Below, piece after piece: positions 1-50,452 of a stretch of DNA of 50,452 bases; position 1 is the stretch's first letter; every line of letters starts with the position of its first letter. Origin of the DNA: a virus; IMG/VR virus record IMGVR_UViG_3300042472_000152, positions 1 through 50,452 of that record. One strand, given 5' to 3'. The translations under genes and the position numbers were made by a program. The notes under the pieces were generated by a model, which searched no databases, was not told the origin of the DNA, and saw only the letters and a program-made list of their open reading frames with translations.

Positions 1-68
1 ACACTGTTGGTACGCAGTGGCAGCTAGGCGCTCCCCGTATTGACATGCGCCCTGACGGACGTAGATAA
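1..68 (+). CDS. 3' end of a late virion gene (partial)
   Basis: The frame entering the window is open from base 3 and stops with TAA at 66-68, giving 21 visible residues ending in DMRPDGRR. The stop overlaps the next start as TAATG, so the two genes are translationally coupled in the late operon. The start of the gene lies outside the window. The short basic C-terminus resembles ends of uncharacterised phage tail proteins I have seen, but no function can be assigned. If the window is circular, the frame continues from the partial gene at its right end; the fused product would lack the usual C-terminal half of that family, so I regard the two as separate genes. Confidence 0.6.
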   Translation, partial: TVGTQWQLGAPRIDMRPDGRR

Positions 69-370
69 TGGCACAGAAGAACGTAATAGCCCCCAAATTA
101 CCTGCTGCAATAGGTAATACGTACGACCCTGCGCTGATAAATCAAATATCAAACATTTTGCGGTTGTACTTTAACCAGCTAGACAACGCTGGGCCAATGG
201 TAGCTAGTACGCAGCGTAACGGGACAGATGTTATAGCGGGCCTGAGCTTTTTCCCTACCCCCGGCACAGTAACCCCCAGCCTACCAACACAAGCAGATTT
301 AGCCAATTTGCGGGTGGGAGATATATACTACGACACCTCGGCTAGCAATGTCTTGAAAGTAAAAACATGA
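68..370 (+). CDS. Hypothetical small virion-associated protein
   Basis: A 100-residue protein beginning MAQKNVIAPKLP with an ILRLYFNQLDN segment and a C-terminal GDIYYDTSASNVLKVKT. The ending, with a datum about a field being displayed, is typical of short phage tail or appendage-associated proteins in which a beta-rich tail follows a helical N-terminus. It overlaps the partial gene before it by one base and the following gene by four bases (ATGA), so it is part of the late co-translated operon. I recognise no enzyme motif. Function unknown; a minor tail or tail-fibre accessory role is inferred from position only. Confidence 0.7.
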   Translation: MAQKNVIAPKLPAAIGNTYDPALINQISNILRLYFNQLDNAGPMVASTQRNGTDVIAGLSFFPTPGTVTPSLPTQADLANLRVGDIYYDTSASNVLKVKT

Positions 371-2841
371 GCCTACACGCACTAGCACACCACATGGCTG
401 CACAGGGTCGTAATAACGACTCCATGCTTGTCCACATGACCCCAAAAGAAGTTAGTGGCTTGCATGCGCTTGCAGTGGCTAACGGGGGCCAGCTTACGGT
501 TAACCCGGAAACAGGACTGACTGAAGCGGGATTCTTAGATAGCTTGCTTCCAGCACTAATTGGTTTTGGCTTAAACGCTTTTGTGCCGGGCTTGGGTGCA
601 GCAGTCGGTAGTATGTTTGGTGGTTTGGGTGCAGCGGCGGGTACAGGTATTGCTGTGGGCGGTTTAACCGCGCTTGCTACTGGCAATTTGTCCAAGGGCG
701 TCATGGCAGGGTTCGGTGCGTATGGTGGCGCGGGCTTGGGTGAGAGCTTGATGGGTGCGGGGGTAAATGCGGCAACTAATGCGGGTACTGCTGGCTATGA
801 GAGCATTCTTGCAGACAAAGGCTTTATACCGGGCACTGCTGAATATGGGGCAGCCGCATCTGACTTGGCATTGGGCGCACAAAAGTCAGCAATGGCAGCA
901 TCCCCAATGGACAGACTGACTGCTGGATTTAGCGCTACTACACAAAGCCCCGAAGCGTTGATGAATTATGCTGGGGGAAATTATAAATATGGGATAGCAG
1001 CAGCAGCGCCTGCGTTAGCGGGGCTTTCTGAAGAAGATGAAACCGTGACCAAGATGCCTAGCACCGGCATGATTACGCCGTTTGTCATGAACCGAAAACA
1101 GTTGGCACGCGATGAGAGCTTGAGCCCTTCCGCACAGCAAAAATACCTTAGCTACGGCGTGACGCCCATTACGCCTTTTAAAGCTGCGGAGGGTGGAGCG
1201 GTTCAGCATTTCCGTATGGGTGGAATTGGGTCTGAATACGGTGATGCTGATACTGCTTATGAAATGCCAGACATTGCCGCGCAAAAAGCGTTAATGAGGG
1301 CGCAGCGCCAGCAACAGCAAGCAGCGCTTGACCCAGCCTTTACTACCCCAACACCGGTCTCCAATTTTGGCGGTGAGGGCAGTAACAGCAGTGACAACAT
1401 GCGTTCCGGCGGCGACGAGGGCAACGGCGTAGGCACAACCGACCCATACACGCAGCAGTTCCTAGACAAAGCCAAGACGTACAAAAACACAATGACGGGT
1501 GATTCCGCCAGTGCGTTTGACTACCTCATGGGCAACAGACGGCCCACAGCGCAAACAACAGGCAGGACAGATAGCGCAAACCCCCGTGGAACAGTAAGAC
1601 CGCCAGTAGGGATGCAAAAGCCAGCAGTACCAGCCAACACAGAGGATATTCAAGCCCTTGCAGATGTTGTGCGCGGTGGCGGTGGTAATGCGGGCGCTGG
1701 CCCTAGTGGTGCAGGCGGCTTCCCTGCGGGACTTGCCCCTGCGGCAAATACAGTTGCGCAATCTTTAGGTGATATGGGGCTTAACACGCTATCCAGTGCC
1801 GTATCAAAAGCGGCTATGAACGGCGCAATGTCAGGTTCCGGCGCTGCTCCGGGAAGTTCCACTGGCCCTGCTGCTGGTGCTAGTAACGCATCGCACGGCG
1901 GCGAAAGTGGTGGCTGGGGTAGCCGTGATGCGGGCGGTGGCACTGGCGGCGCTAGTGGCGGTGGTGGTAACAGTCAAGGCCCCGGCGGTATGGGCCGTGG
2001 CGGCGGCATGGGCGGGGGTGGTGCAGGCGGTGATGGAGGTGGCCCCGGCAGTGGAGGCCGTGGCGGCGGCATGGGCGGTGGTGGCATGGGCGCTGCAAGA
2101 GGCGGTTTGTTGGATCAATACTACGCAGACGGCGGTGTTACCGGTGGCGGCAATATTGATCTGCACGTTCCAATAAGCATTGGTGCAGGGGGCGGTGGCG
2201 GTGGTGGCTTTGGTGGTGGCTTTGGTGGTGGCAACGGTATCCAGCAAGGCGGCACGCCGCAGCAACCTTCTATGGGTGGTTTGGGTGGTTTGTTAGGGCA
2301 ACTGCAACCGCAGATGCCGCAAGAGTTTGCACAACAGGCAACAGACCAGATGGAACAAACGCAGCCGCAACAACATCAATTTATGCAACCCTTTGGGGGG
2401 ATAAACGCACAAACGCCACAACAACAGCAATTAATGCAACAAGTAGCCCAAGGTTTAGGCAAACAAAGTCAACCTTTTGGTGGTGCTATGGGCGGCATGC
2501 GCTACAGCGCTTTTGCTGACGGGGGTGTGGCCGGAATGGCTGACGGCGGGCTGGGCGCACTGGGCGGCTACTCGGACGGCGGCAGGTTACTGCGCGGCCC
2601 CGGCGATGGCGTTTCTGACAGCATCCCCGCTACAATTGGACAGCGCCAACCAGCAAGGTTGGCCGATGGGGAGTTTGTGGTTCCCGCACGTATTGTTTCT
2701 GAACTAGGCAACGGCTCTACGGAAGCCGGAGCGCGGCAACTCTACGCCATGATGGATCGAATCCAAAAGGGGCGTAAGAAAACAGTCGGCAAAAACAAAG
2801 TGGCAGCTAACACCCGCTCTGCTAAACACCTCCCCGCATAA
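367..2841 (+). CDS. Large glycine-rich virion structural/ejection protein
   Basis: An 824-residue late protein. Residues about 55-140 form an alanine/glycine-rich hydrophobic region (LIGFGLNAFVPGLGAAVGS) that could insert in or cross a membrane. Residues about 425-630 are extremely glycine-rich. The C-terminal part has repeated (Y/F/M)ADGG motifs followed by a compact end containing RLADGEFVVPARIVSELGNG. That last segment is a recurring C-terminal module in large phage virion proteins, in my experience. The gene overlaps the previous one by 4 bp and is followed after 9 bp by another large virion protein. Position and composition suggest an internal or ejected virion protein. No catalytic motif was found, and the exact role is unknown. 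Confidence 0.75.
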   Translation: MSLHALAHHMAAQGRNNDSMLVHMTPKEVSGLHALAVANGGQLTVNPETGLTEAGFLDSLLPALIGFGLNAFVPGLGAAVGSMFGGLGAAAGTGIAVGGLTALATGNLSKGVMAGFGAYGGAGLGESLMGAGVNAATNAGTAGYESILADKGFIPGTAEYGAAASDLALGAQKSAMAASPMDRLTAGFSATTQSPEALMNYAGGNYKYGIAAAAPALAGLSEEDETVTKMPSTGMITPFVMNRKQLARDESLSPSAQQKYLSYGVTPITPFKAAEGGAVQHFRMGGIGSEYGDADTAYEMPDIAAQKALMRAQRQQQQAALDPAFTTPTPVSNFGGEGSNSSDNMRSGGDEGNGVGTTDPYTQQFLDKAKTYKNTMTGDSASAFDYLMGNRRPTAQTTGRTDSANPRGTVRPPVGMQKPAVPANTEDIQALADVVRGGGGNAGAGPSGAGGFPAGLAPAANTVAQSLGDMGLNTLSSAVSKAAMNGAMSGSGAAPGSSTGPAAGASNASHGGESGGWGSRDAGGGTGGASGGGGNSQGPGGMGRGGGMGGGGAGGDGGGPGSGGRGGGMGGGGMGAARGGLLDQYYADGGVTGGGNIDLHVPISIGAGGGGGGGFGGGFGGGNGIQQGGTPQQPSMGGLGGLLGQLQPQMPQEFAQQATDQMEQTQPQQHQFMQPFGGINAQTPQQQQLMQQVAQGLGKQSQPFGGAMGGMRYSAFADGGVAGMADGGLGALGGYSDGGRLLRGPGDGVSDSIPATIGQRQPARLADGEFVVPARIVSELGNGSTEAGARQLYAMMDRIQKGRKKTVGKNKVAANTRSAKHLPA

Positions 2842-2850
2842 GGACGAATC

Positions 2851-4725
2851 ATGGCGACACAAGAAGCAACATACCTAAATCAAACAGGTTTTGCACCAGA
2901 AATTGCCCCCTACGGGCAAAATCTGTTGGGGATGGCGGCGGCTTCCATCTATGACTACCAGATGGAGTTAAACCCAGACGGCACGCAAAAATTAGATGCA
3001 GCAGGTAACCCCATCCCCAAGCTAGACGCAAAGGGAATGCCCGTTATTGCGGGGCTTAAAGAAGTTCCCCAGTACGAAGGTGATCGTCAAGCACAGTTCA
3101 CCGATTTGCAAAAACAGGCTTTTGCCGGGGCTAAAGACTTAGGCGTAAACGCTGCATCACAAGCATCGGCTACCGGGCTGCAAGGGCTTGCAACCAAAAT
3201 GCAAGACTTAAAGTACGACCCCACAAAGGCAACAAACGAGTTTACTGCCCCCGGTGCTTTGGGGTATACCGCTAAAGAAGCTGCTGCCGCAAAAGTTGCA
3301 GCGCCTAAAGATGTTGGCACAACAAAAATAAACGAGGCCACCACAAAAGCCGCGCAGGCAAAAGGTTTAGGGGCACTTGCCGCTAATCAGATGGGTGCAG
3401 CCGATCAGGTTAGGTCAAATGCGGTAACGGCAGACCAAATCAAAGCCGCCCAAATGGGGCCAGCAGAACGGGTAGGCACGCAGAGTTTTGCTCAGCCCGG
3501 AACGGCTGATGCGTACATGTCCCCCTACATGCAAAATGTGGTGGAGATGCAAAAACGCGAAGCTGCGCGGCAGTCCGGTATTCAAGGCACTCAACAGCAA
3601 GCACAAGCTGCGCAGGCCGGAGCTTTTGGTGGCGGACGGGATGCCATTATGCGTGCCGAACGGGAACGCAACCTTGCCCAACAAATGGGCGATATACAAG
3701 CCACCGGTTCACAAGCGGCATACCAACAAGCGCAAGCACAATTTAACGCAGAGCAGCAGGCTAAACTTGCCGCGCAAACTGCCAACCAACAAGCAGGCTT
3801 GACCGTTGGTACACAGAACCTGACAGCCGCGCAGCAGGCCGAAGTCCAAAACGCAGCTAACAAACTTCAAGCTAGTGGTATGACCGCTTCGCAAGCTATG
3901 CAAGCGGCGTTGGCAAATCAACAAGCAGGTTTAACTGTGGGCCAGCAAAACTTGGCCGCAAAACAAGGCACGCAGCAGCTTGAGGCTACTACGGGTGTCC
4001 AAGTCCAACTGGCAAACCTCAACGCTGAGCAGCAGGCCAACGTCCAAAACGCAGCGCAGCAGTTCCAAGCTAGCGGGATGAACGCTGACCAAGCGATGAA
4101 AGCGGCTTTGGCAAACCAAAGTACCGCGCTGGCAACGGGCACTCAAAACGCCCAGATGGAGCAGCAGGCAAACCTTACAAATGCAGGCGCGGCAAACACC
4201 GCTGCGCAGTTTGGTGCAGGCCAAGGGCTGACCGCCGCCCAGACAGAGGCACAGTACGGGCAAGCTGCCAACCAGTTGTCGGAGCAATCCAAGCAGTTTG
4301 GTGCTGGTCAAGGACTTGCAGCGCTGCAAGCAGCCGGACAGACCAACGCCGCTTTGGGTGCGCAGGGGCAAAACATCTACAACCAAGGCGTCAACAACTT
4401 GGGTATCCAAAACACAATGGGTACACAGCAGCAACAAGGTGTCCAAAACCTGTTGACCCAACAGTACACGGACTTTCAAAATGAAGTTAATGCCCCGTAC
4501 AAACAGCTTGGATTTATGTCTGATGTTGTGCGAGGAGCACCTACGTCTGTGCAGGGCACGACAATTACTACCCCAGCGCCAAGTCTATTAAACCAAGTAG
4601 CCGGTGCGGGGACGGCACTATTCGGTCTTGGGCAACCAACCCCAAAAGCACGCGGCGGCGCAATTAAGCAGAAAAAAATTAACGGGCTACCAGCGCTTCT
4701 TATCAACAGCATGGCTAGAGGATAA
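2851..4725 (+). CDS. Ala/Gln-rich repeat virion protein
   Basis: A 624-residue protein with AGGA upstream of its ATG. After an N-terminal region containing YMSPYMQNVVEMQKREAARQ, residues about 250-500 are a long Ala/Gln-rich helical stretch. It is built from imperfect repeats of roughly 50 residues that alternate a GLTVGTQNL-like segment, an EQQANVQNAA-like segment and a GMNADQAMKAALANQ-like segment. The C-terminus carries an ARGGAIKQKKINGLPALLIN tail. The pattern fits an elongated coiled-coil internal or tail protein. It lies between two other large late proteins and is probably packed or ejected with them. One repeat segment is nearly identical in DNA to part of the giant gene at 6403. Function is inferred from context. 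Confidence 0.75.
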   Translation: MATQEATYLNQTGFAPEIAPYGQNLLGMAAASIYDYQMELNPDGTQKLDAAGNPIPKLDAKGMPVIAGLKEVPQYEGDRQAQFTDLQKQAFAGAKDLGVNAASQASATGLQGLATKMQDLKYDPTKATNEFTAPGALGYTAKEAAAAKVAAPKDVGTTKINEATTKAAQAKGLGALAANQMGAADQVRSNAVTADQIKAAQMGPAERVGTQSFAQPGTADAYMSPYMQNVVEMQKREAARQSGIQGTQQQAQAAQAGAFGGGRDAIMRAERERNLAQQMGDIQATGSQAAYQQAQAQFNAEQQAKLAAQTANQQAGLTVGTQNLTAAQQAEVQNAANKLQASGMTASQAMQAALANQQAGLTVGQQNLAAKQGTQQLEATTGVQVQLANLNAEQQANVQNAAQQFQASGMNADQAMKAALANQSTALATGTQNAQMEQQANLTNAGAANTAAQFGAGQGLTAAQTEAQYGQAANQLSEQSKQFGAGQGLAALQAAGQTNAALGAQGQNIYNQGVNNLGIQNTMGTQQQQGVQNLLTQQYTDFQNEVNAPYKQLGFMSDVVRGAPTSVQGTTITTPAPSLLNQVAGAGTALFGLGQPTPKARGGAIKQKKINGLPALLINSMARG

Positions 4726-4728
4726 AAC

Positions 4729-6348
4729 ATGTCACTCGCTAATTTAGGACGCACAAACGTCAACTCAGTCATTGCCAGCCTGTTAAAGATGGGTACTGCC
4801 CAGCGCCAGCAATTTGCGCAGAGCCACGCTGATGACCCCCTGATGCTGTCGGCAGCTAAGTTCGTTGACAACAAAATTAAAGAGCAAGCCCAAGCCTATC
4901 TGGCCCAGCAAAGCGGCGCGGCTCCCCCCAAGGTCAACGAGCAAGTGATCCAAGCAATGGGGGCACAGCCTCCGCCACAACCGCAGGGTCAACCAGCGGT
5001 ACAAGCTCCGCCACAAGGCCAGCCACAGCCACAACCCGAAAGCAGTGGGATTGCGCAGCTTCCTGCCCCCAATATGCAGGGTATGGCAGGCGGTGGGATA
5101 GTGGCGTTTGCTGGTGAAGATGGGAGTCTGGTGCAAGATGAAGAGTTACCACGGGGCGTAGTTAAGCAGGGCGGTAAGTACTACTACCGCGATACGAGTG
5201 GAAAAATGCAAGAGTACGTACCTAAACCGCAAGCCTCCGGTTTAATGGATTTACTTACTCCAGCGTCAGAAGAAACCCGCCGCAACAGAGCCCTTAGCCT
5301 AGCGTCTAGCTTAGGCGCAACCCAAATGCCTGTCGGCGCAGAAGTCCCCAAAGCCGCTCCTGTTGGGCCTAGCATGAACCCCGGAATACCACTACCGCCT
5401 AGTGGCGCAAACGCAGGACGCGGTATGGGCGGAGCACCAGCACCCGCACCGGCAGAAAAAGCAGCAAGAGCCGCAGCTACAGGCAGTACGCAGCCCCCAA
5501 TGCCCGCGACGAAAACTACATCGTCAGACGATGTTTTAGCAACATTTAAGAAAATACAAAAGGAACAAAACCCCGATGTAACCGTAGACCCCTACGCAGA
5601 GCAAACAGAAGCCAACCGTGCGGACGCTGCCTCCGTTGGGCGGCGCCAACTCTCCGATGCAGCAGCCCGTGAGCAAGGACTAGCTGCGCTATTGTCCAAA
5701 CGTGAAGGCCGCATCCAAGAACGTGAAGGCCGTATCCAAGGCACGGAAGACCTTAACACCAAGATGTCCATCATTAACGCTGGACTTGCCATGATGCAGT
5801 CCACCGGCAAGGGGCTGGCAGGTATTGCCGAAGGCGCTACGGTTGGCGCTAAACAGTACGGCGAAGGTAAGAAGGCAACGGAACTTGCTCGTCAGAAGAT
5901 TGAAGATGCCAAGGATGCGTTTGACGAGTTGCGGTTTAACCAAGAAGGCATGACCGCCAAAGAGAAGACTGCGGCTGTTGCGGCAATTACTAGCGCATCT
6001 ATTACAGCCAGAACTGCTGCTGTGAAGAACATGCAGGACAAGCAAGGGCTTACTGCAAAACAAGCTACCGACTTATTTGATAACACCATAAAGGCGAAGT
6101 TGGAACAGCAGAGAATGGAGCAACAGTTGAAGTTGGAGGCAATGCAACAAGGCGGGGCCAATACGCGGTTGGACAGACAGATAGCTTCGCAAACTACTAA
6201 GTTCAATCCAATGTCCTCCTACGCGGATTACTTAAAAGGGTTTGCTGGAAAAGATACGGTGACGCCCCCAATGTCTTACGCAGATTATGCGGCGCAGTTT
6301 CAAGGGCCACAAATGGTCACTATCCCTGATGCAAAGCTAAGACCGTAG
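4729..6348 (+). CDS. Virion protein with Gln/Pro-rich N-terminus and coiled coil
   Basis: A 539-residue late protein starting three bases after the previous stop, with AGAGGA before the ATG. Residues about 60-110 are Gln/Pro-rich (PPPQPQGQPAVQAPPQGQ). A MAGGGIVAFAGEDGS motif follows near residue 120. Residues about 285-480 are highly charged and helical (EREGRIQEREGRIQ is an exact local repeat), with an Ala-rich helix containing GLAMMQSTGKGLAGIAEGA. The M(A)GGGIVAFA motif is common in large phage virion proteins. A structural, probably ejected, role is inferred from its place before the giant polyvalent protein. No catalytic residues are recognised. Confidence 0.75.
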   Translation: MSLANLGRTNVNSVIASLLKMGTAQRQQFAQSHADDPLMLSAAKFVDNKIKEQAQAYLAQQSGAAPPKVNEQVIQAMGAQPPPQPQGQPAVQAPPQGQPQPQPESSGIAQLPAPNMQGMAGGGIVAFAGEDGSLVQDEELPRGVVKQGGKYYYRDTSGKMQEYVPKPQASGLMDLLTPASEETRRNRALSLASSLGATQMPVGAEVPKAAPVGPSMNPGIPLPPSGANAGRGMGGAPAPAPAEKAARAAATGSTQPPMPATKTTSSDDVLATFKKIQKEQNPDVTVDPYAEQTEANRADAASVGRRQLSDAAAREQGLAALLSKREGRIQEREGRIQGTEDLNTKMSIINAGLAMMQSTGKGLAGIAEGATVGAKQYGEGKKATELARQKIEDAKDAFDELRFNQEGMTAKEKTAAVAAITSASITARTAAVKNMQDKQGLTAKQATDLFDNTIKAKLEQQRMEQQLKLEAMQQGGANTRLDRQIASQTTKFNPMSSYADYLKGFAGKDTVTPPMSYADYAAQFQGPQMVTIPDAKLRP

Positions 6349-6357
6349 TGGTATAGT
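6349..6357 (+). promoter_or_regulatory. Candidate extended -10 promoter before the giant gene
   Basis: The short intergenic stretch after the stop at 6348 contains TG-G-TATAGT, an extended -10 element (TG at 6349-6350, hexamer 6352-6357). No convincing -35 is present at 17 bp, which is acceptable for extended -10 promoters. The context GTGGTATA is repeated at 35004-35012 in the divergent region. It would give the giant gene its own transcript start. Confidence 0.35.
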
Positions 6358-6361
6358 ACAA

Positions 6362-6381
6362 GCGCTGCGTTGGGGCAGCGC
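6362..6381 (+). other. GC-rich hairpin in the leader of the giant gene
   Basis: Arms GCGCTGC (6362-6368) and GCAGCGC (6375-6381) form a perfect 7-bp stem with a 6-nt loop. It is followed by ATTTCTGTT, a weak T-run, and then by the AAGGA ribosome site at 6391. It could be a weak terminator or attenuator for readthrough from upstream, or a stabilising 5' structure. Confidence 0.45.
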
Positions 6382-6402
6382 ATTTCTGTTAAGGACTTTT
6401 AT

Positions 6403-9400
6403 ATGGCGCAAGGCGTTCAACTTCCAGATGGTTCAGCAGTAGCTGTCAGGCCGGGGGAGACGCCCCAAGACGCGTATAACCGCGCCAAGCAAATGTACCC
6501 GGATGCATTTGCCGCCAAAACCCCAGAAGAACAACCCAAGTCTGGGTTTATGCCTGCGCTCAAAGCAGGCTTTTCTTCGCTTAAAGAAGATGTTGCTGGT
6601 CTGGCGGGGCGTGCCGGTATCATGGACTTGCCTGCGGCTGAGAAGTATATAGCCGAGCAGAAAGCCTATCAAAAGAAAACCTTTGCACCAACCCAAGAAA
6701 GCTTTTTAGAAGCCCCCTTTGCAAATATTAAGGAACTGGCTGGCGGCTCATTGCCGTACATGGTGGCTCCGGTATTGGCTGGCGCTGCGGCTCCTGCCGC
6801 CTCTGCACTAGGGGCAGGTGCGGGGCTTGCAACTGCTGCCGGACTGGGCGCTACCGCCCTAACATCTGCGGGGCAGTTCACCGGGTCGAACATATCGCGT
6901 CAGATGGACACCGGCAAGAAGCTGGGCGAGACAGACCTCGGTGCTGCGGCCCTAGCCGCCATCCCCCAAGCTGCGCTGGACACTATCAGTTTGCGCATGA
7001 TCCCCGGCATGGGCAGGCTGTTTGAGGGCGCTGGGCTTAACATCTCCAAAGAAGCAGCGCGGGACTTAGCCAAAGAAGGTTTAAAGAAGACCGCTGCCGA
7101 CTACGTGTTGACTACCGGCAAGACTATGACTGTCGAGGGTCTGACTGAGGCAGGCCAGCAGGTGTTCGAGCGCATGCAGGCGGGTTTGAATCTCACCGAC
7201 CCATCGGCCCGTGCCGAGTACTTTGACAACTTCATCGGCGGCGCAGTGCTTGGTGGCATCTTGGCCCCTGTGGGTCGCCGTGCGGAACGCGGTGCGGAGC
7301 AAGGCCGGTTTGACAAGCAGCAACGTGAAGAACAAAAAGCGCAAGCTGACGCAGCCCGAGTTGAGCAGGAGAAGCTGGACGCCACCACCCTAGCCCAGAA
7401 GCAGACCCCTGAGTATGCGCAACAAGCGGAGAAGGCTTACCGTGATGCCGAAGCGTACAAAGTCAGTCTGCAAGAAAAGATGCACAAAGCCCCCAAGGGC
7501 CAGAAGCTGAACGAAGACCAGAAACAGGACAACCGCGAGACGCAACAGGCGCTTAACGAGCACGCTACGGTGCTCAAAGATGCCAACAAAGAATACCGCC
7601 AGTTCCGCCAGTTCTTGCCAAAAGAGCCAGCCCCGCCGCTTGGAGAGGACACAACCCAGTTTCAGCAGCGGGATATGTTTGGCAACTTGCCTGTGCCCAA
7701 AGCACCGGAGCTTGATCTGCAAGGCGAAGAAATAGGCCGCACTGGAACTGCTGAAGATGTTCTTGCAAGGGAAAAACAAGACAGCTTATATGGCCCAGAC
7801 AGTCGGCAAGCCCAGTTGCAGCAGACGTTCGATATGTACGATGCAACGGTTGGTAACCGGGGTAAAGCTAATGCAGCAGAAACACTATTGGCTGAAAACG
7901 ACCCCCGCCAGCAGGCACGCATGCTGGAGCAATTGGTCGCGCAGTACCAGAACCAGCTACAAGATGCCAGCCCGCAAGAAATCATAGCCCTTGCGCCCCA
8001 ATACAACCAAGCCAACGCAGCGCTGGCAGAGGCACGCAAAGCCGTCGAGGCCATGCCAAAACCTGTGGAAGCGCAGCTTGCCAAGCTACACCAGAAGCTC
8101 GGCGTTGCAAAAGAAAAAGGCGATGTCCCCGCCGCTGCCAAACTATCCCAAAGCATTCTGGACTTGGAGCAACAAGCCGTACCTGTCACGCAACAGCAAA
8201 TTGAAATGCAGCCGTTCAAGTCAACGGTTACTGAGGGTGTTCCGGGGCTAAGTGTGCGCAGGCGTTTAATTGGAAACACGCCGGAAGTAAACCTTGGCGT
8301 TGAAGAGCAAGAGGCAGACCTTGCCGCGCAGCAGGCGCAGGCTGAAGCGCAGTACCTTGCCCAAGGCGAAGACAACGCACGCATTAACAGACTGTATCCA
8401 GAGACAAGCGCACTACAACGTATTGCCCAGCGCCCAACGGGTGCTATCTCTACGTCCCCGCAGTTTGATATGTTTGGTACAGAACCACAAACTGGCGCGT
8501 CTGCGGCAATCAACCAAGTCAAAAAAGGCCTGACCGGCGGCGAGGAGTTACCTACCGCACCTGAAACAAAAGCTCAACAACCCCAACGGGGTGGCCCAGC
8601 GCCGTTCAACTTGTACGCCCGCCAAGAAGGTACAGCCGAGCCGGTAACAGCAGAGTCTTTGCGTGATCGCGTTAACCAACTGCAACTGCGTGAAGATTTA
8701 AGCGACGAGGCGTACGCATTCTTGCGCCGTGCAAACGTAAACATCGGGGATAAAGACACGGCGATTGGCAAAGAAGCCTCCTTACACACTCTGCTCGACG
8801 AGCAGCTTGGCAAAATTGAACGCGGTGAAGAAGGTGTGTATGGTGAGGGAACTCCAACCAAAGCACCGCAAGTTTCCCCGCGTGGTGGCGAAGCCGAGGG
8901 CGCTATGGCCGAAGCATTGCGTGAGTCGGGCGCAGTTCTGCCTTCTTCTATTACTGCACCCGCAACAAGCGTAACAACCCCTACGGCTGCGGAAAGAGTT
9001 AGCAGCACTTTTGGCGGTAAAAAGTACGACCTTAGCAGCAGCGAAGCAGCCCAAGCATTGGCAAAAGCCAGACGCGCCAAGTATGAAGAAGGCGTTGCAA
9101 CAGGGCTTTCGCCAAATGAAGCAGCCCGCCGTGCCAGCTTGGTTACGCAAGAGGAAGCCGTAGAAGGCGTTATGACTGGCGCTGGGCCTACGGCTGTTGG
9201 CGTGCGTGCTCGACCAGAAACAACGTCTGGGATGAACGCTGACCAAGCGCTCAAAGCGGCTATAGCGGCAAACCCTGAAGCAGCGCAGCAAGCCGATGTT
9301 CAAAAAATGGCACGGGAGCTTCAAGCCGCTGGAACAATGCGTGGGCCAACAAGCAAAGCCCAAGCCAAAGCCAAGCCGTTATCCCTACCACGGGAACTGG

Positions 9401-12400
9401 AAACGCATTTGCGGGTAAAAGAAGAACTGGCGCAGGAACAAGACAAGCAACTCCCTTTGTTTAGCGAAGAAGCACTGCCGTCCAAAGCGTTAGTCCGGGC
9501 AACACCGGCTACGTTCCAGCGGTTATTGGACAGTAAGACCGTGCAAGAAATGCGCGACCGCGAACAAGAAATTAAAGACCAGAACAAGCAACTGGAAGAA
9601 GCCAACAAAGTACGTGCGTCAATCTCTGAATTGCAGCAGCAAGTTAAAGAACTTACAAAACGCTACGAAATAACACAAGCAGCTAAAAGCATTTTGGCTA
9701 ATAACGAGGCAGTTGAAACCGCCCTTGCAAAATACGGCAAACTGCAAAGCGACCCATATTTTCTCTCAGTTTTGCAACTTGATGTTGCGTCTAAGTCCGA
9801 GGAACATTCACGCCTTGAGGCCGATATTGCTTCACTGACCAAGATGGTTGAGGCGTTGCCTAAGCAAATTAAGACAACACAGGACAACATTAACAAGGAG
9901 ACGCGTAAAGCCGGTACTCCTAGCGAAGCGCTCAAAGCCAGCAAGGTCAAGATTGAAATTTTGCAACGCCAGCAAAAGGTATTGACCGATACGCTCAACA
10001 AGTTGGAAAACCTGCGTAATACGGCAGCTTCTGTAAAAGCAGCCACAGACCACATTGACACAATGATGGCTGTCATTGCTGCACGCCGTGCGCTCGACAG
10101 CATGCGGGGCAGAGAAGTCTCCCGTGAGCAAGTAGTAAGAGCCCAAACCAATTTGCAAACCGCCGTGTTGGCCCGCCGCGCTGCTGAAGAAAACAGCAAA
10201 GCCAAAGACCAGATGCGTGATGTGCGCGACCGCAGCTACGCTACGGCCCGTAAACGGCAAGAGCTATCAGAGCAACGCACCAAAGCGTTTAACGTCTTAT
10301 CCCAATTACCCGCAACGCAGTATCGCAGGTTGACCCCCGAAGAACGCGGCATCATCGAAACGGTTAACCCCGACGAAGTTAAAGATGCCTTGAAGTATGA
10401 GCGCCAGCTAGCGGGCATGAACGTGAAATCCTTGCAGTTGGAGTTGGGGAAACTTGATAAAGCATCTTATGCGCTTGAGGCAAAGATTAAAGAAGCCAAA
10501 ACCAAGTCACAAGGCTATCTTTCTCCGGGCCAAGAACTAGCCATGTACGGCAAGAAAGGTAGTGTATTTACCAAACCTGCTTTTGTTGGTGTTGAAGGCT
10601 TTATCAAGCAGCAAGCAGAACTGGCTGATAAGCGTGACATGTTAGAAACGGAGCTTGCACGCAAAGAAGCAGCGATGACTCCTATAAGCAAGGGCGCTCG
10701 GGGCGAAGTTGCACCTCGTGAAGTCGCAACCACGCGTGCTGCGGAGCAAGCAGAAATTGACGCCGTTATCGAAGCCACCCAAGAGGCAGATAACGTACGG
10801 CAAAACATTGCAGCGCTTGAGGCGCTGTATAAAGAAGAACAGGATGCAGGCCGCCCCAAGAAAGCGCAAGCCGTTGCACAGGACATTATTAAAGCGCGTG
10901 CTGAGTTGGTAGAAGCAGAAAAAAACATGGGGCGTAGCCAGCGTCGGTACGCTGCGCAGCGTAAGGTAGCGGGTGAACCCAGCAAGCTGCGCACGGGTAC
11001 AGAAGAAAGCAAGGCTATTGCCGGTGTAACTAAGCAGACCATAACTGAGCAACGTGTTGAGCCCAAGGTAAGCACCAAAAAAATTATCAGTTCTGCCAAC
11101 GAGATGGCTGCGGAGAAAATTGCAGCAAGCAAGCCCTTGACCAAAAAAGAAGTTAAGGAACTTACGCTCAAACAAAAAGACGAGCTACAGAAACTAGCGT
11201 TTGATAGGGTGCAGACAACAAGCAGCCAAGTAGCTGATGCACAAGCGCGGGTAGATGCTATCAAGCAAGCAATGACTGACTATGCTGCGGGTAAACGCGC
11301 AGCCCCAATCCAAGCCGCAGCGGTTAAGAAAGCCCAAGACGATCTAGCTGCATACAAAAAATCTAACCAGATTGCCCGCCAACAAGCAGGCATATTAGAG
11401 GACGTTGGTACAGTTTCCAAAAAAGAACAAGCCGCAGAAGATGTACCGGAAGTAAAAGGAACCGAGGTTTCAGGCGCGGTTGGGGATGTTTACAACGAAG
11501 GCCCAATTTCAGACGGAGAAAATGCGCCGAGCAAGTTTTACGTTGCGCGTACCACCACACCGCTATCGGAACAGGCTGTTGAGATGGCGCAGGAAGGGCG
11601 TATCCTTGATTTGGCTGCGGAGCTTGCCAAAAACGGTTCTACCCCGGAGATTCGTGCCGCTGCGGCCAAGCTACAACCTTTGTTGTTGCGCACTAAGTTT
11701 ATCGTTGACGAGGGTGTCAACTACAAAGGCGAGTCGGTAGCCGGTCTGTACAACCCTCGGAACAATGCTATTACGATGCACCCGCAGGGGTTGACTGAAG
11801 AAGATGTGTTGCATGAGATGGGCCACGCAGCCACGGACTACGTGTTGCTAGCAGACCCAGCAAAACTGACGGCAGACCAACGCGCTGCGCGTAAGGAGCT
11901 TGAGGCACTACACACCCGCATCACTAAAAGCAACTTGTTTAAGGGTGAGCAGGGCATCGACAGTGTGCGCGAGTTCGCCGCAGAGGTTATATCCAATAAA
12001 GACTTCCGCAGCAAGATTGACTCTGTTGGCAAGCCGACAACACTCTTGCAACAGGTGCTGGGCTTTATCAAGCGCATGTTGGGTATGAAGACCGCGATGT
12101 CTAGCAAAGAAGCACAAGCGCTGGTTGACCGCATACTGGCCCCGTCACGCAAGCTGGCGGCTAGCACAACGCCTAGCGTGTTCCGCAAAGGGGTCGAATA
12201 TAAGTCTGACGATGCACTAACAAAACTGGCAAAGAAAGCGGTTGCGCAAGACAAGACGTTTAAAGAACGGGCCGGGTCGCACATTGGTCTTCAGTTTGAG
12301 ATGGCTGCGGCTGACATGCGTGCTGGCGTAATCAAGGCGCTCAACAACGCCATTAAAGACCCAAAGACTATGGGCAGCACTAAGCTGTTTAACCAAGCTA

Positions 12401-14880
12401 TCTTCAGCATCACCGCTGCCGATCAGCACATGGCAACTACGCAGATGTCGTTATCCAATGGCCCACCCAAAATGGTTAAGGATTCCAAAGGGTACTACTC
12501 GGTCTACAGCAGCATGGAAAATGATGCGGGTCAAATATTTGACGCTGTGCAAGACATACCGGATAGCTACGGGGACGCACAAGCCAAGATGGGCGTAGCC
12601 TCGGTGTACATGATTGCGCAGCGTGCGTTAAACAAAGGTTTGAAAAAGCTGGACATTGGCGCTCTGGGTGTTACCGAACAAGAGTTGCAGGACGCAATGG
12701 CGGCAGCAAACGCTGACCCCAAACTTAAAGCAGCGCTGGAGAATGTGCGCAAGAAATACAACGCGTACAACCGGGGCATGATCGAGTGGCTGTCCTCCCC
12801 ACAGGTGGCGGCTATCTCGCAGGCTGATGCCAAGGCATACCTAAAGGACGAGGACTACGTTCCGTACTACCGCGTGCGTGCTGACGGCACGGCTGAGTTG
12901 GTCTTTGGTGGCGAGAAGACGCTGACCATTGGGGACATCCGCCACCAGCCATACCTTGCTGAGCTAAAAGGCGGCGAGGCCAAGATCATGCCTTTGGACA
13001 AGTCCATCATGCGCAACACCATGCTGCTGGTGACCAAGGGCATGAACAACATGGCGATGAAGAACGTAGGCTACGCCATGCAAGCTGCGGGTGATGGCCT
13101 TGGCCCCATAGGCAAGAACGGCAAGCCGACAAACTTGATGCCTATCAATGTTGGTAAAGGCCCAGACCAAGCCAACGTAATCCGCTGGACGCAAGAACCA
13201 GACCCCAACCGTGAAAACGACAAAGGGGATCGCTATCTGCGTGTGGAGACCAATGACACCTTGTTTGGTGGCATCCCTGCCGAACTGATTATTAAGTCAC
13301 TGGACGGCGCTCACTTGACACTGCCTGCGTTCCTCAAGTGGGGCGGCATTGCTGGCGACCTGCTGCGCTCTGGTATTACGCGTACGCCAATCTACCTAGC
13401 CCGTCAGTTGTTCCGTGACCCGTTTGCAGCTACCGCTACTTCTGGCTTGGACTACGGCCCCATTACCGCCATCTTCAAGGCCAACAAAGAGTTTTTGAAA
13501 ATAGCCGCAGGCAAAAGCGAGACCGGCGCTAAGATGATCGAAAAAGGTTTGCTGCAAAGCGGGCTGTTTGAGGGTGATGTTGCAAACATGTCCAAGATTG
13601 CCTTGCAGTTAGCAAGCGGCAAATCGCAAAGCACCATAGACCGCGTGCTTGCCGGAGCCGACAGACTGGCACTGCAAGCCGATGCAGCTACCCGTACGTT
13701 GATCTACGACAACGCCATCAAAAACGGCCTGTCCGAAGCAGAAGCTGACTATGCGGTGCGGGAGTCGATGAACTTCTCCAAGCGCGGGTTGTCGCCCACT
13801 GTGCAGTACGCCAGCCGCATGATACCGTTCTTCAATGCGCAGATACAAGGCTTGAGCGTTCTGGTCAAAGCAGCCACGGGCAACATGCCCGCCGAAGATG
13901 TACTGAAGATTAAGCGTAAGTTTGCCAACAACGCCATGATGCTTACCGGCTTCGGTCTTGCATACGCGATGGCAATGGATGACGATGAGTACTACAAAAA
14001 TGCCAAGCCAAGGGATAGGTACAGCAACTTCTTCGTACCCCTGCCGGGTGTGGATGAGCCGCTCAAGCTACCAATCCCGTACGAGTTCGGTTTCTTCTTC
14101 TCCGCTGGCGTGGCTATGGCGGACGCTATCAAGGGCGAGGTGGACACACCCCAACAACTGCGTGCAATCAAGGACATGTTTGTGGGCGCTATCCCCGGCG
14201 CTAGCAGCAACTTTGTGCCCCAGCTTGTCAAGCCGCTGGCCGAGGTGTATGCCAACAAGAGCTTCTTCAGCGGCACGCCGTTGGAGTCGGCACGACTGGA
14301 GAAACTAGCGCCTGAAGCGCGGTACAACGCCCACACAACAGAAGTTGCTAAGTGGATGGCTACGATGGTTCCGGGGCTCTCGCCTATCCAGATCGAGCAC
14401 ATCGTGTCGGGGTACTTAGGCCAAATACCTTTGATGGTGCTTGCATCAACCAATGAGATGTTCCGCGAAGACAAGGAAGAGCCCACCCGCAAGCTATCAG
14501 AGATGCCGCTAATTGGCAGTTCTTTCCAACGTAAGTACGGCGGTGAGGAAGCCGATGTGGTGTACAAACTAGCCAACGATGCAATGGAAGCCAAGCGCAC
14601 GTTTGACAACTACCGCAAGACCGGCAAGCTTGAAGATGCCAAGGAGTTCCTTGCTGACAACCGCGCCGAGATTATGGTTGCACCGCTGGCAGCGCAGTAC
14701 CAGAAGATTATGGGGGCGCTGCGCAAGCAAGAGGAAGTTATTCGGAACTCCAACGCTTCATCTGACGCCAAGGAAAAACGAATTGATGCCTTGAACGAGC
14801 AGCGCCAGCTACAGTCCGAGCGTTACCTTAAAGCCATCAGGCGGGCCGAGGCGGCAGACGGTAGAACCACACCCCAGTAA
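6403..14880 (+). CDS. Giant polyvalent virion protein with HExxH metallopeptidase motif
   Basis: The reading frame is open from a TTG at 6370, but the ATG at 6403 has an AAGGA site six bases upstream and is preferred, giving 2825 residues. Residues about 110-155 are an Ala/Gly-rich hydrophobic segment. Residues about 1030-1530 are charged coiled coil. A zinc-peptidase motif HEMGH lies at residues 1804-1808, with a downstream REFAAEV that can supply the third ligand. Residues about 2345-2575 (containing NFSKRGLSPTVQYASRMIP and PFFNAQIQG) resemble the LPD38 domain of large polyvalent phage proteins. Such proteins are packaged and injected with the DNA. I infer that this one is ejected early and carries a protease activity. 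It is the last gene of the late arm. Confidence 0.85.
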   Translation: MAQGVQLPDGSAVAVRPGETPQDAYNRAKQMYPDAFAAKTPEEQPKSGFMPALKAGFSSLKEDVAGLAGRAGIMDLPAAEKYIAEQKAYQKKTFAPTQESFLEAPFANIKELAGGSLPYMVAPVLAGAAAPAASALGAGAGLATAAGLGATALTSAGQFTGSNISRQMDTGKKLGETDLGAAALAAIPQAALDTISLRMIPGMGRLFEGAGLNISKEAARDLAKEGLKKTAADYVLTTGKTMTVEGLTEAGQQVFERMQAGLNLTDPSARAEYFDNFIGGAVLGGILAPVGRRAERGAEQGRFDKQQREEQKAQADAARVEQEKLDATTLAQKQTPEYAQQAEKAYRDAEAYKVSLQEKMHKAPKGQKLNEDQKQDNRETQQALNEHATVLKDANKEYRQFRQFLPKEPAPPLGEDTTQFQQRDMFGNLPVPKAPELDLQGEEIGRTGTAEDVLAREKQDSLYGPDSRQAQLQQTFDMYDATVGNRGKANAAETLLAENDPRQQARMLEQLVAQYQNQLQDASPQEIIALAPQYNQANAALAEARKAVEAMPKPVEAQLAKLHQKLGVAKEKGDVPAAAKLSQSILDLEQQAVPVTQQQIEMQPFKSTVTEGVPGLSVRRRLIGNTPEVNLGVEEQEADLAAQQAQAEAQYLAQGEDNARINRLYPETSALQRIAQRPTGAISTSPQFDMFGTEPQTGASAAINQVKKGLTGGEELPTAPETKAQQPQRGGPAPFNLYARQEGTAEPVTAESLRDRVNQLQLREDLSDEAYAFLRRANVNIGDKDTAIGKEASLHTLLDEQLGKIERGEEGVYGEGTPTKAPQVSPRGGEAEGAMAEALRESGAVLPSSITAPATSVTTPTAAERVSSTFGGKKYDLSSSEAAQALAKARRAKYEEGVATGLSPNEAARRASLVTQEEAVEGVMTGAGPTAVGVRARPETTSGMNADQALKAAIAANPEAAQQADVQKMARELQAAGTMRGPTSKAQAKAKPLSLPRELETHLRVKEELAQEQDKQLPLFSEEALPSKALVRATPATFQRLLDSKTVQEMRDREQEIKDQNKQLEEANKVRASISELQQQVKELTKRYEITQAAKSILANNEAVETALAKYGKLQSDPYFLSVLQLDVASKSEEHSRLEADIASLTKMVEALPKQIKTTQDNINKETRKAGTPSEALKASKVKIEILQRQQKVLTDTLNKLENLRNTAASVKAATDHIDTMMAVIAARRALDSMRGREVSREQVVRAQTNLQTAVLARRAAEENSKAKDQMRDVRDRSYATARKRQELSEQRTKAFNVLSQLPATQYRRLTPEERGIIETVNPDEVKDALKYERQLAGMNVKSLQLELGKLDKASYALEAKIKEAKTKSQGYLSPGQELAMYGKKGSVFTKPAFVGVEGFIKQQAELADKRDMLETELARKEAAMTPISKGARGEVAPREVATTRAAEQAEIDAVIEATQEADNVRQNIAALEALYKEEQDAGRPKKAQAVAQDIIKARAELVEAEKNMGRSQRRYAAQRKVAGEPSKLRTGTEESKAIAGVTKQTITEQRVEPKVSTKKIISSANEMAAEKIAASKPLTKKEVKELTLKQKDELQKLAFDRVQTTSSQVADAQARVDAIKQAMTDYAAGKRAAPIQAAAVKKAQDDLAAYKKSNQIARQQAGILEDVGTVSKKEQAAEDVPEVKGTEVSGAVGDVYNEGPISDGENAPSKFYVARTTTPLSEQAVEMAQEGRILDLAAELAKNGSTPEIRAAAAKLQPLLLRTKFIVDEGVNYKGESVAGLYNPRNNAITMHPQGLTEEDVLHEMGHAATDYVLLADPAKLTADQRAARKELEALHTRITKSNLFKGEQGIDSVREFAAEVISNKDFRSKIDSVGKPTTLLQQVLGFIKRMLGMKTAMSSKEAQALVDRILAPSRKLAASTTPSVFRKGVEYKSDDALTKLAKKAVAQDKTFKERAGSHIGLQFEMAAADMRAGVIKALNNAIKDPKTMGSTKLFNQAIFSITAADQHMATTQMSLSNGPPKMVKDSKGYYSVYSSMENDAGQIFDAVQDIPDSYGDAQAKMGVASVYMIAQRALNKGLKKLDIGALGVTEQELQDAMAAANADPKLKAALENVRKKYNAYNRGMIEWLSSPQVAAISQADAKAYLKDEDYVPYYRVRADGTAELVFGGEKTLTIGDIRHQPYLAELKGGEAKIMPLDKSIMRNTMLLVTKGMNNMAMKNVGYAMQAAGDGLGPIGKNGKPTNLMPINVGKGPDQANVIRWTQEPDPNRENDKGDRYLRVETNDTLFGGIPAELIIKSLDGAHLTLPAFLKWGGIAGDLLRSGITRTPIYLARQLFRDPFAATATSGLDYGPITAIFKANKEFLKIAAGKSETGAKMIEKGLLQSGLFEGDVANMSKIALQLASGKSQSTIDRVLAGADRLALQADAATRTLIYDNAIKNGLSEAEADYAVRESMNFSKRGLSPTVQYASRMIPFFNAQIQGLSVLVKAATGNMPAEDVLKIKRKFANNAMMLTGFGLAYAMAMDDDEYYKNAKPRDRYSNFFVPLPGVDEPLKLPIPYEFGFFFSAGVAMADAIKGEVDTPQQLRAIKDMFVGAIPGASSNFVPQLVKPLAEVYANKSFFSGTPLESARLEKLAPEARYNAHTTEVAKWMATMVPGLSPIQIEHIVSGYLGQIPLMVLASTNEMFREDKEEPTRKLSEMPLIGSSFQRKYGGEEADVVYKLANDAMEAKRTFDNYRKTGKLEDAKEFLADNRAEIMVAPLAAQYQKIMGALRKQEEVIRNSNASSDAKEKRIDALNEQRQLQSERYLKAIRRAEAADGRTTPQ

Positions 14881-15002
14881 ACCCCTTGCGGATGGCGGGT
14901 TGGGCTCGGGCATCGAACAGGCGCAGGTCAAGCGCCCGTTTCAGTCCTTGTGTGCGGATAGGTTCGGGGTCGAGGCAGGGGACAAAAAACCCCTGCCCCC
15001 GC
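14881..15002. terminator. Convergent intergenic region with candidate bidirectional hairpin
   Basis: This 122-bp gap separates the two convergent arms. A perfect 8-bp stem, GGCAGGGG (14974-14981) with CCCCTGCC (14990-14997), encloses an A-rich 8-nt loop. On the plus strand a TCTTTTT run follows about ten bases later. No U-tract directly follows on either strand, so termination is plausible because of position but is not textbook. Confidence 0.5.
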
Positions 15003-17954
15003 TCAGTCTTTTTCCACGGATAAATGATTTTCAAGTTCTTCATTTATCGGCCTCGTTATCCGCATAACTGCCGTACGCAGCGGTGGGCCACCTGTCTTAG
15101 ACATCAGGTCTTTGCGGGGCATGTACTTCACGGCAAACAGCTTCTCCAGTTCCTCCTTGAACTCAGCGTAACCAAAGTTCATGGTGGCGCAGAACGAGCG
15201 TAGCACGCGCTCCTCAATGTAAAAGTCCGTGTACCCCTCCATAGCGCCGTTCTCCACCCGGCCCTTGACCTCCTTACGGGTGGTGCTCTTGTCGATGCTA
15301 CCGCCGTCCCCCATCTGCGCCAAGACGCCACCGGAAGTGCCGTAGTTAACCACCACAAACTGGCCCCAGCTTTCACGGATAAACTCGTTAAGCACATCCT
15401 CGGTGCTGCGTTTGTTGCCCCGTATAGCTATGCGTTGATACTCAATGCGCTTGCGGTATGCATCAATGATCTTATCCAAAGGCAGGTTGACCAGCCCCGT
15501 ATGCGCGTCACCCATAATGATGCCAGCGGCTATGTTGCAGCCAACACTTCCTATCCAATAACGCTCGTCGTTGGTAGCGCCGTACTCAACGTGCATCTTG
15601 CGCACAATGTCAGGCACAAGCTCTTTTAAAAGGGGCACGTTCTTGGCAAAGAAATCAGCCAACACCTCACCCGCTACGGCGTAGTTGTGGGACAGGGACT
15701 TGATTGTCTCAATCTCCTCGGGGCTCCATGTCAGGATGTCGTTCATGCGGAACTCGATCAAGCGGCGAAGCTCACCCTCTGCGCCCACCTTGCGTGCCCC
15801 GGTCAGGCTGTCCACCACGTAGGTGTTTGATGACATAAGGGCATGCCCCGCCCATGTCGAGTTGTTCAGACGCTCCTTGTTAGCGCCGGACTCCATGCGC
15901 TCCTTGCCGCGTCCCTCAGTCATGTCCAGCAGGAACTCGGAAAACCACTCAGGCGCTTCACGATTTTTGGAAGTGATCTCGTCGGTCACCAAGGGCAGGC
16001 TGTGCAGCAGGCCAAGGCGTTGCTGCATGGCGACCATCGAGGTACTCTTACCAGTGCGGTAATGCGCTGGATGCCCCCAAATAGATGCCGCCGCCTCAAG
16101 CGCCAGCGACTTGCCAGTACCCGAAGCCCGTGCTGCGCAGTGGTACGTCATCCCATACAGACCCGTAAAACGCATCAGCGGGGAGCCAGCACCGGCAAGG
16201 AAAACTGCCAAGATGTCATACATCTCACGGCGTATCAACATGTTAATACACGCCTGCCACCCCTCCAGCGTGCCGGTAGGTTTGGTGTTGTTGACGATGT
16301 TCTCCAGCCCCGCCATAGGCACTTCAATTGGCGCACCCTTGGAGTAGATGCGCCCAGCAAAGACAAAGGTGTCATCGTTTTGCCAGCCATAGCTTTCGGG
16401 AACACGTACGGGAGATTTTTCACTGCTCATTTTTTCAACACTGGCCCGTATGTAATGGAATAAATTAACGTCATTCAGAGCGCCAAAGGTAGCCAGCACG
16501 TTTTGATTGGCAAGACTCTTTAGCGTTTCCTCTTTGCTGACGACAGACTTTTGGGGCAGCGTGACTGTCTGCCCGCCATCGGGGCGCAGGGCTATCATGT
16601 GGATGGTGTGCTCTTTGTTCGTGACCAAAATGTCCACAGGAAACAAGTCATACGCCAGCAGCATGATTTTGCGCTGCACCTTATTGCCGTTGGCGTCCTC
16701 GTCATCCTTGACAACGAACACACCACCGTTTGCGCCGTAGGAGTAACCCCTTGGCGGTTCTGGGCGCAGCACTTGGCGCACCTCATCGGACACCGCAGGC
16801 CCGGCAATTTCTACCTGCTTAGCCTCATTGGACAGCGCTACATCCCGACCAAGGGCTAAGGGGTTGGTGATCTTGCCCCAGTGCTTGCAGGAGACGCACA
16901 CGCCGGGGTTCTCTGAATCAAATTTGGTACAGGGGTATGGCCCTTTGATCTCAGCCAGCTTCCTGTGCATCCGGTCTTCGTCGTACGGGTGCAGCCCACT
17001 GAGCCATGCCGCCGCCTTCTCCCCGTCCACGCACTTCTTGGCAATGCTCAAATGCGCCCGCCACAGCGGCTCCATGCCGTCCTCATCAGCGTGCTCAGCG
17101 TAGTACCGAAGCTGATCGCAACCCTGCCCAGCCTTGGTAGCCTTAAAGATATTGCCAAACTTGGTCACGCTGTTGGCGTAAAGCTGCACCGCTGTGGGTT
17201 TACCCTCCTTGGTAGGGCGCTGCCCCGGTAGTACCAGCGCGTTGCTTGGCGCCACTGTCTTGACCGCGTAGGTTGTGCCGATCAGGTTGCGTTCGACCAA
17301 CGCCCGGATGTCCGCAAAGTCGAAGTGATCGCCCGCATTTTTAAACTTGACGTTGGTAACTTCGCGTACTTTTTTGTTGTTCTTGATGCCGGTATTGATC
17401 GTGTCAAAGACACGCAGCACCCTTGAGGCATCTGCCGTAATCGTTTGGTCAATGTCCAGCTTCTTTTGAAAGCACAGGCGCTTGAACCCCTCGGCCACGG
17501 GCTTCCACTCGTTGATGTCCACGGCTTCTTTGAACGGCCAGTATGCATGCACACCACCGCCCGATGCCACCAGCCAAGGGCTACCCAGCCCGGACAGCCC
17601 GACCTCTTCGGCAAAATGCATGATGGCCTGTGCCGCAGCCTGCGCTGACGGGTACGCCTTGGACTTAATTACGCCATCCGCATCCGGGATGTCCTTTGGG
17701 TGGTTGCAGTCCACATCGACTGCTATGCAGCGCACCATCTGCACATTGGTTGCAAGGCGGCGATCTAAGTCCCCGAACGTGCCCAGCGCAAAGTAAACAT
17801 CCAGCCCCCGCTGTTTCCACGCGTTTATCTTTGGCAGCGCTTGCTCCAATGTCTCTACAAAAAAATGCTCCTTGTTCTTTGATAGTTCAACAACACAGTA
17901 CCTACCATTTCCGGGGGGTGGCAGTACCTCCGCTAGAAACTCAAGCGGTTCCAT
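15003..17954 (-). CDS. Primase-helicase fusion (PrimPol-like domain plus DUF927-like ATPase)
   Basis: A 983-residue replication protein with AAGGA before its ATG. The N-terminal domain has a primase-polymerase signature: an acidic VDVDCNHP near residue 77 and SGGGVHAYWPF near residue 128, the expected DxD and sxH elements of archaeo-eukaryotic-type primases. A CVSCKHWG cysteine pair lies between the two domains. The C-terminal half carries a Walker A ARASGTGKS near residue 613 and a Walker B-like LPLVTDEI near residue 655, resembling DUF927/bacterial primase-helicase ATPases. It probably unwinds DNA and synthesises primers for the family A polymerase encoded upstream in the same arm. It is the last gene before the convergent terminator region. 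Domain calls are from motifs only. Confidence 0.85.
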   Translation of the reverse strand: MEPLEFLAEVLPPPGNGRYCVVELSKNKEHFFVETLEQALPKINAWKQRGLDVYFALGTFGDLDRRLATNVQMVRCIAVDVDCNHPKDIPDADGVIKSKAYPSAQAAAQAIMHFAEEVGLSGLGSPWLVASGGGVHAYWPFKEAVDINEWKPVAEGFKRLCFQKKLDIDQTITADASRVLRVFDTINTGIKNNKKVREVTNVKFKNAGDHFDFADIRALVERNLIGTTYAVKTVAPSNALVLPGQRPTKEGKPTAVQLYANSVTKFGNIFKATKAGQGCDQLRYYAEHADEDGMEPLWRAHLSIAKKCVDGEKAAAWLSGLHPYDEDRMHRKLAEIKGPYPCTKFDSENPGVCVSCKHWGKITNPLALGRDVALSNEAKQVEIAGPAVSDEVRQVLRPEPPRGYSYGANGGVFVVKDDEDANGNKVQRKIMLLAYDLFPVDILVTNKEHTIHMIALRPDGGQTVTLPQKSVVSKEETLKSLANQNVLATFGALNDVNLFHYIRASVEKMSSEKSPVRVPESYGWQNDDTFVFAGRIYSKGAPIEVPMAGLENIVNNTKPTGTLEGWQACINMLIRREMYDILAVFLAGAGSPLMRFTGLYGMTYHCAARASGTGKSLALEAAASIWGHPAHYRTGKSTSMVAMQQRLGLLHSLPLVTDEITSKNREAPEWFSEFLLDMTEGRGKERMESGANKERLNNSTWAGHALMSSNTYVVDSLTGARKVGAEGELRRLIEFRMNDILTWSPEEIETIKSLSHNYAVAGEVLADFFAKNVPLLKELVPDIVRKMHVEYGATNDERYWIGSVGCNIAAGIIMGDAHTGLVNLPLDKIIDAYRKRIEYQRIAIRGNKRSTEDVLNEFIRESWGQFVVVNYGTSGGVLAQMGDGGSIDKSTTRKEVKGRVENGAMEGYTDFYIEERVLRSFCATMNFGYAEFKEELEKLFAVKYMPRKDLMSKTGGPPLRTAVMRITRPINEELENHLSVEKD

Positions 17955-17974
17955 AGGTATCCTTGGGAAATGGT

Positions 17975-18151
17975 TTAAGACAGGTCGAGTTCTAACTGGG
18001 CGGGGTCTTTGGTTTCGGTTTCAATCCAGTCCTTGTCTGTGCGGCGCAGCAACTCTGCTACCCACGCAGCGGATAACTCGTTGGGTTTGGTGATGTAAAT
18101 CAGGCGCTCAAGCTCAGCGTTTGTCAGGGTTTGAGGTTGTATTCTTTGCAT
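17975..18151 (-). CDS. Hypothetical small protein
   Basis: A 58-residue protein using the ATG at 18151, which has GGAGAA five bases upstream; a longer in-frame TTG start four codons earlier is less likely. It begins MQRIQPQTLTNAELERLIYI and ends in an acidic LELDLS. It overlaps the end of the HTH gene by 28 bp and lies 20 bp before the primase-helicase, so it is co-transcribed. The NAELERLIYITKP helix and compact size suggest a regulatory or accessory protein. No known domain is recognised. Confidence 0.65.
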   Translation of the reverse strand: MQRIQPQTLTNAELERLIYITKPNELSAAWVAELLRRTDKDWIETETKDPAQLELDLS

Positions 18152-18402
18152 ATTGTTCTCCAAGCCACATCAGCAGTTGCGGACGTAGACATTATTTTTA
18201 AAAGGAATTCGACACGAGTTTGGTATGCAACAAAAATGTCCTTACCGGCAAACCAGTTGTACACAGTTTGGCGGGTGACACCTAGCGCGTAGGCAATTTT
18301 CGTAACGGGGAAGTCAAGGTGCACAGCCCAACGCCCAAGCTGGTTGCCCGGCGTCTTAGGCGAGGATGCCACCAAGTCAATGATTTTTTGTGAGTAGGCC
18401 AT
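18124..18402 (-). CDS. Helix-turn-helix DNA-binding protein
   Basis: About 92 residues if translation starts at MAYSQKIIDLVASSP (ATG at 18402). The frame stays open to 18450 with another ATG, and neither has a strong ribosome site. The segment FPVTKIAYALGVTRQTVYNWFAG is a clear helix-turn-helix in which GVTRQTVYNWF is the recognition helix. The upstream ASSPKTPGNQLGRWAV is shared by a phage family I recognise as uncharacterised HTH proteins. It lies in the replication arm between the ssDNA-binding-like protein and a small protein. It is a candidate regulator of the early promoters that carry the 16-bp operator-like sites, but that link is inference. Confidence 0.75.
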   Translation of the reverse strand: MAYSQKIIDLVASSPKTPGNQLGRWAVHLDFPVTKIAYALGVTRQTVYNWFAGKDIFVAYQTRVEFLLKIMSTSATADVAWRTICKEYNLKP

Positions 18403-18513
18403 AGCATTTCTAAAAAGGTGGGGGTACTCGCTGCGACTGGAGGCTGGCATCAGGTTAATCCGGTCGTCACCGACCTGCGATACCTCACAGCATCCGCTTT
18501 CCCCCCGATTTAA

Positions 18514-19473
18514 TTACTCCTCGTCGTCCCAAGCGGACACGATGTCAGCCAGCTTGCCTTTGGAAGCAGGCACGGCGGTGGGCTTGGCAGTGGCCTTGCG
18601 CACCTCGGGCTCAGGCGCTGTGTCCTCCTCATCTTCCTCGACCACCACAGGGGCTGGCTTGGCCTTGGCTTTTGGTTTGGGGGCTGGGGCATCTTCCTCC
18701 ACAGCCGCAGGCGCTTTGCCCGTCAGTTGCAGCGGAGCCGCCGCTGGTGCGCTAGCGCTAGAAGCCGCAACGGCTTTCTTGGCATCGTCTGTCTCAGCCT
18801 GCGTCTGCACAGTATCGTACTCGTCATCGGTCAACCAGCGAGTTGCAGCAAACAACAACTTGGGTGCTTCCGAAGTCGTGTCAAACTTCATGCGGGTCAC
18901 GATCTGCTCGGGGTTAACCGGCGGGTTCTGCGCTGCCAAGTAGCGGGCGTAGGCTTGCAGGGCACGCTTGTCACCTTGCTCCTTACCAAAGATCGACGTA
19001 GCGGGCAGCGTCAACTGCATCACCGAGCCCTCGATGTCGTTAGCCAGCACCACAGCCATACGCTGCAAGTAGCGGCAAGCGCGGCTGTTGCCTTGGCCCG
19101 AGCCAGCTTGGTTTTGCGCACAGGCCATGCATGTCTCGGCTTGCTTGTTTTTAGACGAAGCATCCGGGGTCTTACCATCGTTGCTGGTGCAGTCAGGCCC
19201 GGACACAGTATCGGCGTTGTACGCTGCGGCGTAAAACTGGCGGCTCACCTCGGGCGCTGCCTTGATGATGACAACATCCAAATGACGCTCGTCAATTGCG
19301 GCAAGTTCTTTGCCGCCGTCGATCAAACGAAACACACCACCCTTGATGGAGATGCGCTTGCCAGTAGCACCGGCTGCACCGCCGCCGGTCAGGGCACGGG
19401 CCGTGGCAGACAACTCATTGTTGCGGGCGAAAGCGGGGACTTTCGAAGCGGAAAAAATAGAAACATTACTCAT
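18514..19473 (-). CDS. Putative single-stranded DNA-binding protein
   Basis: A 319-residue protein. The N-terminal 220 residues contain a beta-rich core and a cysteine group, GPDC...TCMAC...RAC near residues 93-135, that could bind zinc as in T4 gp32. Residues about 230-310 are low-complexity Ala/Pro/Lys/Glu. The protein ends with an acidic IVSAWDDEE tail like those through which phage and bacterial ssDNA-binding proteins recruit replication partners. It sits directly between the Gp157-like gene and the replication regulators. Sequence similarity to a named SSB family cannot be shown by eye, so the call rests on architecture, tail and neighbourhood. A structural or other DNA-metabolism role remains possible. 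Confidence 0.6.
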   Translation of the reverse strand: MSNVSIFSASKVPAFARNNELSATARALTGGGAAGATGKRISIKGGVFRLIDGGKELAAIDERHLDVVIIKAAPEVSRQFYAAAYNADTVSGPDCTSNDGKTPDASSKNKQAETCMACAQNQAGSGQGNSRACRYLQRMAVVLANDIEGSVMQLTLPATSIFGKEQGDKRALQAYARYLAAQNPPVNPEQIVTRMKFDTTSEAPKLLFAATRWLTDDEYDTVQTQAETDDAKKAVAASSASAPAAAPLQLTGKAPAAVEEDAPAPKPKAKAKPAPVVVEEDEEDTAPEPEVRKATAKPTAVPASKGKLADIVSAWDDEE

Positions 19474-19483
19474 GGTTAATACC

Positions 19484-19888
19484 TTACTTACTTGGTTTAG
19501 TTACGCGGATTTCAAAATCCGAAAACGAATTCAGGCCGGGTGGCACTGAGCCGGGGTTCTCCTCCAAAAACCTAGCCATGTTGGTCTGCGCGATACGCTT
19601 CTCCAACAGGTCTACGACATCATGTTCAACAATAAATTTCTTGAACGAGTCCCAGTCCTGTGTGGAGTAGCGCGTCTTGTGGATCATGGCTACGGTTCCA
19701 AAGGCAGTCTGCACAGACTTGACGCCAAGCGCCTGCATCTGATCTTTCATAGCGAACTTGAGTTCGTCTTGTTGCGCTTTCAAAGTTTCCAACTTGTTGT
19801 CGTACTCCTGCGTTAGCGTGTCGATTTCGGTTTTTATCTTACGATAAATCCGAGCTAGCTTGTCCATTGGGACGGTGATTTCAGTCAT
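19484..19888 (-). CDS. Coiled-coil early protein, Gp157/Gam-like
   Basis: A 134-residue protein with AGGAGAA before its ATG. Residues about 10-50 are a charged coiled coil (KIKTEIDTLTQEYDNKLETL). The following part contains GVKSVQTAFGTVAMIHKTRY, a pattern of siphophage Gp157-like and host-nuclease-inhibitor-type (Gam) proteins in which a helical hairpin leads into a small beta region. It lies between the SNF2-type helicase and the putative ssDNA-binding protein, fitting a recombination or nuclease-inhibitor role. It is preceded by one of the three operator-like 16-bp sites, so its expression may be separately controlled. Family assignment is tentative. Confidence 0.6.
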   Translation of the reverse strand: MTEITVPMDKLARIYRKIKTEIDTLTQEYDNKLETLKAQQDELKFAMKDQMQALGVKSVQTAFGTVAMIHKTRYSTQDWDSFKKFIVEHDVVDLLEKRIAQTNMARFLEENPGSVPPGLNSFSDFEIRVTKPSK

Positions 19889-19906
19889 TTACTTCTCCTG
19901 TTGTTT

Positions 19907-19922
19907 TGTCTAAGACTTGACA
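19907..19922. promoter_or_regulatory. Operator-like site 3, TGTCTAAGACTTGACA
   Basis: This 16-mer has the form TGTC-N8-GACA and shares TGTCTA, the T at position 11 and GACA with sites at 29463 and 35172. It lies just upstream of the ribosome site of the Gp157-like gene. Its edge abuts a possible leftward promoter. Confidence 0.5.
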
Positions 19923-19949
19923 GTCTACACGAATTTTCTGGGCCTGCAA
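19922..19949 (-). promoter_or_regulatory. Candidate leftward early promoter upstream of the Gp157-like gene
   Basis: On the minus strand TTGCAG (19944-19949) and TAGACT (19922-19927) are spaced by 16 bp. The -10 match is 4 of 6. The operator-like site 3 would cover the transcription start. The gap between the helicase stop (19958) and the next gene supports a local promoter. Confidence 0.3.
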
Positions 19950-19957
19950 CTCCTTTC

Positions 19958-21517
19958 TTAAGAATTTATTTCACTTTCAAACATACGGGTGAGCAGCGAG
20001 TTATCCACAACCTTGGAGGCCAAAGCTGTGAACATCTTCTTCTCCACCGGGCTACCTTCTATGTGGATAACTGTGACCTTATCGGAGTTCTGCCCCTTGC
20101 GGTCAGCACGGGCAATGCACTGGATGTACTGCTCCACGCTCATCAGGGGGCCGAAGAACACAACGGTGTCAGCGGCTGTTAGGGTTATCCCGTGGGCCGA
20201 TGCTTGCGGTTGCAGCACCAAGACCCGTGGGTCTTTCTCGTTTTGGAATCGGCGGATGATGTCCGCCCGTTTGTTGGGCGTAACCCCGCCGTGGATGCAC
20301 TCCACCGCTACGCCTTTCTTTAGCAAGTGTTGGTGGATGGTGTCGATGCTGGAGCGAAACAGCGCAAAGATGATGACCTTCCTGTCCGTCTCCTCCAGTA
20401 TTTCTTCCAGCACCGACAGGCGTGGGGCAGCATCGAACTGCACAACGTCTTTGTCATCGGTGTACACCGCGCCGCACGAGATTTGCAACAGCTTACTGAG
20501 GTTGGCAGCAGCGTTGACTGCTGTGATTGTCTCCCCTGCGGCAGTGGCGGTCATGCGCTCTTTGAGCAAGTTGTAGTACTTGGCCTGTTGCGGGGTCAGG
20601 GGCACAAGGCGGGTGGTGGTCAGCACATCGGGTAAGTCCAAACACTGCGCCTTGGTGAACCGGATGGCTGGCTGGAGCGCTGTGTGCACGGTGTCAACGG
20701 CGTTGGGCTTAGCGGCCCACTTGAACATGGTGACTTTGTTCATGACCATATCGCGCCATGCGGTGTAGAACTTGGGCACGTTGTTGGGGTTGACCAGCTT
20801 AGCCAGCCCGTACGCATCGGCGGGGGACTGCGAGGCCGGTGTGCCGGTCATCATCCACAGGTGGGTGTCAGGGGTCAGGATGGACGCTAGCGCCTTCCAG
20901 CGCCGTGTGGTCTGCGTCTTGTACGCGTTGGCCTCATCCACGATCACCAAGTCAAAGCGCCCGTCCTTACGTACCTCGTCAGCGATCAGGTTCAGCCCAT
21001 CGTAGTTGGTGATGACGAACTCGTAGTTCTGCTGCACCATCTCGATACGGCGGCTAGATTGCGCATGGTGCGCTACAACGGCAGATCGGTGAATGATGCT
21101 GTTGCTCAAGTCCCCCAGCCAAGCTGACTGCATGATCGAGAGCGGGCACAGGATAAGCACGCGGCGTACCTTGCCTATGCTCATCAGGTAGTCCGCAGCC
21201 CACAGCGCCGATAGTGTCTTGCCCGTACCCGGCTCAGAGAACACGAAGGCTTTGCGGTTGAGCGTCAGGAACTCAGAGGTAACCCGCTGATGATCCATTG
21301 GCTTGTATCGTCCGGGCCAGCTATAGCGCTTGACGATTGGTGAGGGCGCATCCTTCACACCCAAGTTGCGTAGTACCTTAACCTCCTCCAGCCCCCAGTA
21401 CACCAATACTTCGTACGTGCCATTGCTTTCGCTAATGACTTTGTGCTTGGGGATGATGGCGTATTTGTCGGGGTTTCTGGTCTTTAGGAGTATTGCTTTG
21501 TCATCAACGATTTGCAT
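19958..21517 (-). CDS. SNF2-family DEAD/DEAH-type helicase
   Basis: A 519-residue superfamily 2 ATPase, with GAGAAG upstream of the ATG. Walker A is FSEPGTGKTLSA near residue 98, preceded by the SNF2-typical MDHQRVTSEFL. Motif II is VIVDEANAYK near residue 190. Motif III-like MMTGTPASQSP follows. Motif VI is QCIARADRKGQ near residue 467, with the arginine finger arrangement. A short N-terminal domain of about 80 residues precedes the helicase core. It probably remodels recombination or replication intermediates or moves DNA-bound proteins. Phages often carry such a helicase beside a RecB-like nuclease, as here. The core motifs are intact, so activity is likely. Confidence 0.9.
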   Translation of the reverse strand: MQIVDDKAILLKTRNPDKYAIIPKHKVISESNGTYEVLVYWGLEEVKVLRNLGVKDAPSPIVKRYSWPGRYKPMDHQRVTSEFLTLNRKAFVFSEPGTGKTLSALWAADYLMSIGKVRRVLILCPLSIMQSAWLGDLSNSIIHRSAVVAHHAQSSRRIEMVQQNYEFVITNYDGLNLIADEVRKDGRFDLVIVDEANAYKTQTTRRWKALASILTPDTHLWMMTGTPASQSPADAYGLAKLVNPNNVPKFYTAWRDMVMNKVTMFKWAAKPNAVDTVHTALQPAIRFTKAQCLDLPDVLTTTRLVPLTPQQAKYYNLLKERMTATAAGETITAVNAAANLSKLLQISCGAVYTDDKDVVQFDAAPRLSVLEEILEETDRKVIIFALFRSSIDTIHQHLLKKGVAVECIHGGVTPNKRADIIRRFQNEKDPRVLVLQPQASAHGITLTAADTVVFFGPLMSVEQYIQCIARADRKGQNSDKVTVIHIEGSPVEKKMFTALASKVVDNSLLTRMFESEINS

Positions 21518-21532
21518 TTGCTTCTCATGTAA

Positions 21533-21793
21533 TTATTTGATTGTGTGATCGCTATTACGAGCAAACGATCTATTGGCCGAGGCCGACTTGACGCGCAGAT
21601 TACTTCGCACAGTACTGCCGCCTTTACTGACGGGCTTCTTGTGGTCAACGTCTTTGCCGTCACCTTTATGCACCAACCCTTCTTTCTCCATGATGGCCCG
21701 CGCTTTGTTACGCGCTGCACGCTTTTTTATAACGTCTGGCTTTTGCGCATACGCTGGGTACGTGCTGCGATCTTTGGGGTCTTTGTAAGGCAT
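21533..21793 (-). CDS. HNH endonuclease, small
   Basis: An 86-residue basic protein with AGGAAGGAA before its ATG. The DVDHKKPVSKGGSTVRSNLR segment is an HNH (beta-beta-alpha-metal) motif: the histidine after VD, the GGST turn, and the asparagine of SNL in the expected order. The N-terminus MPYKDPKDR matches the start of the other HNH gene at 48990. It sits between the SNF2 helicase and the RecB-like nuclease. It may be a homing-type endonuclease, or a packaging or recombination nuclease. Its short length suggests a single catalytic domain without a separate DNA-binding domain. Confidence 0.85.
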   Translation of the reverse strand: MPYKDPKDRSTYPAYAQKPDVIKKRAARNKARAIMEKEGLVHKGDGKDVDHKKPVSKGGSTVRSNLRVKSASANRSFARNSDHTIK

Positions 21794-21805
21794 GAATGTT
21801 CCTTC

Positions 21806-22471
21806 CTAATGTTTAGGGTGGTGTACACAAGTGGTGGCCGGACACCACGGGCATAACGGCGAAGGCTTGGCGTTCCATACGCCTGTCTCATGGGCTTGCT
21901 CAATACGCGCAGCACGCTCACGATAGTCCCACCAATGGGACTCGGCTTGATCGAAAGTCATACTATGTTTGGTCATGCTGTTCTTGACAATGAACAACAG
22001 CGCTGAGTTGACCTTGCGGATGTGCGGGTAGTGTGCGAACACCATGATCGACATAAGTTTAAGCTGGTCGCGGTCAGGGTATTTATCCGAGCCCGTTTTC
22101 CAATCCACAACCCATGCCGTCATGTTGTCGTCGTCAACGATAAGCAAGTCCGCGATGCCACGCACCCACACATCTTTTGCTCGCCAATCACATGGCTTGA
22201 GTTCCCTTGTCAGCGCCATCTGCTGCTCCGCTAGCTTACGTCCGGGCTTCTTTAGTAATTCATCTACCACGGGTACAAACTGCGCATAGGCAGCGGGCAC
22301 AGGCGTGTTGTTGCGGATGTACATCTCGATGGCTTCATGGACTTGATTGCCGTACCTTGTGGCCTCAGTCTCAGTAAACGGGTAGTTCTTTAAGACCTTG
22401 ATCTCTTGATACCGCTTGGGGCATCCCTCGTAATCCTTGAGAGCGCTATGACTCCACGACACTACTTTCAT
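21806..22471 (-). CDS. RecB/Cas4-like PD-(D/E)XK nuclease
   Basis: A 221-residue nuclease. The N-terminal WSHSALKDYEGCPKRY is the usual start of RecB-domain exonucleases. RYGNQVHEAIE near residue 40 gives the GxxxH element. GIADLLIVDDDN and then VVDWKTGSDKY near residues 104-127 give the D and D-x-K catalytic core. The C-terminal cluster CPWCPATTCVHH can bind an iron-sulfur centre or zinc as in Cas4 and AddB-type proteins. It lies next to the SNF2-type helicase and a small HExxH protein, consistent with end processing in recombination-dependent replication. Catalytic residues appear complete. The next gene's stop and this start abut directly. Confidence 0.85.
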   Translation of the reverse strand: MKVVSWSHSALKDYEGCPKRYQEIKVLKNYPFTETEATRYGNQVHEAIEMYIRNNTPVPAAYAQFVPVVDELLKKPGRKLAEQQMALTRELKPCDWRAKDVWVRGIADLLIVDDDNMTAWVVDWKTGSDKYPDRDQLKLMSIMVFAHYPHIRKVNSALLFIVKNSMTKHSMTFDQAESHWWDYRERAARIEQAHETGVWNAKPSPLCPWCPATTCVHHPKH

Positions 22472-22789
22472 TTAGAACCTCGCTGAGTCAATGGCTTGTG
22501 TAAGCCGTGATGCAAACCCGCGCACAAACGCTTCGTCACGGTTCAGGTTATCCCTACCCATGTCGTGCAAGATGGCGTGAATAGTCTCATGCCAAAACGA
22601 ATCACGGATGTCAGCGCCTGCGATCTTGCGTCCGGGGGAATGGTGCGTTGCAATCTGGATGTTGCGGTTTTGGTAGTTTACCCGCCCCATACAGTTCTTG
22701 TCGATCAAAGCCTCGACTACCTCTACCGAGTACATCCGCTTGCCCACACGCATACGCCGTGGGATTTGGGTTCTTTCTTTTGTTGCCAT
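22472..22789 (-). CDS. Small HExxH zinc metallopeptidase-like protein
   Basis: A 105-residue protein with AGGAGAA before the ATG. WHETIHAILHDMG gives HExxH near residue 70. An acidic DEAF about 17 residues later can provide the third ligand, as in minimal zincin domains. A beta-rich N-terminal half precedes it. This compact family is widespread in phages without assigned substrates. It ends one base before the RecB-like nuclease starts and lies 9 bp from the polymerase gene, so it belongs to the replication operon. A protease acting on a host regulator is possible but is inference. It could also be a catalytically poor zinc-binding protein. Confidence 0.7.
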   Translation of the reverse strand: MATKERTQIPRRMRVGKRMYSVEVVEALIDKNCMGRVNYQNRNIQIATHHSPGRKIAGADIRDSFWHETIHAILHDMGRDNLNRDEAFVRGFASRLTQAIDSARF

Positions 22790-22798
22790 TTATTTCTC

Positions 22799-24787
22799 CT
22801 ATCCTTTTGCTAGTCCATATCTACGGTGCGCACCACCGTCAGCGTTCAACGGAATCCCCGGCATGTACCGTGGCTCCATAGTCATTTGCGCCAAGACCCA
22901 AGTCTTAGCGTTTTCTACTTCGGCATCGGGCACAACGGCTATAAGCTCATCATGCACTGTACCTTTGACGGGGTAGCTTTTTGCTACGCGAAGCATCCCA
23001 TCGGTCATCACAATCCGGGCAGTTGCCTGCACCACATTATTCGTTATTTTACCAGCATACAGCTTGGTGGCATCCTGCCCGTACACCCACTGGTTCCTAC
23101 CCTTGTCGTCCTTGACTTGGCGCAGGTCAGGGTACAGGAGCTTCATGCCGTTGGGCAACTCGATCTCGCCCTTCCTGAACACAAGGCATTTATACCTGAA
23201 CTCCCGCCCCTGCGCAAGCGCCGAGTCGATGAGGCCGCTGCACATGTCCCAAAAGGATACCACGGGGTGCGCCGTGCTGCGGTAGATGTCGATGATCTTC
23301 TTGGCCGCTACGCAGTGGATGAGTAGTTCTTTGGCGGTGCAAGTGTGTGAAATCTCCTCCATCTTCTTGATGTTGTCATCCCAGTCCACGAACTTCTGTA
23401 CGTACGCGCTGTCCACCCCTAGCTTGCGGGCGAAGTCCTTGTTGTAGCGCACAGGCGGAGCGCCAAGGAACCCCGTCAGAAGCTGCTGCGCGAACGATGC
23501 CCAGCCTAGCCCATACCCCGCGCCCAGCAAAGCAGACTTGGCAGACTGCCGAAGGTCAGGGTGGCTGTCCTTGGTCATGCCGGGTATATTAAACATCTGC
23601 GCACCAAAGGCAGCGTACGGGTCAGCGCCTGATCTGAAGATGTCCAACATCTCCTCGTAGTCAGACAGCCACGCCAGTACACGCGGCTCGATCTGCGACA
23701 AGTCACCTACCACCAACTGATGCCCCTCGGGAGCCATGATTGCTTTGCGCAGGAACGAGCCACGCTTTAAGTTCTGCATGTTGATAGCGCTACCCTTGCT
23801 GGCAGTCCACCTACCGGACAAGGCTCCGTAATAACTAAGCGGCACAGGCAGCGGGCCACGCTGGGAAATCTCCAAAAACCTCTGCGCCCGTGTGCGCTCA
23901 GTCGTTGACTTGACCTTGAGCCTAGCCGAGCACAGCAGCGCCACATCCTCGTTGCTCCCGTTGAGCATGGCTTGGAACATGGCATCCGTCTTGGCAAATG
24001 CAAAGTTGACACCCTTGGGGTGAGGGGTTTTTACCGTAGGCTTTTTCTTCTTGGTCGGCGGCTCCACACCAAGGGTGCGAAGCAACTCCGCAAACTGCCC
24101 GTTGCTTGCCAGCGCAGCATCGGTCACGTTCAACCTTGCCAACAACTCCTCGCGCATCTCGCGCTCTTCCTCGATGGCGTTCACTAGCATGAGCTTGTCA
24201 AGCTGCAACACCGGCTCGGTGTACATCTTCAGCGTCATGTCGATGAGGCGTAGTTCCGACGAAGGGTAGCCCGCAACGAGGCGTTGGAAGATTTCTTCAC
24301 ACAGGAATACGTCATGCGCACAGTAATCAGCGAGTTCTTTTTCCGTATCAGCCGAGATGTGAGTGAGGCCATCGGTACTATAGACGGCTGTTCCTTTTGG
24401 GGGAAGACCAAAATCTCCCGCAAGTCGGGCGAGACTGTTGCCAACTTCCACGCCGCGAAGAGCACGCGCCATTGATAGCGTGTCAAAGATAAACGCGGGT
24501 CTGACGTTATACCGCCAAGAGAGGACGGAGACATCGAATTGGGCGTTATGTGCCAAGACTGCGGTTCGTCCCCAGTCGTATGTTGATAGGACTCTATGAA
24601 GCTCGTCACCTCCTCGATACCACTGTGTGGGTCGGTCACTCCGAAACTCGTGTATGCAGGCTCCGAAAGCCAAGAACTTGTCGTCACGTATGTACTCCTC
24701 AGTTGTCATTTTTGATAGGGTGTAACTCTTGCTGTCCCAGTACGTTTCAAAGTCGATGGTCAGTATGCGGTCGTAGGGAGCGCTCAA
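22799..24787 (-). CDS. DNA polymerase, family A with 3'-5' exonuclease
   Basis: A 662-residue replicative polymerase. The exonuclease domain shows ExoI DFET at residues 12-15, ExoII AHNAQFD near 80, and ExoIII YCAHDVFL near 154. Polymerase motif A is GDLSQIEPRV near 360, motif B DLRQSAKSALLGAGYG near 415, and motif C VHDELIAVV near 612. All catalytic acids are present, so proofreading and synthesis should both work. There is no 5'-3' exonuclease domain, as expected for phage enzymes. The ATG overlaps the stop of the preceding gene as ATGA. It works with the primase-helicase at 15003 and the putative ssDNA-binding protein. Confidence 0.95.
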   Translation of the reverse strand: MSAPYDRILTIDFETYWDSKSYTLSKMTTEEYIRDDKFLAFGACIHEFRSDRPTQWYRGGDELHRVLSTYDWGRTAVLAHNAQFDVSVLSWRYNVRPAFIFDTLSMARALRGVEVGNSLARLAGDFGLPPKGTAVYSTDGLTHISADTEKELADYCAHDVFLCEEIFQRLVAGYPSSELRLIDMTLKMYTEPVLQLDKLMLVNAIEEEREMREELLARLNVTDAALASNGQFAELLRTLGVEPPTKKKKPTVKTPHPKGVNFAFAKTDAMFQAMLNGSNEDVALLCSARLKVKSTTERTRAQRFLEISQRGPLPVPLSYYGALSGRWTASKGSAINMQNLKRGSFLRKAIMAPEGHQLVVGDLSQIEPRVLAWLSDYEEMLDIFRSGADPYAAFGAQMFNIPGMTKDSHPDLRQSAKSALLGAGYGLGWASFAQQLLTGFLGAPPVRYNKDFARKLGVDSAYVQKFVDWDDNIKKMEEISHTCTAKELLIHCVAAKKIIDIYRSTAHPVVSFWDMCSGLIDSALAQGREFRYKCLVFRKGEIELPNGMKLLYPDLRQVKDDKGRNQWVYGQDATKLYAGKITNNVVQATARIVMTDGMLRVAKSYPVKGTVHDELIAVVPDAEVENAKTWVLAQMTMEPRYMPGIPLNADGGAHRRYGLAKG

Positions 24788-25068
24788 TTAAACATCTCCT
24801 TGGCAGGCGCACCGCCCATAACTTCCATGTGCATCTTGATAGCCAGCATCCCAACCATCTCCATAACTTCGGCTTCGTCAAGGTCAATGGAAGAGAGTAG
24901 CACCCCGTCATCTATCACCTCCAGCGTAAGCATGCCGCCGTTTTGTTTGGCAAACGCCAAGGCCACGCGCTCAAACATTTGCAGCATGGCAGTGACCCGC
25001 GTAGCGGACATACCCTCAATGCACTCCTCTACTACCTGCGCAATGCGGTTGAATTCTGTGTTATCCAT
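24784..25068 (-). CDS. Hypothetical acidic protein
   Basis: A 94-residue protein, MDNTEFNRIAQVVEECIEG at the start, with acidic central EVIDDGVLLSSIDLDEAEV and a C-terminal helix ending APAKEMFN. It overlaps the VRR-NUC gene by 37 bp upstream and the polymerase start by 4 bp downstream, which makes it a translationally coupled early gene. No recognised domain. It may be a small regulatory or polymerase-associated protein; this is inference from the overlap. Confidence 0.7.
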   Translation of the reverse strand: MDNTEFNRIAQVVEECIEGMSATRVTAMLQMFERVALAFAKQNGGMLTLEVIDDGVLLSSIDLDEAEVMEMVGMLAIKMHMEVMGGAPAKEMFN

Positions 25069-25343
25069 ATCAGTTTCTCCTCTAGTTCGTTGATGTTTGT
25101 TTCGCGGATGACCAGTGCATGGCCCCCCGCCGCTTGTATTGCTGCAAGCTGCCTGTCTTGCAGCGCTGTGGTCTTACCCTTGCCTGCCTTGGCCTCCACC
25201 GCTAGGAACACGCCATCGACGCAGCACAAGAAGTCAGGCACACCGGCCACCCCAAAGCCAGCCCCAAGGGGCATGGTGTAGTAGACCTTGTAGTGCGACA
25301 GCACTGCCTTAATTGTTTTCTTGACAAGACCTTCGGGGGTCAT
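25032..25343 (-). CDS. VRR-NUC domain nuclease
   Basis: A 103-residue single-domain nuclease. The VRR-NUC core is visible: GAGFGVAGVPDFLCCVDG gives the catalytic PD element, FLAVEAKAGKGKTT gives the E-x-K element, and the QDRQLAAIQAAGGHALVI segment is the family's conserved end. Short stand-alone phage VRR-NUC proteins can resolve branched DNA such as Holliday junctions. It overlaps its neighbours on both sides by 37 and 4 bp within the early operon. It complements the SNF2-type helicase and RecB-like nuclease as a recombination set. Confidence 0.85.
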   Translation of the reverse strand: MTPEGLVKKTIKAVLSHYKVYYTMPLGAGFGVAGVPDFLCCVDGVFLAVEAKAGKGKTTALQDRQLAAIQAAGGHALVIRETNINELEEKLIWITQNSTALRR

Positions 25344-25519
25344 TTGCTACCCTCCACCATCGCCCTACGCGCCGCTTCCAGCGCGGCCTTGGCGTCCAGC
25401 TTCAAGTGCTCGTTCTCCTCCTGCATCTCTTGCATGCGGATGTACGCCTCGGTTGCGAAGTCAGCTAGGTTCTTGTTTGACCAAGCTGCAAAGTTGGGGA
25501 TGTCTTTAGTCTTGCTCAT
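25340..25519 (-). CDS. Hypothetical small helical protein
   Basis: A 59-residue gene, read by translating the minus strand from the ATG at 25519. It begins MSKTKDIPNFAAWSNKNLAD and ends in a charged helix, with QEMQEENEHLKLDAKAALEA forming a short coiled coil. Its stop overlaps the VRR-NUC start as ATGA and its start overlaps the upstream gene by 14 bp, so coding is well supported by packing. Unknown function. Confidence 0.75.
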   Translation of the reverse strand: MSKTKDIPNFAAWSNKNLADFATEAYIRMQEMQEENEHLKLDAKAALEAARRAMVEGSK

Positions 25520-25703
25520 TTGGTTTCCTTCGTTTAGGTTTGAGTGCGGCTATGCCGTCTTGTGGGGTTCGCGCCTGCATGAACTCATCCGCTAAAGCAA
25601 ACGCGGTGGGGATTATGTCCTCCCCCTCCCGGTCACGTTGAAGGAGCCCAGCTAGGGCGAACATTGCTGCTAAGTCTCGTAGGTTGGTTTCGTGTTCGGT
25701 CAA
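25506..25703 (-). CDS. Hypothetical small early protein
   Basis: A 65-residue protein starting at TTG 25703 with GGAG eight bases upstream. The start is MTEHETNLRDLAAMFALAGL and the tail is basic (ALKPKRRKPNEQD). It overlaps the upstream HTH-like gene by 71 bp, which is long for this operon, and the downstream gene by 14 bp. The ribosome site and the regular helix pattern support it, though the TTG start is less certain. No domain recognised. Confidence 0.55.
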   Translation of the reverse strand: MTEHETNLRDLAAMFALAGLLQRDREGEDIIPTAFALADEFMQARTPQDGIAALKPKRRKPNEQD

Positions 25704-25938
25704 GGGGTTTCTCCGTTGGTTTAGGGCAGTTCTGCGGTGGCACTACTACGCACCACACAGCAGTCCATTGTTTTCGGCGGGATGTCCATCGGTCTATGTA
25801 CACATCGGGCATTTTTGACAGCGCATGCCTTGTATGACTAGCATCTTTTTCCAGCCGCTCTGCTATCTCAGAGTTAGTCAGGCCGTCATGGTACTGTTGT
25901 AGCAGCATCCTTATGGATTGGTGGTTTGACTTATGCAC
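25633..25938 (-). CDS. Small winged-helix/HTH-like protein
   Basis: A 101-residue product if translation begins at GTG 25938. The frame is open upstream but reads there through a neighbouring gene. The segment HDGLTNSEIAERLEKDASHTRHALSKM is a helix-turn-helix or winged-helix fold in which NSEIAERL is the second helix. DVYIDRWTSRRKQWTAVWCV follows as a possible wing. GAGAAAG lies upstream of the GTG. It overlaps the downstream TTG-start gene by 71 bp. It probably regulates host or phage transcription; target unknown. Confidence 0.55.
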   Translation of the reverse strand: MHKSNHQSIRMLLQQYHDGLTNSEIAERLEKDASHTRHALSKMPDVYIDRWTSRRKQWTAVWCVVVPPQNCPKPTEKPLDRTRNQPTRLSSNVRPSWAPST

Positions 25939-26116
25939 TTTTTGCTTTCTCAAACGAGTTTTTGTATGCCTTGGGTAACACCCTGCGGGCTTCGATGACC
26001 AGCGCCTTGTCCTGCCCGTCCAGCAGTCGGTCAATGATTGAGTACAGCTTGGGCAGTAGTGTTTGCACGATTGCTGTGTCCGCTGCATAGACTTGTATAT
26101 CGTCGTCTTCATCCAT
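25931..26116 (-). CDS. Hypothetical small acidic protein
   Basis: A 61-residue protein, MDEDDDIQVYAADTAIVQTL at the start, helical and turning basic at its end (KNSFEKAKSA). It is packed with overlaps of 8 bp on each side. In this stretch coding density is complete, which supports it against the competing longer frame over the same bases. No domain recognised. Confidence 0.65.
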   Translation of the reverse strand: MDEDDDIQVYAADTAIVQTLLPKLYSIIDRLLDGQDKALVIEARRVLPKAYKNSFEKAKSA

Positions 26117-26420
26117 ATTTTTTCTCCAATTGTTTGTCGTATTCCTCGTTAAAACATTTGACCATTAATAGATGCGCATAGTTCGTGACTCCGTTGCCAC
26201 CGTTGTTATATTTTTTCTCCAGAATTGTTAAGTGTTCAGGTTCATACCAGCTACTGATTTTTGGCTCCTGCTTGAATACCCATAGCTCCACGCTTACAGG
26301 TGGGTATCTGTCGTCCAGCGCAGGTAAACGGTGCGCTACCCGCGTGACAACAGCAAACAAGTCTTTAGGTAATGGCCCGTATGACTCGTGGATGTAAACA
26401 AGGTCGTCAACTTCAATCAT
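26109..26420 (-). CDS. Hypothetical small early protein
   Basis: A 103-residue protein with a beta-rich N-terminus (MIEVDDLVYIHESYGPLPKD) and a middle VSVELWVFKQEPKISSWYEP, ending in a charged NEEYDKQLEKKYG. It resembles a small SH3-like or beta-barrel domain in pattern, but no family can be named. It overlaps its neighbours by 4 and 8 bp in the early operon. Confidence 0.7.
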   Translation of the reverse strand: MIEVDDLVYIHESYGPLPKDLFAVVTRVAHRLPALDDRYPPVSVELWVFKQEPKISSWYEPEHLTILEKKYNNGGNGVTNYAHLLMVKCFNEEYDKQLEKKYG

Positions 26421-26605
26421 GCGTTTTTCTCCTTTACTTTATCCCAGTGATCGCCATAGAATTCTTCGCACTGAACCCATGTAAACAGGTGTAGCCACAC
26501 GTGATAGCTATAACCAAGCTTGTGGAATCTCTCTGCTAACTCCAAGTAGTGTGCCTTCATGCGCTCAATATAGGATTCTCTTGTGTCGTTGTTGTAGGGA
26601 ATCAT
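26417..26605 (-). CDS. Hypothetical small early protein
   Basis: A 62-residue protein rich in aromatic residues and histidine, for example YSYHVWLHLFTWVQCEEFYG. It overlaps neighbours by 4 bp on both sides (ATGA type). Aromatic-rich helices of this kind occur in small phage host-interaction proteins. No domain or function is assigned. Confidence 0.65.
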   Translation of the reverse strand: MIPYNNDTRESYIERMKAHYLELAERFHKLGYSYHVWLHLFTWVQCEEFYGDHWDKVKEKNA

Positions 26606-26859
26606 GTGTTGTTCTCCCGTAGCTTGGCATCAATTTGGTCAATAAGTTTGCGGGTATACCCCTTGATAGGTGTGTCGCCCCACGGCCCAACGATTTCTTT
26701 TATCTGGTCGTCTGTCAGGCTTACCCATGTGCGCTGTGCTTTTGCTTGCCAGTAGTGGTGGTCACAGTAATCGCCTTGGTCAATCTTCTCTTTGTATAGA
26801 TTAAATGCGTAGCTGCCGCAGTTGTACTTACCCACTTTAAATTTGCATTGTTTGTTCAT
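26602..26859 (-). CDS. Small Cys-containing protein with WVSLTDD motif
   Basis: The ATG at 26859, with GGAGAAG upstream, gives 85 residues. A longer in-frame start at 26907 overlaps the previous gene and lacks a ribosome site. The N-terminus has CKFKVGKYNC and GDYCDHHYW, a possible zinc site. The rest carries AQRTWVSLTDDQIKEIVG, a motif shared with two other proteins in this operon. It overlaps its upstream neighbour by four bases. The motif looks like a common docking or regulatory module. Function unknown. Confidence 0.65.
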   Translation of the reverse strand: MNKQCKFKVGKYNCGSYAFNLYKEKIDQGDYCDHHYWQAKAQRTWVSLTDDQIKEIVGPWGDTPIKGYTRKLIDQIDAKLRENNT

Positions 26860-27011
26860 GTGTTCTTCTCCAACACAATTGCTTCCAACTTCTTTACCGC
26901 CACGCACAGGTCTTCAGTTAAGTATTCGGGAAACGGGGTCTTTGTACTAAAAGACCAAGAATCAAGCGCGGACAGCAGCTTGATGAGGTTCAGTGCATCT
27001 TGTTTATTCAT
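26856..27011 (-). CDS. Hypothetical 51-residue protein
   Basis: Found by translating the minus strand from ATG 27011. It starts MNKQDALNLIKLLSALDSWS and ends VKKLEAIVLEKNT. Its stop overlaps the next start as ATGA and its start overlaps the upstream gene by 8 bp, which makes it a well-packed member of the operon. Nothing is known of its function. Confidence 0.7.
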   Translation of the reverse strand: MNKQDALNLIKLLSALDSWSFSTKTPFPEYLTEDLCVAVKKLEAIVLEKNT

Positions 27012-27282
27012 GATTAAGTTCCTTGAGTTTAATTTCGGTTGCTACTGACATCCATTCGCCAAAAGTTTTTCCATCGTCTATACCCGCTATGTACTCACAC
27101 CAACCTTCATGAATTAGCTGCTTTCTGTACTCTTCCGTCAGCCCTACCCATGTGCGCTGTGGTGGCTGTGCGGGTGGGGTCTGATAAGCGTTTGAATCCT
27201 CAAGGTCGCCGCTACCTGCCCACGGGCGCTGTGGTGGGGTAGTAGCCAAATCAAGCGCCAGCTTCAGTGCTTCTCTAGTCAT
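27004..27282 (-). CDS. Small protein with QRTWVGLTEE motif
   Basis: A 92-residue protein with a variable N-terminal third (TREALKLALDLATTPPQRPW), then PPQRTWVGLTEEYRKQLI, then a C-terminal acidic helix. The QRTWVGLTEE element is shared with genes at 26602 and 27279. The DNA repeat ACCCATGTGCGCTGTG in the antisense direction marks it. It overlaps its neighbours by 8 and 4 bp. No enzymatic motif found; a binding module is inferred. Confidence 0.65.
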   Translation of the reverse strand: MTREALKLALDLATTPPQRPWAGSGDLEDSNAYQTPPAQPPQRTWVGLTEEYRKQLIHEGWCEYIAGIDDGKTFGEWMSVATEIKLKELNHE

Positions 27283-27701
27283 GTGTTCTTCTCCTTGAGT
27301 TTGGCTTCAGTTCTTACAACCGTTTCAACATAAGTCGGGGCCGCACAAAATCCTTTTTCCTCATCCGTCAGCCCAACCCATGTGCGCTGTGCTGCTTTCA
27401 AGCGCTCAATGTCGACCTTGAGTCCGAGAATCACAATCTGGAATGCCGTGGACTCGCAATGCCGGACGCATGGCGCTTGGCCTACTGGCTGTGCTGCGGT
27501 GGTGTAAACGTTACGCACAGGTATTCCAGCAGCCTCTGTGTTTGCTCTGTGGTTGCTTGTTTCCATGCCGTTGTGCCACGTACCATCTTGATAAAACTGC
27601 CAACCGCAAGGCTCCTGCTGTGCTGGCTGTGCTGTTTGATGCACAAGGTACATCCCCTCTTCGTCCAGTGCCGCTTTTCTTTTGCTGTCAAATCCGGTCA
27701 T
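27279..27701 (-). CDS. Small protein with QRTWVGLTDEE motif
   Basis: With the ATG at 27701 (AAGGGGAACAAC before it), 140 residues. The N-terminal half includes GMYLVHQTAQPAQQEPCGWQ and GTWHNGMETSNHRA. Near the C-terminus is KAAQRTWVGLTDEEKGFC, the shared module. A longer frame upstream would overlap the preceding gene by 37 bp and has no better ribosome site. It overlaps the neighbours by four bases each. Function unknown. Confidence 0.65.
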   Translation of the reverse strand: MTGFDSKRKAALDEEGMYLVHQTAQPAQQEPCGWQFYQDGTWHNGMETSNHRANTEAAGIPVRNVYTTAAQPVGQAPCVRHCESTAFQIVILGLKVDIERLKAAQRTWVGLTDEEKGFCAAPTYVETVVRTEAKLKEKNT

Positions 27702-27964
27702 GTTGTTCCCCTTGCTCGGATGGCAGTAGCACAATCAATGCAGGTCACATCCCACATTGACTTGTCTGTGTTGTTGTATATGTCAGGTGCTGGCAACTCA
27801 TCGCACACCTTTGCACAAGCCTCACGCTCATCGGCACGGGCTGCTGCTGTTACCAAGGCGGCAAAGGCTTCTATTTCTTCCGAGAAACAAACCCAATCTT
27901 CATTTGTATGCTTAATTCTTTCAAACCCAGCCTGTTCAGCCAGTTCTTTAATTCGTTCGTTCAT
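27698..27964 (-). CDS. Hypothetical early protein, MNERIKELAEQAGF type
   Basis: An 88-residue protein starting MNERIKELAEQAGFERIKHT, a start I recognise from a widespread phage family. A GTG four codons earlier is in frame, but the ATG at 27964 is preferred. The C-terminal half holds cysteines in EACAKVCDELPAP and DVTCIDCATAIRARG. It overlaps the start of the next gene by 4 bp. No function known; the helical, Cys-bearing design suggests protein interaction. Confidence 0.65.
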   Translation of the reverse strand: MNERIKELAEQAGFERIKHTNEDWVCFSEEIEAFAALVTAAARADEREACAKVCDELPAPDIYNNTDKSMWDVTCIDCATAIRARGTT

Positions 27965-28182
27965 CACTTCCCCCACAATATAAAAGCCAGCAGCGTTACT
28001 GCTGCGGTAACAGCTATAAAAGCAAGCAGCGCTTTGAAGGTATCAGCAACATCGCCATACGGGTCAGCAACTTTGCCCCAACCACTTTGGATGTACGCAT
28101 CATTGGTTTCTTGTTGGCGTTGCTTGCGTATAGGGCAGTCACGCCCTTGGGTGCAAGTTCCTATGTCGTTACAACAGTTCAT
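27964..28182 (-). CDS. Small Cys-rich protein with C-terminal membrane segment
   Basis: A 72-residue protein. The N-terminus MNCCNDIGTCTQGRDCP has five cysteines in twelve residues or so, a possible metal or disulfide cluster. The C-terminal 22 residues, starting ALLAFIAVTAAVTLLAF, are a transmembrane helix followed by WGK. It is probably an inner-membrane protein made early in infection. The gene overlaps its neighbours by one base each. A role in host-envelope modification is inferred. Confidence 0.7.
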   Translation of the reverse strand: MNCCNDIGTCTQGRDCPIRKQRQQETNDAYIQSGWGKVADPYGDVADTFKALLAFIAVTAAVTLLAFILWGK

Positions 28183-28445
28183 TATTGACCCCCAACGTGT
28201 TCAGTTGCATGACCGTTTGGATTGCGGGGAACACATGACACCCACTCTGCTCCGTCGTATACGCCGGGGAAGTAAATGTAATTTTTTGTCCACACCGTAA
28301 ACGGCACACCTTCTGAACCGCCGTAACCGTTGTCAAAATTTGTGTCTAGCTGCGCCTCTGTCAAAGTGCTGCTTTCAATGTCGGCAAAAGATTCGTTTGT
28401 TTCTTCCATCGCACCCACAAGTAGTTTTCGCCATGTAGTTTTCAT
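28182..28445 (-). CDS. Hypothetical early protein
   Basis: An 87-residue protein, MKTTWRKLLVGAMEETNESF at the start and a beta-rich middle with GVPFTVWTKNYIYFPGVYDG. It resembles the small superinfection or host-takeover proteins common in early operons, but there is no domain match by eye. It overlaps by 4 bp upstream and 1 bp downstream. Confidence 0.65.
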   Translation of the reverse strand: MKTTWRKLLVGAMEETNESFADIESSTLTEAQLDTNFDNGYGGSEGVPFTVWTKNYIYFPGVYDGAEWVSCVPRNPNGHATEHVGGQ

Positions 28446-28645
28446 TTGTTTCTCTCCTTAAGCATCGTGTCTGCCATTCCATACGCCCAGTTTGCAACTT
28501 CAACTGATGACTCTGCACCCTCATAAATAATTCCTTGCATAGCCAACCCTGCAAAGTAGTCACGCAGGGTCATGTCCCTTGCAAAGCCGCCTGTTTTGAT
28601 GTGCCAATCGGTGTAGTCTTTTGCGGTTTCTCGTGTGTCTTTCAT
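28442..28645 (-). CDS. Hypothetical early protein, LRDYFAGLAMQG type
   Basis: A 67-residue protein containing MTLRDYFAGLAMQGIIYEGA followed by a helical WAYGMADTMLKERNK end. The LRDYFAGLAMQG motif is common in small phage proteins that I know as uncharacterised. It overlaps by four bases on each side. Function unknown. Confidence 0.7.
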   Translation of the reverse strand: MKDTRETAKDYTDWHIKTGGFARDMTLRDYFAGLAMQGIIYEGAESSVEVANWAYGMADTMLKERNK

Positions 28646-28878
28646 TTTGTACCTCCTACTTTCGTAGCGTCAACATCATTGCGGTATTCATCCATACGTG
28701 AGTTAAGTCGCGTGATTCGAGTCACGTTGTAGTCCACGATTGATTGTGCGTACTCCACTGCTGTTTCAGCGTTTAGTTTCTCAAGGTGTGCGTCTGATAA
28801 TTCAGCGGCAATCATCTCAAGGGGCGTGGGTTTCTTGAAGGGCTCCTTCATCAACTCCATGAATCGTACTTTTCTCAT
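28642..28878 (-). CDS. Hypothetical small helical protein
   Basis: A 78-residue protein with AGGAGAAAAC before its ATG. It starts MRKVRFMELMKEPFKKPTPL and is helical throughout, with LSDAHLEKLNAETAVEYAQS in the middle. It overlaps its neighbours by 4 bp. Basic at the start and helical overall, it may bind protein or nucleic acid. No domain recognised. Confidence 0.65.
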   Translation of the reverse strand: MRKVRFMELMKEPFKKPTPLEMIAAELSDAHLEKLNAETAVEYAQSIVDYNVTRITRLNSRMDEYRNDVDATKVGGTK

Positions 28879-29405
28879 TTGTTTTCTCCTTCAAAGATTT
28901 CTTTAAGTCTCATGTACACAAGCCGCGCTTGCATCAGCGGCACTTCGCTTAGCCACTCGTCAATGTCCACGACCCTGCGCGTATTAGTCCACACACTTTG
29001 GTCTTTGGTTATCCCCATAGCCTGCGGCTGTGGCGCGGCTTCGATTGGCCCTTGATAGGGCTTTTTCGGCTCGGCCTTGACCTTCACTTTCACCTTGGGC
29101 TTTGATGTGGCCTTGAGTGGCATGTATTCCTTGAAGTTGGCGTGTAGCGTACCGTCATCTTCCTCGCGGACAAGGCGTTGCTTAATCATCTGGGACAGTA
29201 TGCTGGTGGTCGAGGCTGGCTTGAACCCCTTGGTTTCCAGCTTAGCAAGGATTACTTTTCTCGTAAAGCCGGGGTTGTCCCTGACTTCGTTGAACGTACT
29301 GCGCGTGACGTTGTTGGTCGTCTTGAACAGGTGCGCTTTAGGTGGCTCAACAGCTTCGTCCCAATCGCTCATTGCTTGGCTGAGTGCGGTTTTAATATCT
29401 GTCAT
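28875..29405 (-). CDS. Winged-helix-like early protein
   Basis: A 176-residue protein with AGGAGAAG before its ATG. Residues about 40-85 (NPGFTRKVILAKLETKGF and SILSQMIKQRLVREED) have the shape of a winged-helix DNA-binding domain. A lysine-rich linker (PKVKVKVKAEPKKP) and a C-terminal helix follow. It begins a cluster downstream of a candidate promoter and operator-like site 2. A transcription regulator or DNA-binding accessory is inferred. The next gene starts at an ATGA overlap. Confidence 0.65.
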   Translation of the reverse strand: MTDIKTALSQAMSDWDEAVEPPKAHLFKTTNNVTRSTFNEVRDNPGFTRKVILAKLETKGFKPASTTSILSQMIKQRLVREEDDGTLHANFKEYMPLKATSKPKVKVKVKAEPKKPYQGPIEAAPQPQAMGITKDQSVWTNTRRVVDIDEWLSEVPLMQARLVYMRLKEIFEGENK

Positions 29406-29438
29406 TTATCTTCTCCTATGAAGTTTGTTTGGAAAAAT

Positions 29439-29468
29439 AGTGTAACGGAAAAAGCTCCCTTTTGTCTA
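29439..29468 (-). promoter_or_regulatory. Candidate leftward promoter before the winged-helix gene
   Basis: On the minus strand TAGACA (29463-29468) and TACACT (29439-29444) are 18 bp apart. The -35 is part of operator-like site 2, so a repressor bound there would block it. It lies in a 74-bp gap in an otherwise continuous operon. Confidence 0.4.
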
Positions 29469-29478
29469 TTGCTTGACA
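29463..29478. promoter_or_regulatory. Operator-like site 2, TGTCTATTGCTTGACA
   Basis: A TGTC-N8-GACA 16-mer. It matches site 3 in 12 of 16 bases, with TGTCTA and TTGACA the same in both, and overlaps the -35 of the leftward promoter candidate. Confidence 0.5.
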
Positions 29479-29479
29479 A

Positions 29480-29707
29480 TTATTTTTTAACTATCGTCCA
29501 GCCCATCGCCTCAATGACACGGGTCAGGCTCTCCTCTAACATCAACCCATCGGTGATGACTACCTCCTTCTTGCTAGGGTAAACCCTGACAAGTGTCTCG
29601 CTGCGCGGGATGCCCCATACGCCACCCTCTTTCAGTAGCGCGAACAGGCGCTCAGTCCATACCACTGAGTTGGCCATGCCGTCCTTGGTGTTGATGTCGT
29701 AGTTCAT
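29480..29707 (-). CDS. Hypothetical early protein
   Basis: A 75-residue protein with AAAAGGAGAAATGAA before its ATG. MNYDINTKDGMANSVVWTER and a beta pattern GGVWGIPRSETLVRVYPSKK suggest a small globular fold. The stop at 29480 leaves a 74-bp gap containing a promoter and operator candidate. No named domain. Confidence 0.7.
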   Translation of the reverse strand: MNYDINTKDGMANSVVWTERLFALLKEGGVWGIPRSETLVRVYPSKKEVVITDGLMLEESLTRVIEAMGWTIVKK

Positions 29708-30414
29708 TTCATTTCTCCTTTTAGTCTGGCTTTAAGTGCCTCGCGCTCTGCCTTTATCTTGGCATACTGCTTGGCGGCGTTGGCTCGGTTCTTGTCGAGC
29801 TTGGCTTGTGCTAGTTCAGCGGATTTCTGTGCTATCACCGCTGCCTTCTCAGGCGTTGGCTCCAGTAGGTAGTCCCTGTCTAGTCTCTTGCACTCATCCC
29901 TGATTAACTCTATCTTTGATACTGGCCTCTTAGTCCTCTGGCTTGGGCGTGGTGTTGGTAGCGCAAGTGGTTTTACCTTGTTTGGAAACGCCACTATCGG
30001 CAGGTCGGGGAACTCATGCACCGAGGCTATGGCATCGGTAAATGTCAGCTTTATCTCTGTAGGTATCCAGTCCACCCAGCTTCTGCCGTTGTTGGGTATC
30101 TCCTTCTCTATCGCCACGGCAGCAGGCGTCTTGTCCGCCTTGTCCTTGTACTTGCGCATCCTGTCCAGCAGCTTCTCCAACAGGGCTACGTACGCTTGGT
30201 ACACCTCCAGCTTGCGCTTGGCAGGCGGCGTAGTGAACTGCGCTGCGTAGCTGGTGTAGCCCTCGCGCTGGGCGGCTTTCTCATAGCGACCGACCCTTGC
30301 ACGATGCGTACGTAGGGTAGCTTCCAAAGGGCGCGCAAGCGTGCTCCACATGGTTTTGATGAAGCCCTTGCGGATGGCCTCACGGGTTTCTTCGGGTCTT
30401 GGGTCTCTTTGCAT
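29704..30414 (-). CDS. Hypothetical helical protein
   Basis: A 236-residue protein with GGGAGGGAAC before its ATG. Basic and helical, with a long N-terminal helix pair (RKGFIKTMWSTLARPLEATL), a middle region holding SWVDWIPTEIKLTFTDAIAS, and a C-terminal coiled coil rich in Ala, Lys and Arg. The composition suggests nucleic acid or scaffold binding. It overlaps the next gene by four bases. No family recognised. Confidence 0.7.
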   Translation of the reverse strand: MQRDPRPEETREAIRKGFIKTMWSTLARPLEATLRTHRARVGRYEKAAQREGYTSYAAQFTTPPAKRKLEVYQAYVALLEKLLDRMRKYKDKADKTPAAVAIEKEIPNNGRSWVDWIPTEIKLTFTDAIASVHEFPDLPIVAFPNKVKPLALPTPRPSQRTKRPVSKIELIRDECKRLDRDYLLEPTPEKAAVIAQKSAELAQAKLDKNRANAAKQYAKIKAEREALKARLKGEMK

Positions 30415-30428
30415 GAATGTTCCCTCCC

Positions 30429-31565
30429 TTACTCGGCGTATGCCGCATCAAATAACGTAGCAAGGATGGCATCAGGGTCAGCTTGGCCGAGCATGTCTAT
30501 GGCATCACGCACCGCCTCGGGCGTGAGCCTGCCCTTGTTGATGAACTTCTTGGCTAGCTTGCAGTCCTCGGGGTAGACCGACTCGGCCATCAGCGTGACA
30601 AGCGGTGTCTTGAACCCAACCTCGGCATCCAAGAGCGCCTCGTATAACTCCTCCTCTTGGTGCGTGAAGTTAAGCCCTGCGAGGTAGCTAGTGTCGTAGC
30701 CTTTGTCATCCTTGGCATCCCACATGGTAGACATGGTGTTCCACTTGCCCATGTACTCGGCGTAGCCGTCATCCTTGTACTCCGTGACCTTGGGGTCACG
30801 CTCGGTGGGACACATGTCCCAGTCAATCAGCACAACGGCAGCGGCAAGCTGCTCAAAGTGAATCATGTCAAGCTCCTCCTTGGCAGTGTGCTCGAAGTAG
30901 TACCCGCACGAGACGTTGGTGCACTCGGGGATGATGTCGGTGAACTCAGCGGTGTCTGTGTACACGCCCGTGTCGTCAGGGGAATACATCAGGTTGTCGT
31001 TGGTCGCGTTGAGCGCATCGGCTAGAGCCTGCGCGAACGCATCCGAGCAGCACCTGCCCCAGCCTTGGTGTGAGATGACGCTATCCGTACCCTTGCGGTC
31101 AAACGCCACAGCCCTGTCGAACTGGGCAAGCAAGTCCTTGTGCTTGTCTGCGATGTGCTTAGCCCCGATGCCGCCGCACTCCTCGCCCTGAGTAAACACA
31201 TAGTAAGCAGGCACGCCAGCATGCAGCATGTGCATCAGTAGCGCACAGCCCACGCCATCATCCGCACCAAGCGCTGCGCCATCGGCATACCACTTGGTAG
31301 CGGTCTTCCTGATTTTGTTAGCGCCGGGTGTGCGATGTACTGTGTCCACGTGTGCTGTGAACAGCGTGCGGTGGTGGTCTTGTGTGCGTGCGTCGATGTG
31401 CAGATTACCCGCCGCGTCCAGCCATGCAGCGCCCATCAGGTGCTTGGGTAGATGTTTGAATATCCACGTAGTGAACTCCATCGTAGTGACGGATGCATGG
31501 GGGCGGGCAAGGGATAGCGCACGCGCTAGGGTCTTGTGAAGGATGTTTTTGTATTGCTTGGTCAT
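30429..31565 (-). CDS. M20/M28-type zinc metallopeptidase
   Basis: A 378-residue enzyme of the zinc aminopeptidase or carboxypeptidase type. The full set of metal and catalytic residues is visible: HVDT near residue 72, GADDG near 101, the GEECGGIGA acidic pair near 129, AFDRKG near 153, and YFEHT near 224. The order matches M20/M28/M42 enzymes such as PepT. With TTGGAG before the ATG, it is flanked by a 13-bp gap and a 3-bp gap. A peptidase of this class in a phage early operon is unusual. It may release amino acids, trim a host peptide, or cleave a signalling peptide. Catalytic sites look intact; substrate unknown. Confidence 0.85.
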   Translation of the reverse strand: MTKQYKNILHKTLARALSLARPHASVTTMEFTTWIFKHLPKHLMGAAWLDAAGNLHIDARTQDHHRTLFTAHVDTVHRTPGANKIRKTATKWYADGAALGADDGVGCALLMHMLHAGVPAYYVFTQGEECGGIGAKHIADKHKDLLAQFDRAVAFDRKGTDSVISHQGWGRCCSDAFAQALADALNATNDNLMYSPDDTGVYTDTAEFTDIIPECTNVSCGYYFEHTAKEELDMIHFEQLAAAVVLIDWDMCPTERDPKVTEYKDDGYAEYMGKWNTMSTMWDAKDDKGYDTSYLAGLNFTHQEEELYEALLDAEVGFKTPLVTLMAESVYPEDCKLAKKFINKGRLTPEAVRDAIDMLGQADPDAILATLFDAAYAE

Positions 31566-31568
31566 AAT

Positions 31569-32972
31569 TTACTCCAAAGGTAGTTCGGTTTGTTCAGGGG
31601 CGTAGAAGTGTGCGTAGTCAATGTGTACTGTCTTGCCGCACTCGGTCTCGTACTGGATGTCCTCCTCCTCTTGAAGGTAGTACTCACCGCTGTGCTCACA
31701 GCACCACACATCATCCTCATGCGCCCACTCGCCATCACGAAGCTGCTCACAGTCACGCGCTAGCTCGTACTCGCCGCTGTGCTCACAGTGCACGCAGTCA
31801 TCTACGGCATGGTACTCGTCCATACGGTCAATGAATATCGCATCATCCATATGCACGTGGTCACCATCGGCAAGCTCCACGATGTCATTGTCCGATAGGT
31901 AGTCAGCATCGTAGCTCTCGTCACCAACACGGACGATGTCGTTGCTGTCGTGTAGGTAATACTGATTGCCATTGCGCCCATACACGTAGGTGTAGTTGTG
32001 GTTGAGACAATGCTCGCACACATGGCAGTCCTCATGCGCACCTGTCCAGTGCCCATCGCCATCACGTATGCGGTCATCGCAGTCAGCGCAAGTCTCACCG
32101 TTTATCGGGTCGGCATCGCCATCCGTGTTGGTGAACTCCCACTCGGCATCGGTGTTGTCATCGGTTATCTCAAAGTCACCGGTCACGTACTTATGTGTGC
32201 CGTCAAGGTAGGGTGCAAGATACCCGCAGTTGTTGTGCACCTTGATTTTCTTGAGCCGATAGCCTGACCACGAGCCGGTCTTGGTGTAGCCCTCATCACG
32301 CAGCCACGCCTCAAGCCTGTCATCGCAGCTTGAGTACCCGCCCGAGCCGCTGCGGTACGAGCGCACAAAGTACTTCTCGTTGCACAGCGCACGGCCTGTG
32401 ACCTGCCCGCTCTCCATGTACAGCGCCATGTGCCAGCCAAGCTCAGGTGAGTACGCCTCATAAGGATGGCGGTCATCGGGGAACTTGTCCCTGTCCTTAG
32501 CCATGCACGAGCTTGGCCCGTGCTCGATGGCGTGCACCATCTCCGATGTGGTGTGCACAAAACTGCATTGCCCCGGCGCATACTTGGCAGCGATGTCGCG
32601 GATGACGTTGCTGGACAGCGTGGGGAAGTGGCGCGTCAGGTACTTGCCCACAGTAGTAACGACCTGCCGATTTGCCTCGCCGGAGCGCTCGTCCCGTGTG
32701 TAGGCAATCTTGTGCTTGCCCTCGTCCGATACGTGAGGCCACTCCAGTACCAACAGATGCCAGTTGGCAGGGTCAGCATCGTAGATAGCGTGCTCGATGG
32801 CCGGATGGCAATCATGGCCTGAATCTATCTGCTCCCGTTGATGCCATGTCCGGCTGTAGTACAGCACATCTCGTAGGCGACGCATTGCATCGAGCAAATT
32901 CCTAGCGCGGTGCGCTGCCCGTTGGCGGTCATAGATAGCCCGCTCCTCTGGTGTCATTCTGCTGAATCTCAT
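31569..32972 (-). CDS. Cys-rich protein with CEHSGEY repeats
   Basis: A 467-residue acidic protein with AGGAGAAG before its ATG. Residues about 170-250 contain SPELGWHMALYMESGQVTG, a block I recall from other phages. Then follow repeated zinc-ribbon-like Cys pairs: CADCDDR, CHVCEHCLNH, CVHCEHSGEYEL and CCEHSGEYYL, several alternating with acidic YLxD-type segments. The C-terminus resembles a tandem zinc-binding array. Its 5' leader carries element B of the pseudoknot-like RNA. A multi-zinc nucleic-acid or protein binder is inferred. No enzymatic residues are recognised. Confidence 0.75.
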   Translation of the reverse strand: MRFSRMTPEERAIYDRQRAAHRARNLLDAMRRLRDVLYYSRTWHQREQIDSGHDCHPAIEHAIYDADPANWHLLVLEWPHVSDEGKHKIAYTRDERSGEANRQVVTTVGKYLTRHFPTLSSNVIRDIAAKYAPGQCSFVHTTSEMVHAIEHGPSSCMAKDRDKFPDDRHPYEAYSPELGWHMALYMESGQVTGRALCNEKYFVRSYRSGSGGYSSCDDRLEAWLRDEGYTKTGSWSGYRLKKIKVHNNCGYLAPYLDGTHKYVTGDFEITDDNTDAEWEFTNTDGDADPINGETCADCDDRIRDGDGHWTGAHEDCHVCEHCLNHNYTYVYGRNGNQYYLHDSNDIVRVGDESYDADYLSDNDIVELADGDHVHMDDAIFIDRMDEYHAVDDCVHCEHSGEYELARDCEQLRDGEWAHEDDVWCCEHSGEYYLQEEEDIQYETECGKTVHIDYAHFYAPEQTELPLE

Positions 32973-32995
32973 GTTTACTTCTCCTAGTTTCTAGT

Positions 32996-33025
32996 GCAGC
33001 GTGAGACGGCACGCTGCGAACCGTT
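32996..33025 (-). ncRNA. Pseudoknot-like leader element B
   Basis: On the minus strand AACGGTTC is followed by GCAGCGTG, loop CCGTCT, and CACGCTGC: an 8-bp stem whose loop can pair (CCGU) with the upstream ACGG. It lies 23 bp before the Cys-rich gene. Element A at 33738 has the same flank and loop but a stem that differs at four compensated pairs. Structure is visible; function is unknown. Confidence 0.6.
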
Positions 33026-33027
33026 TG

Positions 33028-33046
33028 GTGGGACAGCTTGTCTCAC
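33028..33046 (-). repeat. Post-stop hairpin repeat, copy 1
   Basis: On the minus strand GTGAGACA-AGC-TGTCCCAC directly follows the TAA of the gene at 33047. The 8-bp arms carry one A-C mismatch. It belongs to a four-copy family at 34131, 34482 and 34908. Confidence 0.6.
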
Positions 33047-33262
33047 TTAGTCTGAGTTGATATGCATGGACAGGATGTCAGCCCGCGCAGCGTCAAGCTG
33101 GGCGAGGACTTCCTGCCGCGTGCCCTTGTAGCCCATCTTCTTGAGCATCGAGTAGGCTGAGGGCGCTCGACTGCGGGACATCCCTTTGAGTTCGAGCTTG
33201 AGCATGGCACGCAGCGTGAGTAGCTGGGCCATTGGGATTTGGTGGCCGGTGAGTGTGGTCAT
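33047..33262 (-). CDS. Hypothetical early protein
   Basis: A 71-residue basic protein. AGGAGAAACCC lies before the ATG. The sequence begins MTTLTGHQIPMAQLLTLRAM and has a helical GMSRSRAPSAYSMLKKMG then RQEVLAQLDAARADIL. The end of the gene is directly followed by the repeat hairpin. Helical and basic, it may bind nucleic acid; no family recognised. Confidence 0.7.
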   Translation of the reverse strand: MTTLTGHQIPMAQLLTLRAMLKLELKGMSRSRAPSAYSMLKKMGYKGTRQEVLAQLDAARADILSMHINSD

Positions 33263-33495
33263 TGGGTTTCTCCTAGTTTTAATTCACGTTTGGCGCTCTC
33301 GCCTCGGGCGCTTACGGCGTAGTCATTTAGCTCACGCCAGAATTGCAGGCGGCGCTCGACTTTCTCGGGCGTTGTGTATTCGAGTACACCCCAGTCAGTC
33401 CAGCGCAACTCAGAACTGAAGTAGGCTCCGTTGTAGCAGCGCCTTTGCGGGTCGGTGTTTACCTCCCTGCGTTCTCGGTACATGATGGTAGTCAT
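33259..33495 (-). CDS. Hypothetical early protein
   Basis: A 78-residue protein with CAAGGAGAAACC before its ATG. Start MTTIMYRERREVNTDPQRRC and ends with a helical RLQFWRELNDYAVSARGESA. It overlaps the next gene by 4 bp (ATGA). Unknown function. Confidence 0.7.
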   Translation of the reverse strand: MTTIMYRERREVNTDPQRRCYNGAYFSSELRWTDWGVLEYTTPEKVERRLQFWRELNDYAVSARGESAKRELKLGETQ

Positions 33496-33518
33496 TTGGT
33501 TTCTCCTTGGGTTGGTGG

Positions 33519-33719
33519 TTAGCGTGCGCCTGTACCACGGCGTGGCTGGGTGTGTGTTTTAAGTGTGTAGAACTTCCAGTTGTAGGCGTCTATCTCGTCC
33601 TGCTCCCGCGCTTGGCGGAGCTTCTCTTTCTTGGCGTAGTTGGTAGCCGTGGCTATCTCGTCGCGCAGTTTGCGCAGCTTAGCGAGTTCTGTTTCGCGGA
33701 TGTGGGTGAGTTTTAGCAT
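33519..33719 (-). CDS. Small basic coiled-coil protein
   Basis: A 66-residue protein with GGAGAATAAACC before the ATG. MLKLTHIRETELAKLRKLRD and the following ATNYAKKEKLRQAREQDEID form a long charged helix, ending with a basic PRRGTGAR. It is the first gene downstream of pseudoknot-like element A and probably the first gene of this transcript, with a candidate promoter just upstream. Function unknown; a small nucleic-acid binder is possible. Confidence 0.65.
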   Translation of the reverse strand: MLKLTHIRETELAKLRKLRDEIATATNYAKKEKLRQAREQDEIDAYNWKFYTLKTHTQPRRGTGAR

Positions 33720-33737
33720 GGTTTATTCTCCGAAAGT

Positions 33738-33767
33738 GCCAACTGAGACGGCAGTTGGCGAACCGTT
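33738..33767 (-). ncRNA. Pseudoknot-like leader element A
   Basis: On the minus strand AACGGTTC is followed by GCCAACTG, loop CCGTCT, and CAGTTGGC. The 8-bp stem is fully paired and differs from element B at four pairs that remain complementary. The AGGAG-type ribosome site lies about 10 bases after it. Confidence 0.6.
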
Positions 33768-33792
33768 AGACAAATTTCTGCCAAATAGTCAA
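33765..33792 (-). promoter_or_regulatory. Candidate leftward promoter overlapping inverted repeat
   Basis: TTGACT (33787-33792) and TCTAAC (33765-33770) on the minus strand, 16 bp apart, lie just upstream of element A. The -35 sits inside the inverted repeat shared with 34075-34100. If real, its start site would fall inside or just before element A, so the promoter and the pseudoknot reading conflict. Confidence 0.3.
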
Positions 33793-33801
33793 GCTCATAA
33801 C
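33776..33801 (-). repeat. Inverted repeat, minus-orientation copy
   Basis: On the minus strand it reads GTTATGAGCTTGACTATTTG then GCAGAA, and matches the plus-strand copy at 34075-34100 in 24 of 26 bases. Each copy contains TTGACT. Confidence 0.7.
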
Positions 33802-34074
33802 TACAACAGCCTAGCATTTTGCCAAGCAGTTAGCGTTGATTTATAAGGGTTTTTTGCTATATCAGGCAGGTATCTATATGGAAAACGGAAAGCTTCAGGG
33901 AGACAGCGTACGTAAAAACTGTGTAGAACAAAAACAGGGAGAGGAAAAAAGTCTACACACATTATACGTATCACCTATCCTTTTTAGTTTTAAATATATA
34001 TAGATAGATGGATGATATAGGAGAATTCCTATATGTGGCGCGGGTTTAGGCGTGGCAAAAGCGTGTCGGCTGAT

Positions 34075-34100
34075 GTTATGCGCTTGACTATTTGGCAAAA
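34075..34100 (+). repeat. Inverted repeat, plus-orientation copy
   Basis: GTTATGCGCTTGACTATTTG followed by GCAAAA on the plus strand. It faces the copy at 33776-33801 across 273 bp of AT-rich DNA. Confidence 0.7.
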
Positions 34101-34130
34101 GCCGAATTCTACACACTTGTGACATACACA

Positions 34131-34151
34131 GGTGAGACAGGTTGACTCACC
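34131..34151 (-). repeat. Post-stop hairpin repeat, copy 2
   Basis: Minus strand reads GGTGAGTCAACCTGTCTCACC directly after TAG of the gene at 34151. The arms pair with one T-T mismatch around an ACC loop. It is identical over 22 bp (plus-strand 34129-34150) to the copy at 34479-34500. Confidence 0.7.
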
Positions 34152-34336
34152 TAAGGTATTTTTCCTAATGGGGTTGCTAGTGCGTTACCCAAACGCCTAG
34201 CTATATACTCCCGCGCCCATGTGGGCGAGTAGGGGAAAAACCCAGGCGTGCGCAGGGTATGCGCCACGCTTTTGCGCGGCCACAAGTCTTGCCCGCCTAC
34301 TGTTCGGGCTAGTTGACGTTTGATTGCGTTTGACAT
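34151..34336 (-). CDS. Hypothetical small basic protein
   Basis: A 61-residue protein with TGGAG before its ATG. It starts MSNAIKRQLARTVGGQDLWP and is basic, with a WAREYIARRLGNALATPLGK end. It is the second gene of the early arm. The leader upstream of its start has several predicted hairpins. No domain recognised; small basic proteins at this position often bind host machinery. Confidence 0.6.
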   Translation of the reverse strand: MSNAIKRQLARTVGGQDLWPRKSVAHTLRTPGFFPYSPTWAREYIARRLGNALATPLGKIP

Positions 34337-34496
34337 TTTTAATCTCCAGTATGAAACGTGACTGAGCAGTCACAAAGTGCACGAGGCGTGCGCGGAATGC
34401 CCAGCGAGTACAAAAGCTGACTCGCTAGACACAAAACGAAACACCAGCCAGACCCGCTGTCTGTACCGGCGCAGGAATCAGGTGAGACAGGTTGAC
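34337..34496 (-). other. Structured non-coding leader
   Basis: No gene is seen here. Three perfect hairpins lie in 160 bp on the minus strand: GTGACT/AGTCAC with a 4-nt loop (34360-34375 region), GCACG/CGTGC with a 3-nt loop, and AGCGAGT/ACTCGCT with a 10-nt loop. They are between the first and second early genes. This could be RNase III-type processing structures or a small RNA. Confidence 0.45.
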
Positions 34497-34500
34497 TCAC
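34482..34500 (-). repeat. Post-stop hairpin repeat, copy 3
   Basis: Minus strand GTGAGTCAACCTGTCTCAC includes the TGA stop of the gene at 34497 within its first arm. It shares 22 bp with copy 2. Confidence 0.7.
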
Positions 34501-34892
34501 TTAAAGCTGATAGATGCACGCAACTCGGACAGCAACGCGTCAAACTGCTTCTTGGTCAGGCCCGCCTCAATGATGGTGCTGCTAAGCGACTTAACCAGTT
34601 TCTTGTCCACAGCTACTTTGTTGGCCTGCTTGGGTGCTGCATCACCCACGATAGCCTTGATGATGCGGTTGGCCTTGCGCTTTGCCGCACAGAAGCTATC
34701 CGCCCACTCGCCGTCCGCAAACGTCTCGCCGTAGTGCGCCGCCACGATGGGCGCCACGATAGCCTTGACCGCCTCGCGCTCTGCGCCCTTGAGCAGCTTC
34801 TGTAACGTTGTTAACTGCGCCTCGAATGCGTCCCCCGCATTGAGTGCAGCAATGATTGCGTTAGTGATTGCAGTAGTGTTGAACTTAGCCAT
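34497..34892 (-). CDS. Hypothetical early protein (first gene of the left arm)
   Basis: A 131-residue protein using ATG 34892 with AGGAGAAATCAA before it. The frame remains open to 34970, but that start has no ribosome site and would run through the hairpin copy 4. It starts MAKFNTTAITNAIIAALNAG and is Ala/Lys-rich and helical, with FDALLSELRASISFK at the end and PIVAAHYGETFADGEWADSF in the middle. It may be DNA-binding. It would be the first protein made after infection if the promoter at 35147-35177 is the early one. No family named. Confidence 0.75.
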   Translation of the reverse strand: MAKFNTTAITNAIIAALNAGDAFEAQLTTLQKLLKGAEREAVKAIVAPIVAAHYGETFADGEWADSFCAAKRKANRIIKAIVGDAAPKQANKVAVDKKLVKSLSSTIIEAGLTKKQFDALLSELRASISFK

Positions 34893-34907
34893 TTGATTTC
34901 TCCTAGG

Positions 34908-34924
34908 TGAGACAGGTTGTCTCA
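34908..34924 (-). repeat. Hairpin repeat, copy 4, in the leader of the first early gene
   Basis: TGAGACA-ACC-TGTCTCA on the minus strand is a perfect 7-bp stem with the same ACC loop as copies 2 and 3. It lies 16 bases before the start of the first early gene, near the AGGAG ribosome site. Confidence 0.6.
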
Positions 34925-35005
34925 GTTGATGCCGTGCAGCAGAGCCATTCCCCACCGCATCGACAACCAAATTTTACTCGAAGGGGTGTTTTTGACCTCT
35001 TTATG

Positions 35006-35014
35006 TGGTATAAG
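35006..35014 (+). promoter_or_regulatory. Candidate extended -10 promoter for the late arm
   Basis: TG-G-TATAAG at 35006-35014 fits an extended -10. The nearest -35-like TTGACC is too close. The context GTGGTATA also occurs before the giant gene. A start here would give a leader of about 310 nt before the terminase genes. Confidence 0.35.
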
Positions 35015-35146
35015 GCGACCCGTACCCTACCCCCACCCAACCTTATTGACGAGGCTATGCTACGTAGCCATAAACACTGTTTTGCAACCGCAAACCCATT
35101 TTTCCAATAACGCCCCCCTATCTTCCAAATCACCCCAGCCCCAAAA

Positions 35147-35177
35147 ATTATAAAAATCCTAAACAACCTCTTGTCTA
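35147..35177 (-). promoter_or_regulatory. Candidate leftward early promoter
   Basis: Minus strand TATAAT (35147-35152, perfect) and TAGACA (35172-35177) are spaced 19 bp, slightly long. The -35 lies inside operator-like site 1, so a bound repressor would cover it. This is the best candidate for the promoter of the whole early arm. Confidence 0.5.
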
Positions 35178-35187
35178 AAGTTAGACA
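35172..35187. promoter_or_regulatory. Operator-like site 1, TGTCTAAAGTTAGACA
   Basis: A perfect palindrome with 7-bp arms and a two-base centre. It shares TGTC-N8-GACA with the sites at 29463 and 19907. A dimeric HTH protein is the natural ligand; the HTH gene at 18124 is the obvious candidate. Confidence 0.6.
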
Positions 35188-35201
35188 TTACCAAGCAAAA
35201 A

Positions 35202-35227
35202 AAACCCTCGGCGCAAACCAAGGGTTT
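35202..35227 (-). terminator. Rho-independent terminator reading leftward
   Basis: AAACCCT/AGGGTTT stem of 7 bp around a 12-nt loop. On the minus strand the right side continues as eight Ts (AGGGTTTTTTTT), the expected U-tract. It would stop leftward antisense transcription from the late genes before it enters the early control region. Confidence 0.6.
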
Positions 35228-35263
35228 AAAAATGAGCCGTCAAGCCCACTCAAGGAGAAGCAA

Positions 35264-35311
35264 ATGCGCAAACTTGCACAATCACCGGAACTGAGTATAT
35301 ACTTCCACTAA
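35264..35311 (+). CDS. 15-residue leader peptide before terminase
   Basis: An ATG with an excellent AAGGAGAAGC ribosome site, at spacing of about 7 bases, opens MRKLAQSPELSIYFH followed by TAA. It is in the same frame as the terminase gene that starts 21 bases after the stop. A ribosome site this strong for only 15 codons suggests a translation-control minicistron, not a functional protein. It could also be the remnant of a truncated longer start. Confidence 0.5.
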   Translation: MRKLAQSPELSIYFH

Positions 35312-35332
35312 CGAGGCTGCAAGGGCTTACGC

Positions 35333-35908
35333 ATGTTTGACCACCTGATTGAATTTGAACCGGATGTTTTTAACAACAGTTCGGAGCACATACTGGACAC
35401 CGACGAGGTGACTCCAGCGCAAGCGCTTGACGCCAAAATCAAGACCAAGGACTGGTTGGCAGAACTGGGCGCGGTAGATTCAGACACCATAAGCACACAG
35501 CTAAACCAAGACGCGGCACGCTCCACGTTTGCCAACCTCATCACCAACGCCCCTACGCAGATCACCCACACAACCATCGCCCAAATCAAAACACCCGAGG
35601 CCGTCCAACACATTGTGGGCATGCTTACCGCCTACGATTGGGAGTTTATTCACCAAGCGCAGCAGTTGCGCGGCTACGCGGTAGCCCAGTTGGTCGAGGA
35701 AACCAAGAACCCCAGCGCCAACATCCGGTTAAAAGCCCTTGGGCTGTTGGGCAAAGTGACCGAGATTGGGCTGTTCACCGACAAGATTGAGGTGAAAAAA
35801 GAAACCCTAACCGACAACGAGCTTGACCAACGCATAAAAGACAAGCTGTCCAAGTTTATGGGCGTGGTGGACATTCAAGAAGTGACGGATGTGCATGACG
35901 CCGGATAA
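35333..35908 (+). CDS. terS: Terminase small subunit
   Basis: A 191-residue protein immediately before the large terminase, overlapping it by 20 bp. AAGGG lies eight bases before the ATG. It begins acidic (MFDHLIEFEPDVFNNSSEH). A middle helix region contains LKALGLLGKVTEIGLFTDKI, and the C-terminus has TDNELDQRIKDKLSKFMG. No classical HTH is obvious, as is frequent in small terminases. It recognises phage DNA and hands it to the motor encoded next door. The assignment rests on position, size and helical pattern. Confidence 0.75.
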   Translation: MFDHLIEFEPDVFNNSSEHILDTDEVTPAQALDAKIKTKDWLAELGAVDSDTISTQLNQDAARSTFANLITNAPTQITHTTIAQIKTPEAVQHIVGMLTAYDWEFIHQAQQLRGYAVAQLVEETKNPSANIRLKALGLLGKVTEIGLFTDKIEVKKETLTDNELDQRIKDKLSKFMGVVDIQEVTDVHDAG

Positions 35909-37433
35909 GCTCACCTCCCTGACAAAACCTGAGCTTGAAGCGCTGCTGCGGGCGCTACCTACAATGTCCGTGGCGGACAAAATGGAGTTGTTTGCGGATT
36001 TGGAGGTCAGGGAGCGCCGCGCTACGCTCTTGGCAGCGCAAACTAACATGCTGGGGTTTGCCAACGCGGTCTATCCGGGGTTCAAAGTGGGGCCTCACCA
36101 CAAAAAACTGGCAAAAATCTTTACTGATGTGATTGAGGGCAAGAAAAAACGGGTGATTATCAACATCGCCCCGCGTATGGGCAAGTCCGAGTTCTCTTCC
36201 TACCTGTTTCCGGCGTACTTCCTTGGTAAATACCCCGAAAAGAAGATTATTATGGCAACCCACACCGCTGGGTTGTCCGAAGACTTTGGTAGGCGGGTTC
36301 GAAATCTGATCGACGGCGAGGACTACTGTGAAGTTTTTCCTAATACTTTGGTCGCGGACGACCAAAAAGCCGCGGGTAAATGGAGTACCTCCGCAGGAGG
36401 CCAGTACTACGCCGCAGGCGTGGGGGGTGCGCTTGCTGGTCGCGGTGCGGACTTGTTCGTCGTAGACGACCCTCACTCGGAGCAGGACGTAAAAGCCAAC
36501 AGTCGTCTAGCGTTTGACACGGCTTGGTCGTGGTTCCAAACTGGCCCCTTGCAGCGCCTAATGCCCGGAGGGGCGATCATTATTGTGATGACGCGCTGGG
36601 GCAAACTTGACCTGACCGGGCGGCTGATCGACTACCAGACCAAGAATCCCGACGCCGAGCCGTGGGAAATCGTAGAACTACCGGCCATACTGAACGAGGG
36701 GGCTGAGGACGAGAAATCCCTTTGGCCGGAGCAGTGGCCGTTGGAGCAGCTAAAGACCACCAAGGCATCCATTGACCCCCAGTACTGGAACGCCCAGTAC
36801 ATGCAGCAGCCCACAAGCAACGCCGCCGCCATAATTTCCCGCAAACTGTGGAGAATATGGGAGCGCGAAGAGCCGCCCAAATGTGAGTACATCATCCAGT
36901 CGTGGGACACGGCCCATGAAGTAAAGAACAACTCGGACTACTCGGCCTGCACAACGTGGGGTATTTTCTACAACGAGGATGAAAAGGACGAGGCCCAGAT
37001 AATTTTGCTCGATGCGTTTAAAGACCGCATGACCTTCCCCGACCTCAAGGCAGCAGCGCTAAAGCACTATAGGGAGTGGGAGCCTGATGCGTTCATTGTG
37101 GAGAAAAAGTCAGCAGGTGCTCCGTTGATACAAGAATTGCGGGCGATGGACATCCCCGTGCAGGAAACCAACCCCAGCCGGGGCAACGATAAGATAGTAC
37201 GGGTCAACGCCATTGCCGATTTGTTTGCTTCTGGTATGGTGTGGGCTCCCGATACGCGTTGGGCGCGGGAAGTGATTGAGGAAGTAGCCTCGTTCCCCAA
37301 CGGTGATAATGACGACTTTGTGGATACTACCAGCCAAGCGTTGTTGCGTTTTCGCCAAGGCGGTTTCATTACGCTGAACACAGATGCAAAAGACGACCCC
37401 ACTTATTACAAGCGCCGTGCGGCGTATTACTGA
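35889..37433 (+). CDS. terL: Terminase large subunit
   Basis: A 514-residue DNA packaging ATPase-nuclease. Walker A is NIAPRMGKSEFSS near residue 94. Walker B is ADLFVVDDPHSE near 189. The coupling-type IVMTRWGKLD follows near 236. The nuclease domain shows IQSWDTAHE near 335, DAFIVEKKSAGAP near 400 and DDFVDTTSQAL near 475, with the metal-binding acids in place. An alternative ATG two codons downstream (35895) exists. It forms the packaging motor with the portal encoded 17 bp later. Confidence 0.95.
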   Translation: MCMTPDKLTSLTKPELEALLRALPTMSVADKMELFADLEVRERRATLLAAQTNMLGFANAVYPGFKVGPHHKKLAKIFTDVIEGKKKRVIINIAPRMGKSEFSSYLFPAYFLGKYPEKKIIMATHTAGLSEDFGRRVRNLIDGEDYCEVFPNTLVADDQKAAGKWSTSAGGQYYAAGVGGALAGRGADLFVVDDPHSEQDVKANSRLAFDTAWSWFQTGPLQRLMPGGAIIIVMTRWGKLDLTGRLIDYQTKNPDAEPWEIVELPAILNEGAEDEKSLWPEQWPLEQLKTTKASIDPQYWNAQYMQQPTSNAAAIISRKLWRIWEREEPPKCEYIIQSWDTAHEVKNNSDYSACTTWGIFYNEDEKDEAQIILLDAFKDRMTFPDLKAAALKHYREWEPDAFIVEKKSAGAPLIQELRAMDIPVQETNPSRGNDKIVRVNAIADLFASGMVWAPDTRWAREVIEEVASFPNGDNDDFVDTTSQALLRFRQGGFITLNTDAKDDPTYYKRRAAYY

Positions 37434-37450
37434 GTTTTTAAGGATTTGAT

Positions 37451-40066
37451 ATGGCAACCAATGTAGACAAAGCCCTGTACCAACAACCAATGGGGATTGA
37501 CGCGCTTGCACAAGATGAGGAGCCCATTGAGATTGATATTGTTGACCCCGAGGAAGTGACCATCGGTATTGGTGGCATGCAGATCAGCCTGAAACCCGGA
37601 GACGATGGGGACGAAGGCTTTAGTGACAACCTTGCGGAGTACATGGCTGATGGTGTACTAAGTAAGATAGCCGGGGACTTGTCCTCAGATATTGACAATG
37701 ACAGCGTGAGCCGCAAGGACTGGGAGAAAGCGTACACCGAGGGCTTGAAGCTCTTGGGCCTTCAGTATGAAGAGCGCACGGAGCCGTGGAACGGAGCCAG
37801 CGGTGTGTTTCACCCGATGATTACCGAAGCGGTTGTGCGTTTCCAAAGCGAGACTATTACGGAGATGTTCCCGGCCTCTGGCCCTGTGCGTACCAAGATC
37901 GTTGGTAAGGAAACGCCTGAGAAAACTCAGGCCGCAGCGCGGGTTGAGGAGGACATGAACTACGAGTTGACGGAGGTTATGCGCGACTTCCGGCCTGAGC
38001 AAGAACGCATGCTGTGGAGCCTACCGGCTACCGGCTCAGCGTTTAAAAAGGTCTACTTTGACCCCAGTTTGAATCGGCCTGTCTCTACGTTTATCCCCGC
38101 CGAGGACATGCTGCTGCCTTATGGCGCAACCGATTTGGACACCTGCTACCGCCTCACGCATGTGATGCGCAAAACTAAGAACGAGATACTAAAGCTGCAA
38201 AAAGCCGGGTTCTATTTGGATGTGGACTTGCCTGACCCCAGTAAAGATTCCACCAACATCCAAAAAGCTAAGGACAAGGAAACCGGGTTTACGGATTTGA
38301 ACGATGACCGCTATGTGCTTTATGAGTGCCACGTAGATTTGGACTTGAGCGAGTACGACGACAAAGCCGACAGCGAAGATGAAGACGGCGAGGATGACGA
38401 TGAGGGCATCGCCCTGCCGTACGTGGTCACCATGATTAAGGGCGACAACACGGTGCTTGCCATCCGGCGTAACTGGTTGGAGGACGACAAGCTCAAACTA
38501 AAGCGCCAGCACTTTGTACACTACCAGTACATCCCCGGCTTTGGAGCCTACGGCTTTGGCCTGTTCCATTTGATCGGCGGGTTTGCCAAGTCGGCCACAT
38601 CCTTGATGCGCCAGTTGATAGACGCAGGAACCCTATCAAACTTGCCCGGTGGTCTCAAAGCCCGTGGTCTGCGGATTAAAGGCGATGACACCCCCATCTC
38701 CCCCGGCGAGTGGCGCGATGTAGATATTGGCTCGGGAGCGTTGCGCGACAACATCATGCCCTTGCCGTACAAGGAGCCAAGTCAGGTTCTGGCAGCACTA
38801 TTAGATAAGGTAGTGCAAGAGGGGCGCAACTTTGCATCCACCGCAGATATGCAGGTGAGCGACATGTCGGCCAACGCCCCGGTGGGCACAACGCTGGCAA
38901 TTCTTGAGCGCAGCTTAAAGGTAATGACGGCTGTGCAAGCGCGGCTGCACTACGCATTTAAGCAAGAACTGCGCCTTTTGTCCGTAATTATTCGTGACTA
39001 CACGGAAGACAAGTACGACTACACACCCGAAGGCGGTTCACCAAAAGCCAAGAAAAAAGACTACGACCACGTAGATGTCATTCCTGTCAGTGACCCCAAT
39101 GCAGCAACGCTAAGCCAGCGGGTTGTGCAGTACCAAGCGGTCATGCAGATGGCCCAGTCTGCACCGGACATTTACAACCTGCCCCAGTTGCACCGCAACA
39201 TGCTGGAGATTTTGGGGATAAAGAACGCCGACAAGCTCGTGCCGATGCCCGACGATATGAAGCCTGTTGATCCTGTCAGGGAGAACATGGCCGTCCTCAA
39301 GGGTGAGCCAGTCAAAGCGTTCTTGCACCAAGACCATAAGTCACACATAGCGGTGCACATGGGTATGACCCAAGACCCCGTGATAATGCAAGCCATTGGT
39401 CAAAACCCTAAAGCCCAAATCATGAGTGCCGCCCTCTTGGCGCACGTAGCCGAGCATGCTGGGTTTATGTATCGCAAGCAAATCGAAGAGCAACTGGGGA
39501 TGTCCTTGCCCAAGGATGACGAGCAGATGGCCCCGGAGATTGAGCAGGCGTTGTCGCAGATGATTGCCCAAGCCGCGCAGCAAGCACTGCAAGTTAACCA
39601 GCAGCAGCAAGCTCAGCAGCAATCACAACAGCAAGCCCAAGACCCGTTGGTGCAGATGCAGCAGCAAGAGTTGCAACTAAAGCAAGGCGAGTTGCAGATC
39701 AAACAAGGCGAGTTGCAGCTTAAAACCCAGCTTGAGCAGGCACGGTTGCAGTTAGATCAAACACGTTTGCAGATGGAGCAAGCAGGGTTGCAGGGCAAAA
39801 TGAAACTGGATGCGACCCGCATCGCCATAGATGCCGCCGCAAAACAAGATACCAACCAACTTAAGCAAAGCGAGTTTGAGGCGAACATGCAACTCAAAGG
39901 CATGCAAATGGGGGCGCAAATTAAACAGAGTCAGGAAAAGCAAACTTTTGACCAAGAGCACGCCGGAATAAAACTTGGTGCGCAGATGGCAAAGGACAGA
40001 CAGAAGCAGAAAATTGAGACGATTCAAACAGTAGCCAACGTGGCTAAACCAGAAAGTACTCCATGA
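37451..40066 (+). CDS. Portal protein
   Basis: An 871-residue protein with AAGGA before the ATG. The N-terminal region has RKDWEKAYTEGLKLLGLQYE followed by PWNGASGVFHPMITEAVVRF, a typical signature of podovirus portals. Next come a beta-rich wing and an acidic insert (SEDEDGEDDDEGI). Residues about 714-836 are a Gln-rich coiled coil with heptad-like repeats (LQLKQGELQIKQGELQLK), extending the usual portal length. It forms the ring at the packaging vertex, between terminase and scaffold genes. Assignment is strong from context and pattern. Confidence 0.9.
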   Translation: MATNVDKALYQQPMGIDALAQDEEPIEIDIVDPEEVTIGIGGMQISLKPGDDGDEGFSDNLAEYMADGVLSKIAGDLSSDIDNDSVSRKDWEKAYTEGLKLLGLQYEERTEPWNGASGVFHPMITEAVVRFQSETITEMFPASGPVRTKIVGKETPEKTQAAARVEEDMNYELTEVMRDFRPEQERMLWSLPATGSAFKKVYFDPSLNRPVSTFIPAEDMLLPYGATDLDTCYRLTHVMRKTKNEILKLQKAGFYLDVDLPDPSKDSTNIQKAKDKETGFTDLNDDRYVLYECHVDLDLSEYDDKADSEDEDGEDDDEGIALPYVVTMIKGDNTVLAIRRNWLEDDKLKLKRQHFVHYQYIPGFGAYGFGLFHLIGGFAKSATSLMRQLIDAGTLSNLPGGLKARGLRIKGDDTPISPGEWRDVDIGSGALRDNIMPLPYKEPSQVLAALLDKVVQEGRNFASTADMQVSDMSANAPVGTTLAILERSLKVMTAVQARLHYAFKQELRLLSVIIRDYTEDKYDYTPEGGSPKAKKKDYDHVDVIPVSDPNAATLSQRVVQYQAVMQMAQSAPDIYNLPQLHRNMLEILGIKNADKLVPMPDDMKPVDPVRENMAVLKGEPVKAFLHQDHKSHIAVHMGMTQDPVIMQAIGQNPKAQIMSAALLAHVAEHAGFMYRKQIEEQLGMSLPKDDEQMAPEIEQALSQMIAQAAQQALQVNQQQQAQQQSQQQAQDPLVQMQQQELQLKQGELQIKQGELQLKTQLEQARLQLDQTRLQMEQAGLQGKMKLDATRIAIDAAAKQDTNQLKQSEFEANMQLKGMQMGAQIKQSQEKQTFDQEHAGIKLGAQMAKDRQKQKIETIQTVANVAKPESTP

Positions 40067-40257
40067 TCCAAGATTTCGCACGCGTATTGCGCGAACAAAT
40101 ACGCACCGACATGAACAACTATACGGACGACATGGCGGGGGGTGCGTGTCGCACTTTTGACGAGTATCAAAAACTCTGTGGGGTTATCTCGGGTCTAGCC
40201 CTTGCAGAGCGTTATCTCCTTGACCTGCTAAAGAAAGCTGAAAACTCAGATGAATAG
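40063..40257 (+). CDS. Hypothetical small late protein
   Basis: A 64-residue protein, MIQDFARVLREQIRTDMNNY, mostly helical, with CRTFDEYQKLCGVISGLALA. It overlaps the portal stop by 4 bp and the next gene by 8 bp. This is a common small helical gene at this position in podovirus-like genomes. Possible portal or scaffold accessory; function unknown. Confidence 0.7.
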   Translation: MIQDFARVLREQIRTDMNNYTDDMAGGACRTFDEYQKLCGVISGLALAERYLLDLLKKAENSDE

Positions 40258-40687
40258 TATTGATCTGTCCCCCGGTGCTTTTGCACTGCCTGAACCCATC
40301 CAACCAATGGATGCACCTGAACCCGAGGCAACCGCCGAGGAAAAAGCCACGCAGCTACCTACCCCACAAGGGTGGAAAATCCTGTGTGCTGTGCCTGAAG
40401 TCGATCAAAAGATTGCAGGAACATCACTGGATCTCGTAAGAGATACCGCCAGTATGCGCCAAGAAGAACACGCCTCAACGGTGTTGTTTGTCATGAAAGT
40501 CGGTGCGGATGCGTATGCCGACAAAGCCAAGTTCCCTACCGGGCCGTGGTGCAAAGAAGGTGATTTTGTATTGGTGCGTACGTACACCGGCACAAGATTC
40601 AAAATCTTTGGTAAGGAGTTCCGTCTCATCAACGACGACCAAGTTGATGCTGTTGTGCAAGACCCACGCGGCTTAAGCCGTGCGTAA
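40250..40687 (+). CDS. GroES-like co-chaperonin
   Basis: A 145-residue protein with an extended N-terminal region of about 40 residues and then a Cpn10-type barrel. GWKILCAVPEVDQKIAGTSL is the first strand and start of the mobile loop. VLFVMKVGADAYAD and GDFVLVRTYTGTRFKIFGKE follow the GroES order, ending in FRLINDDQVDAVV. Phage co-chaperonins such as T4 gp31 modify GroEL to fold a capsid protein. It sits between the portal and the scaffold, which is the right place for this. The call is from sequence pattern, and the mobile loop is short. Confidence 0.75.
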   Translation: MNSIDLSPGAFALPEPIQPMDAPEPEATAEEKATQLPTPQGWKILCAVPEVDQKIAGTSLDLVRDTASMRQEEHASTVLFVMKVGADAYADKAKFPTGPWCKEGDFVLVRTYTGTRFKIFGKEFRLINDDQVDAVVQDPRGLSRA

Positions 40688-40698
40688 AGGAGTTATAT

Positions 40699-41634
40699 AT
40701 GGACAAGTTTAAATTTCCTGATGAGCAGGAAGACAAGATTGAAGTGGATGTGTTGTCCAAAGACGACGACATTGAAATAGATGTTGTTGACGACACGCCA
40801 GAGCGAGATAGGGGCCGCAAACCCTTGGATCGGGAAGTGGCTGACCCCACGGACGAAGAAATTGAGTCATATTCAGATAAAGTCAAATCACGCATCAAGG
40901 AGCTTACCCACGCCCGTCACGACGAGCGTCGGAACAAAGAAGCCGTTTTGCGGGAAAAGGCGGAACTGGAAGACTTCACCCAAAGTCTGCTTAACGAGAA
41001 CCGCCAGCTTAAAGGCTACGCGGAAAATGGGGCAAAAAACCTAGCCGTTTCGTCGCTTAGCGCAGCCGAAGGGGAGATGGAAAAAGCCCGCCGTCAGTTT
41101 AAAGAGGCGCAAGAAGCCTTTGACACCGATGCTATTATTGCGGCTCAGGAAGCAATGACTGACGCTAAGTTTCGTCTGGAAGCGGCAAAAAATTATCGCC
41201 CACCCTCTTTACAAACCATCAGCGATAGTGTACAAACGCAACAACCCGCACCCAAACAGGTGCAGCCCGACGAAAAAGCACTGCGCTGGCAGGCAAAAAA
41301 CCAGTGGTTCGGCGCTGAGGGGTTTGAAGAAGTTACCAGCTACTCACTAGGGCTGCACCAAAAGCTAGTTAATTCGGGGATTGACCCCCGCATGGACGAT
41401 TACTACGAGCAAATTGATGCTCGCATACGAGGTAAATTTCCCGAAGTTTTCGGGCGTAGCCAAAATGAAGGTCGCCGACCTGCATCTGTGGTAGCTCCTT
41501 CGACACGTTCGTCTGGAGTAAAACGAGTCGAAATTACGAGGACAGCGGCAGCGCTGGCTAAGAAGTTCGGTTTAACCCCGCAGCAATATGCTGTACAAGT
41601 AGCAAAGTTGGAGGCCCAAAATGGCAACGCGTGA
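40699..41634 (+). CDS. Scaffold-like capsid assembly protein
   Basis: A 311-residue protein with AAAGGAG before the ATG. The acidic N-terminus (DEQEDKIEVDVLSKDDDIEI) leads into residues about 60-165 of charged coiled coil (LREKAELEDFTQSLLNENRQ). The C-terminus has a globular helical end containing AKKFGLTPQQYAVQVAKLEA. Position before the capsid genes and composition match head scaffolds. It is expected to be transient in the mature virion. No protease motif is seen. Confidence 0.8.
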   Translation: MDKFKFPDEQEDKIEVDVLSKDDDIEIDVVDDTPERDRGRKPLDREVADPTDEEIESYSDKVKSRIKELTHARHDERRNKEAVLREKAELEDFTQSLLNENRQLKGYAENGAKNLAVSSLSAAEGEMEKARRQFKEAQEAFDTDAIIAAQEAMTDAKFRLEAAKNYRPPSLQTISDSVQTQQPAPKQVQPDEKALRWQAKNQWFGAEGFEEVTSYSLGLHQKLVNSGIDPRMDDYYEQIDARIRGKFPEVFGRSQNEGRRPASVVAPSTRSSGVKRVEITRTAAALAKKFGLTPQQYAVQVAKLEAQNGNA

Positions 41635-42073
41635 TCCCCGTGATATTTCTACCCGCGATAAATCTGTTCGCTATGTTTATAAACCGTCGAGTTCTTTGCC
41701 CGACCCTACTCCTGAGCCCGGATACACATATCGCTGGATAGCGACTGCGGTACACGGTAATGCAGAAGTAATGCGGCCTAACGTGTCACGCAAAATGCGT
41801 GACGGGTATGTTCCGGTAAAGGCAGAGGATCATCCAGAGCTTATGATCGTTGGTAATGATAAGTCAGGTAATGTCGAAATTGGTGGACTCATGCTTTGCA
41901 AGATTCCTACCGAGAAGGCAGAAGCTATGGCTGATTATTTCAATGGCGAAGCTCAAAACCAGATGGACTCGGTGGATAATAGTTTCATGCGACAAAATGA
42001 CCCCCGTATGCCGTTATTTGCAGACCGCAAGTCTTCAGTAACACGCGGTGGATTTGGAAATGGTGTTAAGTAA
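41621..42073 (+). CDS. Hypothetical virion protein
   Basis: A 150-residue protein overlapping the scaffold end by 14 bp. It starts MATRDPRDISTRDKSVRYVY and has WIATAVHGNAEVMRPNVSRK and a helical middle (PTEKAEAMADYFNGEAQNQM), ending in a disordered SSVTRGGFGNGVK. It is commonly encoded between scaffold and head decoration genes. Likely a minor head component. Function unknown. Confidence 0.7.
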   Translation: MATRDPRDISTRDKSVRYVYKPSSSLPDPTPEPGYTYRWIATAVHGNAEVMRPNVSRKMRDGYVPVKAEDHPELMIVGNDKSGNVEIGGLMLCKIPTEKAEAMADYFNGEAQNQMDSVDNSFMRQNDPRMPLFADRKSSVTRGGFGNGVK

Positions 42074-42087
42074 TTAGGAGTCCTTAA

Positions 42088-42714
42088 ATGGCAGCAGTAG
42101 CATCCCCCTACGGCCTACGAGCCGTAAATGAGTTGGGTGGTACACCTTATGCAGGTGCAACCACCTCCTATCTCATCGACCCCGCCGGTACAGCTTCGAG
42201 TATTTACAACGGTTCGCCCGTATATGTAAATGCAAACGGCTATCTGGCAGTAGCAACCGCAACCGGCGCTGACGCGACGACTAACGGACTTCCCACAGGT
42301 ACGGCTAATACCGGTATCGTTGGTGTGTTTGTTGGCTGTTCGTATATCAACGCACAAGGCCAAGTGATTTATGCTCAGTATTACCCCACGGGTACGACTG
42401 GCGTAATTAATGCCTACGTGGTAAGCGATCCCGGCGTTGTGTTCCAAGTTCAGTCTGCTGGCTCTGTCACGCAAGCTGCTTTGGGCGCAAACGTGTTCTT
42501 CTCGACTGGCGCAGTGGCAACCGGTAGTACTTCTACTGGCAACTCCACCGCATCTGTTGTAGCAGGCGCAAGCGCTGTCACTACCACCGCCGCATTCCGC
42601 GTTGTTGGTTTTGTCAACATGCAAGGTTTCTCTGTTGTAGGCGATGCCTTCACAGACATCCTTGTGAAACTCAACCCCGGCTATCACAGCCACACCAACG
42701 CAGTTGGCCTGTAA
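42088..42714 (+). CDS. Head decoration-like protein
   Basis: A 208-residue protein with TAGGAG before its ATG. It begins MAAVASPYGLRAVNELGGTP and is almost entirely beta-strand and small residues (GNSTASVVAGASAVTTTAAF), which is the profile of capsid decoration or stabilising proteins. It lies immediately before the major capsid gene and is separated by 10 bp. It probably forms an outer trimer or fibre on the head. The fold cannot be proven by sequence alone. Confidence 0.7.
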   Translation: MAAVASPYGLRAVNELGGTPYAGATTSYLIDPAGTASSIYNGSPVYVNANGYLAVATATGADATTNGLPTGTANTGIVGVFVGCSYINAQGQVIYAQYYPTGTTGVINAYVVSDPGVVFQVQSAGSVTQAALGANVFFSTGAVATGSTSTGNSTASVVAGASAVTTTAAFRVVGFVNMQGFSVVGDAFTDILVKLNPGYHSHTNAVGL

Positions 42715-42724
42715 GGAGTAAATC

Positions 42725-43642
42725 ATGGCTATTTCACGCGCACAACTGCTTAAAGAGTTGCTACCCGGATTGAACGCATTGTTTGGTTTGGAGTACGCCC
42801 GCTACGGTGAGCAACACAAGGAAATCTACGAAACCGAGAAATCGGAGCGTAGCTTTGAAGAAGAAACCAAGCTGTCCGGCTTCAGTGCTGCACCAGTGAA
42901 GAACGAGGGTTCTGCCATTGCTTATGACAATGCGCAAGAAGCGTTCACCGCTCGGTACAGCCATGAAACCATTGCACTTGGCTTCTCCATCACGGAAGAG
43001 GCTGTGGAAGATAACTTGTACGACTCCCTGTCGGCTCGTTACACCAAGGCACTGGCCCGCGCTATGGCGTACACCAAGCAAGTTAAGGCTGCATCGGTTA
43101 TCAACAACGGCTTCACCAACTCTTCCGTGTACTACGGCGGCGACGGCGTGCCCTTGTTCTCTACCGCTCACCCGCTTGTTAACGGTGCGACAAACAGCAA
43201 CCGCCCATCTACCAATGCTGACCTGAATGAGACTTCGTTGGAAAACGCAGTTATTCAGATCGCCGCTTGGACTGATGAGCGCGGCCTGTTAATCGCAGCC
43301 AAGCCCCGCAAGCTGATTATTCCGCCTGCTCTGCAATTCGTTGCTACTCGTCTGTTGGAGACCAGCCTGCGTGTTGGCACTACCGACAACGACATCAACG
43401 CTTTGAAGAACAACGGTTCAATCCCTGAAGGCTACACCGTTAACAACTTCTTGACCGACACAAACGGTTGGTACTTGTGTACTGACGTTCCTAACGGCAT
43501 GAAGCACTTCGAGCGTACTGCGCTGACTAACTCAATGGATGGTGATTTTGACACCGGAAATGTGCGTTACAAGGCTCGTGAGCGTTACAGCTTCGGCTGG
43601 TCTGATCCTCTGGGCATGTTCGGTTCGCCGGGCTCGTCCTAA
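42725..43642 (+). CDS. Major capsid protein
   Basis: A 305-residue protein with AAGGAG before the ATG. It starts MAISRAQLLKELLPGLNALF and has a helical spine (ARYTKALARAMAYTKQVKAA) and GYTVNNFLTDTNGWYLCTD. The C-terminal part includes RYKARERYSFGWSDPLGMFG. The pattern fits the Mu gpT-like HK97-fold capsids, with VRYKARERYSFGWSDP the usual C-terminal signature. A terminator follows directly, as expected for a highly expressed gene. High confidence from context and pattern. Confidence 0.9.
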   Translation: MAISRAQLLKELLPGLNALFGLEYARYGEQHKEIYETEKSERSFEEETKLSGFSAAPVKNEGSAIAYDNAQEAFTARYSHETIALGFSITEEAVEDNLYDSLSARYTKALARAMAYTKQVKAASVINNGFTNSSVYYGGDGVPLFSTAHPLVNGATNSNRPSTNADLNETSLENAVIQIAAWTDERGLLIAAKPRKLIIPPALQFVATRLLETSLRVGTTDNDINALKNNGSIPEGYTVNNFLTDTNGWYLCTDVPNGMKHFERTALTNSMDGDFDTGNVRYKARERYSFGWSDPLGMFGSPGSS

Positions 43643-43650
43643 TCGGATAG

Positions 43651-43677
43651 AGAAAAGGGGCCTTGTGCCCCTTTTCT
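43651..43677 (+). terminator. Rho-independent terminator after the capsid gene
   Basis: AGAAAAGGGGC/GCCCCTTTTCT gives an 11-bp stem with a 5-nt loop, followed by TTTTT. It ends the capsid transcript and lowers expression of the following genes. Confidence 0.85.
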
Positions 43678-43683
43678 TTTTAG

Positions 43684-43691
43684 TGTATATT
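43684..43691 (+). promoter_or_regulatory. Possible promoter after the capsid terminator
   Basis: TGTATATT at 43684-43691 resembles a -10 with a TAGTG flank similar to the other late candidates. No -35 is visible. Low confidence. The rest of the gap to 43780 has no gene. Confidence 0.25.
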
Positions 43692-43780
43692 GCAGCTATT
43701 CCGGGGTTTTCCGGTGCATCAAACTGTCCCGGCAGACGACATACCGATTGATGTACCTAACTTGTATGTAAGGAATTATC

Positions 43781-44305
43781 ATGGGATTCGCAACTCATCT
43801 CGGCCCTTGGCTGCTCGGCACTGTTAAAAACACCACCGGCACTACCGTTGGCACCATTGAAAACTGCGGCGCAACCGTTGTCTCCCAGACGTTCAAAAAG
43901 AACTACACAGGCCAAGCCGCTTCGGCTACTACTGACACCATCTGCGTGTTACCTGCTGGCGCTCAAATCGTTGATATTTTTATCGACACCACTGTTGCGT
44001 TTACAGGATCAACCGCAGCCAACGTAAGCCTTGGTGATGGCACTACAGCCGCCTTGTACTGGGCTTCTACTGATGTAACTACCGCTGGTCGCGCTGCCGT
44101 TAGCAATGCTGCCGCTAAGTTGGGCGCATGGTGTGGTGCAGCATCTACTGCTTCTCCTAACGGTGTTGGCATTGGATCCACAGATGTGAAGATTGTTGCT
44201 ACGATGACCCCTACGGTTGCCGCAGTGACCGCTGGTACTGTGCAGTACACCATCATGTATGTGGTTGCGAACTCTGACGGCGCTCAGTTTCCTGCCTCTG
44301 CTTAA
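43781..44305 (+). CDS. Beta-rich virion protein
   Basis: A 174-residue protein, with AAGGAATT before the ATG. It starts MGFATHLGPWLLGTVKNTTG and is rich in Thr, Ala and Val, with VLPAGAQIVDIFIDTTVAFT typical of a small beta-barrel virion protein. It lies between two terminators, which suggests its own strong expression, like a decoration or head-stabilising protein. Family unknown. Confidence 0.75.
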   Translation: MGFATHLGPWLLGTVKNTTGTTVGTIENCGATVVSQTFKKNYTGQAASATTDTICVLPAGAQIVDIFIDTTVAFTGSTAANVSLGDGTTAALYWASTDVTTAGRAAVSNAAAKLGAWCGAASTASPNGVGIGSTDVKIVATMTPTVAAVTAGTVQYTIMYVVANSDGAQFPASA

Positions 44306-44312
44306 TTAATCT

Positions 44313-44333
44313 AAGGGGCTTCGGCCCCTTTTT
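44313..44333 (+). terminator. Rho-independent terminator
   Basis: AAGGGGC-TTCG-GCCCCTT, a 7-bp stem with a UUCG tetraloop, followed by TTT. The AAAGGAG ribosome site of the next gene follows within 10 bases. Confidence 0.85.
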
Positions 44334-44348
44334 AAAAGGAGATTAATT

Positions 44349-45113
44349 ATGGCAACATCAGTTGTTTCTTCGGTCACACGCACTGGCACATACGAACCGT
44401 TTGACCTACAAGTAGGTCGTGGGCAAATTACAGGGCATAAGTCCGTTTTCTTGTTTGGTTACAGTGCGTCTATTACTAACGCTGCGTTTATCCCTGCGTG
44501 GGAAAACACCGCCGCGTACACTTACCCAGCTTCCGCTGTGGCGATGAGTATTGTTAGCACATCAGCTTCGGATACGGCAGTAGAAATTATTATTTACGGC
44601 CTTGATGCCAACTACAACCCGATTAATCAGACGGTCACTCTTAATGGCACAACGCCTGTTGTTACGACCACTTTGTTTTTCCGTGTAAACCAGTTGGACG
44701 TTTTGCCCAATAGCGTAAACCCAGTTGGTGTTATCACTGCTAAGAACAACAGTGTGACTTACGGGCAAATAGCGGTTGATACAGGGCAGAGTAACATGTC
44801 AGTCTATACCGTACCAGCGGGTTACACGCTGCATGGTACTCACGTTGCCGCGTGGTCCTCAACTTCAGTTACATCTGGAGTCTACGCAACATTCCGTGCG
44901 CAAACCCTGTCACCTGCGGGCACCAAGTACATAGTTTCACAAGCACCGTTCCTGAACACCTTTGAGTTTGCGGCGCAGTTCCCTTTGAACTTTGCTGAAA
45001 AAACAGACGTTCAATTCCAGTTCAAGTCCAGTGGTGCAGGTCTGGCTATCGGTACCATCTTTGAAGGGGTGCTAATTGCCAATAACGGGCAGAGTATTGG
45101 ACCAGCGGCATGA
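44349..45113 (+). CDS. Beta-rich virion protein
   Basis: A 254-residue protein with AAAGGAG before its ATG. It has a Thr/Val-rich beta pattern (SNMSVYTVPAGYTLHGTHVA). It resembles head-decoration or appendage proteins in composition; no known domain can be named. It overlaps the next gene by four bases. Position in the head region supports a structural role. Confidence 0.75.
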   Translation: MATSVVSSVTRTGTYEPFDLQVGRGQITGHKSVFLFGYSASITNAAFIPAWENTAAYTYPASAVAMSIVSTSASDTAVEIIIYGLDANYNPINQTVTLNGTTPVVTTTLFFRVNQLDVLPNSVNPVGVITAKNNSVTYGQIAVDTGQSNMSVYTVPAGYTLHGTHVAAWSSTSVTSGVYATFRAQTLSPAGTKYIVSQAPFLNTFEFAAQFPLNFAEKTDVQFQFKSSGAGLAIGTIFEGVLIANNGQSIGPAA

Positions 45114-45361
45114 AGAAAACCCCATCCCTTGCAGTTGGTCGTGGTGAAAAGTTGCCGGTCTCTAAAGGGGCTGGGCTGACTGCCAAAGGCCGCTCTAAGT
45201 ACAACGCAGCAACAGGGTCTAATCTAAAGGCTCCACAGCCCGAAGGTGGCCCCCGTAAGAAGTCGTTCTGCGCCCGTATGTCGGGTATGCCGGGGCCAAT
45301 GAAAGACGAGAAGGGCAAACCAACCCGGAAAGCCGCTTCACTAGCTAGATGGAAATGCTGA
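45110..45361 (+). CDS. Small basic virion-associated protein
   Basis: An 83-residue very basic protein with GAGLTAKGRSKYNAATGSNL, then KAPQPEGGPRKKSFCARMSG, and a C-terminal KPTRKAASLARWKC. This conserved small family recurs in phages and giant viruses. I recognise it as an uncharacterised domain family. The high Lys/Arg content suggests DNA contact inside the capsid. It overlaps the previous gene by 4 bp. Confidence 0.7.
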   Translation: MKKTPSLAVGRGEKLPVSKGAGLTAKGRSKYNAATGSNLKAPQPEGGPRKKSFCARMSGMPGPMKDEKGKPTRKAASLARWKC

Positions 45362-45362
45362 T

Positions 45363-45602
45363 ATGACTGACGCGATACAAACTGCCCGTGAACTAGCTAC
45401 CCATGCCTCAGACATTGCGCACTTGCAATCTGATATGGACAAGATGGCCTCGGACATAGATGAGATTAAGAAAATGCTGACCAGCATTAACGCCACGTTG
45501 GCTGAAGCCAAAGGTGGCTGGAGAGTGTTGATTGGTATTGCAGGCGCAGGCGGCGTGCTTGGGGCAACGCTAACTCATTTTGCTCAGTGGTGGAGTAAAT
45601 AG
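45363..45602 (+). CDS. Holin/XhlA-like membrane protein
   Basis: A 79-residue protein with an N-terminal coiled coil (SDIAHLQSDMDKMASDIDEI) and a single C-terminal membrane helix (WRVLIGIAGAGGVLGATLTH). This is the XhlA/hemolysin-type arrangement found in some holin systems. No endolysin is next to it, and none is recognised in the window. It is therefore either a holin for an endolysin outside the window, or another membrane-anchored virion protein. Confidence 0.5.
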   Translation: MTDAIQTARELATHASDIAHLQSDMDKMASDIDEIKKMLTSINATLAEAKGGWRVLIGIAGAGGVLGATLTHFAQWWSK

Positions 45603-45937
45603 TGCCATCGACGAGTAAAAAGCAACACAATTTCATGGCTGCGGTGGCTAACAACCCAAAGTTTGCCAAGAAGGTAGGAGTCCCACAGTCCGTGGGTAAA
45701 GACTTTAACGATGCCGACAAAGGCAAATTTTCTAAAGGTGGTGATACTATGGCTAAGATGAATCCTTTCATGGCAATGATAGCTAAGAAAAAAGCTGGAG
45801 CCAAAGCAGAAATGCCGATGAAGAAAATGGCTAAAGGTGGCCTAGCTGCTGGGCACAAAGCCGCTGACGGTATTGCTTCTAAAGGCAAAACCAAAGGTAT
45901 GATGGTTAAGATGAATAAGGGCGGCAAAGCCTGCTAA
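45602..45937 (+). CDS. Basic KGG-motif protein
   Basis: A 111-residue protein starting at GTG 45602, overlapping the previous stop by one base. It is very basic. Near its C-terminus KKMAKGGLAAGHKAADGIAS and KGKTKGMM form the same motif seen in the genes at 45948 and 46512. The N-terminus SKKQHNFMAAVANNPKFAKK is a conserved small-protein start in phages. It is probably an internal, DNA-associated or packaging-linked virion component. Function unknown. Confidence 0.7.
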   Translation: MPSTSKKQHNFMAAVANNPKFAKKVGVPQSVGKDFNDADKGKFSKGGDTMAKMNPFMAMIAKKKAGAKAEMPMKKMAKGGLAAGHKAADGIASKGKTKGMMVKMNKGGKAC

Positions 45938-45947
45938 GGACTAAATC

Positions 45948-46502
45948 ATGGCTATCACTAAACAGGGTTACGAAAGCGACGATTCAATAGAAGAGCAAAT
46001 CCGCTCTGCTGCTGAAAAGAGTTCCGCAGGTAAAGCTGCGCCCACTATAAAAATGGATGAAGAAGCCCCGACCAAGATGCCAATGCGTCCCGGACAAGCA
46101 TCTTCGGGTAGCAAAACGCCTATGGTTACCAAGGAACAGCTTGCTGCATCCGGTCTTAGCCTGCGCGACTATTTGAATAAACAGCAAGGCTTAACCCGTC
46201 GCGGTGAATCAACCCGTATGCCTGCCATGTCTAATAAACTTGGTCAACCGGGTGGGTCAATATCAGACGCCGGAAGTGGTCGTGACGTAGCCGCCAAGCA
46301 AAGCGATAAAGCTGATCTTACAAGCCCCATGTCTGCGTTACGTAGCCTAACACGGGGTAAGCGCCGCGAAGACGATGATAGGCCGGTTAATGAACGTATC
46401 CGTAGCGCAATGGGTATGGCAAAAGGTGGCTCAGTAGGTTCTGCATCCAAACGTGCTGACGGTATTGCTGTACGCGGCAAGACCAAAGGCAAAATGTGCT
46501 AA
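45948..46502 (+). CDS. Basic KGG-motif protein
   Basis: A 184-residue basic protein, low complexity in its middle, containing KEQLAASGLSLRDYLNKQQG and a C-terminal MAKGGSVGSASKRADGIAVR then GKTKGKMC. That motif is the clearest copy of the module shared with the flanking genes. AGGA lies about 7 bases before the ATG. Likely virion-associated. Confidence 0.65.
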   Translation: MAITKQGYESDDSIEEQIRSAAEKSSAGKAAPTIKMDEEAPTKMPMRPGQASSGSKTPMVTKEQLAASGLSLRDYLNKQQGLTRRGESTRMPAMSNKLGQPGGSISDAGSGRDVAAKQSDKADLTSPMSALRSLTRGKRREDDDRPVNERIRSAMGMAKGGSVGSASKRADGIAVRGKTKGKMC

Positions 46503-46511
46503 GGAGTTATC

Positions 46512-46727
46512 ATGGCTAAAGATTACGAATACCCTAACGCTACTCCGGTAGACGAGCCTGTAGCCAAGAAGCCTAAACCTGCGCCTAAACCCAAGCCAAA
46601 GCCCCCGATGTATCCTGACTCTGTGCCCGTGGATGAGCCAGTGAAGAAGATGGCTAAAGGTGGTTCTGCATCTAGCCGTGCAGATGGTTGTGCCCAGCGC
46701 GGTAAAACCCGAGGAATGATGCTGTGA
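46512..46727 (+). CDS. Small Pro/Lys-rich KGG-motif protein
   Basis: A 71-residue protein with a Pro/Lys-rich start (KKPKPAPKPKPKPPMYPDSV) and a C-terminal KKMAKGGSASSRADGCAQRG then KTRGMML, the shared module. AAGGAG lies before its ATG. It overlaps the next gene (GTG start) by 4 bases. Confidence 0.65.
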   Translation: MAKDYEYPNATPVDEPVAKKPKPAPKPKPKPPMYPDSVPVDEPVKKMAKGGSASSRADGCAQRGKTRGMML

Positions 46728-46999
46728 GAGCCAGCCGGGGGATGGGAGCCATCTCCCCTTCTAAGATGCCAAAGGGCAAGAAGCTGCCCCGTCGGGACGA
46801 CACTGACTTTACGCAATATGCTGAAGGGGGTACGGTTAATGCCGCAGGTAACTACACCAAGCCTAGCTTACGTAAGAAGATTGTGGCGCAGGTTAAAGCT
46901 GCGGCTACGCAAGGCACTGGGGCGGGGCAATGGAGCGCGAGAAAAGCCCAGCTTGTAGCTAAGAAGTACACGGCTTCTGGTGGAGGGTACAGAGATTGA
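46724..46999 (+). CDS. Small basic protein, WSARKAQLVAKKY type
   Basis: A 91-residue protein with a GTG start at 46724. Its C-terminal half (PSLRKKIVAQVKAAATQGTG then WSARKAQLVAKKY) is a conserved short domain in phage proteins and other viruses, of unknown function. Overlaps on both sides mark co-translation. Basic, helical, probably DNA-contacting or virion-associated. Confidence 0.7.
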   Translation: MRASRGMGAISPSKMPKGKKLPRRDDTDFTQYAEGGTVNAAGNYTKPSLRKKIVAQVKAAATQGTGAGQWSARKAQLVAKKYTASGGGYRD

Positions 47000-47229
47000 A
47001 AGCCCCGCAGCAATCCCTTAAAAACTGGGGTGACCAGAAATGGCGCACCAAGTCGGGAAAGCCTTCGTCAAAAACAGGTGAGCGATATTTGCCTGAAGCT
47101 GCTATAAAATCTTTGTCATCGGCTGAATACGCAGCGACCACCAAAGCAAAGCGTGCAGGCAAAGCGGCAGGTAAACAGTTTGTGGCTCAGCCCAAAACCA
47201 TAGCAAAGAAAACAGCAGGATTTAGATAA
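46996..47229 (+). CDS. Small basic protein
   Basis: A 77-residue protein with a TTG start at 46996 and GGAGGG upstream. WRTKSGKPSSKTGERYLPEA then AATTKAKRAGKAAGKQFVAQ resembles a short family common in phages and giant viruses. It is very basic and helical. It ends overlapping the next gene's start by 1 base. Function unknown. Confidence 0.65.
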   Translation: MKAPQQSLKNWGDQKWRTKSGKPSSKTGERYLPEAAIKSLSSAEYAATTKAKRAGKAAGKQFVAQPKTIAKKTAGFR

Positions 47230-48155
47230 TGGCTACTACCGGAACCGCTACCTTCAACCTCGACTTAAGCGAGATAGTCGAGGAAGCGTTTGAACGTGCA
47301 GGTTCCGAGTTGCGCACAGGCTACGACATGCGTACTGCGCGGCGCAGTCTTAATATCATGTTTGCCGATTGGGCAAACCGTGGCATAAACATGTGGACGT
47401 TTGAGCAGGGGACTATTAACTTGGTTCCGGGGTTGAACACTTACCCTATCCCTGTAGGCACCGTAGACCTGCTAGAGCATGTAATCCGTACTGGTGCTAA
47501 CACTGCGTCTACTCAAGCCGATCTCACCATCACGCGGATTAGTGTTAGCACCTACGCTACGATCCCCAATAAACTCCAGCAAGCTCGCCCAATACAGATG
47601 TGGTTTCAACGGCTTGACGGCCAGACTACAGCGGCGGTTACCACACTAAGCGCCGCTATCACAGCTACAGATACCACTATTTCTGTAACGTCTGCTACCA
47701 GCTTACCTGCTACGGGGTATATATTAGTCGGCACCGAAACCATCTACTACGGATACATATCAGGGAATACCCTATATAGCTGTGCCCGTGGACAGAACAA
47801 TACTACTGCCGCCTCGCATTCATCTGGTGATGCGGTGGCTATTCAGAACATCCCACGGGTAACGCTTTGGCCTACACCGGACAACTCCACGACCTACCAA
47901 TTTGTCTACTGGCGTATGCGCCGTATTGATGATGCTGGCGGCGGCGTAAATACAATGGATGTGCCATTTAGGTTTTTGCCTTGCATGATTGCGGGACTGG
48001 CGTATTACGTAGCCCAAAAGATACCGGGTGGCATGGAGCGCTTACCAATTCTAAAAGCCCAGTATGATGAAGCTTGGCAGTTAGCCGCCGATGAAGACCG
48101 CGAGAAGGCAGCTATACGTTTTGTCCCAAGACAGATGTTTATTGGTAATTCGTAA
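47229..48155 (+). CDS. Head-tail adaptor-like protein
   Basis: A 308-residue protein. LSEIVEEAFERAGSELRTGY and RSLNIMFADWANRGINMWTF fit the helical start of P22 gp4/gp10-type connector or adaptor proteins. Residues about 135-200 (TTISVTSATSLPATGYILVG) form an inserted beta module. The C-terminal region contains RFLPCMIAGLAYYVAQKIPG. It lies between capsid-linked genes and the adaptor at 49511. Role in joining head and tail is inferred from pattern and order. Confidence 0.65.
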   Translation: MATTGTATFNLDLSEIVEEAFERAGSELRTGYDMRTARRSLNIMFADWANRGINMWTFEQGTINLVPGLNTYPIPVGTVDLLEHVIRTGANTASTQADLTITRISVSTYATIPNKLQQARPIQMWFQRLDGQTTAAVTTLSAAITATDTTISVTSATSLPATGYILVGTETIYYGYISGNTLYSCARGQNNTTAASHSSGDAVAIQNIPRVTLWPTPDNSTTYQFVYWRMRRIDDAGGGVNTMDVPFRFLPCMIAGLAYYVAQKIPGGMERLPILKAQYDEAWQLAADEDREKAAIRFVPRQMFIGNS

Positions 48156-48538
48156 TGGGTAATCGGTTTGCTTCTGGTAAAAAGGCGATTGCAGAATGTG
48201 ATCGTTGCGGGCAACAATTCCTGCTAAAGAAGCTAAAAACAGAGATAATCAAGCAGAAGAAGTATGAACTGCTTGTATGCCCTGATTGTTGGGATCCCGA
48301 CCAGCCGCAATTAATGCTTGGTACATTCCCGGTTGATGATCCGCAAGCACTGCGTAATCCGAGGAAAGACACAACGTATGTGACTTCGGGTAACAATGTA
48401 AACGGGTTTCCTGCTGGTGGTTCACGGGATATTCAGTGGGGATGGGCTCCGGTAGGCGGGGCAAGTCAGTTTGACGTAGCGTTAACTCCGAATTATTTGG
48501 TTGGAGTTACAAGTGTTGGTACAGTAACGGTTTCATAG
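48155..48538 (+). CDS. Zinc-ribbon virion protein
   Basis: A 127-residue protein with a zinc ribbon near its start (ECDRCGQQF and LLVCPDCWD) and a beta-rich C-terminus (GWAPVGGASQFDVALTPNYL). Its ATG overlaps the previous stop by one base. Small CxxC-type proteins of this sort are common between adaptor and tail genes. Function unknown. Confidence 0.75.
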   Translation: MGNRFASGKKAIAECDRCGQQFLLKKLKTEIIKQKKYELLVCPDCWDPDQPQLMLGTFPVDDPQALRNPRKDTTYVTSGNNVNGFPAGGSRDIQWGWAPVGGASQFDVALTPNYLVGVTSVGTVTVS

Positions 48539-48547
48539 GAGTGAATG

Positions 48548-48718
48548 ATGGACACGAAGAAAGTAAAGCAGATTGCTGATACTGAGGCTAAGAAAATAGT
48601 CAAGGGTCACGAGAGCCGTATGCACACCAAGAGCATGAAAAAGGGTGGCCCTACCGGTGAAGACCGTATGCGTATGGGTCGTAATATGTCCCGCGCAGCT
48701 AACCAAAAAACGGGGTAA
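48548..48718 (+). CDS. Small basic KGG-type protein
   Basis: 56 residues. AGGAG at 48537-48541 favours the ATG at 48548 over the ATG at 48545. It reads MDTKKVKQIADTEAKKIVKG then HTKSMKKGGPTGEDRMRMGR, a conserved small basic family of phage virions. It is separated from the next gene by three bases. Confidence 0.7.
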   Translation: MDTKKVKQIADTEAKKIVKGHESRMHTKSMKKGGPTGEDRMRMGRNMSRAANQKTG

Positions 48719-48721
48719 ATC

Positions 48722-48985
48722 ATGGCCTACAGTATGAAGAAAATGGGTAAAGAAGTAGGCTCTGCTGCCGTCTATGCAAAACCGCATACGATGGACGGCA
48801 AGGCTATGAGCATTGCCAGCAACCCCGGCAAAGAGCCAAACCGTAGCAAGCTAGAAACCTACGATGTAAGTATCGGCGCTATCAGCAAATCCGCTGGTAA
48901 CGAGCCAGTTAAAACTGACGGTATCAAAATTCGTGGTACTGGCGCGGCTACCAAAGGCTTGATGGCAAGAGGGCCTCTAGCCTAA
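48722..48985 (+). CDS. Small basic late protein
   Basis: An 87-residue protein starting MAYSMKKMGKEVGSAAVYAK with a C-terminal TDGIKIRGTGAATKGLMARG that echoes the DGI-RG module of the genes at 45602 and 45948. Likely virion-associated. No known domain. Confidence 0.65.
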   Translation: MAYSMKKMGKEVGSAAVYAKPHTMDGKAMSIASNPGKEPNRSKLETYDVSIGAISKSAGNEPVKTDGIKIRGTGAATKGLMARGPLA

Positions 48986-48989
48986 TATC

Positions 48990-49514
48990 ATGCCGTACAA
49001 AGATCCAAGCGTTGCAAAAGCCAAGCAAAGGGAGTATTACCTTAAGAATAAGGAACGCCTGCTTGAAAAAAACAAAGCTTGGATTGCGTCTAATATTGAA
49101 AGTGTACGTGCTGCAAAGAAATTGTGGGTTAGCAAGCTTTCTGACAAAACAAAAGAAGCATACAACGCCAACGCAAGGGTTAGATACCACCAGAAAAAAC
49201 AGTGGAATGCCGATAGGAAAAAGGTATACAAAAGCCAGCATAAGCATTTAATAAATGCCAACGCATCAAAACGTAGGGCGGCTTTGCTGCAACGTATTCC
49301 AATTTGGCAAACTGAGTTTGATGAGCTAAAAATTAAATGTATCTATTCAGTTGCCGCAATGTTGTCTAGAGTTAATAATGAGCCGTGGACGGTTGACCAT
49401 ATTATCCCGTTGCAAGGTAAAATAGTTTCAGGGTTACACGTGCCAAGTAATTTGCAACTTATGAGGGCAAGAGAAAATGAAGCTAAACGAAACAAGTACG
49501 AGATAGCAAAATGA
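48990..49514 (+). CDS. HNH homing-type endonuclease
   Basis: A 174-residue protein. The N-terminus MPYKDPSVAKAKQREYYLKN is shared in style with the HNH gene at 21533. Its catalytic region VDHIIPLQGKIVSGLHVPSN then LQLMRARENEAKRN is a complete HNH motif. The gene is AT-richer than its neighbours, and its insertion splits a packed set of structural genes (4 bp from one, 4 bp overlap with the next). Both point to a mobile insertion. It would cut DNA at or near sites lacking the gene. Confidence 0.85.
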   Translation: MPYKDPSVAKAKQREYYLKNKERLLEKNKAWIASNIESVRAAKKLWVSKLSDKTKEAYNANARVRYHQKKQWNADRKKVYKSQHKHLINANASKRRAALLQRIPIWQTEFDELKIKCIYSVAAMLSRVNNEPWTVDHIIPLQGKIVSGLHVPSNLQLMRARENEAKRNKYEIAK

Positions 49515-50221
49515 ACTACTCTGAGCTTTCGTCAACAATTCAGACTTATACGGAAAATAATTTTCCGGCGATTACCCTCGCGGATTCGTCTACTGTATCT
49601 TCGACGGCTCAGATCAATAAGTTCATTACGCAGGCAGAGCAACGCATCTACAACTCGATGCAGTTTCCTTCGATACGTAAAAACGTAACGGGGACAGTAA
49701 CAGTCAATAACAAGTACTTGTCTGCTCCAGAAGATTTTCTGTCAACGTACTCATTAGCTATTTTTTCTGGGTCTGGCCCATATACATTTTTACTCAACAA
49801 AGATGTAAACTTTATTCGTGAGGCGTATCCTACGCCAACGGAAACCGGAACACCAAAGTATTACGCTTTGTTTGGCCCAACTACAACATCGGGAGCGCTG
49901 CCTACGCCAACAAACGAGTTAAGTTTTATTCTTGGCCCTACTCCAGATACTACGTATTCCGTAGAACTTCACTACTACTACTATCCCGAGTCAATCACTA
50001 CAGTAGCCAGTGGACAAACTTGGTTGGGTGATAACTTTGATTCCGTGCTGCTATATGGCGCATTAGTAGAGGCGTACACCTTTATGAAAGGTGAACAGGA
50101 TATGGTTGCTCTGTACAACCAGAAGTACATGGAAGCAGTTGTTTTGGCTAAACGTTTGGCAGATGGCTTGGAGCGTCAGGACGCTTATCGTAGCGGTCAA
50201 TTTAGGCAGGCTGTGAAATGA
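49511..50221 (+). CDS. Tail adaptor-like protein
   Basis: A 236-residue protein. MNYSELSSTIQTYTENNFPA with INKFITQAEQRIYNSMQFPS is the recurrent opening of podovirus tail adaptors of the T7 gp11 type. A beta-rich middle (LSFILGPTPDTTYSVELHYY) is followed by a C-terminal helix (QKYMEAVVLAKRLADGLERQ). It overlaps the HNH gene end by 4 bases and the next gene by 4 bases. Assignment is by pattern and order. Confidence 0.75.
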   Translation: MNYSELSSTIQTYTENNFPAITLADSSTVSSTAQINKFITQAEQRIYNSMQFPSIRKNVTGTVTVNNKYLSAPEDFLSTYSLAIFSGSGPYTFLLNKDVNFIREAYPTPTETGTPKYYALFGPTTTSGALPTPTNELSFILGPTPDTTYSVELHYYYYPESITTVASGQTWLGDNFDSVLLYGALVEAYTFMKGEQDMVALYNQKYMEAVVLAKRLADGLERQDAYRSGQFRQAVK

Positions 50222-50452
50222 GCATTGTCCAAACCCAGACCACCAGCTTCAAGAAAGAGTTGTACACCGCTGTACACAACTTGGCTACGGACACAATTAA
50301 GATTGCGCTGTATACGGGTAACGCTAACTTGAATGAAGACACTACGGTCTACAGTGCTACCAATGAAGTAGTTGCTGCGGGATATACGGCTGGTGGGGAA
50401 ATCATGACCGGGGTAGCCATTAGCTCTTCGGGTTACGTGGCCTATGCAAATT
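50218..50452 (+). CDS. Tail-associated protein (5' part, runs off the window)
   Basis: 78 complete codons remain, beginning MSIVQTQTTSFKKELYTAVH and including TIKIALYTGNANLNEDTTVY and EVVAAGYTAGGEIMTGV. This is a recognisable small phage tail-fibre or tail-appendage family whose members I recall as about 130-140 residues, so roughly the C-terminal half is missing. The frame overlaps the adaptor stop by 4 bases. It is the last gene seen. Confidence 0.7.
   Translation, partial: MSIVQTQTTSFKKELYTAVHNLATDTIKIALYTGNANLNEDTTVYSATNEVVAAGYTAGGEIMTGVAISSSGYVAYAN

Follow-up and report, generated by a model that had tools for sequence, protein, structure and literature searches.

Compact H-type pseudoknots, predicted by comparison, form an RNA family in the early-gene leaders of uncultured phages

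What is the short element that occurs twice, with different stems, shortly before the ribosome-binding sites of two early genes of an uncultured virus? We addressed this question using the virus record IMGVR_UViG_3300042472_000152, analysed over its whole length of 50,452 nucleotides (hereafter the window). A preliminary description had reported two segments in it, A (33738-33767) and B (32996-33025), and had read them as a pseudoknot-like structured RNA, possibly a riboswitch. Both were present at these positions, and their strand is the minus strand. As reverse complements, element A reads AACGGTTC-GCCAACTG-CCGTCT-CAGTTGGC and element B reads AACGGTTC-GCAGCGTG-CCGTCT-CACGCTGC, so that the reported identity of the flanks (AACGGTTC) and of the CCGTCT loops is borne out by the sequence. 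As had been claimed for early-gene leaders, both elements lie shortly 5′ of a Shine-Dalgarno sequence and an ATG; from the end of the long stem (S2), the start codon is 18 nt away for A and 23 nt for B. The paired motif was found twice in the window and not once in 100 dinucleotide-preserving shuffles of it.

Two details of the proposed fold had to be amended. The stems of A and B differ at four consecutive pairs (C-G/A-T, A-T/G-C, A-T/C-G and C-G/G-C), all of which remain paired as described; however, they are not all G-C/A-T exchanges, as one of them is a G-C flip. In the proposed loop-flank pairing, ACGG with CCGT, the three CGG:CCG pairs are conserved among the homologues, but the fourth, A-U, is not. 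The features of the locus are collected in Table 1.

Table 1. Elements A and B, their parts, and the neighbouring features of the window
Feature	Position	Strand	Remarks
Element A, H-type pseudoknot (predicted)	33738-33766	-	Evidence: sequence, model matches; protein-found homologues of the downstream gene all carry the element
A, S1 (CGG)	33763-33765	-	
A, L1 (TTC)	33760-33762	-	
A, S2 5′ strand (GCCAACTG)	33752-33759	-	
A, S1′ (CCG)	33749-33751	-	
A, L3 (TCT)	33746-33748	-	
A, S2 3′ strand (CAGTTGGC)	33738-33745	-	
Element B, H-type pseudoknot (predicted)	32996-33024	-	Evidence: sequence, model matches, 4/4 protein-found gene-B homologues
B, S1 (CGG)	33021-33023	-	
B, L1 (TTC)	33018-33020	-	
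B, S2 5′ strand (GCAGCGTG)	33010-33017	-	
B, S1′ (CCG)	33007-33009	-	
B, L3 (TCT)	33004-33006	-	
B, S2 3′ strand (CACGCTGC)	32996-33003	-	
Gene A, 66-aa basic early protein (MLKLTHIRETELAKLR...)	33519-33719	-	Downstream of element A
Gene B, 467-aa early protein	31569-32972	-	Downstream of element B; commonest element-downstream gene across the clade
71-aa ORF	33047-33262	-	Immediate upstream neighbour of element B; hairpin 1 follows its stop codon directly
Hairpin 1, GTGAGACA-AGC-TGTCCCAC	33028-33046	-	Adjoins the stop codon of the preceding ORF; separated from S1 of B by 4 nt
P3 mini-hairpin, CTAG-AAA-CTAG	32984-32994	-	Linker of B; 3′ arm abuts and overlaps the Shine-Dalgarno sequence (TAGGAG)
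GTGAGWCA-NNN-TGWCTCAC hairpin copies	33028-33046, 34132-34150, 34482-34500, 34907-34925	-	

The first scan of IMG/VR used the exact pattern AACGGTTCN8CCGTCT, with flank and loop fixed and the stem free, followed by a filter for stem pairing. It returned at least 13 copies outside the window with all eight stem pairs, each of them upstream of an ATG. With further looser or different scans, about 100 non-redundant copies were present among the matches listed, in uncultured phage contigs. An RNA model, R1, built from 43 copies found 1-4 copies in each of 31 contigs, which is a copy number and not a prevalence, because these contigs were picked for holding the motif. On the window, A and B were the only significant matches of this model. 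Element A scored 51.8 bits with model R1 and 48.7 bits with model R2, and element B 55.3 and 54.0 bits, both elements being among the sequences used to build the models. The scans thus yielded far more than the ten homologues with covariation that the preliminary description had named as support, and the assignment to a structured RNA of the H-type pseudoknot kind is strongly supported, with both stems covarying.

Elements A and B belong to an RNA family that is absent from Rfam 15. No Rfam 15 family matched the window at the gathering cut-off, and relaxing the E value to 10 added nothing but a snoRNA match on the other strand, attributable to chance. Among 84,980 bacterial and archaeal species, 16 pattern matches were obtained, none having a convincingly paired stem, and short blastn searches with two versions of the motif against cultured phages gave nothing relevant. 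No significant match was obtained in the cultured or complete-genome terL relatives 023Pt_psg01, DSL-LC04, HTVC027P, HTVC023P and MinM2, nor in Pasto and K66PH128C1, cultured phages outside the clade that have gene-B homologues; the two models used on these genomes would not detect copies of the CAG and CCG classes described below. We found no description of this pseudoknot family in the open-access literature.

Judged from the alignments, the elements are of the H-type pseudoknot class, with two interleaved helices and compensatory changes in both. The family has an S1 of 3 bp, an L1 of 2-3 nt, an S2 usually of 7-8 bp, no spacer between the stems and an L3 of 2-4 nt. In an alignment of 49 rows, 99% of the S2 cells were paired and both-side changes occurred at six of the eight pairs; sliding the S2 partner by 1-3 columns destroyed the pairing. 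The S2 junction pairs, U-A and G-C, were invariant in this alignment, where the search patterns and the selection had themselves imposed some of the constancy (GG/CC of S1; UG/CA). The residues kept across the family are UG...CA at the stem junction, the U that opens L1 and usually the CU that closes L3, again partly fixed by the search patterns.

The outer pair of S1 was CG in 37 of the 49 rows, GC in eight, UA in two and AU in one, and was unpaired in the remaining one. Only CGG/CCG was seen among the first homologues, these letters having been fixed in the scans; a scan with S1 left free gave TGG/CCA in two contigs. In a further scan, C was excluded from the 5′ outer position of S1 and G from its partner, which leaves nine combinations, three of them Watson-Crick. 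The fully stem-paired copies that it returned were all Watson-Crick (GGG/CCC, TGG/CCA and AGG/CCT). When S1 was ignored in the scan, it was nevertheless complementary in 71/71 copies with a fully paired 8-bp S2. A counter-example is a copy in L286, in which S2 is paired at 7/8 positions and the outer S1 pair is broken. The same phages contain two further S1 classes, CAG/CUG and CCG/CGG, and hence all three S1 positions vary in a compensatory manner within the family, the inner two only between classes that differ in the length of S2 or L1. The CCG/CGG class (contigs L301, L307 and L409) has an S2 of 6-7 bp and an L1 of 1-2 nt and comes in several copies per phage; in L301 and L307 it stands beside GGG/CCC copies. 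As S1 types are mixed within single genomes (L281, L301, L307 and L159), any factor that reads the element must rely on its shape or its loops. We also observed pseudoknot-like copies before an ATG in L285, L286, L289 and L308, with one or two S2 mismatches or a broken outer S1 pair; these possibly form a diverged branch.

Next, we consider where these elements lie. Out of 28 contigs or records tested, 24 had a terL homologue, and in 24/24 of these the elements were on the strand opposite to terL, about 2-7 kb away. The window itself excepted, these homologues are 50-92% identical to the terminase of the window, which places the terL-bearing contigs in one lineage with it; annotated phage records offer no terL closer than about 52% identity. 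In most copies S2 ends 13-28 nt, and mostly 15-25 nt, before a start codon that has its own Shine-Dalgarno sequence. The distance from the end of the upstream ORF to S1 is usually no more than about 30 nt, and therefore most copies are intercistronic. Element B is one of them, as the stop codon of the 71-aa ORF directly precedes hairpin 1. Because most copies sit between cistrons of the same strand, the element is very probably transcribed. In 11 early regions, H-type pseudoknots preceded 28 starts, as compared with one match in shuffled leaders. When homologues were first sought by protein, all of them (7/7 for gene A and 4/4 for gene B) had the element upstream. In the same window we noticed a 2836-aa ORF (6370-14880, plus strand) with a C-terminal LPD38 domain.

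The genes downstream of the element are early phage ORFs that differ from one another, namely unrelated small ones and one large conserved gene. The latter is the gene-B family, which accounts for 33/36 of the large downstream proteins and is preceded by S1 classes CGG, GGG and CAG. The element stood before 42/46 ORFs of this family, although the way in which the loci were collected biases this figure. Neither gene A nor gene B had a match in Pfam or PHROGs. The C-terminal half of protein B is strongly acidic and has paired cysteines (CxxC...CxxC), and relatives occur in other phages; in the Klebsiella phage K66PH128C1 a peptidase gene follows the gene-B homologue, as in the window. Because of the linkage to gene B, we considered autogenous control by its protein. 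Gene B was also considered as a known RNA-binding regulator, but Pfam, PHROGs and the PDB contained nothing that matched its sequence significantly. The structure predicted for its protein has a mean pLDDT of 72.8, a moderate confidence, and residues 133-240 bear a weak GNAT-like resemblance (best Z 7.3, within the range of unrelated folds). As this is the only such stretch, nothing specific supports control by protein B of its own leader, and the cultured gene-B homologues outside the clade come without the element.

The linker between S2 and the start codon can fold into mini-hairpins of 3-6 bp, which usually reach into the Shine-Dalgarno sequence. Such hairpins of at least 4 bp were present in 71% of 100 linkers and in 12% of shuffled linkers, in a control that shuffles single linkers and leaves the relatedness of the copies in. 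In element B this is P3, while element A has only a 3-bp version of it.

The comparison of homologues establishes fold, place, strand and copy number, and the family as predicted is one of phage-specific compact H-type pseudoknots in early-gene leaders. Since evolution kept the fold while the letters changed, the element is almost certainly a working gene-control element. As the fold adjoins the ribosome site and the mini-hairpin can cover the Shine-Dalgarno sequence, the best explanation appears to be a shape-conserved element that controls translation of the early operon, to which we assign a probability of roughly 0.55. The pseudoknot would be set against the landing site of the ribosome and the 3′ mini-hairpin would fold onto the Shine-Dalgarno sequence, so that access of the ribosome would depend on the state of the RNA. 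The shortness of P3 (3-4 bp) counts against this reading, and so does the ease with which the Shine-Dalgarno bases that it contains find some partners in a pyrimidine-rich linker. The likeliest use of the element would be that of a common operator for one trans-acting factor, from the phage or the host, which would raise or lower the expression of several early genes jointly, because the shape and a few residues are kept while the stems change, and because unlike genes share the element. More tentatively, and at somewhat less than even odds, a single factor may read the one pseudoknot shape before several early cistrons and so set the translation of the whole early set.

The main rival to translation control came from the region upstream of the pseudoknot. 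In half of 112 copies there is a strong hairpin within the 50 nt before S1, compared with 3% of shuffles. Commonly it spans from the preceding ORF's stop codon to a point 2-4 nt short of S1; in some copies lacking it, S1 itself begins 2-10 nt past the stop codon. This recurrent order of stop codon, hairpin, 2-4 nt, pseudoknot, Shine-Dalgarno sequence and start, the hairpin-less copies with S1 close to the stop codon, and the conservation of shape more than of sequence would all fit an mRNA boundary or stability module. The hairpin would guard the 3′ end of one cistron and the pseudoknot the 5′ end of the next, and the polycistronic early transcript would be processed between them, so that each cistron gets its own half-life. 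However, many copies, element A included, retain the pseudoknot where the hairpin is absent or weak. The hairpin sequence also occurs in four copies in the window, all within 33028-34925 (chance expectation 0.03), after stop codons or directly before a Shine-Dalgarno sequence. Three of these (34132, 34482 and 34907) come without a pseudoknot, which makes hairpin 1 a separate element. The close spacing to the Shine-Dalgarno sequence and the P3 hairpin point to initiation as well. Hence we regard a boundary module as possible, at about one chance in a few.

Two other candidate signals in these leaders were rejected. A competing helix that would join GTGAGAC, an arm of hairpin 1, to GTCTCAC in element B was not clearly enriched in the family (mean 5.26 bp, against 4.98 bp in shuffles), and the two alternatives are near equal in energy (-23.0 and -22.0 kcal/mol, computed without the pseudoknot). 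The sequence TTGACTATTTGGCA occurs once per strand, at 33779-33792 (minus) and 34084-34097 (plus), divergently around an A+T-rich stretch, and also upstream of gene A in relatives. As a -35 box upstream of A it was discarded, its distance to the element being too variable among homologues and a promoter there starting transcription inside element A. The single-subunit RNA polymerase domain (PF00940) had no match in the 28 contigs, and none in the control genomes either.

A passive role was also weighed, in which the pseudoknot, without any trans-acting factor, would keep the ribosome-binding site free of upstream pairing or aid the docking of the 30S subunit. Conservation of shape only, several S1 classes per genome and unrelated downstream genes agree with such an insulator or enhancer. 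However, the UG/CA junction and the loop residues are conserved beyond what a roadblock needs (in part through the search patterns), and P3 tends to pair the Shine-Dalgarno sequence and not to free it, so that we consider this role improbable.

Small H-type pseudoknots close to the Shine-Dalgarno sequence, such as preQ1-I and SAM-II, are known aptamers, and P3, overlapping that sequence, could be the expression platform of a metabolite-sensing riboswitch. The hint at a riboswitch in the preliminary description was not supported. Up to four model matches per contig lie before unlike early ORFs, several small and unrelated and one large and conserved, with no metabolic theme, no Rfam family matched even at the lax threshold, and none of the 16 bacterial and archaeal pattern matches was convincing. 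A riboswitch is therefore very unlikely, and the observations agree better with a regulatory or structural role in the early operon. Although inverted repeats can bind dimeric regulators, a DNA-level operator or cruciform, or a chance likeness of two copies, is hardly credible, as S1 pairs across S2, which an operator palindrome does not need, orientation and spacing to the Shine-Dalgarno sequence and start are fixed, and G-U pairs occur on the mRNA strand.

We then compared the family with known systems. Its nearest analogue is the gene 32 operator of T4, T2 and RB69, where an H-type pseudoknot of ~28 nt precedes the ribosome-binding site in the leader of a phage mRNA (PMC535899, PMC3014915). 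According to a review, this is possibly the only viral pseudoknot in translational autoregulation (PMC3014915). The family shares with it an H-type pseudoknot 5′ of the ribosome-binding site, but does not belong to that type. The gene 32 pseudoknot lies ~67 nt upstream, and an unstructured stretch of UUAAA/UAAA repeats, more than 40 nt long, comes after it (PMC535899), whereas here S2 is close to the start and neither A nor B has such a tract. Gene 32 is a single SSB gene with one site per genome, unlike the 1-4 model matches per contig before unlike genes; the extra hairpin at the Shine-Dalgarno sequence and a phage lineage unrelated to the T4-type also set the family apart.

Other likenesses are more distant. 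The preQ1-I and SAM-II pseudoknots are similarly compact, of similar size and near the Shine-Dalgarno sequence, but the family here has no Rfam match and no metabolic genes downstream. Repeated RNA structures also occur in phage early transcripts as the T7 RNase III sites and the HK022 put sites; those are hairpins for processing or antitermination, unlike the pseudoknots here, which are tied to each ribosome-binding site. The initiation region is part of the fold in E. coli rpsO. This gene for ribosomal protein S15 likewise has a pseudoknot operator at its translation-initiation region (PMC3014915), but it is a cellular gene with a single site.

These results add a well-supported RNA family that is absent from Rfam 15, with covariation behind both pseudoknot stems, in phages without a close cultured relative. 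Control of translation by a phage pseudoknot has been known essentially from the T4-type gene 32 (PMC3014915); here it recurs in front of several genes of a single operon and across a whole clade, and can mark the early operons of these phages. As the element is self-contained and of about 30 nt, recognition by shape or by sequence is directly testable with reporters. If a single-factor shape operator holds true, these phages would possess a post-transcriptional regulon based on a pseudoknot.
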